In this document: in pieces, positions 1 through 64,000 of the stretch
How the letters are laid out: each line of letters starts with the position of its first letter
How positions within the stretch are numbered: the first letter of the stretch is position 1
Assembly: GCF_008107695.1 (NCBI RefSeq)
Contig: NZ_VIRG01000070.1
Location: forward strand, 806,001-870,000
DNA length: 64,000 nucleotides
Direction of reading: 5' to 3'
Source: Stappia sp. BW2
GTDB taxonomy: Bacteria; Pseudomonadota; Alphaproteobacteria; Rhizobiales; Stappiaceae
Made by a program: the position numbers and the translations under genes
Notes under the pieces: generated by a model
Database searches by the model: none
What the model was told of the DNA's origin: nothing
Seen by the model: the letters and a program-made list of their open reading frames with translations, nothing else

Positions 1-522
1 CGCGTAGAGCATATGGATGGCGGCAGAAAGAACAAAGGTGCCCAGGACGATGACCGTGGCAACCCATCCCGGTGCCCCTGGCTGCAGGCCGAGCGATATT
101 ATGGCGATCCAGGCAAGTGCAGCCTTCGGGTTGGTCATCTGAATAGTGTAGCCGCGGACCATGTAACCCAATGGCGAGCGCCTGCGTCCGGCAAGTTCCC
201 GAGCATTCGTGTCCTGAGGGGAGCGGGCTGCCCGGAACGACTTGAGGGCAAGCCACAGCAGATAGAAACCGCCAGCGATCTTGATTGCGATCAGTGCCGA
301 CGCATAGGCGGCAAGCAGCGCTGATAGCCCGAGCACCGTGAGTGTTGCCCAGGTCAGCGATCCGAAGGCTACACCGAAAGCCAGTGCCAGTCCGGAAGTC
401 CGCCCAACACTCATCGACGTTCCCATGACCGCGAGAACATTCGGGCCCGGGCTGATTATCCCCAGCAGAAAGGCCGAATAGGCGAGCAGAATACCGGGTA
501 GATAGGTCGAAAGCTGATCCAT
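1..522 (-). CDS. LysE/RhtB-family amino acid exporter (3' end outside window)
   Basis: Reading leftward from 522 gives an uninterrupted 174-codon frame that leaves the window. The product begins MDQLSTYLPGILLAYSAFLL and carries the family signature GIISPGPNVLAVMGTSM near residues 21-37, followed by hydrophobic segments and the motif YTIQMTNPKAALAW. LysE/RhtB proteins are inner-membrane exporters of amino acids or homoserine lactones of about 205 residues, so roughly 30 C-terminal residues are missing. The start at 522 is preferred because GGAG lies 6 nt upstream; an in-frame ATG at 534 is possible. The substrate cannot be told from the sequence. Confidence 0.88.
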   Translation of the reverse strand, partial: MDQLSTYLPGILLAYSAFLLGIISPGPNVLAVMGTSMSVGRTSGLALAFGVAFGSLTWATLTVLGLSALLAAYASALIAIKIAGGFYLLWLALKSFRAARSPQDTNARELAGRRRSPLGYMVRGYTIQMTNPKAALAWIAIISLGLQPGAPGWVATVIVLGTFVLSAAIHMLYA

Positions 523-653
523 TGCTGTCTCCATGAACGTTCACGGCGATCTTAGGGAGCGAATGGAGGTGATTGCTTCGGTGACGGTCGAACTATGTTT
601 GTCGGATGGCACCACCCTTTGCCTGAGTTTCTTGAGTTGCCCGTAGCCGCTCC

Positions 654-1340
654 CTAAACCTGAAACAGCTTCTTCAGCTCAGCCTCGCCTTTGGGCGAAA
701 CATGCACGATCCGACCGGAGGGTTCCCGGCGCAGCCAGCCACTGTCGGTGAAGCGGGTGAGAAGCGCTGCGCCCAGACCTCCGGCCAGATGGTTGCGCCG
801 TTCGCTCCAGTCCAGGCATGCGCGGCACAGCGGGCGGCGGCTTGCGGTGAGGGCATCCAGGTCGATGCCGATACTCGAGACGAAACCGGTGCCGTCGGCG
901 GTCAGGGCAAGGCCGCCAGTGTCCGAAGAGACAGTGAGAAATCCGCGCTTCTGCATGCTGTCGTAGATGCGCACCGCCATATCACCGGCCAGATGGTCGT
1001 AGCACACGCGGGCGGCACGCATCTGCGGATCCTTGGGGCCGGTGCGGGTGCGCAGGTGACCCTTGCGGGCGGCAAGGCCCATCACGGCCTCCAGAACGGT
1101 GCCAACTTCCGGCCCGGCCAGGGTGAAATAGCGATGGCGACCCTGTTTGGCCTGGGTCAACAGGCCGCCTTCCATCAGCTTCTTCAGGTGGGAGCTGGCC
1201 GTCTGGCCGGTGATGCCGGCTTCCGCTGCCAGTTCCGTCGCCGTCAAAGCCTTGCCGCTCAAAAGCGCGCTCAGGATGTTGGCGCGGGCCGGATCGCCCA
1301 TCAAGGCGCCGATGCGCGCAATGTCCGGTCCATCCTTCAT
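654..1340 (-). CDS. ArsR-family winged-helix transcriptional regulator
   Basis: 228 residues. The N-terminal 90 residues are an ArsR-type winged helix: [19 protein letters not shown], then the recognition helix region [19 protein letters not shown] and the wing QGRHRYFTL. The C-terminal half (residues about 100-228) is a conserved extension seen in longer ArsR regulators, with [19 protein letters not shown] and a final FLT/GWL region of unknown ligand. No obvious CXC metal-sensing motif is present in the alpha3 helix, so metal sensing is not supported. The start at 1340 has GGAG 8 nt upstream; the frame stays open to 1562 but that would overlap the divergent gene. It lies divergent from the NIPSNAP operon (93-bp gap), the usual position for an autoregulated local repressor. 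Confidence 0.88.
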
Positions 1341-1433
1341 TGGCTTGTCTCCATGGTTCGATCTGCGTCGAAGCATTGCAGACATGGGCCGTGTCACACA
1401 AGGGCCATCGACACAGCCCTGAAGGAGAGTTCC

Positions 1434-1766
1434 ATGATTACCTGTTTCATCCGCTATCACATCGATCCAACGAAAAAAGCAGCCTTTGAGCAATATGCCC
1501 GGAACTGGGGGCAGGCGATCCCGCGTTGCGGTGCGGACCTGATCGGTTATTTCGCCCCTCACGAAGGGTCAACGACGCTGGCTTACGGCGTCTATTCCAT
1601 CGAAAATCTTGCTGCCTATGAAGCCTATCGGGCACGGCTCGCCGCAGACCCGCTGGGGCAGGAAAACTATGCCTTTGCCATGAAGGAAAAATTCATCTTG
1701 CGGGAAGACCGAACGTTTTTGAAACTGACCTCCGCACCGCATGCTCTGGGAGAAAAACTCATATGA
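1434..1766 (+). CDS. NIPSNAP-family protein
   Basis: 110 residues, start [20 protein letters not shown], with AAGGAGAG about 6 nt before the ATG. The ferredoxin-like alpha+beta fold with [21 protein letters not shown] and the closing FLKLT pattern matches the NIPSNAP family of small dimeric proteins; many bacterial members are of unknown function and resemble ABM monooxygenases. The stop codon overlaps the start of the next gene by 4 nt (ATGA), so the two are probably translationally coupled. First gene of a likely four-gene unit divergent from the ArsR regulator. Confidence 0.85.
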
Positions 1767-2107
1767 TTGCCGTCATCTTCGAAGTGATACCGCATGCGGA
1801 CAAGAAACAGGCCTATCTGGATATGGCCGCCGAGATGAAGCCCCTGGTCGAACAGATCGACGGGTTCCTGTCCGTCGAGCGCTTCCAGAGCCTCACCAAT
1901 CCGGAAAAGCTGCTGTCGGTCTCCTTCTTCCGGGACGAGGCCGCGCTGAACGAGTGGCGTCAACTGACCCAGCATCGCAAGGCACAGCGTGCCGGGCGTA
2001 ACAGCTACTTCAAGGACTACCGGTTGCGGGTGGCGCAGGTGCTGCGCGACTACGGCATGGACGAGCGCGACGAGGCTCCGGCCGACAGCCGCGACGTGAA
2101 CGGCTAG
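1763..2107 (+). CDS. Antibiotic biosynthesis monooxygenase (ABM) domain protein
   Basis: 114 residues. The sequence [20 protein letters not shown], then [17 protein letters not shown] and [18 protein letters not shown], gives the ABM ferredoxin-like fold, with the conserved W and H in [13 protein letters not shown]. Family members are cofactor-free monooxygenases or heme-degrading enzymes that work as dimers; the substrate here is unknown. Overlaps the NIPSNAP gene by 4 nt and is followed 10 nt later by the EamA exporter, suggesting a small oxidative detoxification operon. Confidence 0.86.
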
Positions 2108-2117
2108 GCAATCAGCC

Positions 2118-3038
2118 ATGCACAACAGATCGATCGAACTGGCGCTTTTGGGTGTGCTCGCCCTGCTGTGGGGCTCGTCCTACATGTGGATCAGCCTGGC
2201 ACTGCCATCGTTCCCTCCGGCGACGCTGATTGCCATTCGTGTATCGCTTGCGGCGCTGGTGCTTCTGGCCATCATGGCCGCCAGAGGCATGCGCATGCCG
2301 CTGGACAAAGGAAGCTGGAAGCAATTCTTCATCCAGTCTCTGGTCAACAGCACGGGGCCGTGGCTGATGCTGGCCTGGGGACAGCAATATGCTGGAACAG
2401 CCGTCTCCAGTGTTCTGAATTCCACTTCGCCGCTCTGGGTCTTCGTCTTTTCGTTCCTGCTGGTGAACAAGGGCGAAAGGCCCGGCGCCCGGCAACTGAC
2501 CGGCGCCCTGTTCGGTTTCGCGGGCATCGTTCTGATCGTCGGTGTCGGGGCGCTGGAAGATATCGGGAGGAACCTTGTGCCGCAGCTCGTGGTTCTGTTC
2601 GGGGCTGCGCTCTATGGCATTGCCGCTTTGCGGGGGCGGATCTTCGCCGGGGTGCCGCCCATTGTGACGGCCACAGGAACGCTCATCTGCGCGTCAATCG
2701 TTCTTGTCCCGGCGAGCTTTATCATCGACCAACCTTGGCAGTTGACGCCGGATGCAACGGGCATCATCGCCGCGCTGACGCTGTCGATTGTCTGCACCGC
2801 GTTGGCTTTCCTGATCTACTTTCGTTTGTTGAGCACACTTGGCGCGATGGGGACAGCCAGCCAGGCCTATCTGCGCTCCGGTGTCGGTGTTTTCCTTGGC
2901 GTGGTATTTCTTTCCGAGACGCTGGATCTGGAAACCTTTGCCGGAATTTGCCTTGCCATTTTCGGGGTTGTTCTGATCAACTGGCCGCGTGCGGTGAAAC
3001 GGCACGACGTTTCGGCTCCAGTACCTGCCTCCAAGTGA
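2118..3038 (+). CDS. DMT-superfamily (EamA) transporter
   Basis: 306 residues with ten predicted membrane segments in two EamA repeats (about residues 5-138 and 150-292). The first repeat starts LALLGVLALLWGSSYMW, the typical EamA opening, and each half ends with the conserved glycine/alanine-rich helix. Family members are inner-membrane exporters of amino acids, metabolites or drugs. Its place between an ABM oxygenase and a cupin suggests export of a small aromatic or oxidised compound, but this is only inferred from neighbours. Confidence 0.9.
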   Translation: MHNRSIELALLGVLALLWGSSYMWISLALPSFPPATLIAIRVSLAALVLLAIMAARGMRMPLDKGSWKQFFIQSLVNSTGPWLMLAWGQQYAGTAVSSVLNSTSPLWVFVFSFLLVNKGERPGARQLTGALFGFAGIVLIVGVGALEDIGRNLVPQLVVLFGAALYGIAALRGRIFAGVPPIVTATGTLICASIVLVPASFIIDQPWQLTPDATGIIAALTLSIVCTALAFLIYFRLLSTLGAMGTASQAYLRSGVGVFLGVVFLSETLDLETFAGICLAIFGVVLINWPRAVKRHDVSAPVPASK

Positions 3039-3113
3039 CTTGGGCATACGGCCGGCAGGAAACTGGACGGCCCAGCCCGCACATTTGATGGCAGAGATTT
3101 GGGAGGAGGTGTC

Positions 3114-3536
3114 ATGAGTGTCCTGACCGTTTTTGAGGCTGGATCCCGGCCGTCACGACGTGCAAGCCCGGACTATTTTACCGGAACTGTCTGGCAAGAT
3201 CCGGTTATCGAGGCTCCCGCGCCTGCGCGGGTACGCGCTCTGCAGGTGACATTCGAACCTGGCGCCCGCACCCATTGGCACACCCATCCGCTTGGGCAGA
3301 CGCTGCAAGTGCTGCAAGGGGCAGGCTTCGTGCATCTGTGGGGACAGGAAAAGCTGTCGATCCTGCCGGGCGATGTCATCTGGATTCCGCCGGGCGTCAA
3401 GCATTGGCATGGCGCGGGGCCGAACACGTCGCTTGTCCATCTGGCCATTCAGGAGGAGCTGGATGGTGCAACGGCAGAGTGGCTGGAGCCGGTTGACGAG
3501 GCGACCTATGCCGGCGGCATCCAGGCCCGGCGGTGA
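3114..3536 (+). CDS. Cupin domain protein (single-domain, metal-binding)
   Basis: 140 residues from ATG 3114, which has GGGAGGAGG 4 nt upstream; a TTG at 3099 in frame is less likely. Cupin motif 1 is seen as HWHTHPLGQTLQVLQGAGFV and motif 2 as PGDVIWIPPGVKHWHGA, so the metal-binding triad or tetrad of His residues is intact. Such small cupins act as dioxygenases, isomerases or stress proteins, often in the (R)-mandelonitrile lyase/YhhW-like group. It is probably the last gene of the ArsR-divergent operon (75 nt after EamA). Confidence 0.85.
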   Translation: MSVLTVFEAGSRPSRRASPDYFTGTVWQDPVIEAPAPARVRALQVTFEPGARTHWHTHPLGQTLQVLQGAGFVHLWGQEKLSILPGDVIWIPPGVKHWHGAGPNTSLVHLAIQEELDGATAEWLEPVDEATYAGGIQARR

Positions 3537-3747
3537 GGAAACTGAGGTGGTTTTTTTGCACTGCCGCCAATGGCCCCCTTATTTTTGCCAGCAAATAGGC
3601 TGATACAGCGCTTTCCCTTGGTCTCTCCGTCGTTTTTACCTTGAAGCCGACGCCGCGTAATGCGGGGCCTGCAAGCCACGGCGCATATTGTACTTGCGGA
3701 CAGACTCGGGTCAAAAAGGTTCTTTGTTTTCGTGAAGTGATTGCCGG

Positions 3748-4890
3748 ATGAACATAGCCATCGTCGGTGCCGGGATCGGAGGACTGGCCGCAGCCATTCT
3801 TCTGGAGCGTCTCGGTCACCGGATTTCCATCTTCGAACAGTTCCGCAAACCTGTTCCCATCGGTTCAGGCCTGATGCTCCAGCCCGTCGGACTGGAGGTG
3901 CTGAAAATGGCAGGTGTCGCGGATGCGGTTCTGAAACACGCAGCACCGGTGAAGCGTGTGCTCGGCAAGTCGGCGCAGACAGGACGCCGCGTTCTCGATG
4001 TCGACTATGGCGCCGTGCCGGGGCTTGGCATTCACAGGGCCGCGCTGTTTTCCGCGCTTTATGAAAAAGTGCTGACGCGCGCGCTTTACTGGCGCACGGA
4101 CTGCCGCATAACCGGTCATGAAGACGGCAAGCTCCGCTTTGACGACGGTAGCTTCTCCGACCCCTTCGACCTGGTCATCGATGCGTCCGGCGCCAATTCG
4201 GTTCTGTCGCCGCTCAAGGCCCGGCCCCTGGCGTTCGGAGCGATCTGGGGAACGGTCGACTGGGTTCCCGGTGGTTTGCCGGAGGATCACCTTTCCCAGC
4301 GCTATCGCTGGGCCGACTGCATGATCGGGGTGTTGCCCGTGGGGCTCATTCCGGCGCAGGGCCGGCGGAAGGCGGCGTTCTTCTGGTCTCTTCGCCAGGA
4401 AGCCTATGAAGACTGGCTCAAAGGGGGGCTTTCAGCCTGGAAGGATGAGGCCCTATCGATCTGGCCCGAGGCAGGTCCGTTTCTGGAGCAGATCACCGAC
4501 CCGGAGCAAATGACGATGGCGCGGTATGGCCATGGCACCTTGCGCCAGCCCTGGGGAGACAAGATTGCCTTCATCGGCGATTCCGCCCACCGGGCAAGTC
4601 CGCAGCTCGGGCAGGGGGCCAATATGGCACTTCTGGATGCGGCGGCCCTGGCAAAGGCGTTGGAAACTCTGCCGCTAGAGCAGGCTTTGCCTGCCTATGG
4701 CAAGGCCAGACGCTGGCATGTAGGGGTCTATCAGGCCTTTAGCGCGGTGTTCACGCCCGCCTATCAAAGCGACAGCCGGTTGCTGCCAGTCGTGCGCGAC
4801 AATGTGTTGTTTCCGCTCAGCCGCATTCCGCCCTTTCCCTCCGTGCTGTCGCAGCTGATCTCGGGACGGCTTGTGCCAAGCGGGCTGTGA
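3748..4890 (+). CDS. FAD-dependent monooxygenase (PHBH/UbiH-type)
   Basis: 380 residues. The N-terminal Rossmann motif is GAGIGGLAAAILLERLG at residues 7-23, followed by the acidic FAD-ribose binder FEQ. The second FAD motif is FIGDSAHRASPQLGQGANMA near residue 275, typical of group A flavoprotein hydroxylases (salicylate hydroxylase, UbiH, PHBH). These enzymes hydroxylate aromatic or polycyclic substrates with NAD(P)H. It stands alone after a 211-bp gap and ends 6 nt before the convergent histidine kinase gene. The substrate is unknown. Confidence 0.88.
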   Translation: MNIAIVGAGIGGLAAAILLERLGHRISIFEQFRKPVPIGSGLMLQPVGLEVLKMAGVADAVLKHAAPVKRVLGKSAQTGRRVLDVDYGAVPGLGIHRAALFSALYEKVLTRALYWRTDCRITGHEDGKLRFDDGSFSDPFDLVIDASGANSVLSPLKARPLAFGAIWGTVDWVPGGLPEDHLSQRYRWADCMIGVLPVGLIPAQGRRKAAFFWSLRQEAYEDWLKGGLSAWKDEALSIWPEAGPFLEQITDPEQMTMARYGHGTLRQPWGDKIAFIGDSAHRASPQLGQGANMALLDAAALAKALETLPLEQALPAYGKARRWHVGVYQAFSAVFTPAYQSDSRLLPVVRDNVLFPLSRIPPFPSVLSQLISGRLVPSGL

Positions 4891-4896
4891 AACAGC

Positions 4897-6342
4897 CTAT
4901 TTGCCGGCACCAAGCGGCAACCGAACCTCGGCCTGGAGGCCGCCTTCCGGGCGGTTCTTCAAGTCGATCCGCCCGCCATGGGCATGGATGATCGACCGGG
5001 TGATCGCGAGCCCCAGTCCGATGCCGCCGGTTTCTTCGCTGCGGGATTCTTCAAGCCGGACAAACGGTTCGAAGACGTCCTTCAACTTTTCCTCGGGAAT
5101 GCCCGGGCCATCGTCCGTGATGCGGATGAGCGCTTCACCGTCAGATCTGGCCGCATGAACCGAAACACGGTCACCGTAGCGGATGCCGTTTTCGATCAGG
5201 TTCCTCAGCGCCCGTTTGAGCGCCACCGGACGGCACGGCAGCACGATGCGTCCATCCGTTTCCACGGTGCACTGGTGGCCAAGGTCCTGCTGGTCGCCCG
5301 CAAGCGCCTCCAGAATTGCGCCGAGATCTGCGTTTTCGCCGGTTTCAGCCTGGGCGTCGTCCCGGGCGAAACGCAGCGCGGCTTCCGTCATCGCAGCCAT
5401 TTCTTCCAGGGTTTCGATCATCTTGTCCCGGTTTTCCTCGTCCTCGATGAATTCGGCCCGAAGGCGCAGAGAGGTGATCGGGGTTCTCAGGTCGTGGCTG
5501 ATGGCTGCCAGCATCCGGGTCCGGTCCCTGACAAAACGTGTCAGGCGGTCCTGCATGTCGTTGAAAGCGCTTGTCAGGGAGCGGACTTCGCGCGGTCCAC
5601 TGGGCGTCAATGGCGGCTGCTGCTCGCCACGGCCGAATTTTTCGGCCGCAACAGACAGCTCTTTCAGGGGACGCGTTACGCGGCGGACAGCAAAGCCAAT
5701 AATCAACACCATCAGCAGGGCCGTTATCGACAGTTGCACCATCAGGGGCACAAAAGCCCCGGCAGGCGGGCGGTAGCTGGTGGCGACATTCAGCCAGCGT
5801 CCGTCGCTCATCCGGATAGACAGCGACAGGTCTTCCGGCTTGTTCATGATCTTGCGCATGTTCGAGGGACGTTCGTGCCGCGGCACATCGCGCCATCTCG
5901 GCCGATCGTCGTCATCTGCCTCACGGCCGCGCGGTCCGCGTCTTTCGTCGGCAAGGATGTTGAGATGCACGGCCTGGCCATGTTCCAGCCGGTCGGCCAT
6001 GTAGTTCTGCAGGCGTCTTTCGAAACGCGATTTGCCGGGGGCGGGCGCAAGGGGCGTGTCGCCGAGCCAGAAAACCGCGAACCGGCTGCTGCTTGCCAGG
6101 AGAATCCGGTCCTGCAGGTTTGCAGGCGTGTCTTCCATCAACTCCGCGAGGGAGACCGCGCGCGACAGAAGGTTGTCGCGGGCGGCGGCCACGAGCGCGA
6201 TGCGCCGCTCGTCCTGGAAGATCCAGATGCTGAACGCCTGCGCCGCAATGATTGCTGCCAGAAGCAGGATGATGAGCTGCGAGGCAAGGGTGCTCGGCCA
6301 CAGGCGGGCAAGTATGGGACGGGGCGTTGGAGGCGTTGTCAT
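4897..6342 (-). CDS. Sensor histidine kinase, EnvZ-type
   Basis: 481 residues. Membrane helix 1 is about residues 18-43; a periplasmic sensor of roughly 150 residues contains an acidic/arginine-rich patch (RGREADDDDRPRWRDV); helix 2 is about 218-238 and leads into a HAMP domain. The HisKA box AAISHDLRTPITS puts the phospho-accepting His at residue 283. The HATPase domain has N box NLIENGIRYG, G1 DDGPGIP and G2 GGIGLGLAI. The start codon overlaps the upstream response regulator stop by 4 nt (ATGA). It probably phosphorylates that regulator and, by position, may control the divergent EF-hand gene. Confidence 0.92.
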   Translation of the reverse strand: MTTPPTPRPILARLWPSTLASQLIILLLAAIIAAQAFSIWIFQDERRIALVAAARDNLLSRAVSLAELMEDTPANLQDRILLASSSRFAVFWLGDTPLAPAPGKSRFERRLQNYMADRLEHGQAVHLNILADERRGPRGREADDDDRPRWRDVPRHERPSNMRKIMNKPEDLSLSIRMSDGRWLNVATSYRPPAGAFVPLMVQLSITALLMVLIIGFAVRRVTRPLKELSVAAEKFGRGEQQPPLTPSGPREVRSLTSAFNDMQDRLTRFVRDRTRMLAAISHDLRTPITSLRLRAEFIEDEENRDKMIETLEEMAAMTEAALRFARDDAQAETGENADLGAILEALAGDQQDLGHQCTVETDGRIVLPCRPVALKRALRNLIENGIRYGDRVSVHAARSDGEALIRITDDGPGIPEEKLKDVFEPFVRLEESRSEETGGIGLGLAITRSIIHAHGGRIDLKNRPEGGLQAEVRLPLGAGK

Positions 6343-7079
6343 TCAGCCGGATCTTTCACGTCGGCGGTGAACATGTAGCCACCACCCCAGACGGTCTTGA
6401 TCAGCTTGGGGTCTTTCGGATCGATCTCGATCTTCCGACGCAGACGCGACACCTGGTTGTCGATGGACCTGTCGAAAACGGCAGGGGTTCTGCCGGTGGT
6501 CAGATCCATGAGCTGGTCCCGGTTGAGCACCATCTTCGGACGTTTGAGAAAAGCACACAGAAGCTGGAATTCGCCGCTGGAAAGGGCCACGGATGTGCCC
6601 TCCGGATCCAACAGCTCGCGCCGGGAGACATTCAACGACCAACCGTCGAAATACAGCCTGTCGTGTTCGATTGGATCGCGCTCTTTCGGTGCAAGCGAAG
6701 TGCGGCGCAGGACCGCGCGAATGCGTGCCAGCAATTCGCGGGGGTTGAAGGGTTTCGTCACGTAGTCGTCGGCACCGATTTCCAGCCCGATCACCCGGTC
6801 CGTGTCGTCCGCCATCGCGGTCAAAAGGATAACGGGCATGGAACCGGCCTCCACCAGATGGCGGCACAGGGACAATCCGTCTTCGCCTGGCATCATGATA
6901 TCCAGCACGACAAGATCGATGGATGCCGCCTTCAGGGTCTTGCGCGCCTGCGCGGCATTTTCCGCCACGGTCGCACGCAGGCCGTTCTTGACCAGGTAGC
7001 GCGCAAGCGTTTCGCGGATGTCGCGGTGATCGTCCACCACCAGGATATGCGGGCTCGGATCGCTCAAGGGTCTCTCCAA
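6339..7079 (-). CDS. OmpR-family response regulator
   Basis: 246 residues: receiver domain (about 11-125) with acidic pocket DD at 16-17 and phospho-acceptor D60 in VVLDIMMPGEDG, switch T in LLTAMADD and K in VTKPFNPRELLARIRA; then a winged-helix effector (about 145-238) ending TVWGGGYMF. First gene of the two-component operon with the kinase behind it. The 223-bp gap to the divergent EF-hand gene holds two inverted repeats that could be binding sites. Confidence 0.93.
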   Translation of the reverse strand: MERPLSDPSPHILVVDDHRDIRETLARYLVKNGLRATVAENAAQARKTLKAASIDLVVLDIMMPGEDGLSLCRHLVEAGSMPVILLTAMADDTDRVIGLEIGADDYVTKPFNPRELLARIRAVLRRTSLAPKERDPIEHDRLYFDGWSLNVSRRELLDPEGTSVALSSGEFQLLCAFLKRPKMVLNRDQLMDLTTGRTPAVFDRSIDNQVSRLRRKIEIDPKDPKLIKTVWGGGYMFTADVKDPAE

Positions 7080-7094
7080 TCTGGCCGGCCAGGT

Positions 7095-7106
7095 GTTTGT
7101 ACAAAC
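7095..7106. promoter_or_regulatory. Perfect 12-bp palindrome upstream of the two-component operon
   Basis: GTTTGTACAAAC lies 16 bp upstream of the response regulator start, flanked by GGCCGG-type sequence on both sides. It could be an operator in the shared promoter region; no regulator can be assigned. Confidence 0.35.
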
Positions 7107-7189
7107 CGGCCGGGCGCTGTGATCCTTCTGTTTCTACGGTAAAAATAGTCTCCGCAACGCGCTTGTGCGACCGGAACTTGTAACAAAGT

Positions 7190-7224
7190 GTGTCGCAGTG
7201 CCTGTCCGGGACAGATGGCGACAC
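7190..7224. promoter_or_regulatory. Nested inverted repeat upstream of the EF-hand gene
   Basis: Outer arms GTGTCGC (7190-7196) and GCGACAC (7218-7224) enclose an inner palindrome CTGTCCGGGACAG (7202-7214). It ends 78 bp before the EF-hand start. It may be an operator for the divergent response regulator or a stem-loop in the 5' untranslated region. Confidence 0.45.
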
Positions 7225-7302
7225 TTCCGGCCCATTCGCACGGTATTCCTGCGACAATTGATGCCTACCTTCAGCTCATCAACGTACCAAGGAGTTGTTG
7301 GA

Positions 7303-8451
7303 ATGAAACCGTTCAAGAAGATTGCAATTGCCGCCCTGGCCGCGAGCGTCGCGGGAACCGCGCTGACGGCTGGCCTGTCCGCTTCCGCCCAGAACGCGAC
7401 TGCAAACCAGGACGGGGGGCAACAAATTCGGCAGAACGACGGGTCGCGCGTCGCCCTTATGGATGGGCGCGGCGGTCCCGGACACGGCTTCGGTCGGGGT
7501 CATGGTATGCGCGGCGGTCAGCAGCGCGCCGAGCGCCTGTTCGAACGTTTCGACGTCAATGAAGACGGTGTCATTACCAAGGTGGAAATCGAGGAAATCC
7601 GGACGCAGGAATTCGCATCCGCCGATACAGACGGTAATGGCGAAATCAGCCTGGAGGAATTCAAGGCCGAATTTCTCAACCGGTCCAACGACCGCATGGT
7701 CAGGGCGTTCCAGTTCATGGACCGTGACGGCGATGGCTCGGTGACCCAGGAAGAAACGGATATTCTGGCCAACCGCATGTTCAACATGCTGGACCGTGAC
7801 GGCAACGGCACCGTGGAACGTGTTCGTGGCCCGCGTGGTCCTGCTGCCGACGATGACGACCGCGGCCCGCGCGGCGAAAGAGCAGAGCGCGGTGAGCCGG
7901 GGAAGCGCGGTGAACGTGCCGAGCGGGGTGGCCGTGGCGAACAGGGCCGGCGCGGTGGCCCGCAAATGGGGCCAAGAGGGCACCATATGGGACGCGGCGG
8001 CCATGGCGGCCGGGGAGCCATGTTCCTGGGCATGTTCGACACCGATGCCGACGGCAAGGTGAGCCGTGAGGAATTCGATACCAGGCGCGCTGCGTTGTTC
8101 GCACTGGCCGATACGGATCAAAGCGGTTCCTTCACCCTTCAGGACTTCGGTCCGCTGTGGCTCGCGATCAACGAGAACCGTGTCGTCGACATGTTCCAGC
8201 GTGCCGATGCCGATGGCAGCCTTGGAATCACTGCCGAGGAACAGAAGCAGCATCAGGACCGCATGCTGGAGCGCGCTGACCGCAACAACGACGGCGTGAT
8301 CACCAAGGCCGACTTCCGAGGTGGCCGAAAAGGCGGCCATGGCAAGGGCAGAGGCATGGGACGAGGTGACGGCTGGAAGGATGGCCGGGGACATGGTGAA
8401 GGCCGGGGTCAGGGTCAAGGTCAGGGTTGGGGTCAAAACCGCCGGGGCTGA
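7303..8451 (+). CDS. Secreted EF-hand protein with collagen-like Gly-rich insert
   Basis: 382 residues from ATG 7303 (AGGAG about 9 nt upstream). Signal peptide about residues 1-30 (MKPFKKIAIAALAASVAGTA, cleavage after SASAQ). At least seven calcium-loop motifs are visible: FDVNEDGVIT, ADTDGNGEIS, MDRDGDGSVT and LDRDGNGTVE before the insert, then FDTDADGKVS, ADTDQSGSFT, ADRNNDGVIT after it, with a degenerate ADADGSLGIT. Between them (about residues 168-242) is a Gly-X-X run (GPRGERAERGEPGKRGERA) like collagen. The C-terminus is G/R/K/Q-rich. It is exported, so it probably binds calcium in the periplasm or outside the cell. Divergent from the two-component pair; followed by a strong terminator. 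Confidence 0.88.
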   Translation: MKPFKKIAIAALAASVAGTALTAGLSASAQNATANQDGGQQIRQNDGSRVALMDGRGGPGHGFGRGHGMRGGQQRAERLFERFDVNEDGVITKVEIEEIRTQEFASADTDGNGEISLEEFKAEFLNRSNDRMVRAFQFMDRDGDGSVTQEETDILANRMFNMLDRDGNGTVERVRGPRGPAADDDDRGPRGERAERGEPGKRGERAERGGRGEQGRRGGPQMGPRGHHMGRGGHGGRGAMFLGMFDTDADGKVSREEFDTRRAALFALADTDQSGSFTLQDFGPLWLAINENRVVDMFQRADADGSLGITAEEQKQHQDRMLERADRNNDGVITKADFRGGRKGGHGKGRGMGRGDGWKDGRGHGEGRGQGQGQGWGQNRRG

Positions 8452-8542
8452 TCCTTTACTGAAGTCATTTGGTTCTCCGGCTCTTTAACCCGGCCGGAGC
8501 AGTTGACCGCCAGCGGCCCACCTCGCAGGCGGCAACAGAGAA

Positions 8543-8570
8543 GGGAGCCGTCCCTCACGGCTCCCTTTTT
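8543..8570 (+). terminator. Intrinsic terminator of the EF-hand gene
   Basis: Perfect 9-bp stem GGGAGCCGT / ACGGCTCCC with loop CCCTC, followed by TTTTT. Confidence 0.92.
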
Positions 8571-8637
8571 CGTTCTGGGTTAGAAGAACTTCAAGAAATG
8601 TCGGTAATAGTCGTTCCGGTTTTTCAAAGGGAACATC

Positions 8638-9636
8638 ATGGCCAAACCGACATTGAACGATTTCGTGACTGCCCGAATTGCAACGGGACATCTCAGCGAA
8701 GACGATGTCATCAACGTGCGCCGCTACGTTTATGGCGACATGGCAGTGTCTCTGGAAGAGGGGGAAGCCCTGTTCCGGCTGAACAACGCCAATATCACCT
8801 ATCATGACAGCTGGTTTGAGCTCTTTCCCGAAGCGATCCTCGATATTCTGGTGCATCAGGCAAAGCCTGAAGGCTACGTCTCGGAGGACAAGGCCACCTG
8901 GCTGATCGACCAGATCCTGGCCGATGGCCACATCTGCGGCAAAACCGAACTGGACGCGGTGTTGCATGTGCTTGAGAAAGCCCGCGACGTGCCGGAGAAA
9001 CTGGAGCAGTTTGCCCTGCGGGCCGTGGCGGACAGTGTCATATCCGGCGAGGGCCCGACGCGCTCGGGAACGCACCTGAAGCCGGGCGTCATCGCCGATG
9101 CTGAGGTGGAGCTGCTGCGCCGTGTGCTTTACGCGAGCGCCGGCAGCCGGGGTGTTGCCATTTCCAAGGCCGAAGCCGAAGTCCTGTTCGATCTGAACGA
9201 TGCCACAGTGGAAGCGGAAAACGCCCCTGCCTGGTCGGAGCTCTTTGCCAAGGCGGTTGCAAATTTCGTAATGGCCATGTCCGGCTTCACGCCACCACCC
9301 CGCAAGATTGCGCTTGAACGGGAAAACTGGCTGGAGCAACCGGGCGGATTTGACGGTGGCCTCGGTGGGTTTTTCAAGAAGATGTTCAGCGGCGGTATCG
9401 GTGGCATCCGGGATGCCTATGAGGACAAGCCGGACCCATTTGCTGCCCGTGGAAACGATATGCTTGCGGAGATTGCCACCAATGAGGTGGTGACGGAAGA
9501 CGAAGCGGCCTGGCTGGTGGACCGCATCGGCCGTGACGGCGTATTGCATGAAAACGAGAAGGCTCTCCTGCGGTTCATCCGGGAGGAAAGCCCGAACATT
9601 CATGCATCCCTCCGACCGCTTCTGGAAAAGGTCTGA
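8638..9636 (+). CDS. Uncharacterised acidic protein with tandem duplicated helical units
   Basis: 332 residues, no signal peptide or membrane segment; I do not recognise the family with certainty. Two related halves are visible. Unit 1 has RRYVYGDMAVSLEEGEALF, SWFELFPEAILDIL and YVSEDKATWLIDQILADG. Unit 2 has RRVLYASAG with SKAEAEVLFDLNDAT, AWSELFAKAVANFV and VVTEDEAAWLVDRIGRDG. Unit 2 holds an extra Gly/Phe-rich stretch (FDGGLGGFFKKMFSGG) between its subparts. The acidic helical repeats faintly recall TerB or EF-hand-like folds, but this is weak. The ATG at 8638 follows AAAGGGAAC. It is the second gene after the calcium-binding protein but is separated by a terminator. Confidence 0.75.
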   Translation: MAKPTLNDFVTARIATGHLSEDDVINVRRYVYGDMAVSLEEGEALFRLNNANITYHDSWFELFPEAILDILVHQAKPEGYVSEDKATWLIDQILADGHICGKTELDAVLHVLEKARDVPEKLEQFALRAVADSVISGEGPTRSGTHLKPGVIADAEVELLRRVLYASAGSRGVAISKAEAEVLFDLNDATVEAENAPAWSELFAKAVANFVMAMSGFTPPPRKIALERENWLEQPGGFDGGLGGFFKKMFSGGIGGIRDAYEDKPDPFAARGNDMLAEIATNEVVTEDEAAWLVDRIGRDGVLHENEKALLRFIREESPNIHASLRPLLEKV

Positions 9637-9674
9637 CAGGAGAGCTGGCCGAAATCAGATAACCTCCACATTTT

Positions 9675-9705
9675 GCCCCGGCCTTGAGCCGGGGCTTGCC
9701 TTTTC
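9675..9705 (+). terminator. Intrinsic terminator after the duplicated-repeat protein
   Basis: Perfect 8-bp stem GCCCCGGC / GCCGGGGC with loop CTTGA, followed by TTGCCTTTTC. The U-tract is interrupted, so efficiency may be moderate. Confidence 0.7.
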
Positions 9706-9830
9706 TGTTCCATGATGCGTGCGGGCGAGGCCCGGGCAACGGGTTGAAAGGCTCTTGAAAACGAGCCCGTTGCCGTACAGGTTGCGGTGGCTGCCGGCCA
9801 GGCGGCCGACCGAACAAGATGGAGCGGGAG

Positions 9831-10298
9831 ATGACACAACAGACTTTTTCACTCAAGGGAACATGCCGTTGCGGTCATACGAGCTTTGAAGTCTCCGCGC
9901 CGCCGCTGATCACCTGTGCCTGCCATTGCAGAGGCTGCCAGCAGATGAGTTCCAGCGCCTATTCCCTGACCGCGGTCATGCCGGCACCGTCCTTCAAGGT
10001 GACAGAGGGAACACCGGTGAAGGGCGGATTGCAGGGACCAGAGGCGGATCATTATTTCTGTCCGGACTGCAAGACCTGGATGTTCACGCGCATTCCTGGC
10101 TACGACGAGATCGTCAACGTCCGCTCGATCCTGCTAGACGACCTTCGCTGGACCGAACCTTTCATGGAAACCATGACGGCCAACAGGTTGCCCTGGGTCG
10201 AAACGCCCGCAAGGCACCGCTACGAAGGCTTTCCGCCACCGGAAGACTTCATGAAGCTGATGGGCGAATTCGCCGCCCACCAGCAGGCGGCCGAATAA
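9831..10298 (+). CDS. GFA-family (Mss4-fold) zinc protein
   Basis: 155 residues from ATG 9831, which has GGAG 6 nt upstream; ATG 9819 in frame overlaps that ribosome site. Zinc-binding cysteines appear as CRCGHTSFEV, CHCRGCQ and CPDCKTW, the arrangement of the glutathione-dependent formaldehyde-activating (GFA/CENP-V) family. The GFA name covers many proteins without proven formaldehyde activity, so a glutathione-adduct role is only possible. A second, different GFA protein is at 61299-61724. Confidence 0.88.
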   Translation: MTQQTFSLKGTCRCGHTSFEVSAPPLITCACHCRGCQQMSSSAYSLTAVMPAPSFKVTEGTPVKGGLQGPEADHYFCPDCKTWMFTRIPGYDEIVNVRSILLDDLRWTEPFMETMTANRLPWVETPARHRYEGFPPPEDFMKLMGEFAAHQQAAE

Positions 10299-10333
10299 AG
10301 ATCCAATACCCGGTCACACGCGGGCAGCGTGCC

Positions 10334-11242
10334 TCAATCGAGACCGTAAATGCCGGCAATGTCCTGAAGCATCAGCTTTGCAGCCAGGATGCCGCCGGCT
10401 GTGTTCCAGATCGCATCGCTGACCTGGTGCACCTTGCCGGCCTTGACGGCGGAAAGAGACTGCCACAACGGCTCGGCGAGCACTTCTTTCTCCAGGGATG
10501 TGCCTTTGCCGTCGCCATTGTCATAGGTGAAGTAGAAGATCCGGTCGCCATCCATGTCCGGAATGCTTTCCTTGCCGGTGCGGATGGCGAATTCTTCGAC
10601 GTTCTGGTTGGCCGGCCGGTGAAAGCCGATGTCTTTCAGAAGCACACCGGAGAAACTGTCGAGCTGATAGATACGGATCTGGCCGGGCACGAAGCGGATG
10701 ACCGAGACTTCCTCGTTGAGGTGATCTCCAAGTTTGTCCCGAAGTTCCGCGACTGAAGCATCATAATCGGCGATGGCTGCATCCGCTTCCTGCTCCTTGC
10801 CGAGGGCTTCGGCATAGAGGCGGAAGTTGATCTTCCAGTCACCGCGCAGTTCCCTGGACATGACGGTCGGCGCGATTGCGGTCAGCTGCGGATAGATTTC
10901 CTCGTGCCGCTGTTTGTTCGCCAGAATCAGATCCGGTTCGAGGGCTGCGACCAGTTCCAGGTTGATTGTGTTTTCCATGCCGACGGGTTCCGCGCCTTCC
11001 ATGGCATCGGAAATGTGATCCCACCAGGGATCGCCCTGCCAGGAATTGGCCGCACCCACTGGCGTTACGCCAAGCTCCAGCAGAGCTTCGGTGCCTTCAT
11101 TCGTCAGGACGACAATCCGCTTCGGCGCGTCTGGCACCGTGACGGTGCCCATGCTGTCGGTTATGTCGCGGGAATGAGCTGGGCTTGCCGCGAGCAGCGC
11201 GAACAGGGGCAGGGCACATAGCAGGCGTGACCAGGTCTTCAT
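10334..11242 (-). CDS. Iron-siderophore ABC transporter, periplasmic binding protein (FecB/BtuF-type)
   Basis: 302 residues with a cleavable signal (MKTWSRLLCALPLFALLAAS, cut near AHS). The opening DITDSMGTVTVPDAPKRIVV and LELVAALEPDLILANKQ are typical of class III metal-chelate binding proteins. No lipobox cysteine, so it is probably a soluble periplasmic protein. AAGGA precedes the ATG by 6 nt. It is divergent from the permease and ATPase genes of the same importer, with a 94-bp shared promoter. No TonB receptor is in the window, so the chelate cannot be named. Confidence 0.9.
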   Translation of the reverse strand: MKTWSRLLCALPLFALLAASPAHSRDITDSMGTVTVPDAPKRIVVLTNEGTEALLELGVTPVGAANSWQGDPWWDHISDAMEGAEPVGMENTINLELVAALEPDLILANKQRHEEIYPQLTAIAPTVMSRELRGDWKINFRLYAEALGKEQEADAAIADYDASVAELRDKLGDHLNEEVSVIRFVPGQIRIYQLDSFSGVLLKDIGFHRPANQNVEEFAIRTGKESIPDMDGDRIFYFTYDNGDGKGTSLEKEVLAEPLWQSLSAVKAGKVHQVSDAIWNTAGGILAAKLMLQDIAGIYGLD

Positions 11243-11336
11243 TAGAATTCCTTAAAAAGTTGAATAATTGCCTCCAGAATTAAATCCGTGTATGGACGAG
11301 CCGAAGTTTTGTCAATCGGAGGAGAGAGGAGCGCGC
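11243..11336. promoter_or_regulatory. Divergent promoter region of the iron-siderophore importer
   Basis: AT-rich 94-bp gap between the two divergent transcription units. Two AGAATT hexamers (11244-11249 and 11276-11281) stand 32 bp apart, and TTAGAATTCCTTAAA partly resembles an Irr-type iron box. Iron control is expected from the function, but no box can be assigned firmly. Confidence 0.4.
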
Positions 11337-12326
11337 ATGAAGCGGACGGCGATTGCCTTGTTTCTGGCGCTGTGCGCGGCTGTCATCTTCAGCCTGCATG
11401 CCGGTTTGACGTTTTATACGCCTCAAACGGTCTTTGCCGCGCTTATGGGGGGCGAGGGCGCAGATGCGCTGATCGTGACCACCTTGCGTCTTCCCAGGAC
11501 CGCAATCGGCGTGGTTTGCGGGGCTTCGCTCGGCCTTTCCGGCCTTTTGATGCAATCGGTTACCCGCAATCCGCTGGCCGAACCCGGCCTGCTTGGCGTT
11601 AATGCGGGCGCTGCGCTGTTTGTGATCCTGGGGGTGACGGTGTTCGGTGTGGTGAGCCTGGCCGGTATCGGCATTGCGGCGGTGCTGGGGGCACTTGCAG
11701 CAACAGCGCTGGTGTTTTCGATTTCCGCGTCCACCGGCGGGGCGGGCAATCCGGCAACCACGCTGCTGGCCGGCTTTACTGTCGCTGCCCTGCTGGCATC
11801 CTTCACGCAAACCTTGCTCCTGATCGATGAAACCGCGCTTGAAACGCTTTTGTTCTGGCTGTCGGGCAGTTTTTCCGACCGACCAATTGGGCTCTTGCAA
11901 CTAGGGGTGCCGCTGCTTCTTGTCGGGGCCTTCGGCAGCTTTCTTCTGGCAACGCCGCTTGACGTTCTGCGTCTGGATGATGCCAGTGCCCGCTCGGTCG
12001 GGGTCAACGTCGGCTTGGTCAGGCTGGTCGCGCTCGGGCTTGCAGCTCTGCTGGCGGCAGGGGCGGTGGCCATGGCCGGGCCGGTGCTGTTTCTGGGGCT
12101 GGTCGCGCCGCATCTGGCACGCCGCCTGACCGATGGCGCTCTGCCATCGACGTGGCAATTGATCGTGCTCTCGCTTCTGACCGGAGCGCTGATTGCAGTT
12201 CTTGCCGATATTCTGGCCCGTATCATCGTTGCGCCGGGTGAAGCGCCGATGAGTGCCGTTCTTGCGCTTGTGGGTGTGCCGATGCTGATACATCTGCTGC
12301 ACAGGCGGAAAGGGCTTGCGGCGTGA
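11337..12326 (+). CDS. FecCD-family ABC permease, subunit 1
   Basis: 329 residues from ATG 11337 with GGAGGAGAGAGGAG upstream; the in-frame extension upstream lacks a better site. Nine to ten membrane helices with the FecCD signatures TTLRLPRTAIGVVCGASLGL, LLMQSVTRNPLAEPGLLGVN and, near the end, GPVLFLGLVAPHLARRL. It forms half of the inner-membrane channel for ferric-siderophore or heme/cobalamin uptake. Overlaps the next permease gene by 4 nt (GTGA). Confidence 0.93.
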   Translation: MKRTAIALFLALCAAVIFSLHAGLTFYTPQTVFAALMGGEGADALIVTTLRLPRTAIGVVCGASLGLSGLLMQSVTRNPLAEPGLLGVNAGAALFVILGVTVFGVVSLAGIGIAAVLGALAATALVFSISASTGGAGNPATTLLAGFTVAALLASFTQTLLLIDETALETLLFWLSGSFSDRPIGLLQLGVPLLLVGAFGSFLLATPLDVLRLDDASARSVGVNVGLVRLVALGLAALLAAGAVAMAGPVLFLGLVAPHLARRLTDGALPSTWQLIVLSLLTGALIAVLADILARIIVAPGEAPMSAVLALVGVPMLIHLLHRRKGLAA

Positions 12327-13345
12327 CGGCAGGCGTCTTTCCCCTGGTTCGGCTGCTGCCGGTCATGTTGCTTGTGTTTGCGCTGACGCTGGCGGCAACT
12401 GGCATTGGCTCCAGCTTCATGCCGCCCGAACGCGTCGTGGCAGCCCTTGCCGGGCAGGGCAGCCGCATGGACGAGGTGATCGTCTGGACCCTTCGCTTGC
12501 CCCGCGTTGCCCTTGCCATACTGGCGGGAGCCGCGCTTGCCCTTGCCGGGGCCTTGCTGCAGAGGGTCGTTCGCAATCCGATGGCCTCGCCGTCGGTTCT
12601 GGGCATCACGGACGGTGCGGCGGTCGGTGTGGTGCTGTTCCTGTGGCTGTTTTCCGACCAGGCGAACAATCTGACCGTTTCCATCCATTGGCAGCCTCTG
12701 GCTGCCATTGCCGGGGCGGCCGTTTTTGGGGCCCTGGTGATTGCGCTTGCTTCTCTTGATCAGGGCAGCAGCAAGCCGTTGAAGATCATCCTGTACGGGA
12801 TTGCCCTGGCCGCACTCGCCAAGGCAGCGGTCACGCTGTTGATTATTCTGGGGCCAGTCTACAGGGCAAGTCAGGCCCTGACCTGGTTCACGGGGTCCGT
12901 CGGTGCGGCCCATTGGCAGGATGTTCTGGCGGTGGGCCTCGGACTTCTGGCAGTCATTCCCCTTTTGCTGCTGCAGCGGCTCACCATTCGGCAGCTCGTG
13001 CTGGATCCGCAGAGCGCTGCCGTAACCGGACTGTCGCTGGATAGGGCTCAGGTGAGCCTTCTGGCGATTGCGGTTTTCCTGACGGCGATCGCGACAGCCC
13101 ATGTCGGAGCCATCGGATTCGTTGGTCTGGTCGCACCGCATGTGGCGCGGATATTTCACGGTCAGTTCCGGTCCGGATATCTGGTCTCCGTGGCTCTGAC
13201 CGGGAGTTTCCTGGTGCTGGCAGCCGACACGCTGGCCCGGATCATCGCACCGCCGCTGGAACTGCCCGCAGGCGCCCTGACCGCGCTCGTCGGTGCGCCG
13301 CTGTTTCTCTATCTGCTTGTAAAAGGACGGCAATCCCATGCCTGA
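12323..13345 (+). CDS. FecCD-family ABC permease, subunit 2
   Basis: 340 residues starting with GTG at 12323, inside the stop of the preceding gene. Signatures WTLRLPRVALAILAGAALAL, LQRVVRNPMASPSVLGITDG and IGFVGLVAPHVARI match the FecCD family. Pairs with subunit 1 to form a heterodimeric channel. The 3' end overlaps the ATPase gene by 8 nt, so all three are one operon. Confidence 0.93.
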   Translation: MTAGVFPLVRLLPVMLLVFALTLAATGIGSSFMPPERVVAALAGQGSRMDEVIVWTLRLPRVALAILAGAALALAGALLQRVVRNPMASPSVLGITDGAAVGVVLFLWLFSDQANNLTVSIHWQPLAAIAGAAVFGALVIALASLDQGSSKPLKIILYGIALAALAKAAVTLLIILGPVYRASQALTWFTGSVGAAHWQDVLAVGLGLLAVIPLLLLQRLTIRQLVLDPQSAAVTGLSLDRAQVSLLAIAVFLTAIATAHVGAIGFVGLVAPHVARIFHGQFRSGYLVSVALTGSFLVLAADTLARIIAPPLELPAGALTALVGAPLFLYLLVKGRQSHA

Positions 13346-14147
13346 TATTCTGGCCAGTCTCGACCGTGTCAGTGCCGCTTACGATGGTGCTCCCGCGCTG
13401 AACGAGGTCAGTCTCGATCTGCCCGACGGCAGGATCATTGCCTTTTGCGGGCCGAACGGCAGTGGCAAGTCGACTGCCCTAAAAGTGATGCGCGGACTGC
13501 ACCGGCTGGACGACGGCAGGGTGGAAATTGCGGGCAGGGCGCTTGGCGACTGGACACAGAAGGATCTGGCGCGCCAGGTCGCCATGTTGTCGCAATCGCC
13601 GGACGCTCCGTCCGATCTTTCGGTTGAGGATCTGGTCCTGATGGGGCGGTTCGCCCATCGCAGCCGGTTCGGTGGACCGTCGGCGGACGACAGGGCAGCC
13701 TGCGACCGTGCACTGGGCATCACCGAAATGGCAGAGCTGAAAGACCGTGCGCTGGCGCAACTCTCCGGCGGGCAGCTGCAACGGGCCTGGGTCGCCATGA
13801 CGCTGGCGCAGGACGCTCCGCGCATCTTTCTGGATGAGCCGACCAACCACCTGGACATTGCCCATGCGTTTGAACTGCTGGATCTCGTCAAGCGCCTGAG
13901 CCGTTCCGAGAACCGCAGTTTCGTCATCGTCCTGCACGATCTCAACATGGCCATGCGCTATGCCGATCATGTCGTTCTGTTCGAGCGGGGACGGATTGCA
14001 GCTAACGGGCCGACGACGGAGGTTCTGACGCAGGAGATCATCTCTTCCGTCTTCGGCATCGACTGCCGGATCTTGCCCCTGGACGGTCTGGAACGACCGG
14101 TCATTGTTTCCTGGGGCAAAGCCTCCAACACGGGCGTTTCCGCGTAG
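13338..14147 (+). CDS. Iron-siderophore ABC transporter ATP-binding protein (FecE/FepC-type)
   Basis: 269 residues. Walker A GPNGSGKST (about 38-46), Q-loop MLSQSPDAPSDLSVEDLVLM, ABC signature LSGGQLQRAWVAMTLAQ, Walker B IFLDEPTNHLDI and switch His in VLHDLNMAMRYAD. All elements for an active importer ATPase are present. Translationally coupled to the permease by an 8-nt overlap. The exosortase gene follows after only 73 bp, but with different function and its own hairpin. Confidence 0.94.
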   Translation: MPDILASLDRVSAAYDGAPALNEVSLDLPDGRIIAFCGPNGSGKSTALKVMRGLHRLDDGRVEIAGRALGDWTQKDLARQVAMLSQSPDAPSDLSVEDLVLMGRFAHRSRFGGPSADDRAACDRALGITEMAELKDRALAQLSGGQLQRAWVAMTLAQDAPRIFLDEPTNHLDIAHAFELLDLVKRLSRSENRSFVIVLHDLNMAMRYADHVVLFERGRIAANGPTTEVLTQEIISSVFGIDCRILPLDGLERPVIVSWGKASNTGVSA

Positions 14148-14204
14148 GGCCCGGCAAAATGCGCAAAATCTGCACATAGGCTGACTAGGGCCTGCAAGCG
14201 GGCT

Positions 14205-14221
14205 TGGCACAACAGGTGCCA
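14205..14221 (+). promoter_or_regulatory. Inverted repeat covering the exosortase ribosome-binding site
   Basis: TGGCAC (14205-14210) and GTGCCA (14216-14221) are perfect 6-bp arms around AACAG, and the second arm includes the A of the ATG. The only Shine-Dalgarno-like bases (AGGTG) sit inside the stem. A stem here could limit translation of the exosortase. Confidence 0.35.
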
Positions 14222-15717
14222 TGACCCGTCTGGCAAACACTTCCCCAACGTCTCTGGCCTTTCTCCTGGCCTCGCTGATCCTTGCTTATGAGCCATTGCG
14301 CTGGCTGATCGGCACCTGGACCGATCCGTCTTATCCGTCGACCGGCGCGCTCTATCTGGCCGCGCTGGCGGCTTTGACGTTCTGGTCTCTGACAAGCCCG
14401 GTCCGGCAGAATTCGATTGGCCACAGGCAGATGGCGGTTCTGCTTCTGCTGGTTTCCGCGCTGATCCGGCTGGCGAGCCAGGTTCTGGCGATCAACGTGA
14501 TTGGCGGACTGGCGCTGGCAATTGATGTCTTTGCGCTGGCGACCCTGTTTCGGACAGGCGAGAGACAGCGGGCCCTCTCGCCGTTCTGGCTGTCGGTCCT
14601 GTTTCTGTTCACCTTGCCGGTCGAGCGCATTTTCCAAAGGCTGCTTGGCTATCCGCTTCAGGAACTGTCGGCAAAGCTCTCCTGCGGCGGCCTTGGCCTT
14701 TTCTTTTCAGACCTCTCCTGTTCCGGCATCCGGATCGGCCTTGCCGGCAAGGACGTTCTGGTGGACCTGCCCTGTTCGGGTACATCCGGACTGATGCTGG
14801 CCATGGCGTTACTGGTCATCCTGAATGCGCTGTATCGGCCGAACCTGCTGACGGCGACGCTCTGGGCCTTCATTGCGCTGGGGCTGAGCCTCATCGGCAA
14901 TTCCCTGCGTATTGCGTTGCTAGCGGTTGGTATAGCCTATCCGGGACAGGTCTTTGGTGCCGATGTCATGGCACAGCCGCTGCACGACATCATCGGTTAT
15001 CTGACGCTCGCCCTGTCGATGGCACCTGTGCTGGTCTTCTATAAGCCGCGGTCCATCGAGCCGAGGGGAACCCGGGCTTTCTTCAACTTGCCGGTTCTGT
15101 CGCGGCCCATGCGGAACATGTCCGCACTGGTGTTCCTGAGCCTTGCCTTTTTCATCGTCAGCCTGCCAAGGCAGGCCCTTGATGTGTCGTCTTCCACCCG
15201 GCCCCAGTCGCTGCCGTTGACGCTGGCAGGCGAGGTCGGGATAGACGAAGCCCTGCTGCCCATTGAGGAGCAGTACTTCCAGCAATATGGCGGCCACGCG
15301 CAGAAGCGGCGCTATGGCCCGATGGCGCTGACGCTGGTGCATACGTCCTCGCCGCTGCGCCACCTTCATGCCCCGGACGATTGCCTGCGCGGGCTCGGCT
15401 TTGACGTGACCTTTCTCGGCTCCCGGTTTGAACCGGTTCCGACAGCGCTCTACCGCGCCCGCTCGGAAACCGGAGGCGACTGGCGGGTTGCCGTCACCTT
15501 TGTCTCCAGCGCCGGCCAGTCGACCCACAACATCGCCGAAGCGATCTGGCTGTGGCTGAAGCGGCCCGGCACCACCTGGACCAGCATTCAGCGGATCACG
15601 CCCTGGTCGCTGGACGAACCGCAGCGCGCCACCTTCGAGGCAGCCGCCGGGGCCGCTCTCGATCTCAACACCCGTACGTCCCGCATTGCCCCCGACCGAA
15701 AGGAGAAACGCATATGA
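14221..15717 (+). CDS. xrtT: Exosortase (XrtT-type) with C-terminal EpsI-like domain
   Basis: 498 residues. Residues about 10-285 form a multi-helix membrane domain with the exosortase catalytic triad: C185 in DLPCSGTSGL, R230 in GNSLRIALL and H255 in PLHDIIGY. A further helix near residues 302-317 leads to an exported domain (about 330-498) containing LRHLHAPDDCLRGLGF, resembling the EpsI/DUF3485 partner of exosortases. Exosortases are inner-membrane cysteine transpeptidase-like enzymes that cleave PEP-type C-terminal sorting signals. The stop overlaps the start of the VIT/vWA gene by 4 nt, so enzyme and probable target are translationally coupled. The subtype T is assigned from the neighbourhood and from memory of that family, not from a model search. 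Confidence 0.85.
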   Translation: MTRLANTSPTSLAFLLASLILAYEPLRWLIGTWTDPSYPSTGALYLAALAALTFWSLTSPVRQNSIGHRQMAVLLLLVSALIRLASQVLAINVIGGLALAIDVFALATLFRTGERQRALSPFWLSVLFLFTLPVERIFQRLLGYPLQELSAKLSCGGLGLFFSDLSCSGIRIGLAGKDVLVDLPCSGTSGLMLAMALLVILNALYRPNLLTATLWAFIALGLSLIGNSLRIALLAVGIAYPGQVFGADVMAQPLHDIIGYLTLALSMAPVLVFYKPRSIEPRGTRAFFNLPVLSRPMRNMSALVFLSLAFFIVSLPRQALDVSSSTRPQSLPLTLAGEVGIDEALLPIEEQYFQQYGGHAQKRRYGPMALTLVHTSSPLRHLHAPDDCLRGLGFDVTFLGSRFEPVPTALYRARSETGGDWRVAVTFVSSAGQSTHNIAEAIWLWLKRPGTTWTSIQRITPWSLDEPQRATFEAAAGAALDLNTRTSRIAPDRKEKRI

Positions 15718-18020
15718 CGGTCCTGTCCAAATACGTGTCTGTCAGCTCTCTGGCAGCCTCACTGGCCGCTGTCTTCAGCACGCTTTCGGTGCTGCCCGCC
15801 GCTGCTGAGCCTGATCTCGATGATCTGTCCGGAACCGTGGTCGCCACTTCAGGCGGCAAGGAGATCCATCTGCCCCTGCTGAAGGCCGACTACAGGGTCG
15901 AGGTTGACGGCGATGTGGCCCACGTTGAGCTGACGCAGACGTTCCTGAACCCGACCAAGCTGCCGCTGAATGCGACCTACCTGTTTCCGCTGAACCAGAA
16001 GGCGGCCATCCATGCCATGCGTATGGATCTCGACGGCGAGACCATCGTGGCCCGGATCAAGAAGAAGGAGGATGCCAAGGCCACCTTCGAAAAGGCAAAA
16101 CGGGAAGGCAAGGCCGCTGCCCTGTTGACCCAGCACCGGCCGAACATGTTCACCCAGGACATTGCCCATCTGATGCCTGGCCGCCCGGTGAAGGTGACGC
16201 TGGAATACGCCCAGACCGTTCCCAAGATCGACGGTGCTTATGAGCTGGTGATGCCGATGGTGGTGGGGCCACGTTATGAAGGGCCGGGCCCACAGGCGGC
16301 CATGGAGGCGTCGCAGATCATCGCTGGCGACCATAGGGCTGAAGATGATGGCCCCGGATACGGCGACACTGCATATGCAAGCGATGAGTCCATCTCTGCA
16401 AAACCGGCGGCGTTCAAGCACAGCGAAACGGTCTCCGGCTGGCAGATCGACAAGCTTCCGGCCTATCCCGAGATCATCGGGCAGAACGCACCGAAGGAAA
16501 TCGACCCCAGGCGCGTGTCGCTGGAGCTTTCTCTGAAGGCACCGATGCCTGTCTCGAGGCTGTCGAGCGAGACCCATGCGCTGGAGGTTTCCAGCCAGGG
16601 GGACATGCAGACAGTCCGATTCAAGTCCGGCAGGGCCATCGACAACCGGGATTTCGTGCTGCGCTATGAGCTTGCCGCACAAAGCGATGTCGCCGCTGGC
16701 GCCTCGTCCCGATACGAAGCGGACGGTGGAGGCTATTTCTCGCTGCTGATCGAGCCGCCGAAACTTCCGGCTGAAGACATGATCGGCCAGCGTGAGCTTG
16801 TCTTCGTGCTGGATACGTCCGGATCCATGACCGGGCAGCCGATGGAAGCCAGCAAGACCTTCATGAGCGCAGCGATCAAGGCTTTGCGCCCGGACGACTA
16901 TTTCCGCATCCTTCGCTTTTCCAGCAACACATCCCAATTTGCCGGAGATGCAGTGCTGGCAACCGAACGGAACAAGCGGCAGGCCCTCAAGTTCGTGTCC
17001 TCTCTGGAGGCTGGTGGTGGAACGGAGATCGACCGGGCCGTCAACACGGCCTTCGATCAGACGCAGCCGGACAACACCACCCGCATCGTTGTCTTCCTGA
17101 CCGACGGCTATATCGGCGATGAGGCGACCGTGATCTCAAGTGTCGCGAAGCGTATCGGCAAGGCACGCATCTATGCCTTCGGCGTCGGCAACTCCGTCAA
17201 CCGGTTCCTGCTGGATGCGATGGCGACCGAGGGCCGGGGGTATGCCCGTTATGTCGCTTTGGGAGAAGATGCCGGTGATGTAGCGGAAAATCTTGCCGCA
17301 AACCTGAAGACACCGCTTCTGACAGATATTTCCATCGACTGGAACGGGCTCAAGGTCGAGGGCCAGAGCCCGGCCCGGATCCCCGATCTGTTCGAAGGCG
17401 GATCGGTGCGCGTGATGGGGCGTTACACTGCCGGTGGAAGGCACACGATCTTCATCAATGGTCTCGTCAATGGGCATGCCGCCAGATTGCCGCTTGAAAT
17501 CGACCTGAAGTCTTCTGTCGACGGCAACGCGGTTTCCAGTCGAGCCTTGCCGCTGATCTGGGCGCGCGAGCAGATCTTCGACAAGGAACGCGCCTACACC
17601 ATCGGCGGCAGCACCGACACGCAACTGAAGCAGGAAATCGTGGATCTAGGACTGACCTATTCGCTCCAGACCCGGTTCACGTCCTTTGTGGCCGTATCCG
17701 AAAAGGTGGTGAATGGCGCACCGGCGGCGACGTCCCACCGAAATGTGCCCCTGCCGCAGGTGGCAGGCGTTTCCGCCAATGCCTATCCCTCCCTCAACCT
17801 GTCCGGCAGTTCGGCGCCGGAGCCCGAAGGCATTCTTGGCCTGATGCTGGTCCTCCTGGCTGTGGCTGCCCGGTTCCGGCTTCAGCTGGCGAATAGCTTC
17901 CGCAGATTGCGGGACAAGGTGCAGCTTTCCCGGTTCCGCGGTCAGGCAGAGCTGCGCGATGAGCAGGACCTTGCCTTGCCCCGTAGTTTGCGCCGGGATG
18001 GCTGGTGGCTGGAAACCTGA
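15714..18020 (+). CDS. VIT and von Willebrand A domain surface protein, exosortase target
   Basis: 768 residues from ATG 15714. Signal peptide about 1-31 (ending LPAAAEP). VIT domain about 35-165 with LPLNATYLFPLNQKAAIHAM. vWA domain about 360-530 with MIDAS D367-TSGS, then the T/D positions in GGGTEIDRAV and FLTDGY. Near the C-terminus PEPEG (702-706) precedes a hydrophobic segment ILGLMLVLLAVAARF and arginines, the layout of a PEP-CTERM-like sorting signal. Unusually, a 46-residue charged tail follows. Related proteobacterial proteins are targets of a dedicated sortase; here an exosortase replaces it. Its role is probably cell-surface adhesion or matrix, not proven. Confidence 0.9.
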   Translation: MTVLSKYVSVSSLAASLAAVFSTLSVLPAAAEPDLDDLSGTVVATSGGKEIHLPLLKADYRVEVDGDVAHVELTQTFLNPTKLPLNATYLFPLNQKAAIHAMRMDLDGETIVARIKKKEDAKATFEKAKREGKAAALLTQHRPNMFTQDIAHLMPGRPVKVTLEYAQTVPKIDGAYELVMPMVVGPRYEGPGPQAAMEASQIIAGDHRAEDDGPGYGDTAYASDESISAKPAAFKHSETVSGWQIDKLPAYPEIIGQNAPKEIDPRRVSLELSLKAPMPVSRLSSETHALEVSSQGDMQTVRFKSGRAIDNRDFVLRYELAAQSDVAAGASSRYEADGGGYFSLLIEPPKLPAEDMIGQRELVFVLDTSGSMTGQPMEASKTFMSAAIKALRPDDYFRILRFSSNTSQFAGDAVLATERNKRQALKFVSSLEAGGGTEIDRAVNTAFDQTQPDNTTRIVVFLTDGYIGDEATVISSVAKRIGKARIYAFGVGNSVNRFLLDAMATEGRGYARYVALGEDAGDVAENLAANLKTPLLTDISIDWNGLKVEGQSPARIPDLFEGGSVRVMGRYTAGGRHTIFINGLVNGHAARLPLEIDLKSSVDGNAVSSRALPLIWAREQIFDKERAYTIGGSTDTQLKQEIVDLGLTYSLQTRFTSFVAVSEKVVNGAPAATSHRNVPLPQVAGVSANAYPSLNLSGSSAPEPEGILGLMLVLLAVAARFRLQLANSFRRLRDKVQLSRFRGQAELRDEQDLALPRSLRRDGWWLET

Positions 18021-18046
18021 TCCGCGCTTCGCTATTGGTAACGCTT

Positions 18047-18062
18047 CCGCAGGTGACTGCGG
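18047..18062 (+). terminator. Short hairpin between target gene and regulator gene
   Basis: CCGCAG / CTGCGG stem of 6 bp with GTGA loop, followed by GAGCTGTTTTTC. It may be a partial terminator that separates expression of the structural pair from the regulators. Confidence 0.45.
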
Positions 18063-18086
18063 GAGCTGTTTTTCAGGAAGAGACAA

Positions 18087-18809
18087 TTGCCAGGTCAAAC
18101 CATTCTTGTAGTTGATGACGACCCGCACATTCGGGACGTCATCTGTTTCGCGCTTCAAAAGGCGTCTTACGTGTTTGAAGTTGCCGCTGACGGCAAGGAA
18201 GCGCTCGACAAGGCGCTTCTGTGCAATCCGTCCCTGATCGTACTGGATATCGGCCTGCCGGAAATGGACGGGCTGGACGTCTGCCGACATTTGCGCCGGA
18301 CGACCGAGGTGCCTATCCTGTTTCTGTCGGCCCGGGACGACGAGATCGACAAGATCGTCGGGCTGGAACTGGGCGCGGACGATTATGTCACCAAGCCGTT
18401 CAGCCCGCGCGAGCTGATTGCACGGGTCGGCGCGATCCTGAAACGCTATGGCGCCCCCGCTGTTGCCGAAACGGTTGAGGATCTGCCGGCGCTTCGCTTC
18501 GGAGCGGTTGAGCTCGACCGGTCGCAGCGCCATGTGAGTGTCGGTGAAACGCCGGTGACGCTGACGGCCATCGAGTTCGATATCCTCGCCACCCTGCTGG
18601 CCCGGCCCAAGATCGTCTTTACCCGCGAGCAGATCCTGCAGAGCGCCTATCGGGACAATATCCACGTTTCGGACAGAACCATCGACAGCCACATCCGCAA
18701 CATCCGCGCCAAGCTCGGTGCTGTTGGCTGCGGCGATGCCATCGAGACCGTTCATGGTGTCGGCTTCCGGCTCGGGCCCTGCCGGGTGGAGACAGGGACC
18801 AGCGGATGA
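18087..18809 (+). CDS. pdsR: OmpR-type response regulator of the sortase/exosortase system
   Basis: 240 residues, probably starting with TTG at 18087 (AGGAAG 6 nt upstream); no ATG or GTG gives a full receiver domain. Acidic residues D10-D12, phospho-acceptor D54 in LIVLDIGLPEMDG, switch residues in LFLSARDDE and VTKPFSPRELIARVGA; winged helix from about 135 to 235 ending VHGVGFRLG. The gene order target, regulator, kinase matches the regulators known as the proteobacterial dedicated sortase system response regulator. Overlaps the kinase gene by 4 nt. Confidence 0.88.
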   Translation: MPGQTILVVDDDPHIRDVICFALQKASYVFEVAADGKEALDKALLCNPSLIVLDIGLPEMDGLDVCRHLRRTTEVPILFLSARDDEIDKIVGLELGADDYVTKPFSPRELIARVGAILKRYGAPAVAETVEDLPALRFGAVELDRSQRHVSVGETPVTLTAIEFDILATLLARPKIVFTREQILQSAYRDNIHVSDRTIDSHIRNIRAKLGAVGCGDAIETVHGVGFRLGPCRVETGTSG

Positions 18810-20437
18810 TCCTGTCCCGCACTTTCCGTGACAAATGGCGGCCGCCGCTCTCCCTTGTGGTGGCGGGAGTTCTCAGCATCATGTTGCTGGTGCCGCTTGC
18901 CGGGATCGCCTTTTTCCGCGTCTATGAAAATCAGCTTATCGAGACCACGGAAGCGGAGCTGATCGGCCAGTCCGCCGCAATTGCAGCGGCAACGGCACAG
19001 CGTCTTGAAGAGGTCGGGAAGGATGGCCTGCCGCTTGGGCCCGAAGTCGCCAAGGTGGCTGAGGTTCCGGGCAGCCGCAGCATCTATTTGCGCCAACCGG
19101 GCGGAAGCTGGGCGCCGCAACTTCCGGAACTGGATCTGACGCGCACAAAGGTCCTGCCCGGGAGAGGCGCGCCACGGCCAGCTGCCGAACCGCCGCATCC
19201 GGCTTATCTGTGGGCCGGACAAGCGGTGGAGCGCATCCTGCAGGACACCCAGAAAAAAACTCTGGCCGGGTTCCGGGTGCTTGATTTTAATGGGGTGATC
19301 ATTGCCGGGCGTGAGGATCTCGGCCTGTCGCTCGCGCATGTGGAGGAGGTCAAAAAGGCGCTCACCGGGCGCTATGCCAGTGCCCTGCGCGAACGCATCG
19401 TCGATAATCCGCAGCCGATCTACTCCATCAGCCGGGGAACCAGCGTTCGCGTTTTTGTCGCGATGCCGATTATCGTGAACGACAGGATCGCGGGCGTCGT
19501 TTACGCTTCCCGGACACCCAGCAATATCCTCAAGGAAATGTTCCTGAAACGGGAGGCCGTCTTCTGGATGGTGGTCTTCGTGCTGGCCGCGACCTTCGTC
19601 GTCGGCTTCATTTTTGCCCGCGCGATTACCGGGCCGATCAAGGCGCTCACCCGCCGCTCGCTCGCCATCGGTAATGGCGAACGGGAGGCATTGAAGCCGC
19701 TGGCCATTCACGGCAACCGCGAGATCCACGCGCTATCGGAAAGCATGCTCGGCATGTCCCGCAAGCTGTTCGAGCGCAACGATTATATTTCCACCTTCGC
19801 CAATCATGTGACCCATGAACTGAAGACGCCGCTGACCGCTATACAGGGCGCGGCGGAATTGCTGCAGGATGCGGGCGGGGATCTCAGCCCTGCGGAACGT
19901 GAGAAATTTCTCGGCAACATCCTGCGCGACACGGAGCGGGCGTCGAAGCTGCTGAACAGGCTGCGCGATCTTGCGCGGGCCGACAGTGTCGAGATTGGCG
20001 GGAGTTGCCGGCTCAGCGACGTCGTTGCCGCGCTCAAAGGCCGTTTCGAGGGGCTGGAAATCGACCTGACCAGAGAGGCCGACCTGCCGATGTCGTCGGA
20101 AAATGCCCGGATCGTGTTTGACAACCTGATCGACAATTCCCGTCGGCACGGCGCGACGAGGGTCGCGATCCTTCCCGAGCAGGCCGGGAAAGGCCTCACG
20201 GTTCAGGTAAATGACAATGGTGAGGGCATTTCCGAGGGAAATCAGGGCCAGGTCTTTGATCTGTTTTTTACCACCCGGCGGGAGAGCGGCGGCACCGGCA
20301 TGGGGCTTGGCATCGTGCAGGCGCTTCTGAAGGCCCATGGGGCATCGATCAGCCTGCTTCCGGGTGACGATGGCGCCAGCTTCGAACTGTTCTTTCCTGT
20401 GAGGCCGTCGCCGGTCAGTCCGGCCAGCGGGAGCTGA
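18806..20437 (+). CDS. pdsS: Sensor histidine kinase of the sortase/exosortase system
   Basis: 543 residues. Membrane helix 1 about 15-38; large periplasmic sensor about 40-250; helix 2 about 251-272; HAMP with ARAITGPIKALTRRSLAIG; HisKA box FANHVTHELKTPLTA with phospho-His H337; HATPase with NLIDNSRRHG, DNGEGIS and GTGMGLGI. Length and domain order fit the dedicated sortase-system kinase group. Presumably senses envelope state and controls the exosortase locus. Its last 23 nt overlap the 3' end of the convergent LysR gene. Confidence 0.9.
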   Translation: MILSRTFRDKWRPPLSLVVAGVLSIMLLVPLAGIAFFRVYENQLIETTEAELIGQSAAIAAATAQRLEEVGKDGLPLGPEVAKVAEVPGSRSIYLRQPGGSWAPQLPELDLTRTKVLPGRGAPRPAAEPPHPAYLWAGQAVERILQDTQKKTLAGFRVLDFNGVIIAGREDLGLSLAHVEEVKKALTGRYASALRERIVDNPQPIYSISRGTSVRVFVAMPIIVNDRIAGVVYASRTPSNILKEMFLKREAVFWMVVFVLAATFVVGFIFARAITGPIKALTRRSLAIGNGEREALKPLAIHGNREIHALSESMLGMSRKLFERNDYISTFANHVTHELKTPLTAIQGAAELLQDAGGDLSPAEREKFLGNILRDTERASKLLNRLRDLARADSVEIGGSCRLSDVVAALKGRFEGLEIDLTREADLPMSSENARIVFDNLIDNSRRHGATRVAILPEQAGKGLTVQVNDNGEGISEGNQGQVFDLFFTTRRESGGTGMGLGIVQALLKAHGASISLLPGDDGASFELFFPVRPSPVSPASGS

Positions 20438-21314
20438 ATTCAGCCGCCAGATGCTCGATCAGCGCGCGCACGCGTCGGGTCAGATGCCTGTTGGGTGGAT
20501 AGAGCGCGTAAAGGCCAAAGGTGGCTGTCTCAAAATCGGGAAGCACGCGCTCCAGTCGTCCGGTTTCCAGGGCGTCCTCTATGGCGTAAAGCGGCGCGAT
20601 GGTGATGCCGAGACCGCCCACTGCCATGCGCGCCAGAGCACCCGGCGAGTTCGAGCGCACGGCGCTGTTCAGCCGCACGACATGCTCTTTGCCGCTGGAA
20701 TGGAACCGCCAGATGTTGAGGTCCGTCTGATTGTTGTCGACAAGGCAGACATGGGTCGACAGGGCACTTGGGTCCTGCGGCCTGCCGTGGCGCTGGAGAT
20801 AATCCGGTGAGGCGCACAGAACCAGCGGCATGCCGGCAAGTTTTCGGGCGATCAGGGTGGAGTCCCGCAGGGCGCCGATGCGGATCGCCAGGTCGAGACC
20901 TTCTTCCACCAAGGCAAGCCGGTGGTCTGACAGGCGCATGTCGACTTCGACATCGGGATGCTCGCGCAGGAAGGGCACCAGTGCCTCGCTCAGCCGTGTG
21001 CTGCCGAAGCCTGTCGGGGCGGTCAGTCTGATCTGGCCTGCCAGAGCCCCCTGTCGCTCGCGCACGAGCGAATCCAGGTCGTCGAGTTGCTCCAGGATCG
21101 GTCGGCAATGCTCCAGATAGGCGGTGCCGACATCGGTCAGGGAAACGCTGCGCGTGGTTCTGTTGAAGAGCTGTGTCTTCAACTGGCTCTCCAGGTGCTG
21201 GACATATTTGCTGACAAGCTTGGTCGACAGGCCGAGCCGTCGCCCGGCGGCAGTGAAGGAGTGCTCCTGCGCAACCGCAACAAAAGCCCGCATGGTTTCG
21301 ATCTTGTCCATCAC
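20415..21314 (-). CDS. LysR-family transcriptional regulator
   Basis: 299 residues. N-terminal helix-turn-helix MRAFVAVAQEHSFTAAGRRL and STKLVSKYVQHLESQL, then a substrate-binding domain (about 90-295) starting QIRLTAPTGFGSTRL. It belongs to the large subgroup that acts on neighbouring oxidoreductase genes. It is divergent from the GST/PNPOx-FNR pair across a 171-bp gap, which contains the AT-rich segment ATTGTACATAAT. The 3' end overlaps the kinase gene by 23 nt tail to tail. Confidence 0.92.
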   Translation of the reverse strand: MMDKIETMRAFVAVAQEHSFTAAGRRLGLSTKLVSKYVQHLESQLKTQLFNRTTRSVSLTDVGTAYLEHCRPILEQLDDLDSLVRERQGALAGQIRLTAPTGFGSTRLSEALVPFLREHPDVEVDMRLSDHRLALVEEGLDLAIRIGALRDSTLIARKLAGMPLVLCASPDYLQRHGRPQDPSALSTHVCLVDNNQTDLNIWRFHSSGKEHVVRLNSAVRSNSPGALARMAVGGLGITIAPLYAIEDALETGRLERVLPDFETATFGLYALYPPNRHLTRRVRALIEHLAAEFSSRWPD

Positions 21315-21485
21315 TCTTGTCCTCGGTGGAGCCGGTGCGTCAGGTTATTATCCCTGAATTGTACATAATCATTGAATGAATTCGAAGATTATTTCCAATC
21401 AGGGCGAGTGACATATTGCGGGCAGCGGACCGAACCAAGAGGCTTCGGCCGCGGAAAGATCCTTAAAGGCAAGAGGAAGCTGGCG

Positions 21486-22106
21486 ATGTCCAACGCAATC
21501 AAGATCCACCGTTTTCCGCTCTCCGGTCACTGCCACCGGGTGGAACTCTTTTCCAGCCTCACCGGCATCAACTACGAGCTGGTCGAGGTCGACCTTGTAG
21601 ATGGTGAGCACAAGCGCGACCCGTTCCTGAAGCTCAATCCAGTCGGCCTCGTTCCGGTCATTGAAGATGGTACGACCGTTCTCGCGGACTCCAACGCGAT
21701 CCTCGTCTACCTGGCTCGCAAATATGCGCCGGACTGGCTGCCGACAGATCCGTATCTGGAAGCGGAAGTGCATCGCTTCCTGGCCTTTGCCGCCGGTGAA
21801 CTTGCCAGCGGTCCGGGCGCGGCACGTTTGATTGCCGTCTTCGGAGCGCCGCTTGATCCGGAACGCGCGAAGTCTGTTGCCAAGGTGGCTTTTGATAATC
21901 TGGAAGCCCATCTCGATGGTCGCGAATGGCTCGTTGGAGACCGTCCGACGATCGCCGACATCGCCATCTACAGCTACACGGCCCATGCACCGGAAGGCAA
22001 CGTCTCGCTGGAACCCTATCCGCGCATTCGTGGACTGTTGACGCGCATCGAGGCCTTGCCGGGTTTTGTGGCCATGCCGGCGAGCAAGGCAGGTCTTGCC
22101 GCCTAA
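21486..22106 (+). CDS. Glutathione S-transferase family protein
   Basis: 206 residues from ATG 21486 (AGGAAG 7 nt upstream). The thioredoxin-like N-terminal domain begins IKIHRFPLSGHCHRVELFSS and contains the glutathione-site motifs NPVGLVPVIEDG and LADSNAILVYLARKY; the helical C-terminal domain has the family N-capping motif GDRPTIADIAIYSY. The serine in LSGHCHR, or the nearby Cys, would be the catalytic residue. First gene divergent from LysR, 76 nt before the PNPOx-FNR gene, so probably one operon for electrophile or quinone detoxification. Confidence 0.92.
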   Translation: MSNAIKIHRFPLSGHCHRVELFSSLTGINYELVEVDLVDGEHKRDPFLKLNPVGLVPVIEDGTTVLADSNAILVYLARKYAPDWLPTDPYLEAEVHRFLAFAAGELASGPGAARLIAVFGAPLDPERAKSVAKVAFDNLEAHLDGREWLVGDRPTIADIAIYSYTAHAPEGNVSLEPYPRIRGLLTRIEALPGFVAMPASKAGLAA

Positions 22107-22182
22107 CATTTTCCCGCACTGCAGGTCCTTGCTAGCAAGGGCCTGCATCTGGCGATCCTGGATGCACCGAGAGGATTTAACG

Positions 22183-23835
22183 ATGGCCGAGATAGATGAC
22201 ACCGCCAACAGGCCGGTCTTCCCTTCTCCGTTTCATGATGGCGAGCGCCGTGTGCAAGAACGCCTTGGCGAGCGGGATGTCGAACTCTGGGCGCGCGGTG
22301 CTATCCGCGAGGCCATGCCCGATCAGCATCGGGCCTTTTTTGAGGCGCAGATGTTCATGGTCGCATCGGCAAGAGATGCCGATGGCCGCCCCTGGGCGAC
22401 AGTCCTGGAAGGCTGGCCGGGATTTGTGCGCTCGCCCGACGCGCGGTCGTTGACGGTGTCCGCGCTGCCGGTCGAGGGCGACGCGCTGGAAGGCGCCTTT
22501 TCCGAAGGAGCCGATGTGGGGTTTATCGGCATCGAGCTTGCGACCCGGCGGCGCAACAGGGTGAACGGCAAGGTCTCGCGTGCGGGGACGGAAGGGTTCG
22601 GGTTCTCGGTTGGCCAGTCCTTTGGCAACTGCCCGCAATATATCCGGGCGCGAGATGTCCGCTGGAGTACGGAGCAAGCCGCGGCCCGGGTCGTTCGCAG
22701 CGCCGTCCTGAGCCCCTCGCAACAGCAATGGGTCGGGTCGGCCGATACGTTCTTCATCGCAACCGGATACCGGGGCGAGGGGGACGATCCGGCGTATGGC
22801 ATGGACGTCAGCCATCGCGGCGGGGAGCGTGGTTTCGTCGAGGTGCTTGACGATCGTACCCTGCGGTTTCCGGATTACGCGGGCAACCAGTTCTACAACA
22901 CACTGGGCAACATCCTTGGCGATCCGCGCACCGGTCTGCTGTTTCTGGATTTCAGCACCGGCAGCTTGCTGCAGATGACGGGCCGGGCGACGATAATCTG
23001 GGACAAGGCCGAAGCGGCAAAGGTTCCGGGCGCACGCCAACTGGTCTCGTTTGAAATCGAGAGCATCGTCGAGTTGACGTCCGCGCTTCATCTGCGCTGG
23101 CAGAAAGACGCTGACGCGATCCGTTCCCTGCGGCTGGCGTCCAGGCACAGGGAAAGCGCCGATGTGACATCACTCGTGTTCGAGGCGCGCGACGGAGGGG
23201 CGTTGGCGCCGTTTCGGGCGGGGCAACATTTGCCACTGGAGCTTCATTTGCCAGCTGGTCTCGGCAAGGTACAACGGAGCTATTCACTCTCCGGCGATCC
23301 GTCTGACGGTCGCTACCGGATATCCGTGAAGCGCGAGCCGCAAGGGCTGGTCTCGCGCATCCTGCACGATGTCTTTCAGGTTGGCGGTTTTCTGGATGCT
23401 GGAAGGCCCTCCGGTGATTTTGCCCTGCCTGACACGAAAAGCCCGCTGGTGCTGGTGAGCGCAGGTATCGGGATCACGCCCGTGTTGAGCATGTTGCATC
23501 AGCTGGTGGGTGAGGAGGGGGACAGGCCGGTGTGGTTCGTGCATAGCGCTCGCGATGGTGATCATCATGCCTTCCGCGAGGAAGTGCGGGCGCTGGTCAA
23601 GGGCAAGGCGAACATTCAGATCGTCACCCACTATACCCGGCCGCTGCCGTCGGACAGTCCCGGGCATGATTTCGATCACGCTGGCCGGATATCGGCAGCC
23701 AGTCTGGTGGCTCTTTCAGGCAGCGCGGATACGCAATACCTCCTTTGTGGACCCGCGGCCTTTCTGGCGGAGCTGGAGGAGGGGCTGGTGCGCGAGGGTG
23801 TCCCGCAGGAGCAAATCCGTTTCGAGTCGTTTTAG
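22183..23835 (+). CDS. PNPOx-like / ferredoxin-NADP reductase fusion oxidoreductase
   Basis: 550 residues from ATG 22183. Residues about 10-310 are a split-barrel flavin (pyridoxamine-phosphate-oxidase-like) domain, with RSPDARSLTVSALP and the late motif NTLGNILGDPRTGLLFLDF. Residues about 325-550 are an FNR-type reductase with RSYSLSG (FAD), LVSAGIGITPVLSML (nucleotide) and LLCGPAAFL. Many relatives continue into a C-terminal 2Fe-2S ferredoxin domain; here the protein stops right after QIRFESF, so that domain is absent. It probably moves electrons from NAD(P)H to the flavin domain. Substrate unknown. Confidence 0.87.
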   Translation: MAEIDDTANRPVFPSPFHDGERRVQERLGERDVELWARGAIREAMPDQHRAFFEAQMFMVASARDADGRPWATVLEGWPGFVRSPDARSLTVSALPVEGDALEGAFSEGADVGFIGIELATRRRNRVNGKVSRAGTEGFGFSVGQSFGNCPQYIRARDVRWSTEQAAARVVRSAVLSPSQQQWVGSADTFFIATGYRGEGDDPAYGMDVSHRGGERGFVEVLDDRTLRFPDYAGNQFYNTLGNILGDPRTGLLFLDFSTGSLLQMTGRATIIWDKAEAAKVPGARQLVSFEIESIVELTSALHLRWQKDADAIRSLRLASRHRESADVTSLVFEARDGGALAPFRAGQHLPLELHLPAGLGKVQRSYSLSGDPSDGRYRISVKREPQGLVSRILHDVFQVGGFLDAGRPSGDFALPDTKSPLVLVSAGIGITPVLSMLHQLVGEEGDRPVWFVHSARDGDHHAFREEVRALVKGKANIQIVTHYTRPLPSDSPGHDFDHAGRISAASLVALSGSADTQYLLCGPAAFLAELEEGLVREGVPQEQIRFESF

Positions 23836-23849
23836 GGGCGGCTGAAACC

Positions 23850-24230
23850 TCAGTTCTCCGGGGCGAAGTCGACATGGATATGGTTGCCGTCAGGGTCCCA
23901 GACATTGATGGCAACCGTTCCCGTGCCGGGCTGAACGGAACGGCGGTAATGTTCGCCGCGTTCGGTCAATCTGGCTTCGAACGCTTCAAGGCCTGAAGCG
24001 GTGAACGCGAAATGTTCCAGTTTCAGCTTGGTCTCGGATCCGGTGGCTACCGGCCCTTCTATGCCGACCAGATGAATGGCCGCTGCTTCTCCGGCGTAAA
24101 GCCAGGCTCCAGGAAAAGCGAAGTCCGGGCGCGGGCCAGGTTTCATCCCCAGAACGTCGCCATACCAGGCAATCAGCTCGTCGAGCCGCGTGGTACGCAG
24201 ATTGACGTGGTCGAGCTTCCCGATCTTCAT
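23850..24230 (-). CDS. VOC-family (glyoxalase-fold) protein
   Basis: 126 residues with two beta-alpha-beta-beta-beta modules: KLDHVNLRTTRLDELIAWY and HFAFTASGLEAFEARL, ending VWDPDGNHIHVDF. Potential metal ligands are H9, H in AIHLVG, H in KLEHFAF and E or H near the end. Family members include glyoxalases, dioxygenases and resistance proteins. Convergent with the preceding oxidoreductase (14-bp gap). Confidence 0.88.
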   Translation of the reverse strand: MKIGKLDHVNLRTTRLDELIAWYGDVLGMKPGPRPDFAFPGAWLYAGEAAAIHLVGIEGPVATGSETKLKLEHFAFTASGLEAFEARLTERGEHYRRSVQPGTGTVAINVWDPDGNHIHVDFAPEN

Positions 24231-24689
24231 GCAAGTGCCTTTCCCGACAGGCTGGGTGGATCTGGTGGGTGATGGACAGTTTGTCTGACTTTTCGTGCTT
24301 CACGTGTCAATGCGGCGGGGTGGTTGCACGGATGAGCAAAACACGATGAAACGTCAGCCGGAACTGTCACATTTTTTGCGAAATAGTTAAAGCAGGGCAA
24401 GGCTTTCGGACGAAAAGTGGCCTGACGGCTTTCTCGTGAAAAAAATTGGCTGCAACCCAAAATTTCCTATTGCATCGAGGGGCGAACGCGCGCATATACG
24501 CCTTGCCCAAATTCGCACGTGCCCGTGGTCGTTCATGGGGTGTCGTTCCAGACATCTCTTAAGGGGCTGCTGCCAGACAATCCGCCAAGGGGCGGGGCAG
24601 CTGAGATCCGGACGGCTTAAAGCAACGACGTAAGAGGGCTTTTTTGGTCTCTGCCGGGGTTTCCAACCTCCGGGGTCACTAAAGAGGCA
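24231..24689. other. Gene-poor gap upstream of the polyamine locus
   Basis: About 460 bp with no supported open frame; it probably holds the VOC promoter and the distal promoter of the ornithine decarboxylase transcript. AT-rich stretches occur near 24360-24470. I see no further structure that I can name. Confidence 0.4.
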
Positions 24690-24934
24690 CTTGTTACATC
24701 ATTGCCCGACGTGCGGTTCGGTTCTCCCGATCCAATCAACGGCATTTCCCGACGCGGGACGGCTTTGTACTGTTTTGTCAGTCGCATTGCCCAACCGTCG
24801 CTGCAGTCAACCCGGCCTCCGGTTCCATCCCGGGGGAGGCCCGGTGCGCTTTGCAGCACCCTGCGACGTGAACGCAGCGCGCACGCCAAGAAGAAGCGCG
24901 CCTGCGGCTGAGATTGAGAAAGAGGGGCACCCTC
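24690..24934 (+). promoter_or_regulatory. Structured leader RNA before ornithine decarboxylase (speF-leader-like)
   Basis: The 245 nt before the decarboxylase contain stacked stems: CCGGCCTCC (24812-24820) with GGAGGCCCGG (24835-24844, one bulged C); GTGCGC (24844-24849) with GCGCAC (24879-24884); and inside it CTGCG (24861-24865) with CGCAG (24873-24877) around loop ACGTGAA. Alphaproteobacterial ornithine decarboxylase genes are known to carry a conserved cis-regulatory RNA, the speF leader. Position and dense structure fit that element; the match to its consensus was not computed, and the 5' edge is a guess. Confidence 0.55.
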
Positions 24935-26065
24935 ATGAGCGACCGTATCCGCGATTTCCTCCGCCGACGTGACGAAGATGGCCCGTGCGTTGTTGTCGAC
25001 CTCGACATCGTGCGCGACAATTTCGAAGCATTTGCCAAGTCCTTGCCGGACACCTCCGTTTACTACGCGGTGAAAGCCAACCCGGCACCTGAAATCCTGT
25101 CGCTCTTGGAAAGCCTTGGTTCCTCCTTCGATTGCGCCTCCGTCGGCGAAATCGAAATGGTGCTGGCAACCGGTGCATCCGCAGACCGCATTTCCTACGG
25201 CAACACCATCAAGAAGGAGAAGGACATTGCGCGTGCCTATCAGTATGGCGTCCGCCTCTTCGCCGTCGACTGCGTCGAAGAAGTCGAAAAAATCAGCCGC
25301 GTTGCCCCTGGCTCCAAAGTCTTCTGCCGCGTCCTGTGCGACGGCGTCGGCGCCGAATGGCCGCTCTCCCGCAAGTTCGGCTGCGACCCCGAAATGGCGC
25401 CCGACGTCCTCGAACATGCGCACAGGCTCGGCCTTGTCGCCCACGGAGTTTCGTTCCACGTCGGCTCCCAGCAAGCGAACCTCACCGCATGGGATCTCGC
25501 TCTCGCCATGGCAGCAGGCGTTTTCCAGGAAATGGCGCTCCGCGGCATCGAACTGAAAATGGTCAACATGGGTGGGGGCTTCCCGACCCGTTATGTGAAA
25601 GACGTCCCGGGCGTTTCGACCTACGGCGAAGCGATCTTCCAGGCGCTGTGCAAGCATTTCGGCAACCGTCTGCCGTCCACCATCATTGAGCCGGGCCGCG
25701 GCATGGTGGGCAACGCCGGCATGATCGAAGCGGAAGTCGTTCTGATTTCGCGCAAATCCGCGAGCGACGACGTGCGCTGGGTCTACCTCGATATCGGCAA
25801 GTTCCACGGCCTGGCCGAAACCATGGACGAGGCAATCCGTTATCCGATCCGCACCCCGCGCGACGGTGACGCCACTGCACCTTGCGTGCTGGCTGGCCCG
25901 ACCTGCGACAGCGTCGACGTTCTTTACGAAAAGACGCCGTACGAACTGCCGGTGAGCCTGTCCATTGGCGACAAGGTGCTGATTGAGGCTTGTGGTGCCT
26001 ACACCACGACCTATTCCACGGTCGGTTTCAACGGCTTCGCGCCGCTGGCGTCCTTCGTCATCTGA
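24935..26065 (+). CDS. Ornithine/lysine decarboxylase, fold-type III PLP enzyme
   Basis: 376 residues from ATG 24935 (AGAGGGGC upstream). PLP lysine K47 in VYYAVKANPAPEI; phosphate-binding glycines in VNMGGGFP; EPGRGMVGNAG; active-site Cys324 in GPTCDSVDVL from the partner subunit. It decarboxylates ornithine (some relatives also lysine) to putrescine (or cadaverine) in the cytoplasm, the first step toward homospermidine made by the enzyme encoded at 26901. A structured leader lies upstream and a GNAT gene follows after 10 nt. Confidence 0.93.
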   Translation: MSDRIRDFLRRRDEDGPCVVVDLDIVRDNFEAFAKSLPDTSVYYAVKANPAPEILSLLESLGSSFDCASVGEIEMVLATGASADRISYGNTIKKEKDIARAYQYGVRLFAVDCVEEVEKISRVAPGSKVFCRVLCDGVGAEWPLSRKFGCDPEMAPDVLEHAHRLGLVAHGVSFHVGSQQANLTAWDLALAMAAGVFQEMALRGIELKMVNMGGGFPTRYVKDVPGVSTYGEAIFQALCKHFGNRLPSTIIEPGRGMVGNAGMIEAEVVLISRKSASDDVRWVYLDIGKFHGLAETMDEAIRYPIRTPRDGDATAPCVLAGPTCDSVDVLYEKTPYELPVSLSIGDKVLIEACGAYTTTYSTVGFNGFAPLASFVI

Positions 26066-26075
26066 GGCAAGTGCC

Positions 26076-26627
26076 ATGATTGATATTGTGGACGAGGCGC
26101 CGGATCACACCGGCGCCCGCGAGGGTCTGCTTGACCTTTGCTTCGGTGAGGACCGCTTCAGGAAAACCTCCGAGCGTCTGCGTGAAGGCCGGCTTCCGGT
26201 CTTCGCATTTTCCGCGATCGACGAATCTGGCAAGCTCGTGGGAACGGTAAGGCTCTGGTCTGTGGCGGACCGCAACGGCTCGCAAAGCCTGTTGCTTGGA
26301 CCCCTTGCCGTCGATCCGGGCTGCCGGGGACTGAAGGTCGGGGACCGCCTCATGCGGCACGCCCTCAACCAGACAGCCATGCTTGGCCATGGATCCGTGA
26401 TCCTGGTCGGCGACCAGCCGTATTACACGCGCTTCGGATTTGCAGCCGGCCTTCTCGACAAGGTCGCGCTGCCAGGCCCGGTGGACTATCACCGGTTTCT
26501 CGGACTGGAGTTCGCTCCGGGGCATATAGCCGGGCTGGAAGGCGTTCTGTCAGCGGCCGGCGTGCTGGACCCGATGGCGGCGCCAACGGCGCGGGACGAG
26601 GTTTTCCCGGCGTCGCAAGCAGTCTGA
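26076..26627 (+). CDS. GNAT-family N-acetyltransferase
   Basis: 183 residues. The acetyl-CoA site is seen in LLLGPLAVDPGCRGLKVGDRL (motif A, with the usual Q/RxxGxG/A partly replaced by RGLKVG), followed by YYTRFGFAAG (motif B). This resembles the YhbS-type GNAT group. It follows the decarboxylase by 10 nt and precedes a strong terminator, so it is co-transcribed with it. A polyamine substrate is a reasonable guess from context only. Confidence 0.88.
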   Translation: MIDIVDEAPDHTGAREGLLDLCFGEDRFRKTSERLREGRLPVFAFSAIDESGKLVGTVRLWSVADRNGSQSLLLGPLAVDPGCRGLKVGDRLMRHALNQTAMLGHGSVILVGDQPYYTRFGFAAGLLDKVALPGPVDYHRFLGLEFAPGHIAGLEGVLSAAGVLDPMAAPTARDEVFPASQAV

Positions 26628-26646
26628 ACGTCAGGACATTGAAGAG

Positions 26647-26686
26647 GACGGCGGCGATCTTTTTCGCCGCCGTCTCTTGTTTTTTC
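26647..26686 (+). terminator. Intrinsic terminator of the odc-GNAT operon
   Basis: Perfect 11-bp stem GACGGCGGCGA / TCGCCGCCGTC with loop TCTTTT, followed by TCTTGTTTTTTC. Confidence 0.94.
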
Positions 26687-26900
26687 AAGCAGAGGCCTGT
26701 CTTTTGCCTAGAAGGTCCGGAGAAGTTCGTTTGTCTTTCCTTGACTAAGCTTTTTCGGGAAGACTTGAAATTCCTGCAGAAACCAGCCACACGTTACAAT
26801 GGCGCAATAAGTGCGCTTTTCTGTATGAAGGATACCCCAATGGGCCGGACCCTCCGGACACGGTGAGGGCGGCATATCGGATAGGATTGGAGTTACGCAT

Positions 26901-28850
26901 ATGACCGACGACACCAACGACGGTGCGCCGAAGAAACCGGCGGCAAAGGCCGCTGCAAAGCCGGCCACGCGGCGCAAGACCACACCGCGCACCGCTGCGT
27001 CCAAACTTGCGGCCGGGAAGCCTGCAAGCTCCAAATCGACATCTGCAAATTCGACGTCTGGCAAAGCTGCGTCTGCCACAGCCTCATCTGGCAAAACAAC
27101 CTCCACTAAAACTGCCTCGGCCAAACCGGCCGCAGCCAAAGCTGCACCCCGAAGGACTTCGACGGGAAAGGCGGCTGCCACCAAGGCTCCCCAAAAAGAG
27201 CCGGCCAAGACTTCCGGTCCTTCAAAGACTGCTCCGGCCAGATCCGCGGCGAAGAAACCAGCCGCATCGGTCGCCAAAGCAGCACTTGCCAAGGCAAGCG
27301 AAGCGAAAGCTCCTGCAAGGCGAGCGGCGAAACCTGCAACCGGTAAGTCTGGCCCCGCCAAAGTAGCTCCGGTGAAGGTCGCAGCTTCAAAAGCTCCGGC
27401 CTCCAAGGCTTTAACCGGCGCCGGCAAGGGCCCTGTTCACGGCACCATCACCGGCCCTCTCGTGATGATCGGTCTTGGTTCCATCGGCAAGGGAACGTTG
27501 CCGCTGATAGAGCGTCATTTCAACTTCGACAAAAACCGGTTCACCGTGATCGACCCGGTCGATGCCGATGCCAAGCTTGTCACGGACCGGGGCTACAGGT
27601 TCGAGAAGGTGTCGCTGACACCTGAAAACTACAAGGACGTTCTCACGCCTCTGCTCACAGAGGGCGAGGGGCAGGGCTTTGTGGTCAACCTGTCTGTCGA
27701 TACTTCATCGCTGGACCTGATGAAGCTCTGCCGCAAGCTGGGTGTGCTTTACATCGACACGGTGGTCGAGCCCTGGCCAGGTTTCTACTTCGACGACACC
27801 GCCACGGCAGCCGACCGGACCAACTACGCGCTGCGTGAAACCGTACGCCGGGAAAAGAAGAAGAACCCCGGTGGTACCACGGCGGTCTCCTGCTGCGGGG
27901 CCAATCCGGGCATGGTGTCCTGGTTCGTGAAGAAGGCTCTGGTCGATATTGCGACCGATACCGGCGTCAAATTCAAGGAGCCGACCAGTCAGAAAGGCTG
28001 GGCGAAGCTGATGAAGAAGGTGGGTGTCAAAGGCATTCACATTGCCGAACGCGATACCCAGCGGGCCAAGGAACCGAAGCCTTCCGGTGAATTCTGGAAC
28101 ACCTGGTCAGTGGAAGGTTTCCTGTCCGAAGGCTTCCAGCCTGCCGAACTTGGCTGGGGCACGCATGAAACCTGGAAGCCCGCAAACGCCAAGAAGCACA
28201 AGAAGGGCTGCAAGGCCGCGATCTATCTCGAACAACCGGGCGCCAACACCCGTGTCCGGACATGGTGTCCGACACCTGGCGCGCAATATGGCTTCCTAGT
28301 CACGCACAATGAGGCGATTTCGATCGCAGACTATTTCTCGGTGCGGGACGGCAAGAAGACAAGCTATCGCCCGACCTGCCACTATGCCTATCATCCGGCA
28401 AACGTTGCGGTGCTCTCGCTGCACGAATTGTTCGGCTCTGCGGGCAAGGTTCAGGAGACGCTGCACGTTCTCGACGAGAGTGAACTGCAGGATGGCATCG
28501 ATGAACTCGGCGTTCTGCTCTACGGCCACAAGAAAAACGCCTACTGGTACGGCTCGCAGTTGTCAGTAGAGGAAACACGGGAACTGGCGCCGTATCAGAA
28601 CGCGACGGGTCTTCAGGTGACATCGGCCGTGCTGGCCGGCATGGTCTGGGCGCTGGAAAACCCGGAGGCCGGGATCGTCGAGACGGACGAGATGGACTAC
28701 AAGCGCTGCCTTGAAATCCAGTCGCCCTATCTTGGTCCTGTAAAGGGCTATTACACGGACTGGACACCACTAGAAGGGCGGCCCGGCTTCTACAAGGAAG
28801 ATATCGACACCAAGGATCCCTGGCAGTTCCGGAACGTTTTGGTGCGGTGA
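26901..28850 (+). CDS. hss: Homospermidine synthase with long histone-H1-like N-terminal extension
   Basis: 649 residues. The catalytic part begins at about residue 178 (VHGTITGPLVMIGLGSIGKG, a Rossmann motif) and matches the usual ~475-residue bacterial homospermidine synthase, including CCGANPGMVSWFVKKAL and SPYLGPVKGYYTDW. It makes sym-homospermidine from two putrescines with NAD+. Residues 1-176 are an extra low-complexity tail of Lys, Ala, Ser, Thr and Pro: about 30 Lys and 8 Arg against about 5 acidic residues, like histone H1 or AlgP tails. The ATG at 26901 has GGAG 8 nt upstream, and no start codon exists near the catalytic domain, so the tail is part of the reading frame. Expressed separately from odc, after a terminator. 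Confidence 0.93.
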   Translation: MTDDTNDGAPKKPAAKAAAKPATRRKTTPRTAASKLAAGKPASSKSTSANSTSGKAASATASSGKTTSTKTASAKPAAAKAAPRRTSTGKAAATKAPQKEPAKTSGPSKTAPARSAAKKPAASVAKAALAKASEAKAPARRAAKPATGKSGPAKVAPVKVAASKAPASKALTGAGKGPVHGTITGPLVMIGLGSIGKGTLPLIERHFNFDKNRFTVIDPVDADAKLVTDRGYRFEKVSLTPENYKDVLTPLLTEGEGQGFVVNLSVDTSSLDLMKLCRKLGVLYIDTVVEPWPGFYFDDTATAADRTNYALRETVRREKKKNPGGTTAVSCCGANPGMVSWFVKKALVDIATDTGVKFKEPTSQKGWAKLMKKVGVKGIHIAERDTQRAKEPKPSGEFWNTWSVEGFLSEGFQPAELGWGTHETWKPANAKKHKKGCKAAIYLEQPGANTRVRTWCPTPGAQYGFLVTHNEAISIADYFSVRDGKKTSYRPTCHYAYHPANVAVLSLHELFGSAGKVQETLHVLDESELQDGIDELGVLLYGHKKNAYWYGSQLSVEETRELAPYQNATGLQVTSAVLAGMVWALENPEAGIVETDEMDYKRCLEIQSPYLGPVKGYYTDWTPLEGRPGFYKEDIDTKDPWQFRNVLVR

Positions 28851-28877
28851 CGTTAAACGCACTTCCTGATCAATATC

Positions 28878-28905
28878 AGCCGCCGGGTAGCTCCGGCGGC
28901 TTTTT
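28878..28905 (+). terminator. Intrinsic terminator of hss
   Basis: Perfect 9-bp stem AGCCGCCGG / CCGGCGGCT with loop GTAGCT, followed by TTTT. Confidence 0.94.
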
Positions 28906-29329
28906 ACTGTGTTCCGGGGTTTCTGGACGTTTCGATTTTCGAGATCTTGTGATCAACACGACAAAGTTGAAGTCGATATTGAGCAAATAGCGTTTCATCG
29001 GAAACGCTTGTCACTGACAAAAGGCGCTCTAATCTGTAGATTAACCGTCATATCCGGTGGGTATGCGACCTCTGCAGGTTGTTATTGTGCAGATTTACCG
29101 GTTTTGTCGCGCCGGACGTGTTCGGTTTGTTTTTGCTGTGTCACCCGTCACAGGGGCTTGGACAAGGCGGCAGGTAAGATGTGTCAGTATCTGTGCTTCG
29201 GACTGCTTCAAACACTGATGATAACGGTAGCCGTTTAGCGCACCTCCGACCGGGGGTGACCGATCGTGAAAGGACCGGGCACCCCATGACCGACAGCCAG
29301 CTGCTGACATCATAAAAAGGACAATAACA
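28906..29329. promoter_or_regulatory. Gap with two perfect palindromes upstream of cytochrome b561
   Basis: No supported gene. Two perfect inverted repeats lie 21 bp apart: AGCGTTTC-ATCG-GAAACGCT (28989-29008) and TAATCT-GT-AGATTA (29030-29043). A longer-range pair GGGGTG / CACCCC (about 29253-29285) sits nearer the gene. These may be operators for the cytochrome gene. Confidence 0.45.
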
Positions 29330-29893
29330 GTGCCGACTTCCCCGGAAACGACCTCACAAACTTTCGCGCATCCGCTTGCACCGGAGAGCCGTCATGCCGG
29401 AACGACAAGGATCCTGCATTGGATAATTGCTGCTCTGGTTCTGGCGACATGGCCATTGGGCTATGTCATCAAGTTCGTGAAGAGCGACGTGTCCCTGGAT
29501 TTCTACCTGCTGCACGAAAGCTTCGGCTTTCTGTTGCTCTGGCTGATGCTCGTCCGTGTGGGCAACAAGCTTCTCGCTCACAAGCCGGCAGAGGAGGGGC
29601 CAGCGCTGGAACGGATGGCTGCTGCCACCGTGCACGGTCTGCTCTACCTGTTCCTGATCATCATGCCCGTGAGTGGGTTCCTGGCGACCAATGCGCATGG
29701 TTTCCCGCTGAGCTGGTTCGGCGTCATTCCCGTCTGGAGCCCGATCGGCAAATCGCCGGACATTGCCGGAACGCTCTCGGCCATTCATTCCTGGAGCGCC
29801 TGGGTCCTGCTGGTTTTGTTCGCCCTTCACATTGGGGCGGTGGTGTTCCACCACGTTCTGAGGCGTGACCCGACACTCTACAAGATCCTGTAA
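29330..29893 (+). CDS. Cytochrome b561 (CybB-type) family protein
   Basis: 187 residues, GTG start at 29330 with AAAGGA 9 nt upstream. Four membrane helices with paired histidines: RILHWIIAALVLA, YLLHESFGFLLLWLMLVR, ATVHGLLYLFLIIMPVSG and WSAWVLLVLFALHIGAVVFHH. This is the prokaryotic b561 (DUF/Ni,Fe-hydrogenase I cytochrome b-like) layout, which binds two hemes b and passes electrons in the inner membrane, for example from superoxide to ubiquinone in CybB. Single gene; convergent with the cyclase genes. Confidence 0.92.
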   Translation: MPTSPETTSQTFAHPLAPESRHAGTTRILHWIIAALVLATWPLGYVIKFVKSDVSLDFYLLHESFGFLLLWLMLVRVGNKLLAHKPAEEGPALERMAAATVHGLLYLFLIIMPVSGFLATNAHGFPLSWFGVIPVWSPIGKSPDIAGTLSAIHSWSAWVLLVLFALHIGAVVFHHVLRRDPTLYKIL

Positions 29894-29942
29894 CGGACCC
29901 AACGGTGGATTGGATTGGTTGACGCCCGACAGATCAGGGATG

Positions 29943-31808
29943 TCAGCCAATCAGCCGAACGACTTCCAGCGCTTCGACCCTGCCTTTGACCTGGTGCGAG
30001 CCAATCGGCTCGCGTTCAAAGGTCCTGTCGAGGCGTCTGGCGATTTCGTCTGAAACGAGGATTACCACGTCGGCAGTCTCATCGATCTCCTTGCCGAGGC
30101 TTTCCAGACGGGAAGCGGCATTCACCGTGTCGCCGATCACCGTGTAGTTCACCCGCTCCGGCGCGCCGATGTCGCCAACGACAAGCGGTCCCATGTGAAG
30201 GCCGATGCGGATGCGCACCGGTGCTTCGCCGCGCGCGATGCGGGCCTGATTGTCCGCCCTTATGGCCTTTGCCATTGCGATGGCGGCACGTGCAGCGGGT
30301 TCTGCCGGATTTTCCAGACGCTCCGGAGCGCCCCAGAAGGCCATGACGCTGTCGCCGATGTATTTGTCGATGGTGCCGCCTTCCCGGGTGATTTCCGCAC
30401 CGAGCAGCGAAAGGTGATGGTTCACGAAAGCGGCGGTTTCGGTTGCTGTCATGCCTTCGGACGCCGAGGTGAACCCGGCAATGTCGGTGAACAGCACCGC
30501 GACCTCGCGTTCTTCCGGCGGAGCATCGGCCCTGCCTTCGCGCAGAAGTTTCCGGACGAGCGTTTTCGGTACATACCGGCTGAAAGCGGTCAGGCCACCG
30601 ACCATCGAGTTGAAGCCGTTGGCCAGATCATCCAGTTCGCGGACGAAGCTCCCGGGCAAGTGCTCCGCAGCATCCAGTTCCAGATCGGCAACAGCCCGTG
30701 CGCCGAGAGCTGCCCGGCGGATCGGCTGGCCGATGCGGTGGGCCAGGAAACCGGCACCGACCAGAGACAGACCAAGCAGTGCAACGCCGATCAGGATGGC
30801 ATCGCTTAACTGTTCAAGCGGTTGCTCCAGAATTTCTGCCGGAAAATGGGCGCCAATCGAAATCGGCAGCCCCGTCGGGCCGAGGTCCGGGCTCTGAATG
30901 ACGACAAATCTCTTGTTGCCAAATACATCATATCCGGCACGCATTTCGTGCCCGGGGCGAATGCCATACGTCGATGCATCGACCGGCTCGGTCGATCGCA
31001 AGGTTTTCAGAAAGGAGTCCGGGACGTTCTCCAGATCAATGACAGGATGGGTGGGCGACAGAAGGTTGAAAACTTCCGGCAGCGCCGGATGCGCGATCAC
31101 GCCGTAAGTCTGCGGATTGATCATGAAGACCTGAACCAGTCCGGTGGAAATGTCGCTGGTGACTTCGGACAAGCGCTCCATGGACATGGCCATGAGAACC
31201 AGACCCTCGTATGTGCGGCCTTCAGGGCTTTCGGAGAGGATCGGCTGAACGTGGGCGATGTAGGTGTGCTGGCGCTGGGGGTAGAAGGACGGCCCGGACC
31301 AGAAGGGTGCGGTCTTTGTGCTCGAAGACGCTATCAGACCTGCGAGCGCGTGGGTTTCATCGGTTTTGGGCACAAATTGCGGCACGAGAATGCCGTCGGC
31401 GCGGCCCCGGTCGACCTGGATGAAATTGCCGTTCCTGTCGACAACAATGATAAAGGAAACATGTTCCATGGCCGAAAGCGCGCCGAACATATAGTCGGCG
31501 ACCTCCTGCGGGCGGCTCATCAGAATGCTGCCGGAGGCCAGGGCATCCACGGTATAGGAGCTGGCTTCCTCTACGGCTTCGATCTGGGCGCTAAAAGCCT
31601 GGTCGAGGGAGTGCATGCCCGAGTTGATCAGCGATCCACCCAGGTTGCGCACCACCTTTTCAGATGTTGATGCCTGAACGATCAGAACAAGCGCTGCTGT
31701 TACGAAGACAAAACCGCCGATAACCGTCGTAAGCGTCGGCGTGATGTGAAGGCGCCTGTTGAGTGGCAAGTGTTTGGCCCGCGGACTGAATTTCAATTCC
31801 CTACCCAT
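29943..31808 (-). CDS. Membrane adenylate cyclase, class III, with periplasmic sensor and HAMP (copy A)
   Basis: 621 residues. Membrane helix near residues 23-47, a periplasmic cache-like sensor (about 50-340), second helix near 340-363, HAMP (about 364-415), then a catalytic class III cyclase domain (about 425-610). Metal-binding aspartates lie in VLFTDIAGFTSA and KYIGDSVMAFWGAP; the substrate Lys is in DKYIGD and the Thr in GDTVNAASRLES is typical of class IIIb enzymes. It would make cAMP in response to an extracytoplasmic signal. The catalytic half is almost identical to that of copy B at 31886-33700, while the sensor halves have diverged strongly. Confidence 0.93.
   Translation of the reverse strand: MGRELKFSPRAKHLPLNRRLHITPTLTTVIGGFVFVTAALVLIVQASTSEKVVRNLGGSLINSGMHSLDQAFSAQIEAVEEASSYTVDALASGSILMSRPQEVADYMFGALSAMEHVSFIIVVDRNGNFIQVDRGRADGILVPQFVPKTDETHALAGLIASSSTKTAPFWSGPSFYPQRQHTYIAHVQPILSESPEGRTYEGLVLMAMSMERLSEVTSDISTGLVQVFMINPQTYGVIAHPALPEVFNLLSPTHPVIDLENVPDSFLKTLRSTEPVDASTYGIRPGHEMRAGYDVFGNKRFVVIQSPDLGPTGLPISIGAHFPAEILEQPLEQLSDAILIGVALLGLSLVGAGFLAHRIGQPIRRAALGARAVADLELDAAEHLPGSFVRELDDLANGFNSMVGGLTAFSRYVPKTLVRKLLREGRADAPPEEREVAVLFTDIAGFTSASEGMTATETAAFVNHHLSLLGAEITREGGTIDKYIGDSVMAFWGAPERLENPAEPAARAAIAMAKAIRADNQARIARGEAPVRIRIGLHMGPLVVGDIGAPERVNYTVIGDTVNAASRLESLGKEIDETADVVILVSDEIARRLDRTFEREPIGSHQVKGRVEALEVVRLIG
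30037..30579 (-). repeat. Near-identical cyclase-domain direct repeat, unit A
   Basis: About 540 bp encoding the catalytic core match unit B at an exact offset of 1943 bp with only scattered substitutions, mostly silent. Outside this block the two genes differ strongly. Confidence 0.88.
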
Positions 31809-31885
31809 ACCCCGATAACGTCTTGAGGCAAAGTGTGGGTGTGTCGGCCAAACAGGCGACTACGAAGCTCGTGGCCAATGGCAAA

Positions 31886-33700
31886 TCAGCCGCGCAATCG
31901 AACAACGTCGACGGCTTCCGATTTGCCCTTGACCATGTGCGCACCGATGACCTCCTGATCAAACGTGCTGTCGAGGCATCTGGCGATTTCCTCTGAAACG
32001 AGGATCACCACATCGGCAGTCTCGTCGATCTCCTTGCCGAGACTTTCCAGACGGGAGGCGGCATTCACCGTGTCGCCAATCACCGTGTAGTTCACCCGCT
32101 CCGGCGCGCCGATGTCGCCAACGACAAGTGGTCCCATGTGAAGGCCGATGCGGATGCGTACCGGTGCTTCGCCGCGCGCGATGCGTGCCTGATTGTCCAC
32201 CCTAATCGCCCGCGCCATTGCGATGGCGGCGCGAGCAGCAGGCTCCGCCGGATTTTCCAGCCGCTCCGGAGCGCCCCAGAAGGCCATGACGCTGTCGCCG
32301 ATGTATTTGTCGATGGTGCCGCCTTCCCGGGTGATTTCCGCACCGAGCAGCGAAAGGTGATGGTTTACGAAAGCGGCGGTTTCGGTTGCCGTCATGCCTT
32401 CGGACGCCGAGGTGAACCCGGCAATGTCGGTGAACAGCACCGCGACCTCGCGTTCCTCCGGCGGAGCATCGGCCCTGCCTTCGCGCAGAAGCTTCTGGAC
32501 GAGCGTTTTCGGAACGTAGCGATTGAAGGCTTTCAAACCACCCACCATGGCATTGAAGCCCTTGGACAGATCGTCGAGCTCCCGGATGATGCTTGCGGGC
32601 AGCGGTGTTACGGCTTCAAGGTTCAGGTCTGCCACCTCTCTGGCCGCGACCGAAGCGCGTTGCACCGGCCTTGCGATCCGTCTTGCCAGCAAAACGGCGC
32701 CGAGCAGGGACAGGGCAAGCAGTGCGCCGCCCACGATAAGCGCCGCCAGCAGTTGTTTGAGCGGCTGATCCAGGTACTCGGCTGGAAAATGCATGCCGAT
32801 CCTGACCGGAAGCCCCATCAGGTTTTCATTCTTCTGCTCCAGGATCACGAACCGCTTGGCGCCGTCTGAATCGGTGCCGGAATAGATATCCAGATCCTCG
32901 GAAATGTCGAAGGACGCATTGTCCACTTTGGGCATATCCTCAAAGCCGGCCAGAAAGACATCGGGGAGCTGACTGACCTTGAGCAGTGGCGTTTCCTTGG
33001 TCAGCTTGCCAAAGGACTTGTAAAGGTCGGGATGGGCGACAATTTCGTCAGATCCCTCCTTCATCAGGAACACGGTTATGTCGTCGGTGGAAACATGCCA
33101 GGTGATTTCCGACATCCGGTCCAGCGACATGCCGATCATCAGGCTGCCGCGGTAGGTCTTGCCTTCATGGAGCGGGCGCACGAAGACATAGTAGGTGTGT
33201 TCCCGGTTCGGCATATAGAACGGCTCGCTCCAGAAAGCGCCCGTCTGTGTCTTTGCGCGTTCCGACAGGGGAACGAGGATCGGGATATCTTTCGCCAGGT
33301 TGACGTCTCCGCCAAGCAGCTTGCCGTCCGCATCGCCCCTGTCGACATCAATGCCCTTGCCGTTCTCATCGATCAGCACGAGAAAGGACACCTGCTCCAT
33401 CGGGGCAAGCGCACCGTAAAGATAGGACAGGACGAGGTCCGGATCGTCGAGCGGCAGCTCCTTGCGCTCATAGGTCAGCCTGGTGAACTCGGCCGTTTCG
33501 GTGATGGCGTTCAATTGCTCGACAAACGCGGTTTGAGCCGCATCCATGCCGATGTCCACCAGTTCACCGCCCATTCTCCTGACGACTTGCGATGAGGTGA
33601 CAGCCTGGATGAACAGGATGGCGGCAGCAGTCATCAGCACGAAGCTGCCGATGACGGTTGCAAGGGTCGGCGTGATGAAGAGTTTCCTGCGTGCTGCCAC
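31886..33700 (-). CDS. Membrane adenylate cyclase, class III, with periplasmic sensor and HAMP (copy B)
   Basis: 604 residues, GTG start at 33700 with AGGA 7 nt upstream. Helix 1 near residues 8-30, periplasmic sensor, helix 2 near 335-355, HAMP and catalytic domain with VLFTDIAGFTSA, KYIGDSVMAFWGAP and GDTVNAASRLES, so all catalytic residues are present. It lies 77 bp upstream of copy A in the same direction; the pair arose by tandem duplication. The sensor differs, so the two receptors probably answer different signals with the same output. Confidence 0.93.
   Translation of the reverse strand: MAARRKLFITPTLATVIGSFVLMTAAAILFIQAVTSSQVVRRMGGELVDIGMDAAQTAFVEQLNAITETAEFTRLTYERKELPLDDPDLVLSYLYGALAPMEQVSFLVLIDENGKGIDVDRGDADGKLLGGDVNLAKDIPILVPLSERAKTQTGAFWSEPFYMPNREHTYYVFVRPLHEGKTYRGSLMIGMSLDRMSEITWHVSTDDITVFLMKEGSDEIVAHPDLYKSFGKLTKETPLLKVSQLPDVFLAGFEDMPKVDNASFDISEDLDIYSGTDSDGAKRFVILEQKNENLMGLPVRIGMHFPAEYLDQPLKQLLAALIVGGALLALSLLGAVLLARRIARPVQRASVAAREVADLNLEAVTPLPASIIRELDDLSKGFNAMVGGLKAFNRYVPKTLVQKLLREGRADAPPEEREVAVLFTDIAGFTSASEGMTATETAAFVNHHLSLLGAEITREGGTIDKYIGDSVMAFWGAPERLENPAEPAARAAIAMARAIRVDNQARIARGEAPVRIRIGLHMGPLVVGDIGAPERVNYTVIGDTVNAASRLESLGKEIDETADVVILVSEEIARCLDSTFDQEVIGAHMVKGKSEAVDVVRLRG
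31980..32522 (-). repeat. Near-identical cyclase-domain direct repeat, unit B
   Basis: Partner of the block at 30037-30579. Sharp loss of similarity beyond the catalytic core suggests gene conversion or strong constraint at the DNA level. Confidence 0.88.
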
Positions 33701-33810
33701 CGTGACGTCCTGATCGTGAGCTTTTTGGTCGTTAGGCCGGTATCTGTTTCAAATTACGCGCCGCGGAGCAATCAGGGAACCGCATCGAAGGCCAGAAAGC
33801 TTCCCTGAAT

Positions 33811-33847
33811 GCAAAAAGACCCGCAAGGCCGAGGCCGTGCGGGTCTT
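33811..33847 (-). terminator. Intrinsic terminator of the SulP transporter gene
   Basis: On the minus strand a perfect 10-bp stem AAGACCCGCA / TGCGGGTCTT is followed by TTTGCATTC. It lies 26 bp past the SulP stop codon. Confidence 0.85.
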
Positions 33848-33872
33848 GAAGGTGAATGCGTCGAAAGGCGCG

Positions 33873-35456
33873 TCAGGTGGTTTTTTCCTTCGACTCGAAC
33901 CTGTGACCGTAGTCCACGGCGATTTCGTAGTCCGGGTCTTCAAGAACCGAAACTTCGACGAGGTCGCCTGCCTTGGCCAGAAGCTTCTTGCAGTCCGGCG
34001 AAAGATGGCGCAGGTGCAGGCGCTTGCCGGCCGCAAGATATTTCGAAGCCAGTGCATCGATTGCTTCCAGCCCGGAATGATCGACCACGCGGCTGTCGAT
34101 GAAGTCGACAACAATGTCGTCAGGGTCGTTCAGCGGATCAAACAGATCGGTAAAGCCGGTGGTGGACCCGAAAAACAGCGGCCCGCTCAGCCGGTAGACC
34201 TTCCAGCCTTCCTTGCTGGTGCCCGTCCGGGCCCGGATGCGGCTGGCCGCATTCCAAGCATAGGCGAGCGCGGAGATGATCACGCCGACAACGACGGCGA
34301 CCGCGAGATCCGAATAGACGGTAACGCAGGTGACGATCACCATCACGATCGCATCGATCGGCGGGATCTTGTGCATGATCTTCAGGCTGGTCCAGGCAAA
34401 GGTGCCGATCACAACCATGAACATCACACCGACCAGCGCCGCCACCGGAATCCGTTCGATCAGCGGAGACGCGATGACAATGAAGGACAGCAGGAAAAGA
34501 GCTGCGGAAATGCCGGAGATCCGGGTGCGTGCACCGGATTTCACGTTGATCATGGATTGGCCGATCATGGCGCAGCCACCCATGCCGCCGAAGAAGCCGG
34601 TCACCACGTTTGCCGTGCCCTGTGCAAGGCATTCCTTGGAAGCACCGCCCTTGGTGCCGGTCAGGTCGGCCACCAGGTTCAGCGTCAGCAGGGATTCAAT
34701 CAAGCCGATGGCAGCCAGGATCACAGCATAGGGCAGGATGATCTGCAGTGTCTCGAACGTCAGCGGCACCATGGGAATGTGGAACTCGGGCAGACCGCCG
34801 GAAATCGACGAGAGGTCACCGACCGCGCGAGTGTCGAGATTGAAGCCGAGCACGAGAGCCGAGACAACGAGAATACCGGCCAGCGGTGCGGGAAAGGCCG
34901 ATGTGATCTTGGGCAGTAACCAGATGACGGCCATGGTGAGCACGATCAGGCCAAGCATCAGATACAGCTGAGAGCCCGTCATCCAGGTCAGTCCGCCGGT
35001 TCCATCGGGAACCTTGAACTGGCCGAGCTGGGCCAGGAAGATCACGATTGCCAGACCGTTGACGAAGCCGAGCATGACCGGGTGAGGGACCATGCGAATG
35101 AACTTGCCCCACTTCAGCAGTCCCACGACGATCTGGATCAATCCCATCAGCACCACGGTGGCGAAGAGATACTCCACGCCGTGCAGGCTGACGAGGGAGA
35201 CCATCACCACGGCCAGGGCGCCGGTTGCGCCCGAGATCATGCCGGGGCGGCCGCCGATACAGGCGGTGATCAGTCCGACGAAGAACGCCGCATAGAGCCC
35301 TACAAGCGGATTGACGCCGGCAACGAAGGCGAAAGCCACGGCTTCGGGGACCAGCGCCAGGGCGACGGTCAACCCGGCGAGGAGTTCGGTTCTGATGCGG
35401 GACGCATCCATTTTCAATGGTTGTTCAGGCGCAACGGCCTCCGCGCGTGCTGACAC
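33873..35456 (-). CDS. SulP-family inorganic anion transporter with STAS domain
   Basis: 527 residues from GTG 35456 (GGAG 6 nt upstream); ATG 35411 (512 residues) is an alternative and is where homology to the family begins (RTELLAGLTVALALVPEAVA). Ten or more membrane helices, with SulP motifs LYAAFFVGLITACIGGRPGM, ISGATGALAVVMV and MGGCAMIGQSMINVKSG. The C-terminal STAS domain (last ~110 residues) has DIVVDFIDSRVVDHSGLEAI. SulP proteins carry sulfate, bicarbonate or dicarboxylates; bicarbonate is notable here because class IIIb cyclases, bicarbonate-responsive in several bacteria, lie just downstream, but that link is only inference. Confidence 0.9.
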   Translation of the reverse strand: MSARAEAVAPEQPLKMDASRIRTELLAGLTVALALVPEAVAFAFVAGVNPLVGLYAAFFVGLITACIGGRPGMISGATGALAVVMVSLVSLHGVEYLFATVVLMGLIQIVVGLLKWGKFIRMVPHPVMLGFVNGLAIVIFLAQLGQFKVPDGTGGLTWMTGSQLYLMLGLIVLTMAVIWLLPKITSAFPAPLAGILVVSALVLGFNLDTRAVGDLSSISGGLPEFHIPMVPLTFETLQIILPYAVILAAIGLIESLLTLNLVADLTGTKGGASKECLAQGTANVVTGFFGGMGGCAMIGQSMINVKSGARTRISGISAALFLLSFIVIASPLIERIPVAALVGVMFMVVIGTFAWTSLKIMHKIPPIDAIVMVIVTCVTVYSDLAVAVVVGVIISALAYAWNAASRIRARTGTSKEGWKVYRLSGPLFFGSTTGFTDLFDPLNDPDDIVVDFIDSRVVDHSGLEAIDALASKYLAAGKRLHLRHLSPDCKKLLAKAGDLVEVSVLEDPDYEIAVDYGHRFESKEKTT

Positions 35457-35573
35457 GAGCTGCTCCGGATATTTGGTGTGGTTTTTCAGGTCAGCGCCAA
35501 TCCCTGCCCGGATTTCCGCTTTTTGACCTAGATCAAGTGGCCATCTTTTAATCGATTTTTTGCAATGCAGCAA

Positions 35574-36098
35574 GGTAGACTAATGAGGATCTGCAACGCG
35601 TTTTTCCGCGTTCTTGTGACATGAACGGCAAATGTCCGGCGCCTTGAGACAGTAGAGCAGGGGAAAATGGATGTGGTTTCGATACTTTCCGCAGGTGAAA
35701 TGCCTACATCGATCCATTCTATTCTGCAGGTCAGCAGAAAAATTTTAATCTGCTTTGCGAACGCGTGAAGTCAGGAAAATAACTTCTCGTTTTATCGTTC
35801 GGATATCTGCCGGTTTGATTCGTGGTGCCGTTTTTCTGCTGCTTCCTGGGCAAGGGCCACGTGGGTGGGCCTGTCGAGAGGTGGGAGGGCTAGCTCCAAA
35901 AGACCGACGGATGTACCAATCAAAGGCCCGATATTCAGTATTCTGATTAGAATTTACCACCGCAATGCAATCAGGTTGCAGACCCCGCGAATTGTCCCAT
36001 AGTGTTATTCCACCAGATAACGGATTGCTGAGGACGTGGCCGCACTCGAACAACAGATTTGTATGAACTTGTCATGGCCGCAGCTTAGGGAAGGCGCG
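35574..36098. other. AT-richer gap without supported gene
   Basis: About 525 bp between the SulP promoter side and the solute-binding protein gene. One 33-codon frame (35667-35768) has only a weak, too-close GGGG before its ATG. I see no convincing gene or repeat. Confidence 0.4.
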
Positions 36099-36842
36099 AT
36101 GCGACGGCTCAATGTCTGCTTCATATTGAGTGTTTTTCTTTTTATGTCCGGCGCCCGGGCTCAGGAGGTTCTGAGATTATCCGGTTTTGAGGCGCCCAAT
36201 CTGACCCCTGCCGCCGAGAAAATCCTCGCCAGGGCGTATTCAGAGCTGGGCATCCGCGTTGAAACAGTCATTAACAACCCGCAAAGGGCGTTGATGGACG
36301 CGGCTGCCGGCAGGACCGATGGTGTGCTGGTTCGCGTCAGGGCCATCGAAGCCGACCATAACAGCCTCTTGCGCGTCGATGTTCCGGTGATTGTGGCGCG
36401 TACGTTTGCCTATGCGAACAAGCGTGAGCTTCGCGGCAAGTCCTTCAAGCAACTCAGACATTTGCGGATCGGACACGTCTCCGGTGCGCGTTTCGCCGCG
36501 AAGCTGGCAGACGGCTTCGCCGAGATCTGGACTGCCGAAACTCCTGAACAATTGTTCGAGATGCTTCGGCGCGACCATGTCGATCTCGTCATTGCCGGGG
36601 AAGGCACAGGGCGTCGGGTCATTCGGGACAAAAAGCTTGAAGGTGTCTTTCCGTTAAGGCCGTCTCTGCGGGAGGTCGAGTTCTATCACTATCTGCATGA
36701 AAGACATGTCGATCTGGTGCCAAGGATCGAAGCTGTTCTGCGAAGAATGCTTTCGGTGATTGCAGGTGAGGAACCCGATGGAGCGGGGGACACCGCCCCG
36801 GGGCAAGATGAAGAAGTTCTGCACAAGACCAGCTTGAGCTGA
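36099..36842 (+). CDS. Periplasmic solute-binding protein-like (SBP family 3 fold)
   Basis: 247 residues from ATG 36099, with AGGGAAGG 5 nt upstream and a clear signal peptide MRRLNVCFILSVFLFMSGAR cut before QEV. The frame can be extended to 36036, but that buries the signal. The mature part resembles amino-acid-binding proteins (LTPAAEKILARAYSELGI, GRTDGVLVRVRAIE, DHVDLVIAGEGTG). No permease or ATPase is nearby, so it may be a stand-alone sensor or receptor partner and not a transporter component. Confidence 0.82.
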   Translation: MRRLNVCFILSVFLFMSGARAQEVLRLSGFEAPNLTPAAEKILARAYSELGIRVETVINNPQRALMDAAAGRTDGVLVRVRAIEADHNSLLRVDVPVIVARTFAYANKRELRGKSFKQLRHLRIGHVSGARFAAKLADGFAEIWTAETPEQLFEMLRRDHVDLVIAGEGTGRRVIRDKKLEGVFPLRPSLREVEFYHYLHERHVDLVPRIEAVLRRMLSVIAGEEPDGAGDTAPGQDEEVLHKTSLS

Positions 36843-36961
36843 GAAACCAGGGATGTCGGCCCATTCGGCGAGACCCATCCGCCTCAAGTCATTTTGTCTT
36901 CATCTATAGGGTCGCTTCCCAAGCGGATTTCGCAGCCAACAACCACGCCAGGAGGGGCACC

Positions 36962-37078
36962 ATGTGGACGATGAGGCTGGAGGATCGTGTCGACGACACA
37001 CATATCAGATCCAGGCAAGGATTGCCCCGGAACCCGGATCAAATGAAAAAGCTCGACGGCAAACGCGGCTGGGATTAG
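36962..37078 (+). CDS. Possible 38-residue small ORF upstream of the aminotransferase
   Basis: ATG 36962 is preceded at 5 nt by AGGAGGGG, the best Shine-Dalgarno of the neighbourhood, and the frame runs MWTMRLEDRVDDTHIRSRQG to a TAG at 37076-37078, 29 nt before the aminotransferase start. The product is hydrophilic and unlike anything I know. It could be a small protein or a translated leader; the ribosome site is the main evidence. Confidence 0.4.
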   Translation: MWTMRLEDRVDDTHIRSRQGLPRNPDQMKKLDGKRGWD

Positions 37079-37107
37079 AACCGGGAAAAAGACGCTCGGG
37101 AGGAACC

Positions 37108-38286
37108 ATGAAGCCGACCAATCCGGTCTTCACCGGCATTGCCACCACTGTGTTCGAGACGATGTCGCGGCTTGCGATGGCGCATGGCGCAGTGAACCTC
37201 GGACAGGGGTTTCCCGATGTCGACGGGCCTGCGGACATCCGGCAGGCTGCTGCCGATGCGCTGCTGCAGGGGCCGAACCAGTATCCGCCCATGCTGGGCA
37301 TACCGGACTTGCGCCAGGCCATTGCGGAGGCCAATCGCCGTTTCTACGGTCTGGAGGTCGATCCGCAGACCGAAGTCATGGTGACGTCAGGAGCCACCGA
37401 AGCGCTGGCGGATTGCATTTTCGCGCTGGTGTCGCCGGGGGATGAGGTCGTTCTGATCGAGCCTCTCTACGATTGCTACCTGCCGCTGGTGAAGCAGGCC
37501 GGCGGCATTCCCGTGCGCGTCAGGGTGACCCCGCCCCACTGGTCCCTGGATGAAGATGCCCTCCGGGCGGCTTTCTCCGACAAGACGAAGGCGGTTCTCA
37601 TTAACAACCCGATGAACCCGACGGCCAAGGTGTTTTCGGACGACGAACTTGAACTGGTCGCTTCTCTCTGCCGGCAGTACGACGCCTATGCGATCTGTGA
37701 CGAAGTCTATGAGCATCTCGTCTTTGACGGACGCCGCCACAGGCCGTTGATGACGCTGGAGGGGATGCGCGAGCGCACGGTGAGGATCGGTTCTGCGGGC
37801 AAGACCTTTTCGCTGACCGGCTGGAAGGTTGGCTATGTCACGGGGCCGGCCGCGTTGATGGATCCGATTGCCAAGGCGCACCAATGGCTGACCTTCACCA
37901 CGCCGCCACATTTGCAGAAGGCCGTTGCCTACGGGTTGCGCAAGGACGACAGCTATTACGACGGGCTGGCGCAAGACCTGGCCGCAAAGCGCGACCGCAT
38001 GGCGGCAGGTCTCGCGGACCTTGGTTTTTCCGTTCTGCCCTGCGAGGCAACCTACTTCCTGACCTGCGGGTTTCAAGGACTTGGCCTTGGTCAGACGGAT
38101 GTGGAAGCCTGTGAGACGCTTGTGACGGCTGCCGGGGTCGCGGCTGTTCCTGTCTCGGCCTTCTACGGGTCAGATGCCCCTGAAGGCTACATCCGGTTCT
38201 GTTTCTGCAAGCAGGACACCGTGATTGACGAGGCGCTTGCCCGCCTCGCTGTATTTTTGACTGCGGCTCGTGCCGAATCCGCTTAG
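37108..38286 (+). CDS. Class I/II PLP aminotransferase (kynurenine/methionine aminotransferase type)
   Basis: 392 residues from ATG 37108 (GGGAGGA 5 nt upstream). Start FTGIATTVFETMSRLA, substrate-site NLGQGFPD, PLP-phosphate and stacking region SGATEALADCIFA, NNPMNPTAKV, YAICDEVYEHLVFDG and the PLP lysine in SAGKTFSLTGWKVGY; final Arg in YIRFCFCK binds the carboxylate. The pattern fits the subgroup of kynurenine-oxoglutarate or glutamine/methionine transaminases. It precedes the asparaginase gene by 35 bp, pointing to shared amide-nitrogen metabolism. Confidence 0.9.
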   Translation: MKPTNPVFTGIATTVFETMSRLAMAHGAVNLGQGFPDVDGPADIRQAAADALLQGPNQYPPMLGIPDLRQAIAEANRRFYGLEVDPQTEVMVTSGATEALADCIFALVSPGDEVVLIEPLYDCYLPLVKQAGGIPVRVRVTPPHWSLDEDALRAAFSDKTKAVLINNPMNPTAKVFSDDELELVASLCRQYDAYAICDEVYEHLVFDGRRHRPLMTLEGMRERTVRIGSAGKTFSLTGWKVGYVTGPAALMDPIAKAHQWLTFTTPPHLQKAVAYGLRKDDSYYDGLAQDLAAKRDRMAAGLADLGFSVLPCEATYFLTCGFQGLGLGQTDVEACETLVTAAGVAAVPVSAFYGSDAPEGYIRFCFCKQDTVIDEALARLAVFLTAARAESA

Positions 38287-38321
38287 CCTGACACTGTGTA
38301 ACCTTGGAAATGAGAAACTTC

Positions 38322-39350
38322 ATGGACAATCCGGCTCTGGTCGACGTTACCCGCGGCTCCGTGATCGAAAGCTTGCATCGGGGCAGCATCGCGATTGTCG
38401 ATAGCGCCGGAAAGCTCGTATTCGGTATCGGCAACGTGGATGCCCGCGTGTTTCCGCGCTCTGCCATCAAGGCGCTTCAGGGGTTGCCTCTGGTGGAATC
38501 GGGGGCGGCGGAAGCGCTGGACTATTCCGACGCGGAACTGGCGCTTGCCTGCGCCTCACACAATGGCGAAGAAGTTCATGCCAATTCGGCACGGGTCATG
38601 CTGATGAAAGCGGGACTTGCCGAAGACCATCTGGAATGCGGTCCGCAGTGGCCGCAGCGCATGGAAGATGCCGCCAAACTGATCCTTGCAAACGAAACAC
38701 CCTGCGGCCTGCACAACAACTGTTCGGGAAAACATGCCGGTTTCCTTGGTCTTGCCAAGGTGATGGGTGTCGAGACACGCGGCTATGTGAATGCGGACCA
38801 TCCCGTGCAGCGCGAAGTTCGGAACGTGATGGAGCAGATGACCGGCGACACTCTGTCGGAAGATGTCTGCGGCACGGACGGGTGTTCGATCCCGACATAC
38901 GCTTCGCCGTTGCGCAGCTTTGCCCGCGCCTTCGCCGCCTTCGGAACCGGCGAGGGGCTTGAGCCGCTGCGCGCAGACGCGGCGGAACGGCTGTTCGATG
39001 CCTGCATCAACGAGCCTTACATGGTCGCCGGAACGGACCGTTTCTGCACGCAGGTGATGGAAGCTTTCCGGGGCCGTGTCTTTGTAAAGACCGGCGCTGA
39101 AGGCGTTTTTTGCGCGTCCATTCCCGAGCTTGGTTTCGGTGTATCGCTGAAGTGTGACGACGGCGCAACCCGGGCGTCCGAAGTGATGATGGCGACCGTC
39201 CTGGAGGCAATGCTGGAGCTCAATGACGACGAGGCAGCTCTGCTCGACAGACTGGTCAATCCGCCGATCCTGACCCGACAGGGCATCCAGGCCGGTCACA
39301 TCAAACCGCGCGAGGCGTTCCTGACCGAGCTGAAGGCAGCGCTACCGTAA
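38322..39350 (+). CDS. L-asparaginase, Rhizobium-type (Asparaginase_II family)
   Basis: 342 residues from ATG 38322; ATG 38310 in frame is possible but has no room for a ribosome site. The family features are FPRSAIKALQGLPLVESGAA, ACASHNGEEVHA with the Ser-His pair, CGLHNNCSGKHAGFLGLAK and GTDGCSIPTYASPL. This is the thermolabile asparaginase family of Rhizobium etli, unrelated to E. coli AnsA/AnsB and using a serine/lysine active site with a bound zinc in studied members. It hydrolyses asparagine to aspartate and ammonia. Likely co-transcribed with the preceding aminotransferase. Confidence 0.92.
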   Translation: MDNPALVDVTRGSVIESLHRGSIAIVDSAGKLVFGIGNVDARVFPRSAIKALQGLPLVESGAAEALDYSDAELALACASHNGEEVHANSARVMLMKAGLAEDHLECGPQWPQRMEDAAKLILANETPCGLHNNCSGKHAGFLGLAKVMGVETRGYVNADHPVQREVRNVMEQMTGDTLSEDVCGTDGCSIPTYASPLRSFARAFAAFGTGEGLEPLRADAAERLFDACINEPYMVAGTDRFCTQVMEAFRGRVFVKTGAEGVFCASIPELGFGVSLKCDDGATRASEVMMATVLEAMLELNDDEAALLDRLVNPPILTRQGIQAGHIKPREAFLTELKAALP

Positions 39351-39696
39351 GGACGATTGTCTTCCGGTTTTGGGGCTGCTGCATACTTCCGAGCTTGTAG
39401 TCCATCTTTTGAAACGCATGGTTTCGAAACGATTCTCAAGAAGAAGAGACGGGGTTTGGAACACTGTTTTTTCTAGGTAAGGTCCATGATTCCAATTTAT
39501 TACCTTGTTTTCTTAAGGTGGTAATTTAGGAAATCTACCAAGTATATCACCCAAGCCCTGCTAGCCTGCCCGGTGGCAGACCGGATATTACCGGTGAACA
39601 GACCTGGCGGACAGAAGGTTTCGGCGTTTCGGCGCCTTGCAATTTTGGTATGCGGGTGGCTGGTTGGCCGCTTGTTTCTGTCACAGGAGTTGTCTC
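39351..39696. promoter_or_regulatory. AT-rich gap with imperfect inverted repeat upstream of the DDAH-like gene
   Basis: No gene is supported. ATTACCTT (39499-39506) can pair with AAGG-TGG-TAAT (39515-39525) around GTTTTCTT. It could be an operator or leader structure of the hydrolase gene. Confidence 0.35.
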
Positions 39697-40497
39697 ATGG
39701 CACATCGTCCCGATCTGTCTTTCCGTTTCACCCACGCGATCACCCGCACGCCCGCCGATAGCGTGGCTGACGGTATCCGGGCGGTGGACACGGGCAATCC
39801 GAGCGGTGCGACGTTTCGGTCGGAACACGGGCGTTATGTATCGGCATTGCGGGAGGCAGGGCTTACTGTTGACGTTTTGCCGCCGCTTGAAGAGTTCCCG
39901 GACAGCTGTTTTGTCGAAGATCCCGCTTTTTGCCTACCGGAAGGGGCCATCCAACTTCGTCCGGGCGCGGCCAGCCGTGAAGGGGAAGGTGCGGAGATCC
40001 GTGCCGCACTGGAAAGCCGGTTCCAAAAGGTTGTCGAACTGCCGGGAACCGGTCACGTCGACGGCGGTGATGTGCTGATGCTGGATGATGTCATCCTCAT
40101 CGGCCTGTCCGCCCGCACCGACCGTGAAGGCGCAGAAGCTTTCGCCGGATTGCTGGGAGAGTGGGGCTACAATGCCGAGGTCTGCGAGACACCGGAAGGC
40201 GTGCTGCATTTCAAGACGGCCTGCTCAACGCTTGGCGACGGCGTCATTCTGGCGACCAAAGTCATGGCCGACAGCGGCTTTTTTGGCGATCGCGAGATTG
40301 TGGTGGTGCCAGAAGGCGAAGACTACGCCGCCAATGTCATCCGCGTGAACGATGTGGTGATGGTGCCGGAAGGATATCCGAAGACCTTGGCTGCCATCGA
40401 GGCCGCCGGTTTCTCGACAGTGGTGCTGCCGACCCACGAAGCCCGCAAGGTCGATGGCGGACTGTCCTGCCTGTCGCTGCGGTTTGCGCTGGACTAG
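39697..40497 (+). CDS. Dimethylarginine dimethylaminohydrolase-like amidinohydrolase
   Basis: 266 residues from ATG 39697 (CAGGAG 7 nt upstream). The pentein-fold catalytic residues are visible: acidic residues in FPDSCFVEDPAF, H120 in GTGHVDGGDVLML and the nucleophile C258 in KVDGGLSCLSLRF. Length and motifs fit DDAH, which splits methylated arginines to citrulline and methylamines; arginine deiminases are longer. The gene lies after the asparaginase and ends at a hairpin shared with a convergent gene. Confidence 0.9.
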   Translation: MAHRPDLSFRFTHAITRTPADSVADGIRAVDTGNPSGATFRSEHGRYVSALREAGLTVDVLPPLEEFPDSCFVEDPAFCLPEGAIQLRPGAASREGEGAEIRAALESRFQKVVELPGTGHVDGGDVLMLDDVILIGLSARTDREGAEAFAGLLGEWGYNAEVCETPEGVLHFKTACSTLGDGVILATKVMADSGFFGDREIVVVPEGEDYAANVIRVNDVVMVPEGYPKTLAAIEAAGFSTVVLPTHEARKVDGGLSCLSLRFALD

Positions 40498-40669
40498 GTT
40501 CTCGCAGGTTTTGTGGCGCTGAGGGCCTGTTCGGCTCGATCCCGGGAATGTGTGGAAGCGCCTTCTCTGGATGGGCGGGGAGTTTTGCGCAAGCGGTCCG
40601 TTCTTCGGGACGCCCTGTCGGCCTCCTCTGGATGAGGTTGTCAGGAAACATCAGGCTACCGTTCTCTGC

Positions 40670-40700
40670 GTTCTTGCCATGGCTGGACCATGGCAAGAAC
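40670..40700. repeat. Perfect 13-bp inverted repeat between convergent genes
   Basis: GTTCTTGCCATGG (40670-40682) and CCATGGCAAGAAC (40688-40700) surround loop CTGGA. There is no T-tract on either strand. It may act as a bidirectional transcript end for the DDAH-like gene and the convergent TAT-exported protein gene. The rest of 40498-40809 shows nothing else. Confidence 0.6.
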
Positions 40701-40809
40701 TCCATTCCGGTGCCACTCGCGCGGCTTGCACCTGAGGCTAGGTCACGGCAGCAGGGCGGCAGGACGTCTCGGAGGATGAGCGCGTTTTGCGCCGGGTGGG
40801 CCAGACTGG

Positions 40810-42180
40810 TCAGGCCGCCACCTGATTGCCATTAACAGTCAGGTTGCTGAATTCCGAAACGTTGTTCAGCTCGCCGGTGGACTTTTCGAGCCACCGGAAG
40901 CCGTTGATGGCGCCCTCTTTGGAGCCCTGGACGATGTTGTTGGTGATGACGGCGGATCCCGCGCCATCGACCACGGTCACCGCAATTCCCGTCCCGCAGT
41001 CCCGAATCACGTTCTGGGAGGCGGCGATGTTGCGCATGTAGGGGCCCCAGCCGAGTAACAGGCCGAATTTCGGTGCGCCTTCGACCACATTGCCGGTGAG
41101 TGTCGTGTCCGCTTCAACGGCGATACCGATGCCGAAACCGGCGACTTCCGGTGGATAGGGGCCTTCCTTCTTGATGTTGCGGATCAGATTGCCGGAACAG
41201 ACCGCCAGGCGGCCACCATCCATGAAGTTGGCGATGGAAATGCCGATCGTGCCGCCGTCCACGATATTGTTGGCAATGATCGCCCCCTGGAAACCGAATT
41301 CGGAATAGATCGCCGTTTCGCCAGAGCGAAGGCAGGAATTGCCGATGATCTGGACGTTGGAGCCGGCATTGGACCGGATTGCAGAGAAGGCGCAGTCGGC
41401 CACGCGATTGTTGGACACCATGACACCGTGGGCGCGGAAGACATTGATGCCGTTCCCGAACTGACCGGTGCCGCCGTAGCGGGCGCCGATGCGCTCAACC
41501 CGGTTGCCGGAGACGATGGTGCCGTCTTCGCCCTCCCGCCAGCGGTGCACCCAGATGCCGCCATTGGCACAGTCGGTCACCGAATTGCCGGTGATGGCGA
41601 GGCCCGTGGCTTCGTTCGAGCGCAGGCCCGCTTCGGCTGCTCCCGAGATCCGGCAATTTTCGACACGGCCTGAGCAACGGTCCAGCAACAGGCCCATCTT
41701 GGAAGAACCGGCGATCTCGCAGTTGTCGAGCGCGACGTTCCTGACGCCGATGAAATGCAACAGTCCTTCGGTGAAATCGCCGATGGAGCGGTTGGCGCCG
41801 TCGAAGGTAATGCCGGTCAGGCCGACGTTGGAAACACCTTCAGCGCGGATCAACTGGCCGCCACCGCCCTGATAGACGAGCCGTGTTCTGCCGGGAACGC
41901 CAACAATCAACGTGCCGGAAGGAAGGCGCAGGTTGGCAACCGGATAGGTGCCGGCGGGAAGGAAGAGGGCGCGGCCACGCTCGACCGCCCGATTGACGGC
42001 ATTTTGAAATTGGGCGCTCTGATCGTCAGCGGCATTGGGCAGAAGGCCCAACTCCTGTGAATCGATGGAGCCGCGCAGGTCGGCCACTTTCATCTGGGCT
42101 GCGGCGACTGTCCCGGAAAGACACAAAGCTGTCCCGGCTAGAAACGCGCGGCGGTTCAGTTTCGAAAGGTTACGTGTCAT
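40810..42180 (-). CDS. Twin-arginine exported beta-helix repeat protein (TIGR03808-type)
   Basis: 456 residues from ATG 42180; an in-frame start at 42228 would displace the signal. The TAT signal is NLSKLNRRAFLAGTALCLSG, cut near AAAQ. The mature part is a right-handed parallel beta-helix with many N-rich turns such as NCRISGAAEAGLRSNEATG and GNSVTDCANGGIWVHRW. It resembles the uncharacterised alphaproteobacterial family of twin-arginine-translocated repeat proteins. A polysaccharide-binding or lyase role is possible, but no catalytic residue can be pointed out. Confidence 0.85.
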   Translation of the reverse strand: MTRNLSKLNRRAFLAGTALCLSGTVAAAQMKVADLRGSIDSQELGLLPNAADDQSAQFQNAVNRAVERGRALFLPAGTYPVANLRLPSGTLIVGVPGRTRLVYQGGGGQLIRAEGVSNVGLTGITFDGANRSIGDFTEGLLHFIGVRNVALDNCEIAGSSKMGLLLDRCSGRVENCRISGAAEAGLRSNEATGLAITGNSVTDCANGGIWVHRWREGEDGTIVSGNRVERIGARYGGTGQFGNGINVFRAHGVMVSNNRVADCAFSAIRSNAGSNVQIIGNSCLRSGETAIYSEFGFQGAIIANNIVDGGTIGISIANFMDGGRLAVCSGNLIRNIKKEGPYPPEVAGFGIGIAVEADTTLTGNVVEGAPKFGLLLGWGPYMRNIAASQNVIRDCGTGIAVTVVDGAGSAVITNNIVQGSKEGAINGFRWLEKSTGELNNVSEFSNLTVNGNQVAA

Positions 42181-42290
42181 CGGTCCGGCCAATTGCTCGC
42201 TTGCGTCCCGGATTGGGATGCGTCTCAAGTCTCTGCAGCTGAAAACGCAAGAGCCGTGCCGGATCGGCGTTCGGTGGCCGTTGGACGCAC

Positions 42291-42324
42291 AAAAAAACCG
42301 GCCAGGCGGCAGGGCCTGGCCGGT
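42291..42324 (-). terminator. Intrinsic terminator of the YHS-domain gene
   Basis: On the minus strand a perfect 11-bp stem ACCGGCCAGGC / GCCTGGCCGGT with loop CCTGCC is followed by TTTTTTG. It lies 35 bp past the YHS gene stop. Confidence 0.94.
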
Positions 42325-42358
42325 CAGTTAACCGGTCTACAGGGGCAGAAGAGACCGG

Positions 42359-42832
42359 TCAGAGGCTGTTCGGGTCGACGTTTTCCAGACCAACCCAGTT
42401 TTCATCGGCCTTGCTGACGAAGCCCGGGATGTCCTTGTTCCAGCGTTCCTGGATCGACGGTGCGAGGTTGAGGTAAAGCTTGTTGTCGACGATCTTCCAC
42501 AGGTCCGGGTCACCATCGACCTTCACTCCCATGGCAGCGCCAAAGGCACAGAAACCGCCATATTGCGGCAGATATTTTTCCGGGTTCTGCTTGAAGAGCT
42601 TGCGGTTTTCTTCGGACGCGAAGCGGTAGGTGGCGCCGTTATGAACCTCGGTGATGGCGATATCACCGTCTTGCGGAGCGCCATTGACGAAATAGGAGAC
42701 CGGATCGACACCGCGCAGGGCCAGGCCGGTGTTGGTGGCGTTGACATCGAAACCGGCGCCGAATGCGCTGGAAACGAGGCCGAAGACGACCACGAAGGCT
42801 GCGACGGAGCCACGAACGAAATTTGCGAACAT
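42359..42832 (-). CDS. Exported YHS-domain protein
   Basis: 157 residues. Signal peptide or N-terminal anchor about 1-25 (FVRGSVAAFVVVFGLVSSAF). The YHS core reads ALRGVDPVSYFVNGAP, then GATYRFASEENRKLFKQNPE and KYLPQYGGFCAFGAA. YHS domains bind metal or occur with heavy-metal handling proteins; no specific role is shown here. The gene is divergent from a TetR regulator, with two matching palindromic operators in the promoter. Confidence 0.9.
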   Translation of the reverse strand: MFANFVRGSVAAFVVVFGLVSSAFGAGFDVNATNTGLALRGVDPVSYFVNGAPQDGDIAITEVHNGATYRFASEENRKLFKQNPEKYLPQYGGFCAFGAAMGVKVDGDPDLWKIVDNKLYLNLAPSIQERWNKDIPGFVSKADENWVGLENVDPNSL

Positions 42833-42895
42833 TTGGAATCACTCCCCAGGGGTTGAATTTGTCCGGCACAGATGTGCTCAAGCGATGGTGAAAAG

Positions 42896-42911
42896 GGAAC
42901 CAATCGGTTCC
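42896..42911. promoter_or_regulatory. Palindromic operator site 1 (GGAACC-aatc-GGTTCC)
   Basis: Perfect 6-bp arms, 64 bp upstream of the YHS gene start. It shares the GGTTCCTAA half-site with site 2, in opposite arm arrangement, so it is probably bound by the same TetR regulator. Confidence 0.65.
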
Positions 42912-42942
42912 TAATGGTCCGTACTTGACCAACCTTGCCGGT

Positions 42943-42966
42943 GGTTCCTAAATAGAGTTAGGAACC
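42943..42966. promoter_or_regulatory. Palindromic operator site 2 (GGTTCCTAA-N6-TTAGGAACC)
   Basis: Perfect 9-bp arms with a 6-bp spacer ATAGAG, 69 bp upstream of the TetR start. The 24-bp size and location between the divergent genes are typical of TetR-family operators. Confidence 0.8.
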
Positions 42967-43035
42967 GAATGGTACAAAACACAAGCGCGTGACACGTGCT
43001 TGAGTGTTTCGTGAAGCGGCTTGACTGGAGAATAA

Positions 43036-43614
43036 ATGGCAAGACCTCGGGAATTCGATGCCGATGAGGCACTGGAAAAGGCCATGGACCTGTTCTGGGA
43101 CGTTGGCTATGACGAAGCCTCTCTGTCCGAGCTGCTCGGTGCCATGGCGATTACCAAGGGCTCTTTCTACAAGGCGTTCCAGGACAAGCAGTCGGTCTAT
43201 CTGGCGGCGCTCGACAGGTATAACGATCAGGTGATCAGCAACACCGTTGCGTTTCTGGGCGACCCGGCTGAAGGCACGGGTAGGGAACGTATCCTCGCCC
43301 TCTTCGGCCGCGTCGCTGATCTCGCCCAGAAAGAGGGAGACAGGCTCGGTTGCTTTTTGTGCAATGCCCTGGTCGACAAGGCAGGTGGCCCCGAGGCGGA
43401 AGCAAAGCTGCAGGCCATGACCAGGCGTCTGGAAAACGGTTTTCACCGCGCGCTACAGGACGATGGGCTTGAAGTAACCGAAGCGCGCGGCACCGCACGC
43501 GGCATTCTGACGGCCTATTTCGGCCTGCGGGTTCTGGGCCGGGCGGGGCTTTCCGACGATATGGCGACGGACTGCATTCGCCAGGTCGAGAAAATGCTGG
43601 GGCGTGTGCATTGA
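43036..43614 (+). CDS. TetR/AcrR-family transcriptional repressor
   Basis: 192 residues. HTH about residues 8-55: ALEKAMDLFWDVGYDEASLS and AMAITKGSFYKAFQDKQSVY. The ligand domain begins near 60 and carries CFLCNALVDKAGG, a pattern seen in TetR proteins sensing electrophiles or quaternary compounds. Divergent from the YHS gene, with two palindromes in the 203-bp gap, so it probably represses the YHS gene and itself. Confidence 0.93.
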   Translation: MARPREFDADEALEKAMDLFWDVGYDEASLSELLGAMAITKGSFYKAFQDKQSVYLAALDRYNDQVISNTVAFLGDPAEGTGRERILALFGRVADLAQKEGDRLGCFLCNALVDKAGGPEAEAKLQAMTRRLENGFHRALQDDGLEVTEARGTARGILTAYFGLRVLGRAGLSDDMATDCIRQVEKMLGRVH

Positions 43615-43682
43615 AGGGGCGGCAGTCTCAGGTTCTGGAAACTGGGAAGCCCGGATACAGATCTACATGCAAATAAACACCA

Positions 43683-43788
43683 CCTCATCCTGAGGGAGCA
43701 CGAAGTGCTGTCTCGAAGGATGGACGACACATTCCGGAGCAAGCGGCCCATCCTTCAAGACGGGCTTTCAGCCCTCCTCAGGATGAGG
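43683..43788. repeat. Inverted pair of a dispersed intergenic repeat (CCTCATCCTGAGG type)
   Basis: Copy 1 (43683-43723) begins CCTCATCCTGAGGGAGCACG and ends TCTCGAAGGATGG; copy 2 (about 43747-43788) reads the same in reverse, ending CTCCTCAGGATGAGG. This resembles a repeat family scattered through many alphaproteobacterial intergenic regions. The element could form a large stem-loop downstream of both neighbouring genes. A related copy is at 46986-47028. Confidence 0.8.
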
Positions 43789-43814
43789 GGAAAGTCTGCA
43801 GGAGAGTGCCCCCC

Positions 43815-44426
43815 TCATCGCAGGCGTCTTGCCAGTTCGCGCAGGATGCGGACGGCGGCTTCCTCGATGACGGGGTAGGCCGGTCTTGTGTCGCGCGGGC
43901 CTTTCGGCAACGCGGGAACATGAACGAAAATGCTGGCGATGCCCGAGCCGATGGAATCCCACAGTGTGGCATTGCAAAGATAGGTTCCGGCATTGGTGGA
44001 AAGCCGCGCTGGGGCGCCAGCGGCAAGGGCGGCATCGCGCAAGGCTGCGGCGGGCAGGGTCGATATCCGGGAGCGTTCTTGCGAGACCGCGAGTTCAGGT
44101 CTGGCCGGTGCTTTGCCCAGGGCATCCGGACGCACGCGGACGGCCTTGTTGACGGCCCTTGTTTCTATGTTGATGGTTCTCCGCGTGCCATCGACGCCAA
44201 AATGCACGATGGCGTCCGGCAAAATCGTCTTGCGCAGCCGGTCGGTGACCTCTTCACGCCCCGCCCAGGTGGTCGGCAGAACATGAAAGACGAAGTCGAT
44301 GCCGGATTGATGTGCGTCCATGCGCTTCGCCAGCCGCCGCATCAGCCGTTCTGTCGGATTGATGGGGGCCCCGGGGAATGGCGAAAAGCCGGTGACCAGA
44401 ACGGTCTTGCGATTAGACCTCTTCAT
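43815..44426 (-). CDS. pcp: Pyroglutamyl-peptidase I (C15 cysteine peptidase)
   Basis: 203 residues. The family opening VLVTGFSPFPGAPINPTERL contains the pyroglutamate pocket; the acidic residue of the triad lies in VDGTRRTINIETRAVN; the catalytic Cys is in STNAGTYLCNATLW. It removes N-terminal pyroglutamate from peptides in the cytoplasm. The C-terminal His of the triad is probably in FVHVPALP. Its start overlaps the end of meaB by 14 nt. Confidence 0.9.
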   Translation of the reverse strand: MKRSNRKTVLVTGFSPFPGAPINPTERLMRRLAKRMDAHQSGIDFVFHVLPTTWAGREEVTDRLRKTILPDAIVHFGVDGTRRTINIETRAVNKAVRVRPDALGKAPARPELAVSQERSRISTLPAAALRDAALAAGAPARLSTNAGTYLCNATLWDSIGSGIASIFVHVPALPKGPRDTRPAYPVIEEAAVRILRELARRLR

Positions 44427-45420
44427 TCGCCAAGCCCATCAAGGTGGCCAATTCATCGACGGCGAGTGAGACAGCGATTTTTCCGCCGCGCACTTCATCT
44501 TCCAGGGATTTGAGACGTTCGGCCGTGCGAGTGTTCGTGGTCAGGGCTTCCATCATGCGCTGTTGAAGCATGTCCCACATCCAGGCGACCTGTTGGCTGC
44601 TGCGCTTTTGATGCCATTCACCACTTGCCTGCATGCGCTCGCGGAACACGGTGATCTGCTCCCAAAGATGATCAAGACCTTCGTTGGCAAGACCGGACAC
44701 CGTGATGACGGGTGGCGTCCATGTAGGCGACTTGGGTGCCAGAATATGCAAGGCGGCACGGTAGTCCGAGGCAGCGGTCTGGGCACGAGTTGAGCCGTCG
44801 CCGTCGGCCTTGTTGACGGCGATCATATCGGCGATTTCAAGCACGCCCTTCTTGATGCCCTGAAGCTCGTCACCGGCGCCGGGCAACATCAGCACCAAGA
44901 AAAAGTCCACCATGTCGGCAACGGTCGTTTCCGATTGGCCAATGCCGACAGTCTCCACCAGAATCACGTCGTAGCCGGCTGCCTCGCACAACAGCATGGT
45001 TTCCCGTGTCTTTGCGGCGACCCCACCAAGCGTGCCGGCCGAGGGCGAGGGACGAATAAAGGCGTTGGTATCCACCGCAAGCTGCGCCATGCGCGTCTTG
45101 TCGCCGAGGATCGATCCTCCGGTGCGGGTGGAGGAGGGGTCGACGGCCAGAACGGCAACCTTGTGCCCTGCCGCCGTCAGGTTGGACCCAAGCGTATCGA
45201 TGGTGGTCGACTTGCCGACACCCGGCACCCCGGTAATCCCGACCCGGAGAGCTTTGCCTGTCAGAGGCAGCAATTCTTGAATCAGGTGCTGGGCAAGGCG
45301 CCGGTGCTCGCGCTTGCGCGACTCCACGAGCGTGATGGCGCGGGCCAGTGCGGCGCGCCGGCCCGCCTTGAGTTCGTCCGCCAGCTTTGCGGGGTCGAGA
45401 TTTCGTGCCGTTGTCGTCAT
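44413..45420 (-). CDS. meaB: Methylmalonyl-CoA mutase-associated GTPase MeaB
   Basis: 335 residues from ATG 45420 (45450 in frame is possible; neither has a strong ribosome site). G-protein motifs: Walker A GVPGVGKSTTIDTLG, switch regions with DPSSTRTGGSILGDKTRM, Walker B VILVETVGIGQSE, and NKAD for guanine. MeaB guards the B12 loading and integrity of methylmalonyl-CoA mutase, encoded at 57083-61257. Co-transcribed with pcp by overlap. Confidence 0.95.
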   Translation of the reverse strand: MTTTARNLDPAKLADELKAGRRAALARAITLVESRKREHRRLAQHLIQELLPLTGKALRVGITGVPGVGKSTTIDTLGSNLTAAGHKVAVLAVDPSSTRTGGSILGDKTRMAQLAVDTNAFIRPSPSAGTLGGVAAKTRETMLLCEAAGYDVILVETVGIGQSETTVADMVDFFLVLMLPGAGDELQGIKKGVLEIADMIAVNKADGDGSTRAQTAASDYRAALHILAPKSPTWTPPVITVSGLANEGLDHLWEQITVFRERMQASGEWHQKRSSQQVAWMWDMLQQRMMEALTTNTRTAERLKSLEDEVRGGKIAVSLAVDELATLMGLANEEV

Positions 45421-45530
45421 GACTAAAGGTGTTAGCGCAGGATTCGGCAAAGGTCACTGCCGCCAAAGGGTGAAGACGCATTCGTGACGCATCTGGACGC
45501 CATCCAACCGCGCCGAAAGACATGGAAACA

Positions 45531-45560
45531 TTGAAACGGGCAGGTAAAAACGTGTTAGAT
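45531..45560 (+). promoter_or_regulatory. Candidate sigma70 promoter of the PhyH-family gene
   Basis: TTGAAA (45531-45536) and TTAGAT (45555-45560) stand 18 bp apart. It places transcription start near 45567 and thus favours translation from ATG 45597 and not 45522. Confidence 0.5.
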
Positions 45561-45596
45561 ACACGCCGCTTCGATGAAATTCATTTTTGGTGCTGC

Positions 45597-46634
45597 ATGA
45601 CACCCTTGTCCTATCTGAAAGCCCCGTTCTGGGTTCTGGGTCTCGCCGGAACCGACAAGTCACCGCGCAAGAACCCGTTGCTAGGCAGCGAGCGGCTGAA
45701 TACCTGGGGTTTGCACAAGAAACGGGTGAAGCTCGCCGCTGATCTCGCCGCGCACAGACGGGCGAAGCTGGCGCATCTGGTGGATCGGGAGCAGCAGGCT
45801 TTCTTCGATGAGAACGGCTATTTCCTGGTCAAGGATTTCCTTCCGGAGGAGACATTCCACCAGCTCAAGGAAGAGGTGTTCAACCAGCCGTTCGAATCGC
45901 GGGAGATGCGCCAGGGACAGGCGGTTACCCGGATGACCCTTCTGCCGCCGGAGGTGCTGCGCAAAAACGCTGCCCTGGCAGAAGCTGTGCGTGACCCGCG
46001 TGCGAACAACATGATCCGCTATGCCGCCTCACAGGGCGGGCAGCCGCTCAATTTCATTCAGACGGTTCTGGTTGAACCGCTGAAGGTGAAGAAGAAAGAT
46101 CCGCAGTCCGACGCCCACGCTGACACGTTCCATGCTACGTCCAAAGCTTGGCTGTTCCTGCAGGATGTGGGTGAGGAGGACGGTCCGTTCTTCTTTGTGC
46201 CGGGCTCGCACAAGCTCACGAAGGAGCGGCTGGAATGGGAGTATGAATGCTCCCTGAGCGCAGCCAAGGACCTGAGGTCCCATCATGCCAGCGGCTCGTT
46301 CCGCATCAAGGCGGATGAGCTTGCCTCTCTGGGCCTGCCGCAGCCCAAGAAGATGGCCGTGCCGGAAAACACGCTGATCGTGGCCGATACATTTGCCTTT
46401 CACGGTCGCACGCCCTCCGACAAGCCGACGGTCCGCTCGGAAATTCACTGGCACATGCGCCGCAACCCGTTCCTGCCATGGACCGGCGGCGATATCAAAT
46501 CACTGCCGGGCCTCAAGGATCGCGGTATGCCGGTCTTGATGGAGCTTGCTGATGTTGCGGAAAAGACCCTGAAACAGCGTAACGTCTGGCGCAAGGTGGG
46601 CGAAGTCATGGTGCGCTCACAGCCACATGTGTGA
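45597..46634 (+). CDS. Phytanoyl-CoA dioxygenase (PhyH) family protein
   Basis: 345 residues from ATG 45597; ATG 45522 would add 25 residues but lies upstream of a candidate promoter. After an opening TPLSYLKAPFWVLGLAG the cupin-type Fe(II)/2-oxoglutarate fold starts near FDENGYFLVKDFLPEETF. Iron ligands are HADTFH (His and Asp) and the late His in ADTFAFHGRTP; the 2-oxoglutarate Arg is in KPTVRSEIHWHMRR. Family members hydroxylate lipids or secondary metabolites. Substrate unknown; single gene between meaB and a repeat-rich gap. Confidence 0.88.
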   Translation: MTPLSYLKAPFWVLGLAGTDKSPRKNPLLGSERLNTWGLHKKRVKLAADLAAHRRAKLAHLVDREQQAFFDENGYFLVKDFLPEETFHQLKEEVFNQPFESREMRQGQAVTRMTLLPPEVLRKNAALAEAVRDPRANNMIRYAASQGGQPLNFIQTVLVEPLKVKKKDPQSDAHADTFHATSKAWLFLQDVGEEDGPFFFVPGSHKLTKERLEWEYECSLSAAKDLRSHHASGSFRIKADELASLGLPQPKKMAVPENTLIVADTFAFHGRTPSDKPTVRSEIHWHMRRNPFLPWTGGDIKSLPGLKDRGMPVLMELADVAEKTLKQRNVWRKVGEVMVRSQPHV

Positions 46635-46693
46635 GGGCTGATGTCGTTTTTGCATTCTTTGTTCCAGACAATCGCCGGTCAATTTTTCACAGC

Positions 46694-47030
46694 CAACCTC
46701 ATCCTGAGAGCCTGGTCTGAAAATGTAAAAGGCTGCAGTTGTCGTGGATCCTGTCACGACTTTGCGTCCCTCTCCATTGTCATCCCCGCGAAAGCGGGGA
46801 TCCAGTAACCTGATGAGTTTGCTCTAAAAACTTAATTCTTACCTTGCGGAGACCTGGTTTCCCGCTTTTGCGGAATTGACACATGTGGTCGAAGCAGTCG
46901 CCCCGGGCACCACTTTCGTGCCAGACACCGAGGAGGGCCGTCAGGTCCGTCTCAAGGGGAGGCCGCTTGCTCAAGCGTGTGCCGCCCATCCTTCGAGACA
47001 GCGCTCGCGCGCTTCCTCAGGATGAGGTTG
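46694..47030. repeat. Possible 337-bp MITE-like element with 15-bp inverted ends
   Basis: CAACCTCATCCTGAG at 46694-46708 is mirrored perfectly by CTCAGGATGAGGTTG at 47016-47030. No transposase frame lies between the ends. The right end includes a full CCATCCTTCGAGAC-type dispersed repeat copy (46986-47028). The region may be a non-autonomous mobile element or simply two repeat copies in opposite orientation. Confidence 0.55.
46779..46805. repeat. Short palindromic repeat of GTCATCCCCGCGAAAGCGGG type
   Basis: A GTCATCCCCGCG-AAA-GCGGGGATCCAG palindrome (arms ATCCCCGC and GCGGGGAT), which I recall as a widespread intergenic repeat of many proteobacteria. It sits inside the inverted-end region. 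Confidence 0.7.
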
Positions 47031-47074
47031 ATTTTGGAGCTTGCCTCTTGGATGGCGTCTAACTGGCCTCGGCG

Positions 47075-47665
47075 TCAGCTCTTCGGCGTCCAGAGGATCC
47101 GCTGGAGCTGGGCATCGAACAGGTCGTTTTCGGCCGGCAGGCGGTCGAACGGGCCGTCGTAGCCTGGAATTGCGTAGACCAGTTCCACGTTCCGGTGGCC
47201 GTCGGAATGGCAAATGGCCATGCCGCGCCACAGGTTCTTGCCAACGCGGCAATCGGCCCGTGACGAGCCGATTTCGGAAAAGGTCATGCCGATCCGCTCG
47301 CCGTTCGGGCCCTGAAGATGATGGGTCACGCCGTGGACGGTGCGGACCTTGCCGTTCTTGCCCTTGAACACCTGCAACACCTGAAACCCATCGCTGTTGA
47401 AGGCGGCAAGAGCCCACTCCGTTGAGTTTTCGTTGGCGGTCTGGATGCCCTCGGTGGTGAAGCCGGGCAGGGCGGCCTCGATGGCTTTCTGACCGTATGG
47501 GGTCTCACCGGTTATTCCGCCGACACGATCTTCGGTGATCTGCACCAGGGTGATGTCGGAGGTCCGTGCCAGCCGTCCGGATGTGCCGTCCAGATCCGAC
47601 GTCGGGGCGCAGGCCGCTCCCATAAGAGCGAAAACGCAGGCAAAACCGATGGCAGTTAGACGCAT
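47075..47665 (-). CDS. Uncharacterised lipoprotein
   Basis: 196 residues. Signal with lipobox-like ALMGAAC, so Cys19 is the likely lipidation site. The mature part is about 175 residues with ITLVQITEDRVGGITGETPY and NLWRGMAICHSDG; it may belong to the DUF1131 group, but I am not certain. Two further cysteines (in SRADCRVGKN and MAICHSDG) may form a disulfide. Predicted to sit in the periplasmic face of a membrane. Confidence 0.82.
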   Translation of the reverse strand: MRLTAIGFACVFALMGAACAPTSDLDGTSGRLARTSDITLVQITEDRVGGITGETPYGQKAIEAALPGFTTEGIQTANENSTEWALAAFNSDGFQVLQVFKGKNGKVRTVHGVTHHLQGPNGERIGMTFSEIGSSRADCRVGKNLWRGMAICHSDGHRNVELVYAIPGYDGPFDRLPAENDLFDAQLQRILWTPKS

Positions 47666-47829
47666 AAGAATACTCAGGCTGATTTGGCTGCGCCGAAGTG
47701 CGCAGACCCGATACGGGACTTACCAACTAACGTCTTGTTTGCAAAGAGAGCGATGCCCCCTGTGGACAGTTACCCGCTTGTCTCGCCAGATGCCGCAGCG
47801 GCTGCAAAGCCTGCGCATTTACTCGCCTG

Positions 47830-48411
47830 TCAGGTTTCGTCCCGTTTGATCCATTTGGGCGCGGAAGGTGGCGCATAGTTCTCGAACAGGCGGATCATTT
47901 CCAGCGGCGAACTGGCGAGCTGTGCCATGTCGCGCATTACCTGTTTGGTGAAGCCCTGCTGGGTCTGGTGGTCGAGGAAGGTGATCAGGTGATCGTAATA
48001 GCCTTCGACATTCAGGAAGCCGCAGGGTTTCTTGTGATAGCCGAGCTGACCCCAGGTCCAGACTTCGAAAATTTCTTCCAGCGTGCCAACGCCGCCAGGC
48101 AATGCAATAAAGGCGTCGGAGAGATCGGCCATCATTGCCTTGCGTTCATGCATTGAATCGACAAGGTGCAGCTCGCTCAAGCCTTCGTGGCCGATTTCCT
48201 TGTCCATCAGGGATCTCGGCAGCACACCGATCACCTTACCGCCGGCTTCAAGCGCCGCGTTGGCGACGGTGCCCATCAGGCCAACCTTGGCGCCGCCGTA
48301 GACAAGCGTATAGCCTTGTTCGGCGATGACGCGTCCCGTGTCACGCGCAACATCTGCGTATGCCTCAAGCGCGCCGTAACTGGAGCCACAAAAGACGCAA
48401 ATGGATTTCAT
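47830..48411 (-). CDS. LOG-family protein (cytokinin-riboside phosphoribohydrolase type)
   Basis: 193 residues from ATG 48411 with GGAG 7 nt upstream; the frame open to 48483 has no better site. Motifs: Rossmann start SICVFCGSSYG, MHERKAMMADLSDAFIALP and the signature PGGVGTLEEIFEVWTW, which holds the catalytic Arg/Glu pattern of nucleotide 5'-phosphate phosphoribohydrolases. Earlier databases called it lysine decarboxylase-like, which is misleading. Likely cleaves nucleoside monophosphates. Confidence 0.9.
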   Translation of the reverse strand: MKSICVFCGSSYGALEAYADVARDTGRVIAEQGYTLVYGGAKVGLMGTVANAALEAGGKVIGVLPRSLMDKEIGHEGLSELHLVDSMHERKAMMADLSDAFIALPGGVGTLEEIFEVWTWGQLGYHKKPCGFLNVEGYYDHLITFLDHQTQQGFTKQVMRDMAQLASSPLEMIRLFENYAPPSAPKWIKRDET

Positions 48412-48478
48412 ACCTGTTCTCCGGCTGCTGATGCTGAATCGAATGCCATCAGGGCAACTTGATCGGGGGTGATCGCGA

Positions 48479-48506
48479 GGCACGCGGACCTTTCCGTCCG
48501 CGTGCC
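48479..48506. terminator. Strong hairpin downstream of the M20 peptidase gene, no T-tract
   Basis: GGCACGCGGAC / GTCCGCGTGCC is a perfect 11-bp stem around CTTTCC, 10 bp past the M20 stop codon. No T-run follows on the minus strand, so it is perhaps a transcript 3' end protector or Rho-linked structure. Confidence 0.55.
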
Positions 48507-48516
48507 GATTTCAGGG

Positions 48517-49905
48517 TTAGTCCTTGGCCAACTCGTCAAGGACGCGGGCCCAGGACCGGATGCCCTTGTGGAAGCTGGTCAGATTGTACTTTTCGTTCGG
48601 CGAGTGGATCTGGTCGTCTTCCAGACCAAAGCCGATCAGGAGCGAGTCCATACCCAGCATGCGCTTGAAATCACCGACGATCGGGATCGAGCCACCCATT
48701 CCGGTCAGGGCAACCTCTTTGCCCCACTCGGCCTCGAGGGCTGTCTTGCCCTTTTCCAGAGCCGGCATCGCAAAGTCGAGCCGCAGGGCCGGGCTGCCAT
48801 CCTTGGCAATGAAATCCACTGAACAATCCGCCGGGATTTTCGAGCGCACGTAGGCGCGGAACGCCTCCTGGATCTTGTCCGGATCCTGATCGCCGACAAG
48901 ACGGAAGGTGAACTTGGCGTGGGCTTCGGAGGGGATCACCGTTTTGGAACCGGCTCCCTGATAGCCACCCCACATGCCGTTCACTTCAACGGTCGGGCGG
49001 GTCCAAAGGTGTTCAAGCGGCATGCGGTCCTTTTCACCGCGCGGATATTTCAGGCCCACGTCGCCGAGGAATTCCTCAACCGAGAAGCCGAGCTCGTCCC
49101 ACATCCTGGTGACTTCTTCCGGCATGTCGATGACGCCGTCATAGAAGCCGGGCAGGGTTACCTTGCCGTTTTCATCATGGAGGCCGGCAATGATCGAGGC
49201 GACGATGTGGTTCGGGTTTTGAGCCGAGCCACCATAGGAACCAGAGTGCAAGTCACGGCTGGCCGCCTTGACGATGACCTCGTCCCCGACCATGCCACGC
49301 AGCATGATGGAGATTGCCGGAGTTTCCGCATCCCACATGCCGGTGTCGCACACGAGGGCGAGATCGCAGGTCAGTTCGTCCTTGTTGGCCTCAAGGAAGG
49401 GATGAAGCGATGGAGAGCCGGATTCTTCCTCACCCTCGAACAGGATCGTCACATCCAGCGGCAGATCGCCGGTTTCCTCCAGATAGGCACGTGCAGCTTC
49501 CACGAAGGTCATCAACTGGCCCTTGTCGTCGGCAGAGCCGCGGGCGACGATGACCTTGCTGCCGTCCGGCCTGGTCTCGATGGCCGGGTCAAAGGGGTCA
49601 CGCTTCCACAGGTTCAGCGGATCCACCGGCTGAACGTCATAGTGGCCATAAAACAGCACGTGTGGACCCGGCTTGCCGGACTTGCGCTTGCCAACAACCA
49701 TTGGATGGCCGGTCGTGTCGCGCACGGAGGCCTCGAAACCGATGTCGTTCAGTTCTTTCGCCAGCCATTCCGCGGCCTCGCGGCAAGGCGCCTTGAAGGC
49801 CGGGTCGGTTGAAATGCTCTTGATCTTGAGGAGGTCGAACAGACGGTCGAGGCTATTGTCGAGATTGGCATCGATGCGCGCCAAGACCTTGTCGATGGAA
49901 CTCAT
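48517..49905 (-). CDS. M20-family metallopeptidase (dipeptidase)
   Basis: 462 residues from ATG 49905 (AAGGA 6 nt upstream). Zinc ligands and catalytic acids: FYGHYDVQPVDP, ARGSADDKGQLMTF, LFEGEEESGSPS (catalytic Glu and bridging Glu), CDTGMWD and the late His in IHSPNEKYNL. The dimerisation lid lies between about residues 200 and 360. The pattern matches the carnosinase/dipeptidase subgroup that cleaves short peptides in the cytoplasm. Confidence 0.93.
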   Translation of the reverse strand: MSSIDKVLARIDANLDNSLDRLFDLLKIKSISTDPAFKAPCREAAEWLAKELNDIGFEASVRDTTGHPMVVGKRKSGKPGPHVLFYGHYDVQPVDPLNLWKRDPFDPAIETRPDGSKVIVARGSADDKGQLMTFVEAARAYLEETGDLPLDVTILFEGEEESGSPSLHPFLEANKDELTCDLALVCDTGMWDAETPAISIMLRGMVGDEVIVKAASRDLHSGSYGGSAQNPNHIVASIIAGLHDENGKVTLPGFYDGVIDMPEEVTRMWDELGFSVEEFLGDVGLKYPRGEKDRMPLEHLWTRPTVEVNGMWGGYQGAGSKTVIPSEAHAKFTFRLVGDQDPDKIQEAFRAYVRSKIPADCSVDFIAKDGSPALRLDFAMPALEKGKTALEAEWGKEVALTGMGGSIPIVGDFKRMLGMDSLLIGFGLEDDQIHSPNEKYNLTSFHKGIRSWARVLDELAKD

Positions 49906-49939
49906 GACGGATCCTTGAATTTTTAACAAATAGGTGCAG

Positions 49940-49960
49940 AGGCCCGATGGACTCGGGCCT
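49940..49960. terminator. Hairpin downstream of the MscS-like gene, no T-tract
   Basis: AGGCCCGA (49940-49947) and TCGGGCCT (49953-49960) form an 8-bp stem around TGGAC, between the MscS-like gene and the M20 promoter. Confidence 0.4.
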
Positions 49961-50055
49961 TGTGAGAAGGTCCTAACAGGCCATATCGGCGCGCTTAGCG
50001 CAATTGCTTATTCTTGAAGTCGAAGCCAGCCAGCGGCACGCCGGACGCAGAAGCG

Positions 50056-51930
50056 TCAGGCGGCTTGTGGCTTTTCGTCGTCGCTGACAGGACTGCCGTT
50101 GCCGGCAGCCTCTCCATCCTGAACGCCCCCGTCTTGCGACAGATAGACGGTCGAAGACGGATAGGCGATTTCCGACCCGTTGGACTCGACGATTTCCCGA
50201 ATGCCGAAAAGCAACTCTTCCTGAATTTCGAGGAAGCCGGCCATGTCCGATGCCTGTACATAGGCGTAGACGTCGACCGTGACGGCATAGTCGTCAAAGC
50301 CGATAAGACGCACGCGCATTGGATCCTCGGCCACTTTTTCATGGGCCTTGAGGTAATCATGGATCCCCGCCAGAACACGCTTCAACGCTTCCTGGCTGGT
50401 CTCGTAGCGCAGGCCGAGCTTGTGCCGGAAATGAAACTGGTCGCGGTAGCTGTAATTTATGATTTTCCGTTTGGCGAGGTCGGCATTGGCAACGGTAATG
50501 AGCGTCCGGTCCAGCGCCCTGATACGGGTGGACCGGATGCCGATGGATTCCACTGTGCCGGCCAGATCGTCAAACTGGCAGAACTCCCCGACCCGCACCA
50601 TCCGGTCGGCATAAAGAATGATGCCGCCGATCAGGTTTTCAATCGTCGGCTGGGCGGCAAGGGCAATTGCAAGGCCGCCGACGCCGAGACCCGCGATGAC
50701 GCCGTAGATCGGAATGCCGATCTGCGTTGCGCCGTAGCCCAGCACGATCAGCGCGATGCCAAGGGAGAAAACCCGGAAACCCGTGCGCAGCAAGCTGACG
50801 TCGAGACCGTCTCTCGCAGCACCGGAGCTGCTGGAAAACCAGACGTAGAAGAGCTGCAGGATCTGGTAGACCATCCAGGCCGTGGCCGACCAGATGATGG
50901 CAGTGGTCGACGTGCCGATGGCCACAAGAGGCATGCCGGTGATGTTGATCTGGTCTTCGCACAGATATCGGAAAAGGCTTGCGGCAAGGATCACGAGAAT
51001 TGGATTGAAGATCGCGTGGGCGATGCGGGTGCCCTCATGCACCGAGACCGCGCGCATCCTGCGCCACCTTACGTAATACCCAAGCACGAGCGCAGTAAGG
51101 GCGAACAGTCCAATCAAGGCGAGCCATTGCCAATAAGCCTGGTCGGCAAAGTGCCGATGCAGGAAGGCGGGGCCGGCTTCGATCACATCGTACCAGAGCG
51201 GTGCAACCAGGTTGCCTGGTGTGTAGATGTAATATTCAAAGAGGTCTTCGCCCTTGTCCGCCTTGATGGGCAGCACCCGAACGACTGCATAATCTTCGGG
51301 AATACGCTCGACGGAGGCTTTCGAAAACAAGTATTGCCCGTGTTGTTCCCCGGTGCCCTGACGCATCAAAGAGATGCTGGTGCCAGGGATCGTCCAATGA
51401 TCGGGCAGGCTGCCCTGATCGCCTCTCTTGGAAAAGCCGCCGGCGGGCGAGCCGGGAATATCCTCGAAATGGAGCGGAGGGATCCTGTCCAGGATCTCCT
51501 GAAGCTGCAACGCTATTTCGACGCTGGCCTTTTCCCGCGACGTTACGGGGATGTCGCTCAAATCGAAGGTCTGCGCAGCCTTTGAGAGGAGCGCCTGGAC
51601 CAGGACCAGTTTTTCCTTTTCGCCGCTGGACAGGAACAACCGGTTGCTTTCGTCATAGCTGTCCCGGACCGACATCCAGAGCGTGTTCACCTCGTGCATG
51701 ATGTAGACGAAGCTTTCCAGGGTCGCGCGCGGGCTGGACGTGTCTGGAGGCGAGATCGGGTTGTCACGCAGATATTCACGGGCGAGGGCAACTCGTTCCT
51801 GATCCAGCTTTCTCGCCTGCTCCTGCGTTACGACGGCCGCAGGGTCGGGTGCCTGTGCCCAGGCTCCTGAAGCCCCGCTCAAGACAGCGGTGATCAGAGA
51901 CAGCAGAAAAAGCAGATGCAACAGTGGCAT
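50056..51930 (-). CDS. MscS-family mechanosensitive channel with large N-terminal periplasmic domain
   Basis: 624 residues from ATG 51930, which directly begins a signal peptide (MPLLHLLFLLSLITAVLSGA); the longer frame to 51996 would hide it. Residues about 30-270 form a periplasmic domain, followed by four or more membrane helices, and the MscS pore helix GVIAGLGVGGLAIALAAQPT near residue 450. The cytoplasmic beta/vestibule domain follows (IRSTRIRALDRTLITVANAD). Such channels open under osmotic stress. It is longer than MscS (286) and closer to the MscK/YbdG-like group. Confidence 0.92.
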   Translation of the reverse strand: MPLLHLLFLLSLITAVLSGASGAWAQAPDPAAVVTQEQARKLDQERVALAREYLRDNPISPPDTSSPRATLESFVYIMHEVNTLWMSVRDSYDESNRLFLSSGEKEKLVLVQALLSKAAQTFDLSDIPVTSREKASVEIALQLQEILDRIPPLHFEDIPGSPAGGFSKRGDQGSLPDHWTIPGTSISLMRQGTGEQHGQYLFSKASVERIPEDYAVVRVLPIKADKGEDLFEYYIYTPGNLVAPLWYDVIEAGPAFLHRHFADQAYWQWLALIGLFALTALVLGYYVRWRRMRAVSVHEGTRIAHAIFNPILVILAASLFRYLCEDQINITGMPLVAIGTSTTAIIWSATAWMVYQILQLFYVWFSSSSGAARDGLDVSLLRTGFRVFSLGIALIVLGYGATQIGIPIYGVIAGLGVGGLAIALAAQPTIENLIGGIILYADRMVRVGEFCQFDDLAGTVESIGIRSTRIRALDRTLITVANADLAKRKIINYSYRDQFHFRHKLGLRYETSQEALKRVLAGIHDYLKAHEKVAEDPMRVRLIGFDDYAVTVDVYAYVQASDMAGFLEIQEELLFGIREIVESNGSEIAYPSSTVYLSQDGGVQDGEAAGNGSPVSDDEKPQAA

Positions 51931-52039
51931 GACAGGGCGCTGGTGCAAGCGCTCAGCTTTCAGGTGCGGTTGTGGCCGGATTACTCGGTATTGCATGGCG
52001 CCTATCTACCCGTTGTTTCGACTACAGCCATAACGGGAA

Positions 52040-52061
52040 GGGGTAACTATCCTGTTACCCC
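52040..52061. promoter_or_regulatory. Inverted repeat upstream of the MscS-like gene
   Basis: GGGGTAAC (52040-52047) and GTTACCCC (52054-52061) are perfect 8-bp arms around TATCCT, between the CDF stop codon and the channel gene. It could be an operator or a weak transcript end. Confidence 0.4.
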
Positions 52062-52084
52062 GGGGGGAAATCAGGCAACCCGCA

Positions 52085-53032
52085 TTATTGATGACCTTGT
52101 TTGGTGTAATCGCTCGCCGTGAGGACAACTTCCACCCGTGCCGGTCCGATCGCATCCTCGAGCCTGGCTGAGAGCAGGTCTCTGAACTGGTCTATTTCCT
52201 CGGCAAGAACCGGTTTCCTTGGGTCGAGATAGACAACCACCCAATGCATGCGTCCAGCCTGCAGAACGGCAGCGCGATGAAGTCGATAGCCTTTTTCGCG
52301 GGCAAGGTTGCGGGCTGCGCGGGCGACCTTGGCGTAAGTCCCGCTGGGGGCGCTGACGCCGGCAAGATCGGCCAGTGTCGTACGGAACGTTGACAGCGGC
52401 TGCCAGATGATTGCCAGGATCAGGACCAGAACGATGACCGCATCGCCTATGGGAACAAAAGGTCCGAGGATCGTGCCTTCCAGATAGGGCAGAGAGAGCA
52501 GGGCAGCGCCCGAACCGACACTGAGCGCACCGTCGATGAGTGCTGCGCGGGCTTCGGTCTTCAGGATAGCGCTGCGCTGACCGGTGACTTTGTAGGCACG
52601 GTGAAAATTGGCTGCAAGGCCAAGGCAGATGCTGACGATGACCACCGCGTATACCGCAATTGGCCCGTACGCCAGTTGCGGTACCGCACCCCCGGAAAAA
52701 AAGGTCCAGATTTTCGAAATCGAGACGAAGGCTGCAAAGACGAGAACGCCGATCAGGATAAGGCTTCGGAAGGTGACGTAGAGCACCTCGTCGAAATCGT
52801 GTCCCCAGGGTCTGGAGCGTGTCGGTGGCAGGCCGACCCTTGCCCCGATGCGGGCCGCCGCAATGGCGGAAATGAAGTTGACCGCCGAATAAAGGCCGTC
52901 CACCAGCATGGCATCGGACCTGGACGCCCATGCGGTCAGGAGGCCGGCAGCGGCCATGAACAGGTTGGCCCATTTGCCGACGACAAGCGCTTTGCGCTCG
53001 GTTGCCAGGTTCTGCGCCGCATTTGCCGACAT
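52085..53032 (-). CDS. Cation diffusion facilitator (CDF) family transporter
   Basis: 315 residues. Six membrane helices; metal-site residues appear as SDAMLVDGLYSAVNF (helix 2; the usual HxxxD is D/S-rearranged) and ARAALIDGALSV (helix 5). A short C-terminal cytoplasmic domain follows. CDF proteins export Zn, Mn, Fe or Co by proton exchange; the altered first metal-site motif means the ion is uncertain. It lies 8 bp downstream of the HerA-like gene in the same direction. Confidence 0.86.
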   Translation of the reverse strand: MSANAAQNLATERKALVVGKWANLFMAAAGLLTAWASRSDAMLVDGLYSAVNFISAIAAARIGARVGLPPTRSRPWGHDFDEVLYVTFRSLILIGVLVFAAFVSISKIWTFFSGGAVPQLAYGPIAVYAVVIVSICLGLAANFHRAYKVTGQRSAILKTEARAALIDGALSVGSGAALLSLPYLEGTILGPFVPIGDAVIVLVLILAIIWQPLSTFRTTLADLAGVSAPSGTYAKVARAARNLAREKGYRLHRAAVLQAGRMHWVVVYLDPRKPVLAEEIDQFRDLLSARLEDAIGPARVEVVLTASDYTKQGHQ

Positions 53033-53040
53033 CTCTTGAT

Positions 53041-54600
53041 CTAGTTGCCTCGTTTCAGGGATCCGAGCAAGCCGCGCACCAGCGCCCGGCCAAGTGAAGA
53101 GCCTATACTTCTGGCAGCGGATTTGAGCCCCGCTTCCAGAGCCGTGTCACGCTGGTTACGGCGATTGCTGCGCCGCTTCCGGCTTTCCTGGCGGGGTCTG
53201 TCGTCGCGTCCAAAGTCAGGGAGCTGGAAGCCGGAGCGGGAGCGGCGGGGCTCGCCATGCTTTTTGGCATAGCTGTCTTCCTTTTCCTGGCGCCGCTGCT
53301 CCTGTTGCTGGGCTTCTTCCGCGCGGCCCATCAGCACCTCGTAAGCCGACGTGCGGTCGCGGGTGCGCTCGTACGTGCCGAAGACTGGGCTGGACTGGAT
53401 CAGCGCGCGCCGTTCTGCCTGGGTAACCGGGCCGAGCCGCGAACAGGGAGGTCGGATCAGGGTGCGCTGAACAACCGATGGAATGCCTTTGCCTTCCAGG
53501 GTGGAGACCAGGGCTTCACCGACGCCAAGCTCGGTGATCACCCGTTCGGTGTTGAGGTCCGGATTGGGTCGGAAGGTTTCGGCCGCTGCCCGCACGGCTT
53601 TCTGGTCGCGCGGGGTGAAGGCGCGCAGGGCGTGCTGGATGCGATTGCCAAGCTGGGAAAGCACGGTCTCCGGCACGTCCAACGGGTTCTGGGTGACGAA
53701 ATAGACACCGACCCCCTTGGAGCGGATCAACCGGACGACCTGTTCCACCTTTTCGATCAGTGCCTTGGGCGCACCGGAGAACAGAAGATGGGCTTCATCG
53801 AAGAAGAACACCAGTTTCGGCTTCTCCGGATCGCCGACTTCCGGCAGTTCCTCAAAGAGTTCAGACAGCATCCAGAGCAGAAACACACCGTAGAGGCGCG
53901 GAGCGGACATGAGTTTGTCTGCTGCAAGAATATTGACAACGCCCCGTCCGTCCGGCGCTGTGCGCATGAAGTCCCGGATGTCCAGTGCCGGTTCACCGAA
54001 AAAGTGCTCACCGCCCTGGCGCTCCAGCACCAGAAGCCGGCGCTGAATAGCCCCGACCGAGGCCTTGGAGACGTTGCCGTAAATGCTCGACAGCTCCGAC
54101 GCACGCTCCGCGACATGGGCGAGCATGGCCCTGAGGTCCTTCAGGTCCAGCAGCAGAAGGCCCTCATCGTCAGCCAATTCGAACAGAACGTTCAAAACGC
54201 CTTCCTGGGTGTCGTTGAGTTCCAGAAGGCGCGCCAGAAGCAGGGGGCCAATTTCGGAGACTGTGGTGCGGATCGGGTGGCCTTGTTCGCCAAGTAGGTC
54301 CCAGAACACTGAGGGAAAGGCTTCATAAGTATAGTCGGCGGCAATGCCGACATCGCTGGCCCGCTTTTCAAGAAAGTCCTTGGAAACGCCTGCTGTCGCG
54401 AGACCTGACAGGTCGCCCTTGATATCAGCGCAGAAGACGGGAACACCGGCCTTTGAAAAGCCTTCGGCAAGGATCTGCAGCGACACGGTCTTGCCCGTAC
54501 CGGTGGCGCCCGCAATCAAGCCGTGGCGGTTGGCAAGCTTGAGCGTGAGGGTTTCGTCCCTGGTGCTGGACCCAATGAAAATACTGTCTTTCGCCTTCAC
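53041..54600 (-). CDS. HerA-like ATPase (DUF853 family)
   Basis: 519 residues, GTG start at 54600 with GGGGGA upstream. Opening [20 protein letters not shown] and Walker [21 protein letters not shown]; Walker [13 protein letters not shown]; arginine-rich sensor region [20 protein letters not shown]. The C-terminal ~100 residues are charged and low-complexity ([20 protein letters not shown]). It belongs to the helicase/bipolar-ATPase family often called HerA-like or YjgR-like; function in bacteria is not settled. Divergent from two small proteins, with 221 bp between starts. Confidence 0.9.
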
Positions 54601-54821
54601 GAGTTTCCCCCGAATCCCTTTATCTTGCCGCAGCGTAGAGCCTTTCGCGACGAGATTGAAACATTCTGTTGCGACGTGCAGGTGGGCAAGCACGCAGGGT
54701 GGATGCGGCATAGTCGAGCAGAAAGGGAATTGACCATCGACGCGGACACCTTGGGGCTTGTATAGAGAAGCCAAACAGGCGCCGGATGACGTGGCGCCGG
54801 TCATTTGATCAGGAGATTTTC

Positions 54822-55214
54822 ATGGAAGAGCTCATCAAGCGGATCATGGCGGCAGCAGACATTGATGAAGATGTCGCCAAGAACGCCATCGGCATTATCT
54901 TGGGCTTTCTGAACAAGGAAGGTCCGGAAGACAAGATGCAGCTCATCTTCGATGCTCTTCCGGGCGCGCAGGAACTGGTCGAGGCACGGGCTGCTGCCGC
55001 ATCCGGCGGTGGCTTTCTGAGCGGCCTTGGAAGCATGATGGGCGGTGGCATGGGGGCCATGGCCGCGCTGAATGAATTGACCAATGCCGGACTCGATATG
55101 GATGGCGTGCAAAGTGTTGTCCAAGAACTCGTTTCCTATGCTAAGGAAAAAGCAGGGGACGACGTTGTGAATGAAGTGGTTTCACAAATTCCGGGGCTGA
55201 GCCAGATCGTTTGA
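54822..55214 (+). CDS. Small helical protein, DUF2267-like
   Basis: 130 residues from ATG 54822 (AGGAG 6 nt upstream). MEELIKRIMAAADIDEDVAK and the following ILGFLNKEG resemble DUF2267/DUF2780-type helical proteins. A glycine/methionine-rich linker (GGGFLSGLGSMMGGGMGAM) divides two helical halves. No signal peptide. It is divergent from the HerA-like gene and 45 bp upstream of the DUF4332 gene. Confidence 0.78.
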   Translation: MEELIKRIMAAADIDEDVAKNAIGIILGFLNKEGPEDKMQLIFDALPGAQELVEARAAAASGGGFLSGLGSMMGGGMGAMAALNELTNAGLDMDGVQSVVQELVSYAKEKAGDDVVNEVVSQIPGLSQIV

Positions 55215-55259
55215 CTGTCCCAAGGTTCGGTCACCGGTTGATTAGGGAGTTCTGAGCAC

Positions 55260-55667
55260 ATGTCTTATTCCATCGATGAAATCGAAGGTATCGGCCCGGC
55301 CTATGCTGCAAAGCTTGGCGAAGCCGGCATCAAGACGACGGAAGCCTATCTGGAACGTGCGAAGGACCCGAAGGGTCGCAAGGCACTTGAAGAAGCAACC
55401 GGCATTGAGGGCAAGCGGATCCTGAAATGGGCCAACATGGCGGATCTGATGCGCATCAGCGGTGTCGGTGAAGAATATTCAGAACTTCTGGAAGCGGCCG
55501 GGGTCGACACGGTGAAGGAACTGAAGCATCGCAATGCCGCAAATCTTGCGGAGAAGATGCAGGAAGTGAATGAGGCGAAAAAGCTTGTTCGCCAGGTACC
55601 GAGCGAAAGCCAGGTCACTAAATGGGTCGAGCAGGCCAAGGAATTGCCGCCGATGATGACCTACTGA
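55260..55667 (+). CDS. Helix-hairpin-helix protein, DUF4332-like
   Basis: 135 residues from ATG 55260 (AGGGAG 10 nt upstream). Two HhH motifs are visible: EIEGIGPAYAAKLGEAGIKT and MRISGVGEEYSELLEAAGVD, each giving the GxGxx(Y)A/SxxL turn typical of DUF4332 and other non-sequence-specific DNA-binding HhH modules. Cytoplasmic. Probably expressed together with the preceding helical protein and ends at a terminator. Confidence 0.85.
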   Translation: MSYSIDEIEGIGPAYAAKLGEAGIKTTEAYLERAKDPKGRKALEEATGIEGKRILKWANMADLMRISGVGEEYSELLEAAGVDTVKELKHRNAANLAEKMQEVNEAKKLVRQVPSESQVTKWVEQAKELPPMMTY

Positions 55668-55697
55668 GGTCGGCGAGCAACATTCGAGAGCGACAAT

Positions 55698-55724
55698 AAA
55701 GGCGTGCGGTGAGCGCGCCTTTTT
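55698..55724 (+). terminator. Intrinsic terminator of the DUF4332-like gene
   Basis: AAAGGCGTGC / GCGCGCCTTT, a 10-bp stem with one G-U pair and loop GGTGA, followed by TTC and ATTT. Confidence 0.8.
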
Positions 55725-55812
55725 CATTTGGTATTTGGCCAGTTGAATCTGCCGCCTGAAACGCGAACTGGACACAGTCTGATCTGAGGCGATTGATTGT
55801 CAGGTTGTGCGC

Positions 55813-55846
55813 GGAAACAAAACAGGCGCACCGAAGTGCGCCTGTT
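55813..55846 (-). terminator. Intrinsic terminator of the LuxR gene
   Basis: On the minus strand, AACAGGCGCAC / GTGCGCCTGTT is a perfect 11-bp stem with a stable TTCG tetraloop, followed by TTGTTTCC. Confidence 0.88.
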
Positions 55847-55882
55847 GTTAGCTGCGAAAAGAGGTCGGCTCGGAATGCGACG

Positions 55883-56584
55883 TCAGACGCTGATCTGGCC
55901 GTAGCGAAGCGCTTCAACCACTGTGTGGGTCTTGTTCGAAGCGTTCAGCTTGACGCTGGCATTCTGCAGATGAGCGTGGACGGTCCGCTGCGAGATGTCG
56001 AGCACGTCTGCAATTTCGCCGGCGGTCTTGCCGTAGGCTGTCAGCTCCAGAACTCTGCGTTCCCGGGTCGACAAGGCGCCCGGCCGCTGTCCGGAGATCA
56101 CACCGAGTTCGCGCAGGCGCGAGAAGGCGGCAGCGGCGAGGGCTTCCAGGTTGGACAGATCGTATTTATTGACCTGGAGAGCCGGGCCGCTCGCGAATAC
56201 GAAGGCCTGGAAGGGATAGAGTTCCGTCACGGGGATGACGAGGACCTGGCTTCCTTCTCCGGCGGATGCCAGAAGGTCGGAATGCTCCATGTCACCGGCG
56301 GAGATTGTCCAGACGCGCGCCCGGTTGGAGCCGAGTCCGAGCATCAAAGCGCTGTCGTTTGCGGAAAGCGAAGTGCTTTCAATTCCATCGTTGCGTTGAT
56401 CGGGCCACCGGAACCTTTGAACGAGATTGTCGATCGGACGGTTCGGCATTGGCAAGCCAGTAATCAGAATATGCGTGGCCCCCATGCGGCGCAGGTTCGA
56501 TTCCAAGATATCGAGCACATGATGGGCGGCATTTGCTTCCGAGATTGCTCTCAGCTTGCTCTTCAATTCCGTTTGATCAAGCAT
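55883..56584 (-). CDS. LuxR-family regulator with N-terminal sensor domain (LuxR solo)
   Basis: 233 residues from ATG 56584 (AAGGA 8 nt upstream). The N-terminal ~160 residues may be an autoinducer-binding-like alpha/beta domain, but the conserved W/Y/D/P pocket residues of true AHL receptors are not clearly present. The C-terminal HTH is ALSTRERRVLELTAYGKTAG and EIADVLDISQRTVHAHLQNA, clearly GerE type. No luxI synthase gene lies nearby. It stands divergent from the methylmalonyl-CoA mutase genes, which it might control. Confidence 0.9.
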   Translation of the reverse strand: MLDQTELKSKLRAISEANAAHHVLDILESNLRRMGATHILITGLPMPNRPIDNLVQRFRWPDQRNDGIESTSLSANDSALMLGLGSNRARVWTISAGDMEHSDLLASAGEGSQVLVIPVTELYPFQAFVFASGPALQVNKYDLSNLEALAAAAFSRLRELGVISGQRPGALSTRERRVLELTAYGKTAGEIADVLDISQRTVHAHLQNASVKLNASNKTHTVVEALRYGQISV

Positions 56585-57082
56585 TGTGCACATCCTTTGC
56601 GGCTTGTGAGGCCGCTTCTTTGCGGGCGTCCGGACGCGTGCCGGATCATCCGCTGATGGGTGATAACCGTGACCGCCAAACCCATTCAGGTAAGTGTCAG
56701 ACCCCGGTGCCGCGCATTTGTTATGAGGGTAGAAATTCCCATGCGTCAGCAGATACACGCTACAATACAATTGATGATCGTACCAATAGGGAAAAATGGC
56801 AAACTTAGCTTATTCCGCCAAAAAATTGACAAGATGCCGCCTAGAAGAAGCCCGAAAGTCTTTTGGCGTGCTGTTTAACGTCTTCGTAAGCGTATGTTGA
56901 AAAGCGTATTTCGTAGAGAATTTTATTTTTTATACGTCTAATTAATTCTGACAGGGATTCGCAATTCATGGTTGTTCTGGCTTCACCCTGCGGTGACTGG
57001 GGGAGCTCCCAAACCTTACCCATTCTGCTGAGTTGCCAAGCTTCAGGGCCAGGGACTAAAACGGGGCCAGGGAGTAAGTGCC
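56585..57082. promoter_or_regulatory. Divergent promoter region between luxR-type and mutase genes
   Basis: About 500 bp with no supported gene and an AT-rich stretch near 56890-56950 (GAATTTTATTTTTTATACGT). GCGTAT occurs twice (about 56890 and 56904). I see no cobalamin riboswitch and no clear operator palindrome. Confidence 0.4.
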
Positions 57083-59091
57083 ATGACAAACAGCTTTACC
57101 GGACCTGACAGTTTCTATTCTGCCGACGCGGAAGCCTGGTGGGCGGCCGTGGACAAGGCCCTGAAAGGCGGTTCCCGACAGAAGCTCTATGGAAAGACGG
57201 ACGACGGACTGGACATAGCTCCGCTTTATGAGCGCAGCACGGACAGTCCCGCCTGGGCGCTGAGGTCATCTGCCGGCGACTGGTCCGTGGTTCAGCGGGT
57301 CGATATTCCCGACCCCAGCGAGGCAAATGCCCAAATTCTGGAAGATCTGGAAGGAGGCGCCAGCGGCCTCGATCTGATTTTCCGGGGGGCAGCCGCTTCC
57401 TACGGGAATGGCATCCGGGTCGACGATCTTTCCGGTCTCGATTGCCTGCTGAAAGGGGTCGAACTCGATCTCATCGATGTGCGCTTCGAAGCAGGGCGGG
57501 AAAACGTCGAGGTATTCGCCTCCCTTCTGGCTTTGCTAGAAAAACGCAAGATCGATCCAGCGAACGTTCGCCTGACGGCCGGTGTTGATCCCCACAGCTG
57601 GGTTGCGCTCAATGGCATCGCATTGGCCGACATGGAAATGGCCTACAGACATTTCCGCGACATGGTGGTCTCCACTCATGATTACGGCAGCCCGGCGCGG
57701 GTCCTGAAGGCCGACGGTCGCATCTGGCATGAGGCAGGCGCAACGCCCGCACAGGAGCTTGCCCTGGTGTTGGCGTCTGCGACAGCGCATTTGCGGTTGC
57801 TGGAGGGAACGAGGCTTGCACCCGAGCAATGGGCTGACAAAATTTCATTCAGCCTGATCGCGGAAGCCGATCAGCTCGGAACGATTGCCAAGGCGCGTGC
57901 CATACGTTCGCTCTGGGCGGCTGTTTTGGACGGGGCAGGGTTGCCGCAGGCGGGCCTGCAGCTTCATATGTCAACGTCCTACAGAATGCTGACGCGTCGG
58001 GATCCCTGGGTCAATCTGCTGCGCAACACGGTGGCGACCTTCGCGGCGGGTGTCGGGGGGGCAGACAGTGTCTGCGTCCTGCCACATACGCAGGCTGTCG
58101 GACTTCCCGACGGATTTGCCCGCAGGCTTGCCCGCAATACGCAGACGATCCTTCTGGAAGAAAGCAATCTTGCCAAGGTCATTGATCCGGCGGCAGGCTC
58201 GGGCGCTATTGAGGAGCGAACGAACACTGTTTGCGAGGCTGCCTGGGGTCTCTTCCAGGAAATCGAAGCGGCTGGCGGGCTGTTCGAGGCGGTGCGCACC
58301 GGATTGGTGCATGAGCGTATCGCGGTCGCCAGAACCAGCGTTGCCAAAAAGATTGCGACCAGAAAACGCCCGATCACCGGCGTGAGCGAGTTTCCGGATC
58401 TTGCGGAAAAGAAGGTCGCCGTTCTGAAGTCGAGCGAAGAGAACATTGCCGGTGTGAGCGGGCCGCGCAAAGACCTGCCGGAGCCCGACGATGGCGAGCG
58501 CTTCGCCGTTCTCCGCCAGCTTGCACTTGAGGGCGTACCGTTGAATGAGCTGGGAATGCGGCTGGACCTTCTGCCGCGCGACTATTCTTTGCCGAAGCTG
58601 GACACGGCACGGATAGCGGAACCTTTCGAGCAGTTGCGCGCCAGGGCCGATGCGTTCGAGAAAGCCGTGTCGGATGCACCTGCGGTGTTTCTGGCCTCTC
58701 TGGGCAGCCTTGCGCAGTTTTCCGCCCGCGCCACTTGGACGGCAAACGCTTTTGCGGCCGGCGGGGTGACCTCCGTGGGGCCTGCTGTCTATGCCTCGGT
58801 TGAAGACCTTGTTGCGGATTTCCGCAAAAGCGGCGCCGCGCTTGCCTGCCTGGTATCCTCCGACGATGTTTACGAGGCCGAAGCGGAAGCTGCGGCTCGC
58901 GCGCTGAAATCGGCAGGTGCCGGTTATCTTTACCTTGCAGGCCGCCCGGGAGAGCGGGAAGATGCCTATCGCAAGGCCGGTGTGGATGCCTTCGTCTTCG
59001 CCGGGTGCGATCTGCTGGGCCTGCTGAAGGATGCATTCGACCGGCTGGAGACCCGTGAAGGGCTCGAGCTGACAGATCTGGAGGTCCAATC

Positions 59092-59095
<4 letters not shown>
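57083..59095 (+). CDS. mutA: Methylmalonyl-CoA mutase, small (beta) subunit
   Basis: 670 residues from ATG 57083 (AGGGAG 8 nt upstream). TIM-barrel substrate domain followed by a degenerate B12-binding-like domain lacking the DxHxxG cobalt ligand, as in the non-catalytic beta subunit. Regions recognised: [39 protein letters not shown] and [15 protein letters not shown]. It pairs with the alpha subunit to isomerise methylmalonyl-CoA to succinyl-CoA in propionate metabolism. Overlaps the alpha gene by 4 nt. Confidence 0.95.
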
Positions 59096-61257
<2,162 letters not shown>

Positions 61258-61298
61258 GCCCGGGCTGATAAAGCTACAGGAGCCGTGGAGGTGGCTGC

Positions 61299-61724
61299 AT
61301 GGTTGAGATACTGACCGGTGGCTGCCTGTGCGAGGGGGTGCGCTACAGCTGTGAGGCAGCGCCCAAGCTGACCGTTCACTGCTATTGCTCGGATTGCCGG
61401 AAACTTGGCGGAACCGGTCATTCGACCCATACGGTTTTCGATGAGGATGCCTTTGTCCTGACCGGTGAGGTCACCGAATACGTGAAAACCGCAGATAGCG
61501 GCCGCTCTATCAACAGGCGTTTCTGCCCGGTCTGCGGAAGTCCGGTCTTCCACACCCGCACGGGAATGGAGGGGCTGGTCGTGGTTCGGACGTCGAGCCT
61601 GGACACTCCGGAGGCGGTCAAGCCGACGCTGGCGATCTATGTCTCGCGCGCGGTGTCTTGGGATTTTGTCGATAGGCGCCTGCAATGTTACGAGGAAATG
61701 GCGCCCCAAAAGCCTCAAGCCTGA
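61299..61724 (+). CDS. GFA-family zinc protein (second copy)
   Basis: 141 residues. Zinc cysteines in GGCLCEGVRY, CYCSDCRKLGGTGHS and RRFCPVCGSPVF. Differs clearly from the protein at 9831-10298, so this is a separate subfamily member. It follows the mutase by 41 bp and may be co-transcribed with it, though no functional link is evident. Confidence 0.88.
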   Translation: MVEILTGGCLCEGVRYSCEAAPKLTVHCYCSDCRKLGGTGHSTHTVFDEDAFVLTGEVTEYVKTADSGRSINRRFCPVCGSPVFHTRTGMEGLVVVRTSSLDTPEAVKPTLAIYVSRAVSWDFVDRRLQCYEEMAPQKPQA

Positions 61725-61913
61725 CGATGTGGTTCAGTTCCTCTCTTTGGCGGGTAACTGATGGAACGGAACAGGCGGTTCCTGGTATATGCCGAACAGA
61801 TATGGCCCTATACGCCAGTGGATTTCCGTTAAGACGCGGGTGGGGCCCTTGTTGTCGTCGATCAGAATACGGTCCGGCTTGGGCACCTCCGGCTCCTGCG
61901 CACGTGGTCTGTC

Positions 61914-62300
61914 ATGTTGAGCGACGCCATCAAAACCTGGGCGAAGCGCATCAAGCGCGATCTTCATGCCCTCTATCTGGCTGGCCGCGACCCGAGGGTA
62001 CCCTGGTATGTGAAGGGGCTGGCCATCGCGACGGCCGCATACGCTCTCTCACCCATTGACCTGATACCGGATTTCATTCCGGTGATCGGTTACCTCGATG
62101 ATCTATTGCTCGTGCCGCTTGGCATCTATCTGGCGGTGAGGCTCATTCCGCCTCAGGTCATGGCGGAATGCCGGGCGGAAGCTGCCAGAAGACAGGACAG
62201 GCCGCCTATCAGCCGGATGGCGGCAGGACTGGTCCTGCTGGTCTGGACCGTTGGGGCCCTGGCAATGATGGTGTGGATCTGGCGGCTTTTTCCGGTCTGA
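61914..62300 (+). CDS. DUF1232 (YkvA-type) small membrane protein
   Basis: 128 residues. The DUF1232 core is KGLAIATAAYALSPIDLIPD followed by FIPVIGYLDDLLLVPLGIYL, the most conserved part of the family. A second hydrophobic helix lies near residues 104-124 (MAAGLVLLVWTVGALAMMVW). Function unknown. Confidence 0.86.
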   Translation: MLSDAIKTWAKRIKRDLHALYLAGRDPRVPWYVKGLAIATAAYALSPIDLIPDFIPVIGYLDDLLLVPLGIYLAVRLIPPQVMAECRAEAARRQDRPPISRMAAGLVLLVWTVGALAMMVWIWRLFPV

Positions 62301-62387
62301 CCCTCAGACGCGTTGTTCGGTTCGTCGGGACTGTTCCTCAAAAGAGGAAGTCTTCCACCCAGGCATTCCCAGTTTTTTTGGGGGCTG

Positions 62388-63050
62388 TTAGCCGAGAGTG
62401 GCAAGTCCCGTCAGATCAACCAACACCGCTTTGGGAGACAGGTCGAGATATTCGTCTGGCATGCCCATACGGTTCATCCACACCGTGCGGAAGCCGAACG
62501 CCGTCGCGCCTGCAATATCCCAACGGTTGGAAGACTGAAAGGAGACTTCTTCCGGATAGATCCGGAAGTGGGTCGTGACCATTTCATAGACCAGCGGATC
62601 GGTCTTGAAGGTTCGAAGGTCGTCGACGGAAAAGATCTCGTCAAAGAGTTCCGTCAGACCGGCAGCCTTGGCGGCTGCTTCCAGCATTGCCGGAGACCCG
62701 TTGGAGAGGATGGCGATTTTCGCGCCGGTCGCCTTCAGGTTGGTCAGGACCTGTGGCACTTCCGGATAGCAGTCAAGTTCCCAATACGCGCTGAGAAGGT
62801 CTTCACGCAGCGACTTGTCAGCGGAAGGCACCAGGGCGAACGCGGTGTCCAGGCCCTGCTGGGTCAGCTCCCAGAAGTCCAGGTACTTGCCCATCAGGGC
62901 GCGTACCCAGGAATACTCGAGCTGTTTTTCCCGCCAAAGCGAGGACAGTCTCTGAGCGTCGGGGCCGAGTTTTTCCGCGTGTTTGCGGACGGCTGCATGC
63001 ACGTCGAACAAGGTTCCATACGCATCGAACACGTAAGCAGCATGCGCCAT
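62388..63050 (-). CDS. Haloacid dehalogenase, type II (HAD superfamily)
   Basis: 220 residues from ATG 63050 (GGAGG 8 nt upstream). The nucleophile Asp9 is in YVFDAYGTLFDV; motif II ILSNGSP; the late lysine is in LRTFKTDPLVYE; the acidic motif is SFQSSNRWDIAGATAFG. Family members displace halide from 2-haloacids through an aspartyl ester. The motif around the lysine is slightly unusual (KTDP where KPHP is common), so true dehalogenase activity is not certain. Confidence 0.9.
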   Translation of the reverse strand: MAHAAYVFDAYGTLFDVHAAVRKHAEKLGPDAQRLSSLWREKQLEYSWVRALMGKYLDFWELTQQGLDTAFALVPSADKSLREDLLSAYWELDCYPEVPQVLTNLKATGAKIAILSNGSPAMLEAAAKAAGLTELFDEIFSVDDLRTFKTDPLVYEMVTTHFRIYPEEVSFQSSNRWDIAGATAFGFRTVWMNRMGMPDEYLDLSPKAVLVDLTGLATLG

Positions 63051-63164
63051 CTTCAAGACCTCCAAGTCCTTTCACGAAACGGCGGAAGAGAACAACCTGA
63101 GGCCTCCTGCGTCAAGCGCCGCTATCTGCAACACAGGACGCTGGCACGACTTTTCCCGCTATTG

Positions 63165-63605
63165 TCACCTGCTATGCACAGGTGGCAGTGTTATCGCGCC
63201 GTTTTCCTCAACCGGCCAGAACGGGTTATAGGCGATCTCAAGCAGGTGGCCTCCCGGCAGTTCCACATAGGAGGAGTAGCCGCCCCAGAAGGCTTTCTGG
63301 GGTTCCTTGACCGGTTTTGCTCCAGCGGCCAGAGCTTTCAGAAAGCTTTGGTCCACTTCGGCTTCCGACCTGCCGTTCCAGGCGAGGGTGACCGCACCGG
63401 TGGGGCTGGCGGTTACAGGCCGTCCGATCTCTTCTTCCAGCGAGGCGCGGCCATAAAGGGCAAATACGCTGCCGGGCACCTGAAAGAACACCACGTCGGG
63501 GCCCGGTGAAGAATGGACCTGCCATCCCAGGCCATCTTCGAAGAAACGGCGTGTTTCGGCGACGTTTTCAACCACCAGTGTCGTCACGGAAATGCGCTGT
63601 TCCAT
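63165..63605 (-). CDS. VOC-family (glyoxalase/bleomycin-resistance fold) protein
   Basis: 146 residues from ATG 63605 (GGGAG 6 nt upstream). Two beta-alpha-beta-beta-beta modules: VTTLVVENVAETRRFFEDGL and TLAWNGRSEAEVDQSFLKAL, closing with GGYSSYVELPGGHLLEIAYN. Function not assignable beyond the family. Confidence 0.86.
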   Translation of the reverse strand: MEQRISVTTLVVENVAETRRFFEDGLGWQVHSSPGPDVVFFQVPGSVFALYGRASLEEEIGRPVTASPTGAVTLAWNGRSEAEVDQSFLKALAAGAKPVKEPQKAFWGGYSSYVELPGGHLLEIAYNPFWPVEENGAITLPPVHSR

Positions 63606-63917
63606 CCTGCTCTCCCAAGATTGAGGAAGGAACATATAGAGAACTCCACACGGTGAGAGTCAATGGCCTGGATGCAGATCCGGCGGGTTATGGCCAGACC
63701 AGGCGGTGGGACTCACACCTGGCAATTGCTGGCGAGGGTGGGGAAAATTTCTATCGATTATGTTCGATTTTGGTGGTTTCTATTCCGATTCAAATGGCAT
63801 TTGCGAATAAAGACGACAACTTTCCGGATTTTTTCGGCAAGCTATTGACCTGCCGGGATGGGGGGTGTTGTTTCGGCGGACAAACAGCACGACCGCAACG
63901 CGGAAAAGGAAACGGAC
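63606..63917. other. Gap before the ilvE-like gene
   Basis: About 310 bp with no supported gene; presumably holds the divergent promoters of the VOC and aminotransferase genes. I see no distinct motif. Confidence 0.35.
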
Positions 63918-64000
63918 ATGAGCGGATGGAGTGAAACCTGGACCTGGATCGACGGGACTTGGCACGAGGGCAATCCGCCGATCATGGGCCCACGCACGCA
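63918..64000 (+). CDS. ilvE: Branched-chain amino acid aminotransferase (N-terminal fragment)
   Basis: The frame starts at ATG 63918 (GGAAA 6 nt upstream) and runs off the window after 27 codons. The product starts MSGWSETWTWIDGTWHEGNP and continues PIMGPRTH, which fits the N-terminus of alphaproteobacterial IlvE-like class IV aminotransferases. Only the start is visible. Confidence 0.7.
   Translation, partial: MSGWSETWTWIDGTWHEGNPPIMGPRT

Follow-up and report, generated by a model that had tools for sequence, protein, structure and literature searches.

The operon at 14221..20437 in Stappia sp. BW2 is best read as a one-enzyme, one-substrate exosortase T system under its own CreBC-like two-component pair, acting via a direct repeat upstream of the enzyme gene and co-driving creD in genomes where that gene also carries the repeat, a reading to which we give a probability of roughly two in three. 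The window, i.e., the whole stretch of DNA analyzed, spans 64,000 nt (assembly GCF_008107695.1, contig NZ_VIRG01000070.1, positions 806,001-870,000, forward strand). All four genes lie on the plus strand and code for exosortase T (xrtT), a VIT/vWA target, an OmpR-type response regulator (RR), and a sensor histidine kinase (HK). The xrtT and target genes overlap by 4 nt (ATGA at 15714-15717), as do the regulator and kinase genes (ATGA at 18806-18809), bearing out the extent, strand, and both overlaps given in a preliminary description of this DNA. Clustering of open reading frames from 17 XrtT loci revealed only these four families as common to distant loci, the remaining wide clusters being antisense frames of the four cassette genes. 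An extra frame between the target and RR genes was seen in three related genomes (L103-L105).

To our knowledge, the role of bacterial exosortases and the conditions under which they are switched on are poorly known. The pairing of an exosortase with a target is broadly known already; new here are the TGCAC-N6-TGCAC repeat at xrtT and creD and a motif, P..L.RDGWWL, seen either on the target tail or on the exosortase. No account of exosortase T with linked regulators, the box, or the tail motif was found in a search of papers.

Exosortase T and its adjoining target

The xrtT product (14221..15717, +; 498 aa) matched the exosortase T model NF033770 at 717.2 bits (cut-off 250), the match that had been named beforehand as a check, and also PF09721. 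The catalytic triad proposed in the preliminary description was confirmed at C185 (codon 14773-14775), R230 (14908-14910), and H255 (14983-14985), all on the plus strand, and its columns were invariant in every one of the 16 sequences that cover them in an alignment of 17 exosortase T proteins, the L110 protein being a fragment. A PF09721 profile search of the whole genome found this exosortase and no other. XrtT had no match in the plasmids searched, and no solved structure resembling the exosortase by sequence was found.

The target (15714..18020, +; 768 aa) has an N-terminal signal-peptide-like stretch by hydropathy followed by VIT (3e-30) and vWA (2e-22) domains (PF08487, PF13768), and it also matched PARP4 and inter-alpha-trypsin inhibitor heavy chains among solved structures by sequence, as expected for a VIT/vWA protein. 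Its C-terminus carries PEPEG (17817..17831, +, residues 702-706), a predicted exosortase recognition motif, and a membrane helix predicted by hydropathy (17826-17891, +, hydrophobic residues 705-726), as previously described, which together with a basic cluster make up the elements of a PEP-CTERM signal as judged by eye and hydropathy. PEP was likewise recognized by eye in all 16 XrtT-locus targets with the C-terminus present, the 17th (L106) being cut. PEP-CTERM signals have a short tail after the helix, but here 42 residues follow it, ending in LPRSLRRDGWWLET; in XrtT loci outside Stappiaceae, the target stops shortly after the helix. The PEP-CTERM model PF07589 gave no match to the target protein (E up to 0.01) or at its place in the genome. 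The proposed check for another PEP-type protein gave no PF07589 match above cut-off across the whole genome, although this is a weak test since the model also misses the operon's own target. No LPxTG-like motif was present in the target, which has the PEPEG tail instead, and its genome (G000) had no match to the sortase model TIGR03784.

Kinship with sortase substrates was nevertheless evident, in support of the earlier claim of an XrtT with a single adjoining target related to the sortase target: the protein matched TIGR03788 along 621 of 629 positions at 432.1 bits, under the cut-off of 551.65. In a sample of 297 genomes of the order, exosortase T occurred in 10 and the TIGR03784 sortase in 57 (56 over cut-off). 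The VIT target adjoined xrtT on the same contig in 10/10 genomes, and sortase and target shared one contig in 55 of the 56 genomes with both. VIT/vWA genes were also found beside a rhombosortase in six genomes of the order, with a glycine-rich tail in all four that were read. One surface-protein family is paired with exchangeable enzymes (class GN sortase, exosortase T, and rhombosortase) within one order, consistent with the three sorting signals and enzymes outlined for this family in 2011 in section 12 of PMC3237569. No genome of the sample had both exosortase T and the sortase, but only 1.9 such genomes were expected and P(0) was 0.11, and mutual exclusion is therefore not claimed.

The preliminary description had further suggested that the module had swapped its processing enzyme. 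The exchangeability of enzymes within the family stood, but exosortase-type targets and sortase-type targets each formed a clade of their own, with no nesting of one inside the other, such that any exchange was not recent. This tree, on which a recent swap is rejected, was built without the L106 target (contig end) and the shorter fragment of the L105 target, which is split, and was rooted on the long GlyGly branch, a rooting that is uncertain as the GlyGly and exosortase-type branches may attract each other (program warning). The near full-length TIGR03788 match, the conserved linkage of target and enzyme in both settings, and the published precedent would also fit a dedicated sortase module, target and dedicated regulators included, with an exosortase standing in for the sortase. 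We regard this as improbable, given the separate target clades and the regulators, for which it already fails.

A CreBC-like pair and a repeat common to xrtT and creD

The response regulator (18087..18809, +; 240 aa, TTG start) had CreB as its best model (240.9 bits, cut-off 273), and the kinase (18806..20437, +; 543 aa), with two hydrophobic stretches about 205 residues apart by hydropathy, had CreC (150.6 bits, cut-off 356). CreB (NF008296) and CreC (NF008312) were the best models for 11/11 RR and 11/11 HK proteins scored, all below cut-off; three RR (L004, L104, and L108) and one intact HK (L004) lay outside this NCBIfam scan. The resemblance to the dedicated sortase system that had been proposed for the pair was not upheld, as scores to its models were far below those to CreB/CreC: 148.3 bits for TIGR03787 (cut-off 335.7) and 78.6 bits for TIGR03785 (cut-off 612.2), with 143-165 bits in 10 further RR and 68-107 bits in nine further HK, TIGR03785 being absent among the best 25 families of a tenth (L104). 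Phylogenetic trees placed 14 XrtT-linked RR in one clade (95/88) and 12 XrtT-linked HK in another (99/96), apart from the clades of proteins matching the dedicated-sortase kinase model (12 reference kinases, 5 over the TIGR03785 cut-off) and of their neighboring regulators. The HK trees excluded two kinases, those of L103 (split) and L105 (cut), and L101, L106, and L110 contributed neither protein. XrtT-linked proteins did not join E. coli CreB or CreC in the trees, in which branches were long. Model scores and both trees reject a dedicated-sortase identity for the pair. In addition, no OmpR-type regulator or kinase match was found in the available flank, up to 6 kb from the target, in 20 sortase loci of the order (20 of the 56 sortase-plus-target genomes), which also argues against the sortase-module origin.

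An RR-HK pair was conserved beside xrtT and the target in 14 of the 16 XrtT loci with an informative flank (17 loci in total), including L099 and L100 from other orders, and was absent from the downstream flank in L101 (4.2 kb) and L110 (8.4 kb). Upstream of the operon, a direct repeat (TGCGCA-N5-TGCACA; 14160..14176, +) with an 11-bp period ends 44 bp short of the start codon of xrtT and constitutes a predicted regulator box, the 11-bp direct repeat fitting the OmpR-type regulator class. It was the sole match to TGCACA-N5-TGCACA at up to one mismatch on both strands of the 64 kb window and recurred at the same position in L002-L004. The repeat TGCAC-N6-TGCAC preceded xrtT in 14/16 loci (L110, with no upstream sequence, being outside the count): 12 had the box at up to one mismatch and nowhere else in the locus, and two more had it at two mismatches, the exceptions being L106 (none) and L102 (doubtful). 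The rearranged locus L100 retained a perfect box before xrtT. No match at up to one mismatch occurred in the 341,707 bp of the 20 sortase loci.

The same site was identified at creD. A creD match was found in 6/13 XrtT genomes, always on another contig than xrtT (6/6), and none in the other seven, some of which are incomplete; the box lay 105-132 bp before creD in four of the six, perfect in the window's own genome, and was missing in two. In G237 another kinase, weakly like that of the operon, directly precedes creD. The cre/blr tag TTCACN6TTCAC upstream of creD is described in PMC4689548 as critical for CreB/BlrA binding, and its half-site differs from TGCAC by one base. Neither the XrtT loci nor the creD loci contained the exact tag, and a control scan recovered it 77 bp before E. 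coli creD. Since creD is an envelope-protection gene, a DNA site common to the operon and to a distant creD suggests from sequence that the operon is part of a response to cell-envelope stress.

The box might instead serve a different regulator acting on both xrtT and creD, the RR-HK pair being a neighbor with a job of its own. This is in line with the two XrtT loci that lack the pair in the flank examined and with G617, a relative that has lost xrtT and most of the target and still holds the pair and the box. The alternative nonetheless appears unlikely in view of the retention of the pair in 14/16 loci, even in other orders, the joint persistence of box and pair in G617, the period suited to the regulator class, and the closeness of the repeat to the CreB tag, and we favor control by the operon's own regulator.

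Searching 18 genomes at up to one mismatch gave 23 box-like matches in the window's own genome and 27, 20, and 18 in the XrtT-less G617, G666, and G651; such matches are no rarer in these relatives, which weighs against the favored reading. Sixty stretches at matches were inspected in seven genomes other than the window's own (7/9 matches in G237, 13/14 in G441, 5/7 in G395, 11/11 in G463, 9/21 in G419, 10/29 in G494, and 5/18 in G663), and 48 of the 60 matches fell within a mechanically called ORF, on one strand or the other, of 200 codons or more; no recurring gene was found downstream of the matches in these stretches, a further point against. In the XrtT-less G463 no match adjoined a gene closely related to that of the RR or HK. 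The reversed pattern had 6 matches against 23 in the own genome; as its dinucleotide make-up differs, this count was given no evidential weight.

A DGWWL motif on the target tail or the exosortase

The codons of LPRSLRRDGWWLET (17976..18017, +) close the target gene, and similar motifs occur in XrtT loops and in a small ORF. The motif P..L.RDGWWL, predicted to be cytoplasmic, was on the target tail in Roseibium-type loci and on the exosortase in others (a loop of XrtT in L099, L103, L104, L105, and L110), never on both proteins of a locus (0/17) and on neither in 5/17. In G617, a 57-codon ORF of locus L202 carries a like motif, the last 19 residues resembling the target tail and the rest not recognizably so. 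For nine tail-loop pairs (three of six tails and three of five loops, cut around the motif), 0/1000 shuffles reached the observed score.

The DGWWL motif probably serves to hold together the enzyme, the substrate, or some partner common to them. That it is a mere membrane-edge anchor with no partner, and the G617 ORF the leftover of a recent deletion, is a serious contender at somewhat under even odds: G617 is the single such genome found, and the ORF is unlike the target tail outside its last 19 residues. The recurrence of the motif on two unrelated proteins, the lack of any locus with it on both, and the shuffling result argue against a mere anchor. A more speculative and rather doubtful extension is that DGWWL is a movable cytoplasmic element reporting exosortase activity to the CreBC-like pair, a processing sensor tuning an envelope-stress regulon that includes creD; its carrier would be the leftover tail of the substrate in Roseibium, the exosortase in other lineages, and, after loss, an ORF alone beside the regulators.

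Proposed mechanism and relation to known systems

In the favored reading, the kinase would use its periplasmic stretch to sense a signal from the cell envelope and, by analogy with its family, phosphorylate the regulator. As the conserved repeat and the operon structure suggest, the regulator could then bind TGCAC-N6-TGCAC upstream of xrtT and raise expression of the enzyme, the target, and, by gene order, itself; it may also drive creD, an envelope-integrity gene, in genomes with the repeat at creD. The target would be exported via its signal peptide, held by the C-terminal helix, and cut at PEP by exosortase T, as is typical of the families concerned, the cut either releasing the VIT/vWA portion at the outer face of the inner membrane or handing it on, while DGWWL would hold the components together. 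This compact system, comprising a single enzyme, a single predicted substrate, dedicated regulators, and a predicted site, makes the role of an exosortase and its switching testable in a marine genus that can be cultured. An envelope-stress role, not apparent from any component of the cassette by itself, is proposed by the box in common with creD, and the occurrence of the motif now on the enzyme, now on the substrate hints at an unrecognized link at the inner side of the membrane.

The enzyme itself does not differ from Exosortase T as defined by NF033770, with the same full-length match far over cut-off and the catalytic triad. XrtA/PEP-CTERM systems also combine an exosortase with a two-component partner (PrsK/PrsR), but have many targets and exopolysaccharide genes, and their kinase is of another family than that of the operon; TIGR02916 (PrsK) weakly matched the L100 kinase only. 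The class GN sortase cassette (TIGR03784/TIGR03788/TIGR03785/TIGR03787) also places one enzyme next to a VIT/vWA target whose C-terminus carries a motif, a helix, and basic residues, but differs in enzyme family, in an LPxTAT-like motif versus PEP, and in regulator clade, and its target is of another clade than the operon's, which falls under the TIGR03788 cut-off. The dedicated rhombosortase/GlyGly-CTERM pairs outlined in PMC3237569 likewise place a VIT/vWA protein beside its own enzyme, although enzyme and signal are unrelated and the VIT/vWA proteins only distantly related to the operon target. Finally, compared with CreBC/BlrAB (PMC4689548 and PMC2654508), the operon has these as its best RR and HK models and has the same repeat period, with the repeat before creD in 4/6, but its proteins score below cut-off, its regulatory genes are linked with xrtT rather than creD, and its half-site is TGCAC rather than TTCAC.

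Exosortase cassette and a motif carried by either enzyme or target

The stretch covers positions 806001-870000 of contig 17 in a genome of 6.4 Mb and carries the four forward-strand genes of the preliminary description, both ATGA overlaps being confirmed: xrtT (14221..15717), a 768 aa VIT/vWA target (15714..18020), an OmpR-type regulator (18087..18809), and a sensor histidine kinase (18806..20437). A profile search matched the enzyme to exosortase T (NF033770, 717 bits), and the target displayed the VIT and vWA domains, a signal-peptide-like N-terminus, PEPEG, and a C-terminal hydrophobic stretch at residues 705-726, in agreement with the roles first assigned to both. Profile searches of the whole genome identified a single exosortase (PF09721) and no TIGR03784 sortase; in the proposed check for other PEP-type proteins, no PEP-CTERM match exceeded the cut-off genome-wide, a weak test because the model also misses the target itself. 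Among named exosortase loci, that of Roseibium aggregatum IAM 12614 was nearest, with 90% identity in the best segment, placing the window in a Roseibium-type alphaproteobacterium.

In six Stappiaceae loci (the window, L002-L005, and L102), the target helix was followed by a variable basic stretch ending in LPR(S/T)(L/V)xRD(G/S)WWLE(T/D). Targets of loci L099, L103, L104, L105, and L110 stop soon after the helix, and their exosortases carry the same motif between predicted helices eight and nine, e.g., IPDRLRRDGWWLEH. No locus had the motif on both proteins, L100, L101, L107, L108, and L109 had it on neither, and L106 fell in no class. For nine tail-loop pairs, cut by us around the motif, the observed score was reached by 0 of 1000 shuffles. 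When a less strict version of the pattern was run in every frame over 1.1 Mb of fetched loci, the only addition to the loci above and the relic locus L202 was a short unrelated ORF (L092). The tail and loop sites are both predicted to face the cytoplasm, from the topology of the exosortase family and the hydropathy profiles of the proteins encoded in the window. The gene content, catalytic residues, and sorting signal of the cassette and the distribution of the motif between enzyme and substrate are shown by sequence; the target would be cut at PEP, and the tail motif may have a functional role.

Distribution and sorting enzymes of the target family

Exosortase T is rare and patchy, being identified in 4 of the 385 genomes sampled at class level, 10 of the 297 at order level, and 2 of the 398 at phylum level (each count includes the Stappia genome, and both phylum matches are also within the order count); the four further same-genus genomes in the order sample were without it. 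A TIGR03788-like target adjoined the gene in all 10 exosortase T genomes of the order. In the same sample, 56 of the 57 genomes with a match to the sortase model TIGR03784 also matched TIGR03788, with both genes on one contig and ~1 kb apart or less in 55 and on different contigs in G595, while the sortase match of the 57th (G461) was below cut-off. On the question of mutual exclusion, exosortase T and the TIGR03784 sortase occurred together in none of the 297 genomes, but the expected overlap was only 1.9.

Eight genomes of the order had TIGR03788 matches with neither enzyme, and in six of these (G631, G518, G412, G442, G478, and G488) the VIT gene had a rhombosortase above the TIGR03902 cut-off less than 1 kb away (loci L113-L116 and L122-L127). 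Each of the four tails read (L113-L116) has a glycine-rich stretch, a helix, and basic residues at its end, resembling GlyGly-CTERM. A second VIT protein of G631 (L111, contig C62) and those of G648 (L112, C14) and G393 (L117, C324) had a plain C-terminal helix with no sorting motif by eye, and profile searches placed neither exosortase T nor a sortase beside their genes, nor any rhombosortase scoring above the cut-off.

In a target tree built after removal of the last 75 residues of each protein, the 16 exosortase-type targets formed one clade (100/100), the 23 sortase-type and three unsigned targets another (98/97), and the four GlyGly-type targets a separate long branch. Neither of the two clades was nested within the other, so the initially suggested swap of processing enzyme was rejected as a recent event in favor of an old split; how many exchanges took place, and in which direction, depends on the root, whose position is uncertain as long branches join at that point. 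L111 and L112 nested inside the sortase-target clade and thus look like targets whose sortase was lost.

The enzyme-target pairing principle is known, since PMC3237569 described the three-signal pattern in 2011, its exosortase example being Verrucomicrobium spinosum, and a passage of PMC6637203 names rhizobial genes of this family "marine proteobacterial sortase target protein." Literature matches for "exosortase T" or "XrtT" were largely from other fields by title, the PMC3237569 passage reading "exosortase targets," and those for "exosortase" with "CreD," seen by title alone, possibly reflect words such as "credible." Neither "exosortase" with "Roseibium" nor the string DGWWL was found in the open-access papers searched. 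The NCBI named model implies that curators know exosortase T, and its notes may mention the VIT neighbor. Within the literature searched, the regulator identity, the box common to xrtT and creD, and the motif moving between enzyme and substrate appear new.

A CreBC-like regulator pair and a relic locus

The regulator and kinase had been likened to the dedicated sortase system. CreB was the best NCBIfam model for all 11 regulators scanned of 14 (218-241 bits, cut-off 273; TIGR03787, 143-165), and CreC for all 11 kinases scanned of 14, one of which is split and one cut (132-197 bits, cut-off 356); TIGR03785 scored 68-107 in ten of the latter and was outside the 25 best models listed for L104. 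The reference set consisted of loci of 12 TIGR03785-matching kinases from a separate phylum sample (13 of 229 genomes, five above cut-off) and 11 neighboring regulators; a VIT target was detected in four of these loci and a sortase-like ORF in one, within the fetched stretch and using rhizobial-type queries. Reference kinases and regulators formed their own clades (100/100), apart from the exosortase-linked regulators (14; 95/88) and kinases (12; 99/96). Among 20 sortase loci from the same order, no match to an OmpR-type regulator or kinase was closer to the target than ~6 kb, in those with flanks of that length. Model scores and trees therefore reject a dedicated-sortase identity. The pair's likeness to CreBC comes from the model scores and not from the trees, which had long branches and did not group either protein with its E. 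coli counterpart (CreB or CreC).

L101 (G112) and L110 (G508) have xrtT and the target with no regulator or kinase in 4.2 and 8.4 kb downstream, respectively, the box persisting in L101. Three related genomes (L103, L104, and L105) share a conserved extra ORF of ~145 codons between target and regulator, with one hydrophobic stretch by eye. The window also carries a second OmpR-type pair (4897-7079, minus strand), whose kinase groups with EnvZ and CpxA, and between it and xrtT an ABC transporter of siderophore type by eye (10334-14147).

Profile searches of the same-genus genome G617 identified neither exosortase T nor a TIGR03788 match. Its syntenic locus (L202; G617:C63:56000-75900, reverse strand), with flanks matching L003 and L005, keeps the box, a 57-codon ORF, the regulator (78% identity), and the kinase (65%), while xrtT and the target core are gone. 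The ORF follows a ribosome-site-like stretch and ends in LPRTLRRDGWWLES, terminating with DGWWLES. The kinase falls inside the Stappiaceae XrtT clade (100/100), which points to a probable loss of xrtT together with most of the target; box, motif, and pair remain in this one genome through either selection or recency of loss.

A direct repeat before xrtT and creD

A direct repeat of ~TGCACA-N5-TGCACA with an 11 bp period lies 5' of xrtT, in the window as TGCGCA-N5-TGCACA (14160..14176, forward strand). A same-strand box with at most one mismatch was near the xrtT start in 12 of 16 loci, including L104 at +37 because that ORF was counted from the first possible start. L005 and L109 had two mismatches, as did a doubtful, differently positioned repeat in L102, and L106 had no box near the start at up to two. 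All matches with at most one mismatch in the 16 loci sit near the xrtT start, and matches with up to two number 41 in 676,438 strand-positions. As controls at up to one mismatch, 20 sortase loci had no match (over 341,707 bp), seven other VIT loci had one (114,822 bp), and 12 phylum-sample loci had one (180,402 bp). In L100, the regulator and kinase precede xrtT and a perfect box is still 5' of xrtT. Box-like matches genome-wide (23 in the Stappia genome) are not rarer in the XrtT-less relatives G617, G634, G651, and G666 (27, 14, 18, and 20), so the evidence is position and conservation rather than number. A box-like repeat in G419 (one mismatch; L242, G419:C159:8700-11700) is not within a long ORF and stands 81 bp ahead of an ORF of 316 codons, whose first 60 residues are metallophosphoesterase-like by eye.

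The creD gene was present in 6 of 13 XrtT genomes, always on a contig other than that of xrtT and with no regulator match beside it in the fetched stretches; in G237, a kinase weakly like that of the window precedes it. The repeat occurs 105-132 bp before creD in four of the six, perfect in the Stappia genome (G000:C39:281134-281150), with one mismatch in G237 and G395 and two in G441, and was absent there in G091 and G663; as G395 and G441 are one genus, three lineages have it. The relic locus, the conservation of the box, and its presence before creD can be read directly from the sequences. Our inference is that, in these genomes, the exosortase-linked pair takes the part of CreBC. The kinase would phosphorylate the regulator by phosphorelay, the regulator would bind the box, and the cassette would be induced together with creD. 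According to passages of PMC4689548 and PMC2654508, loss of CreD harms envelope integrity in Stenotrophomonas, and in Pseudomonas and Aeromonas CreBC/BlrAB is triggered when penicillin-binding protein 4 is lost; with the pair as CreBC, an envelope-stress role of the exosortase system is hypothesized. In a passage of PMC4689548, CreB and its relative BlrA require TTCACN6TTCAC before creD, compared with TGCAC-N6-TGCAC in the repeat described here.
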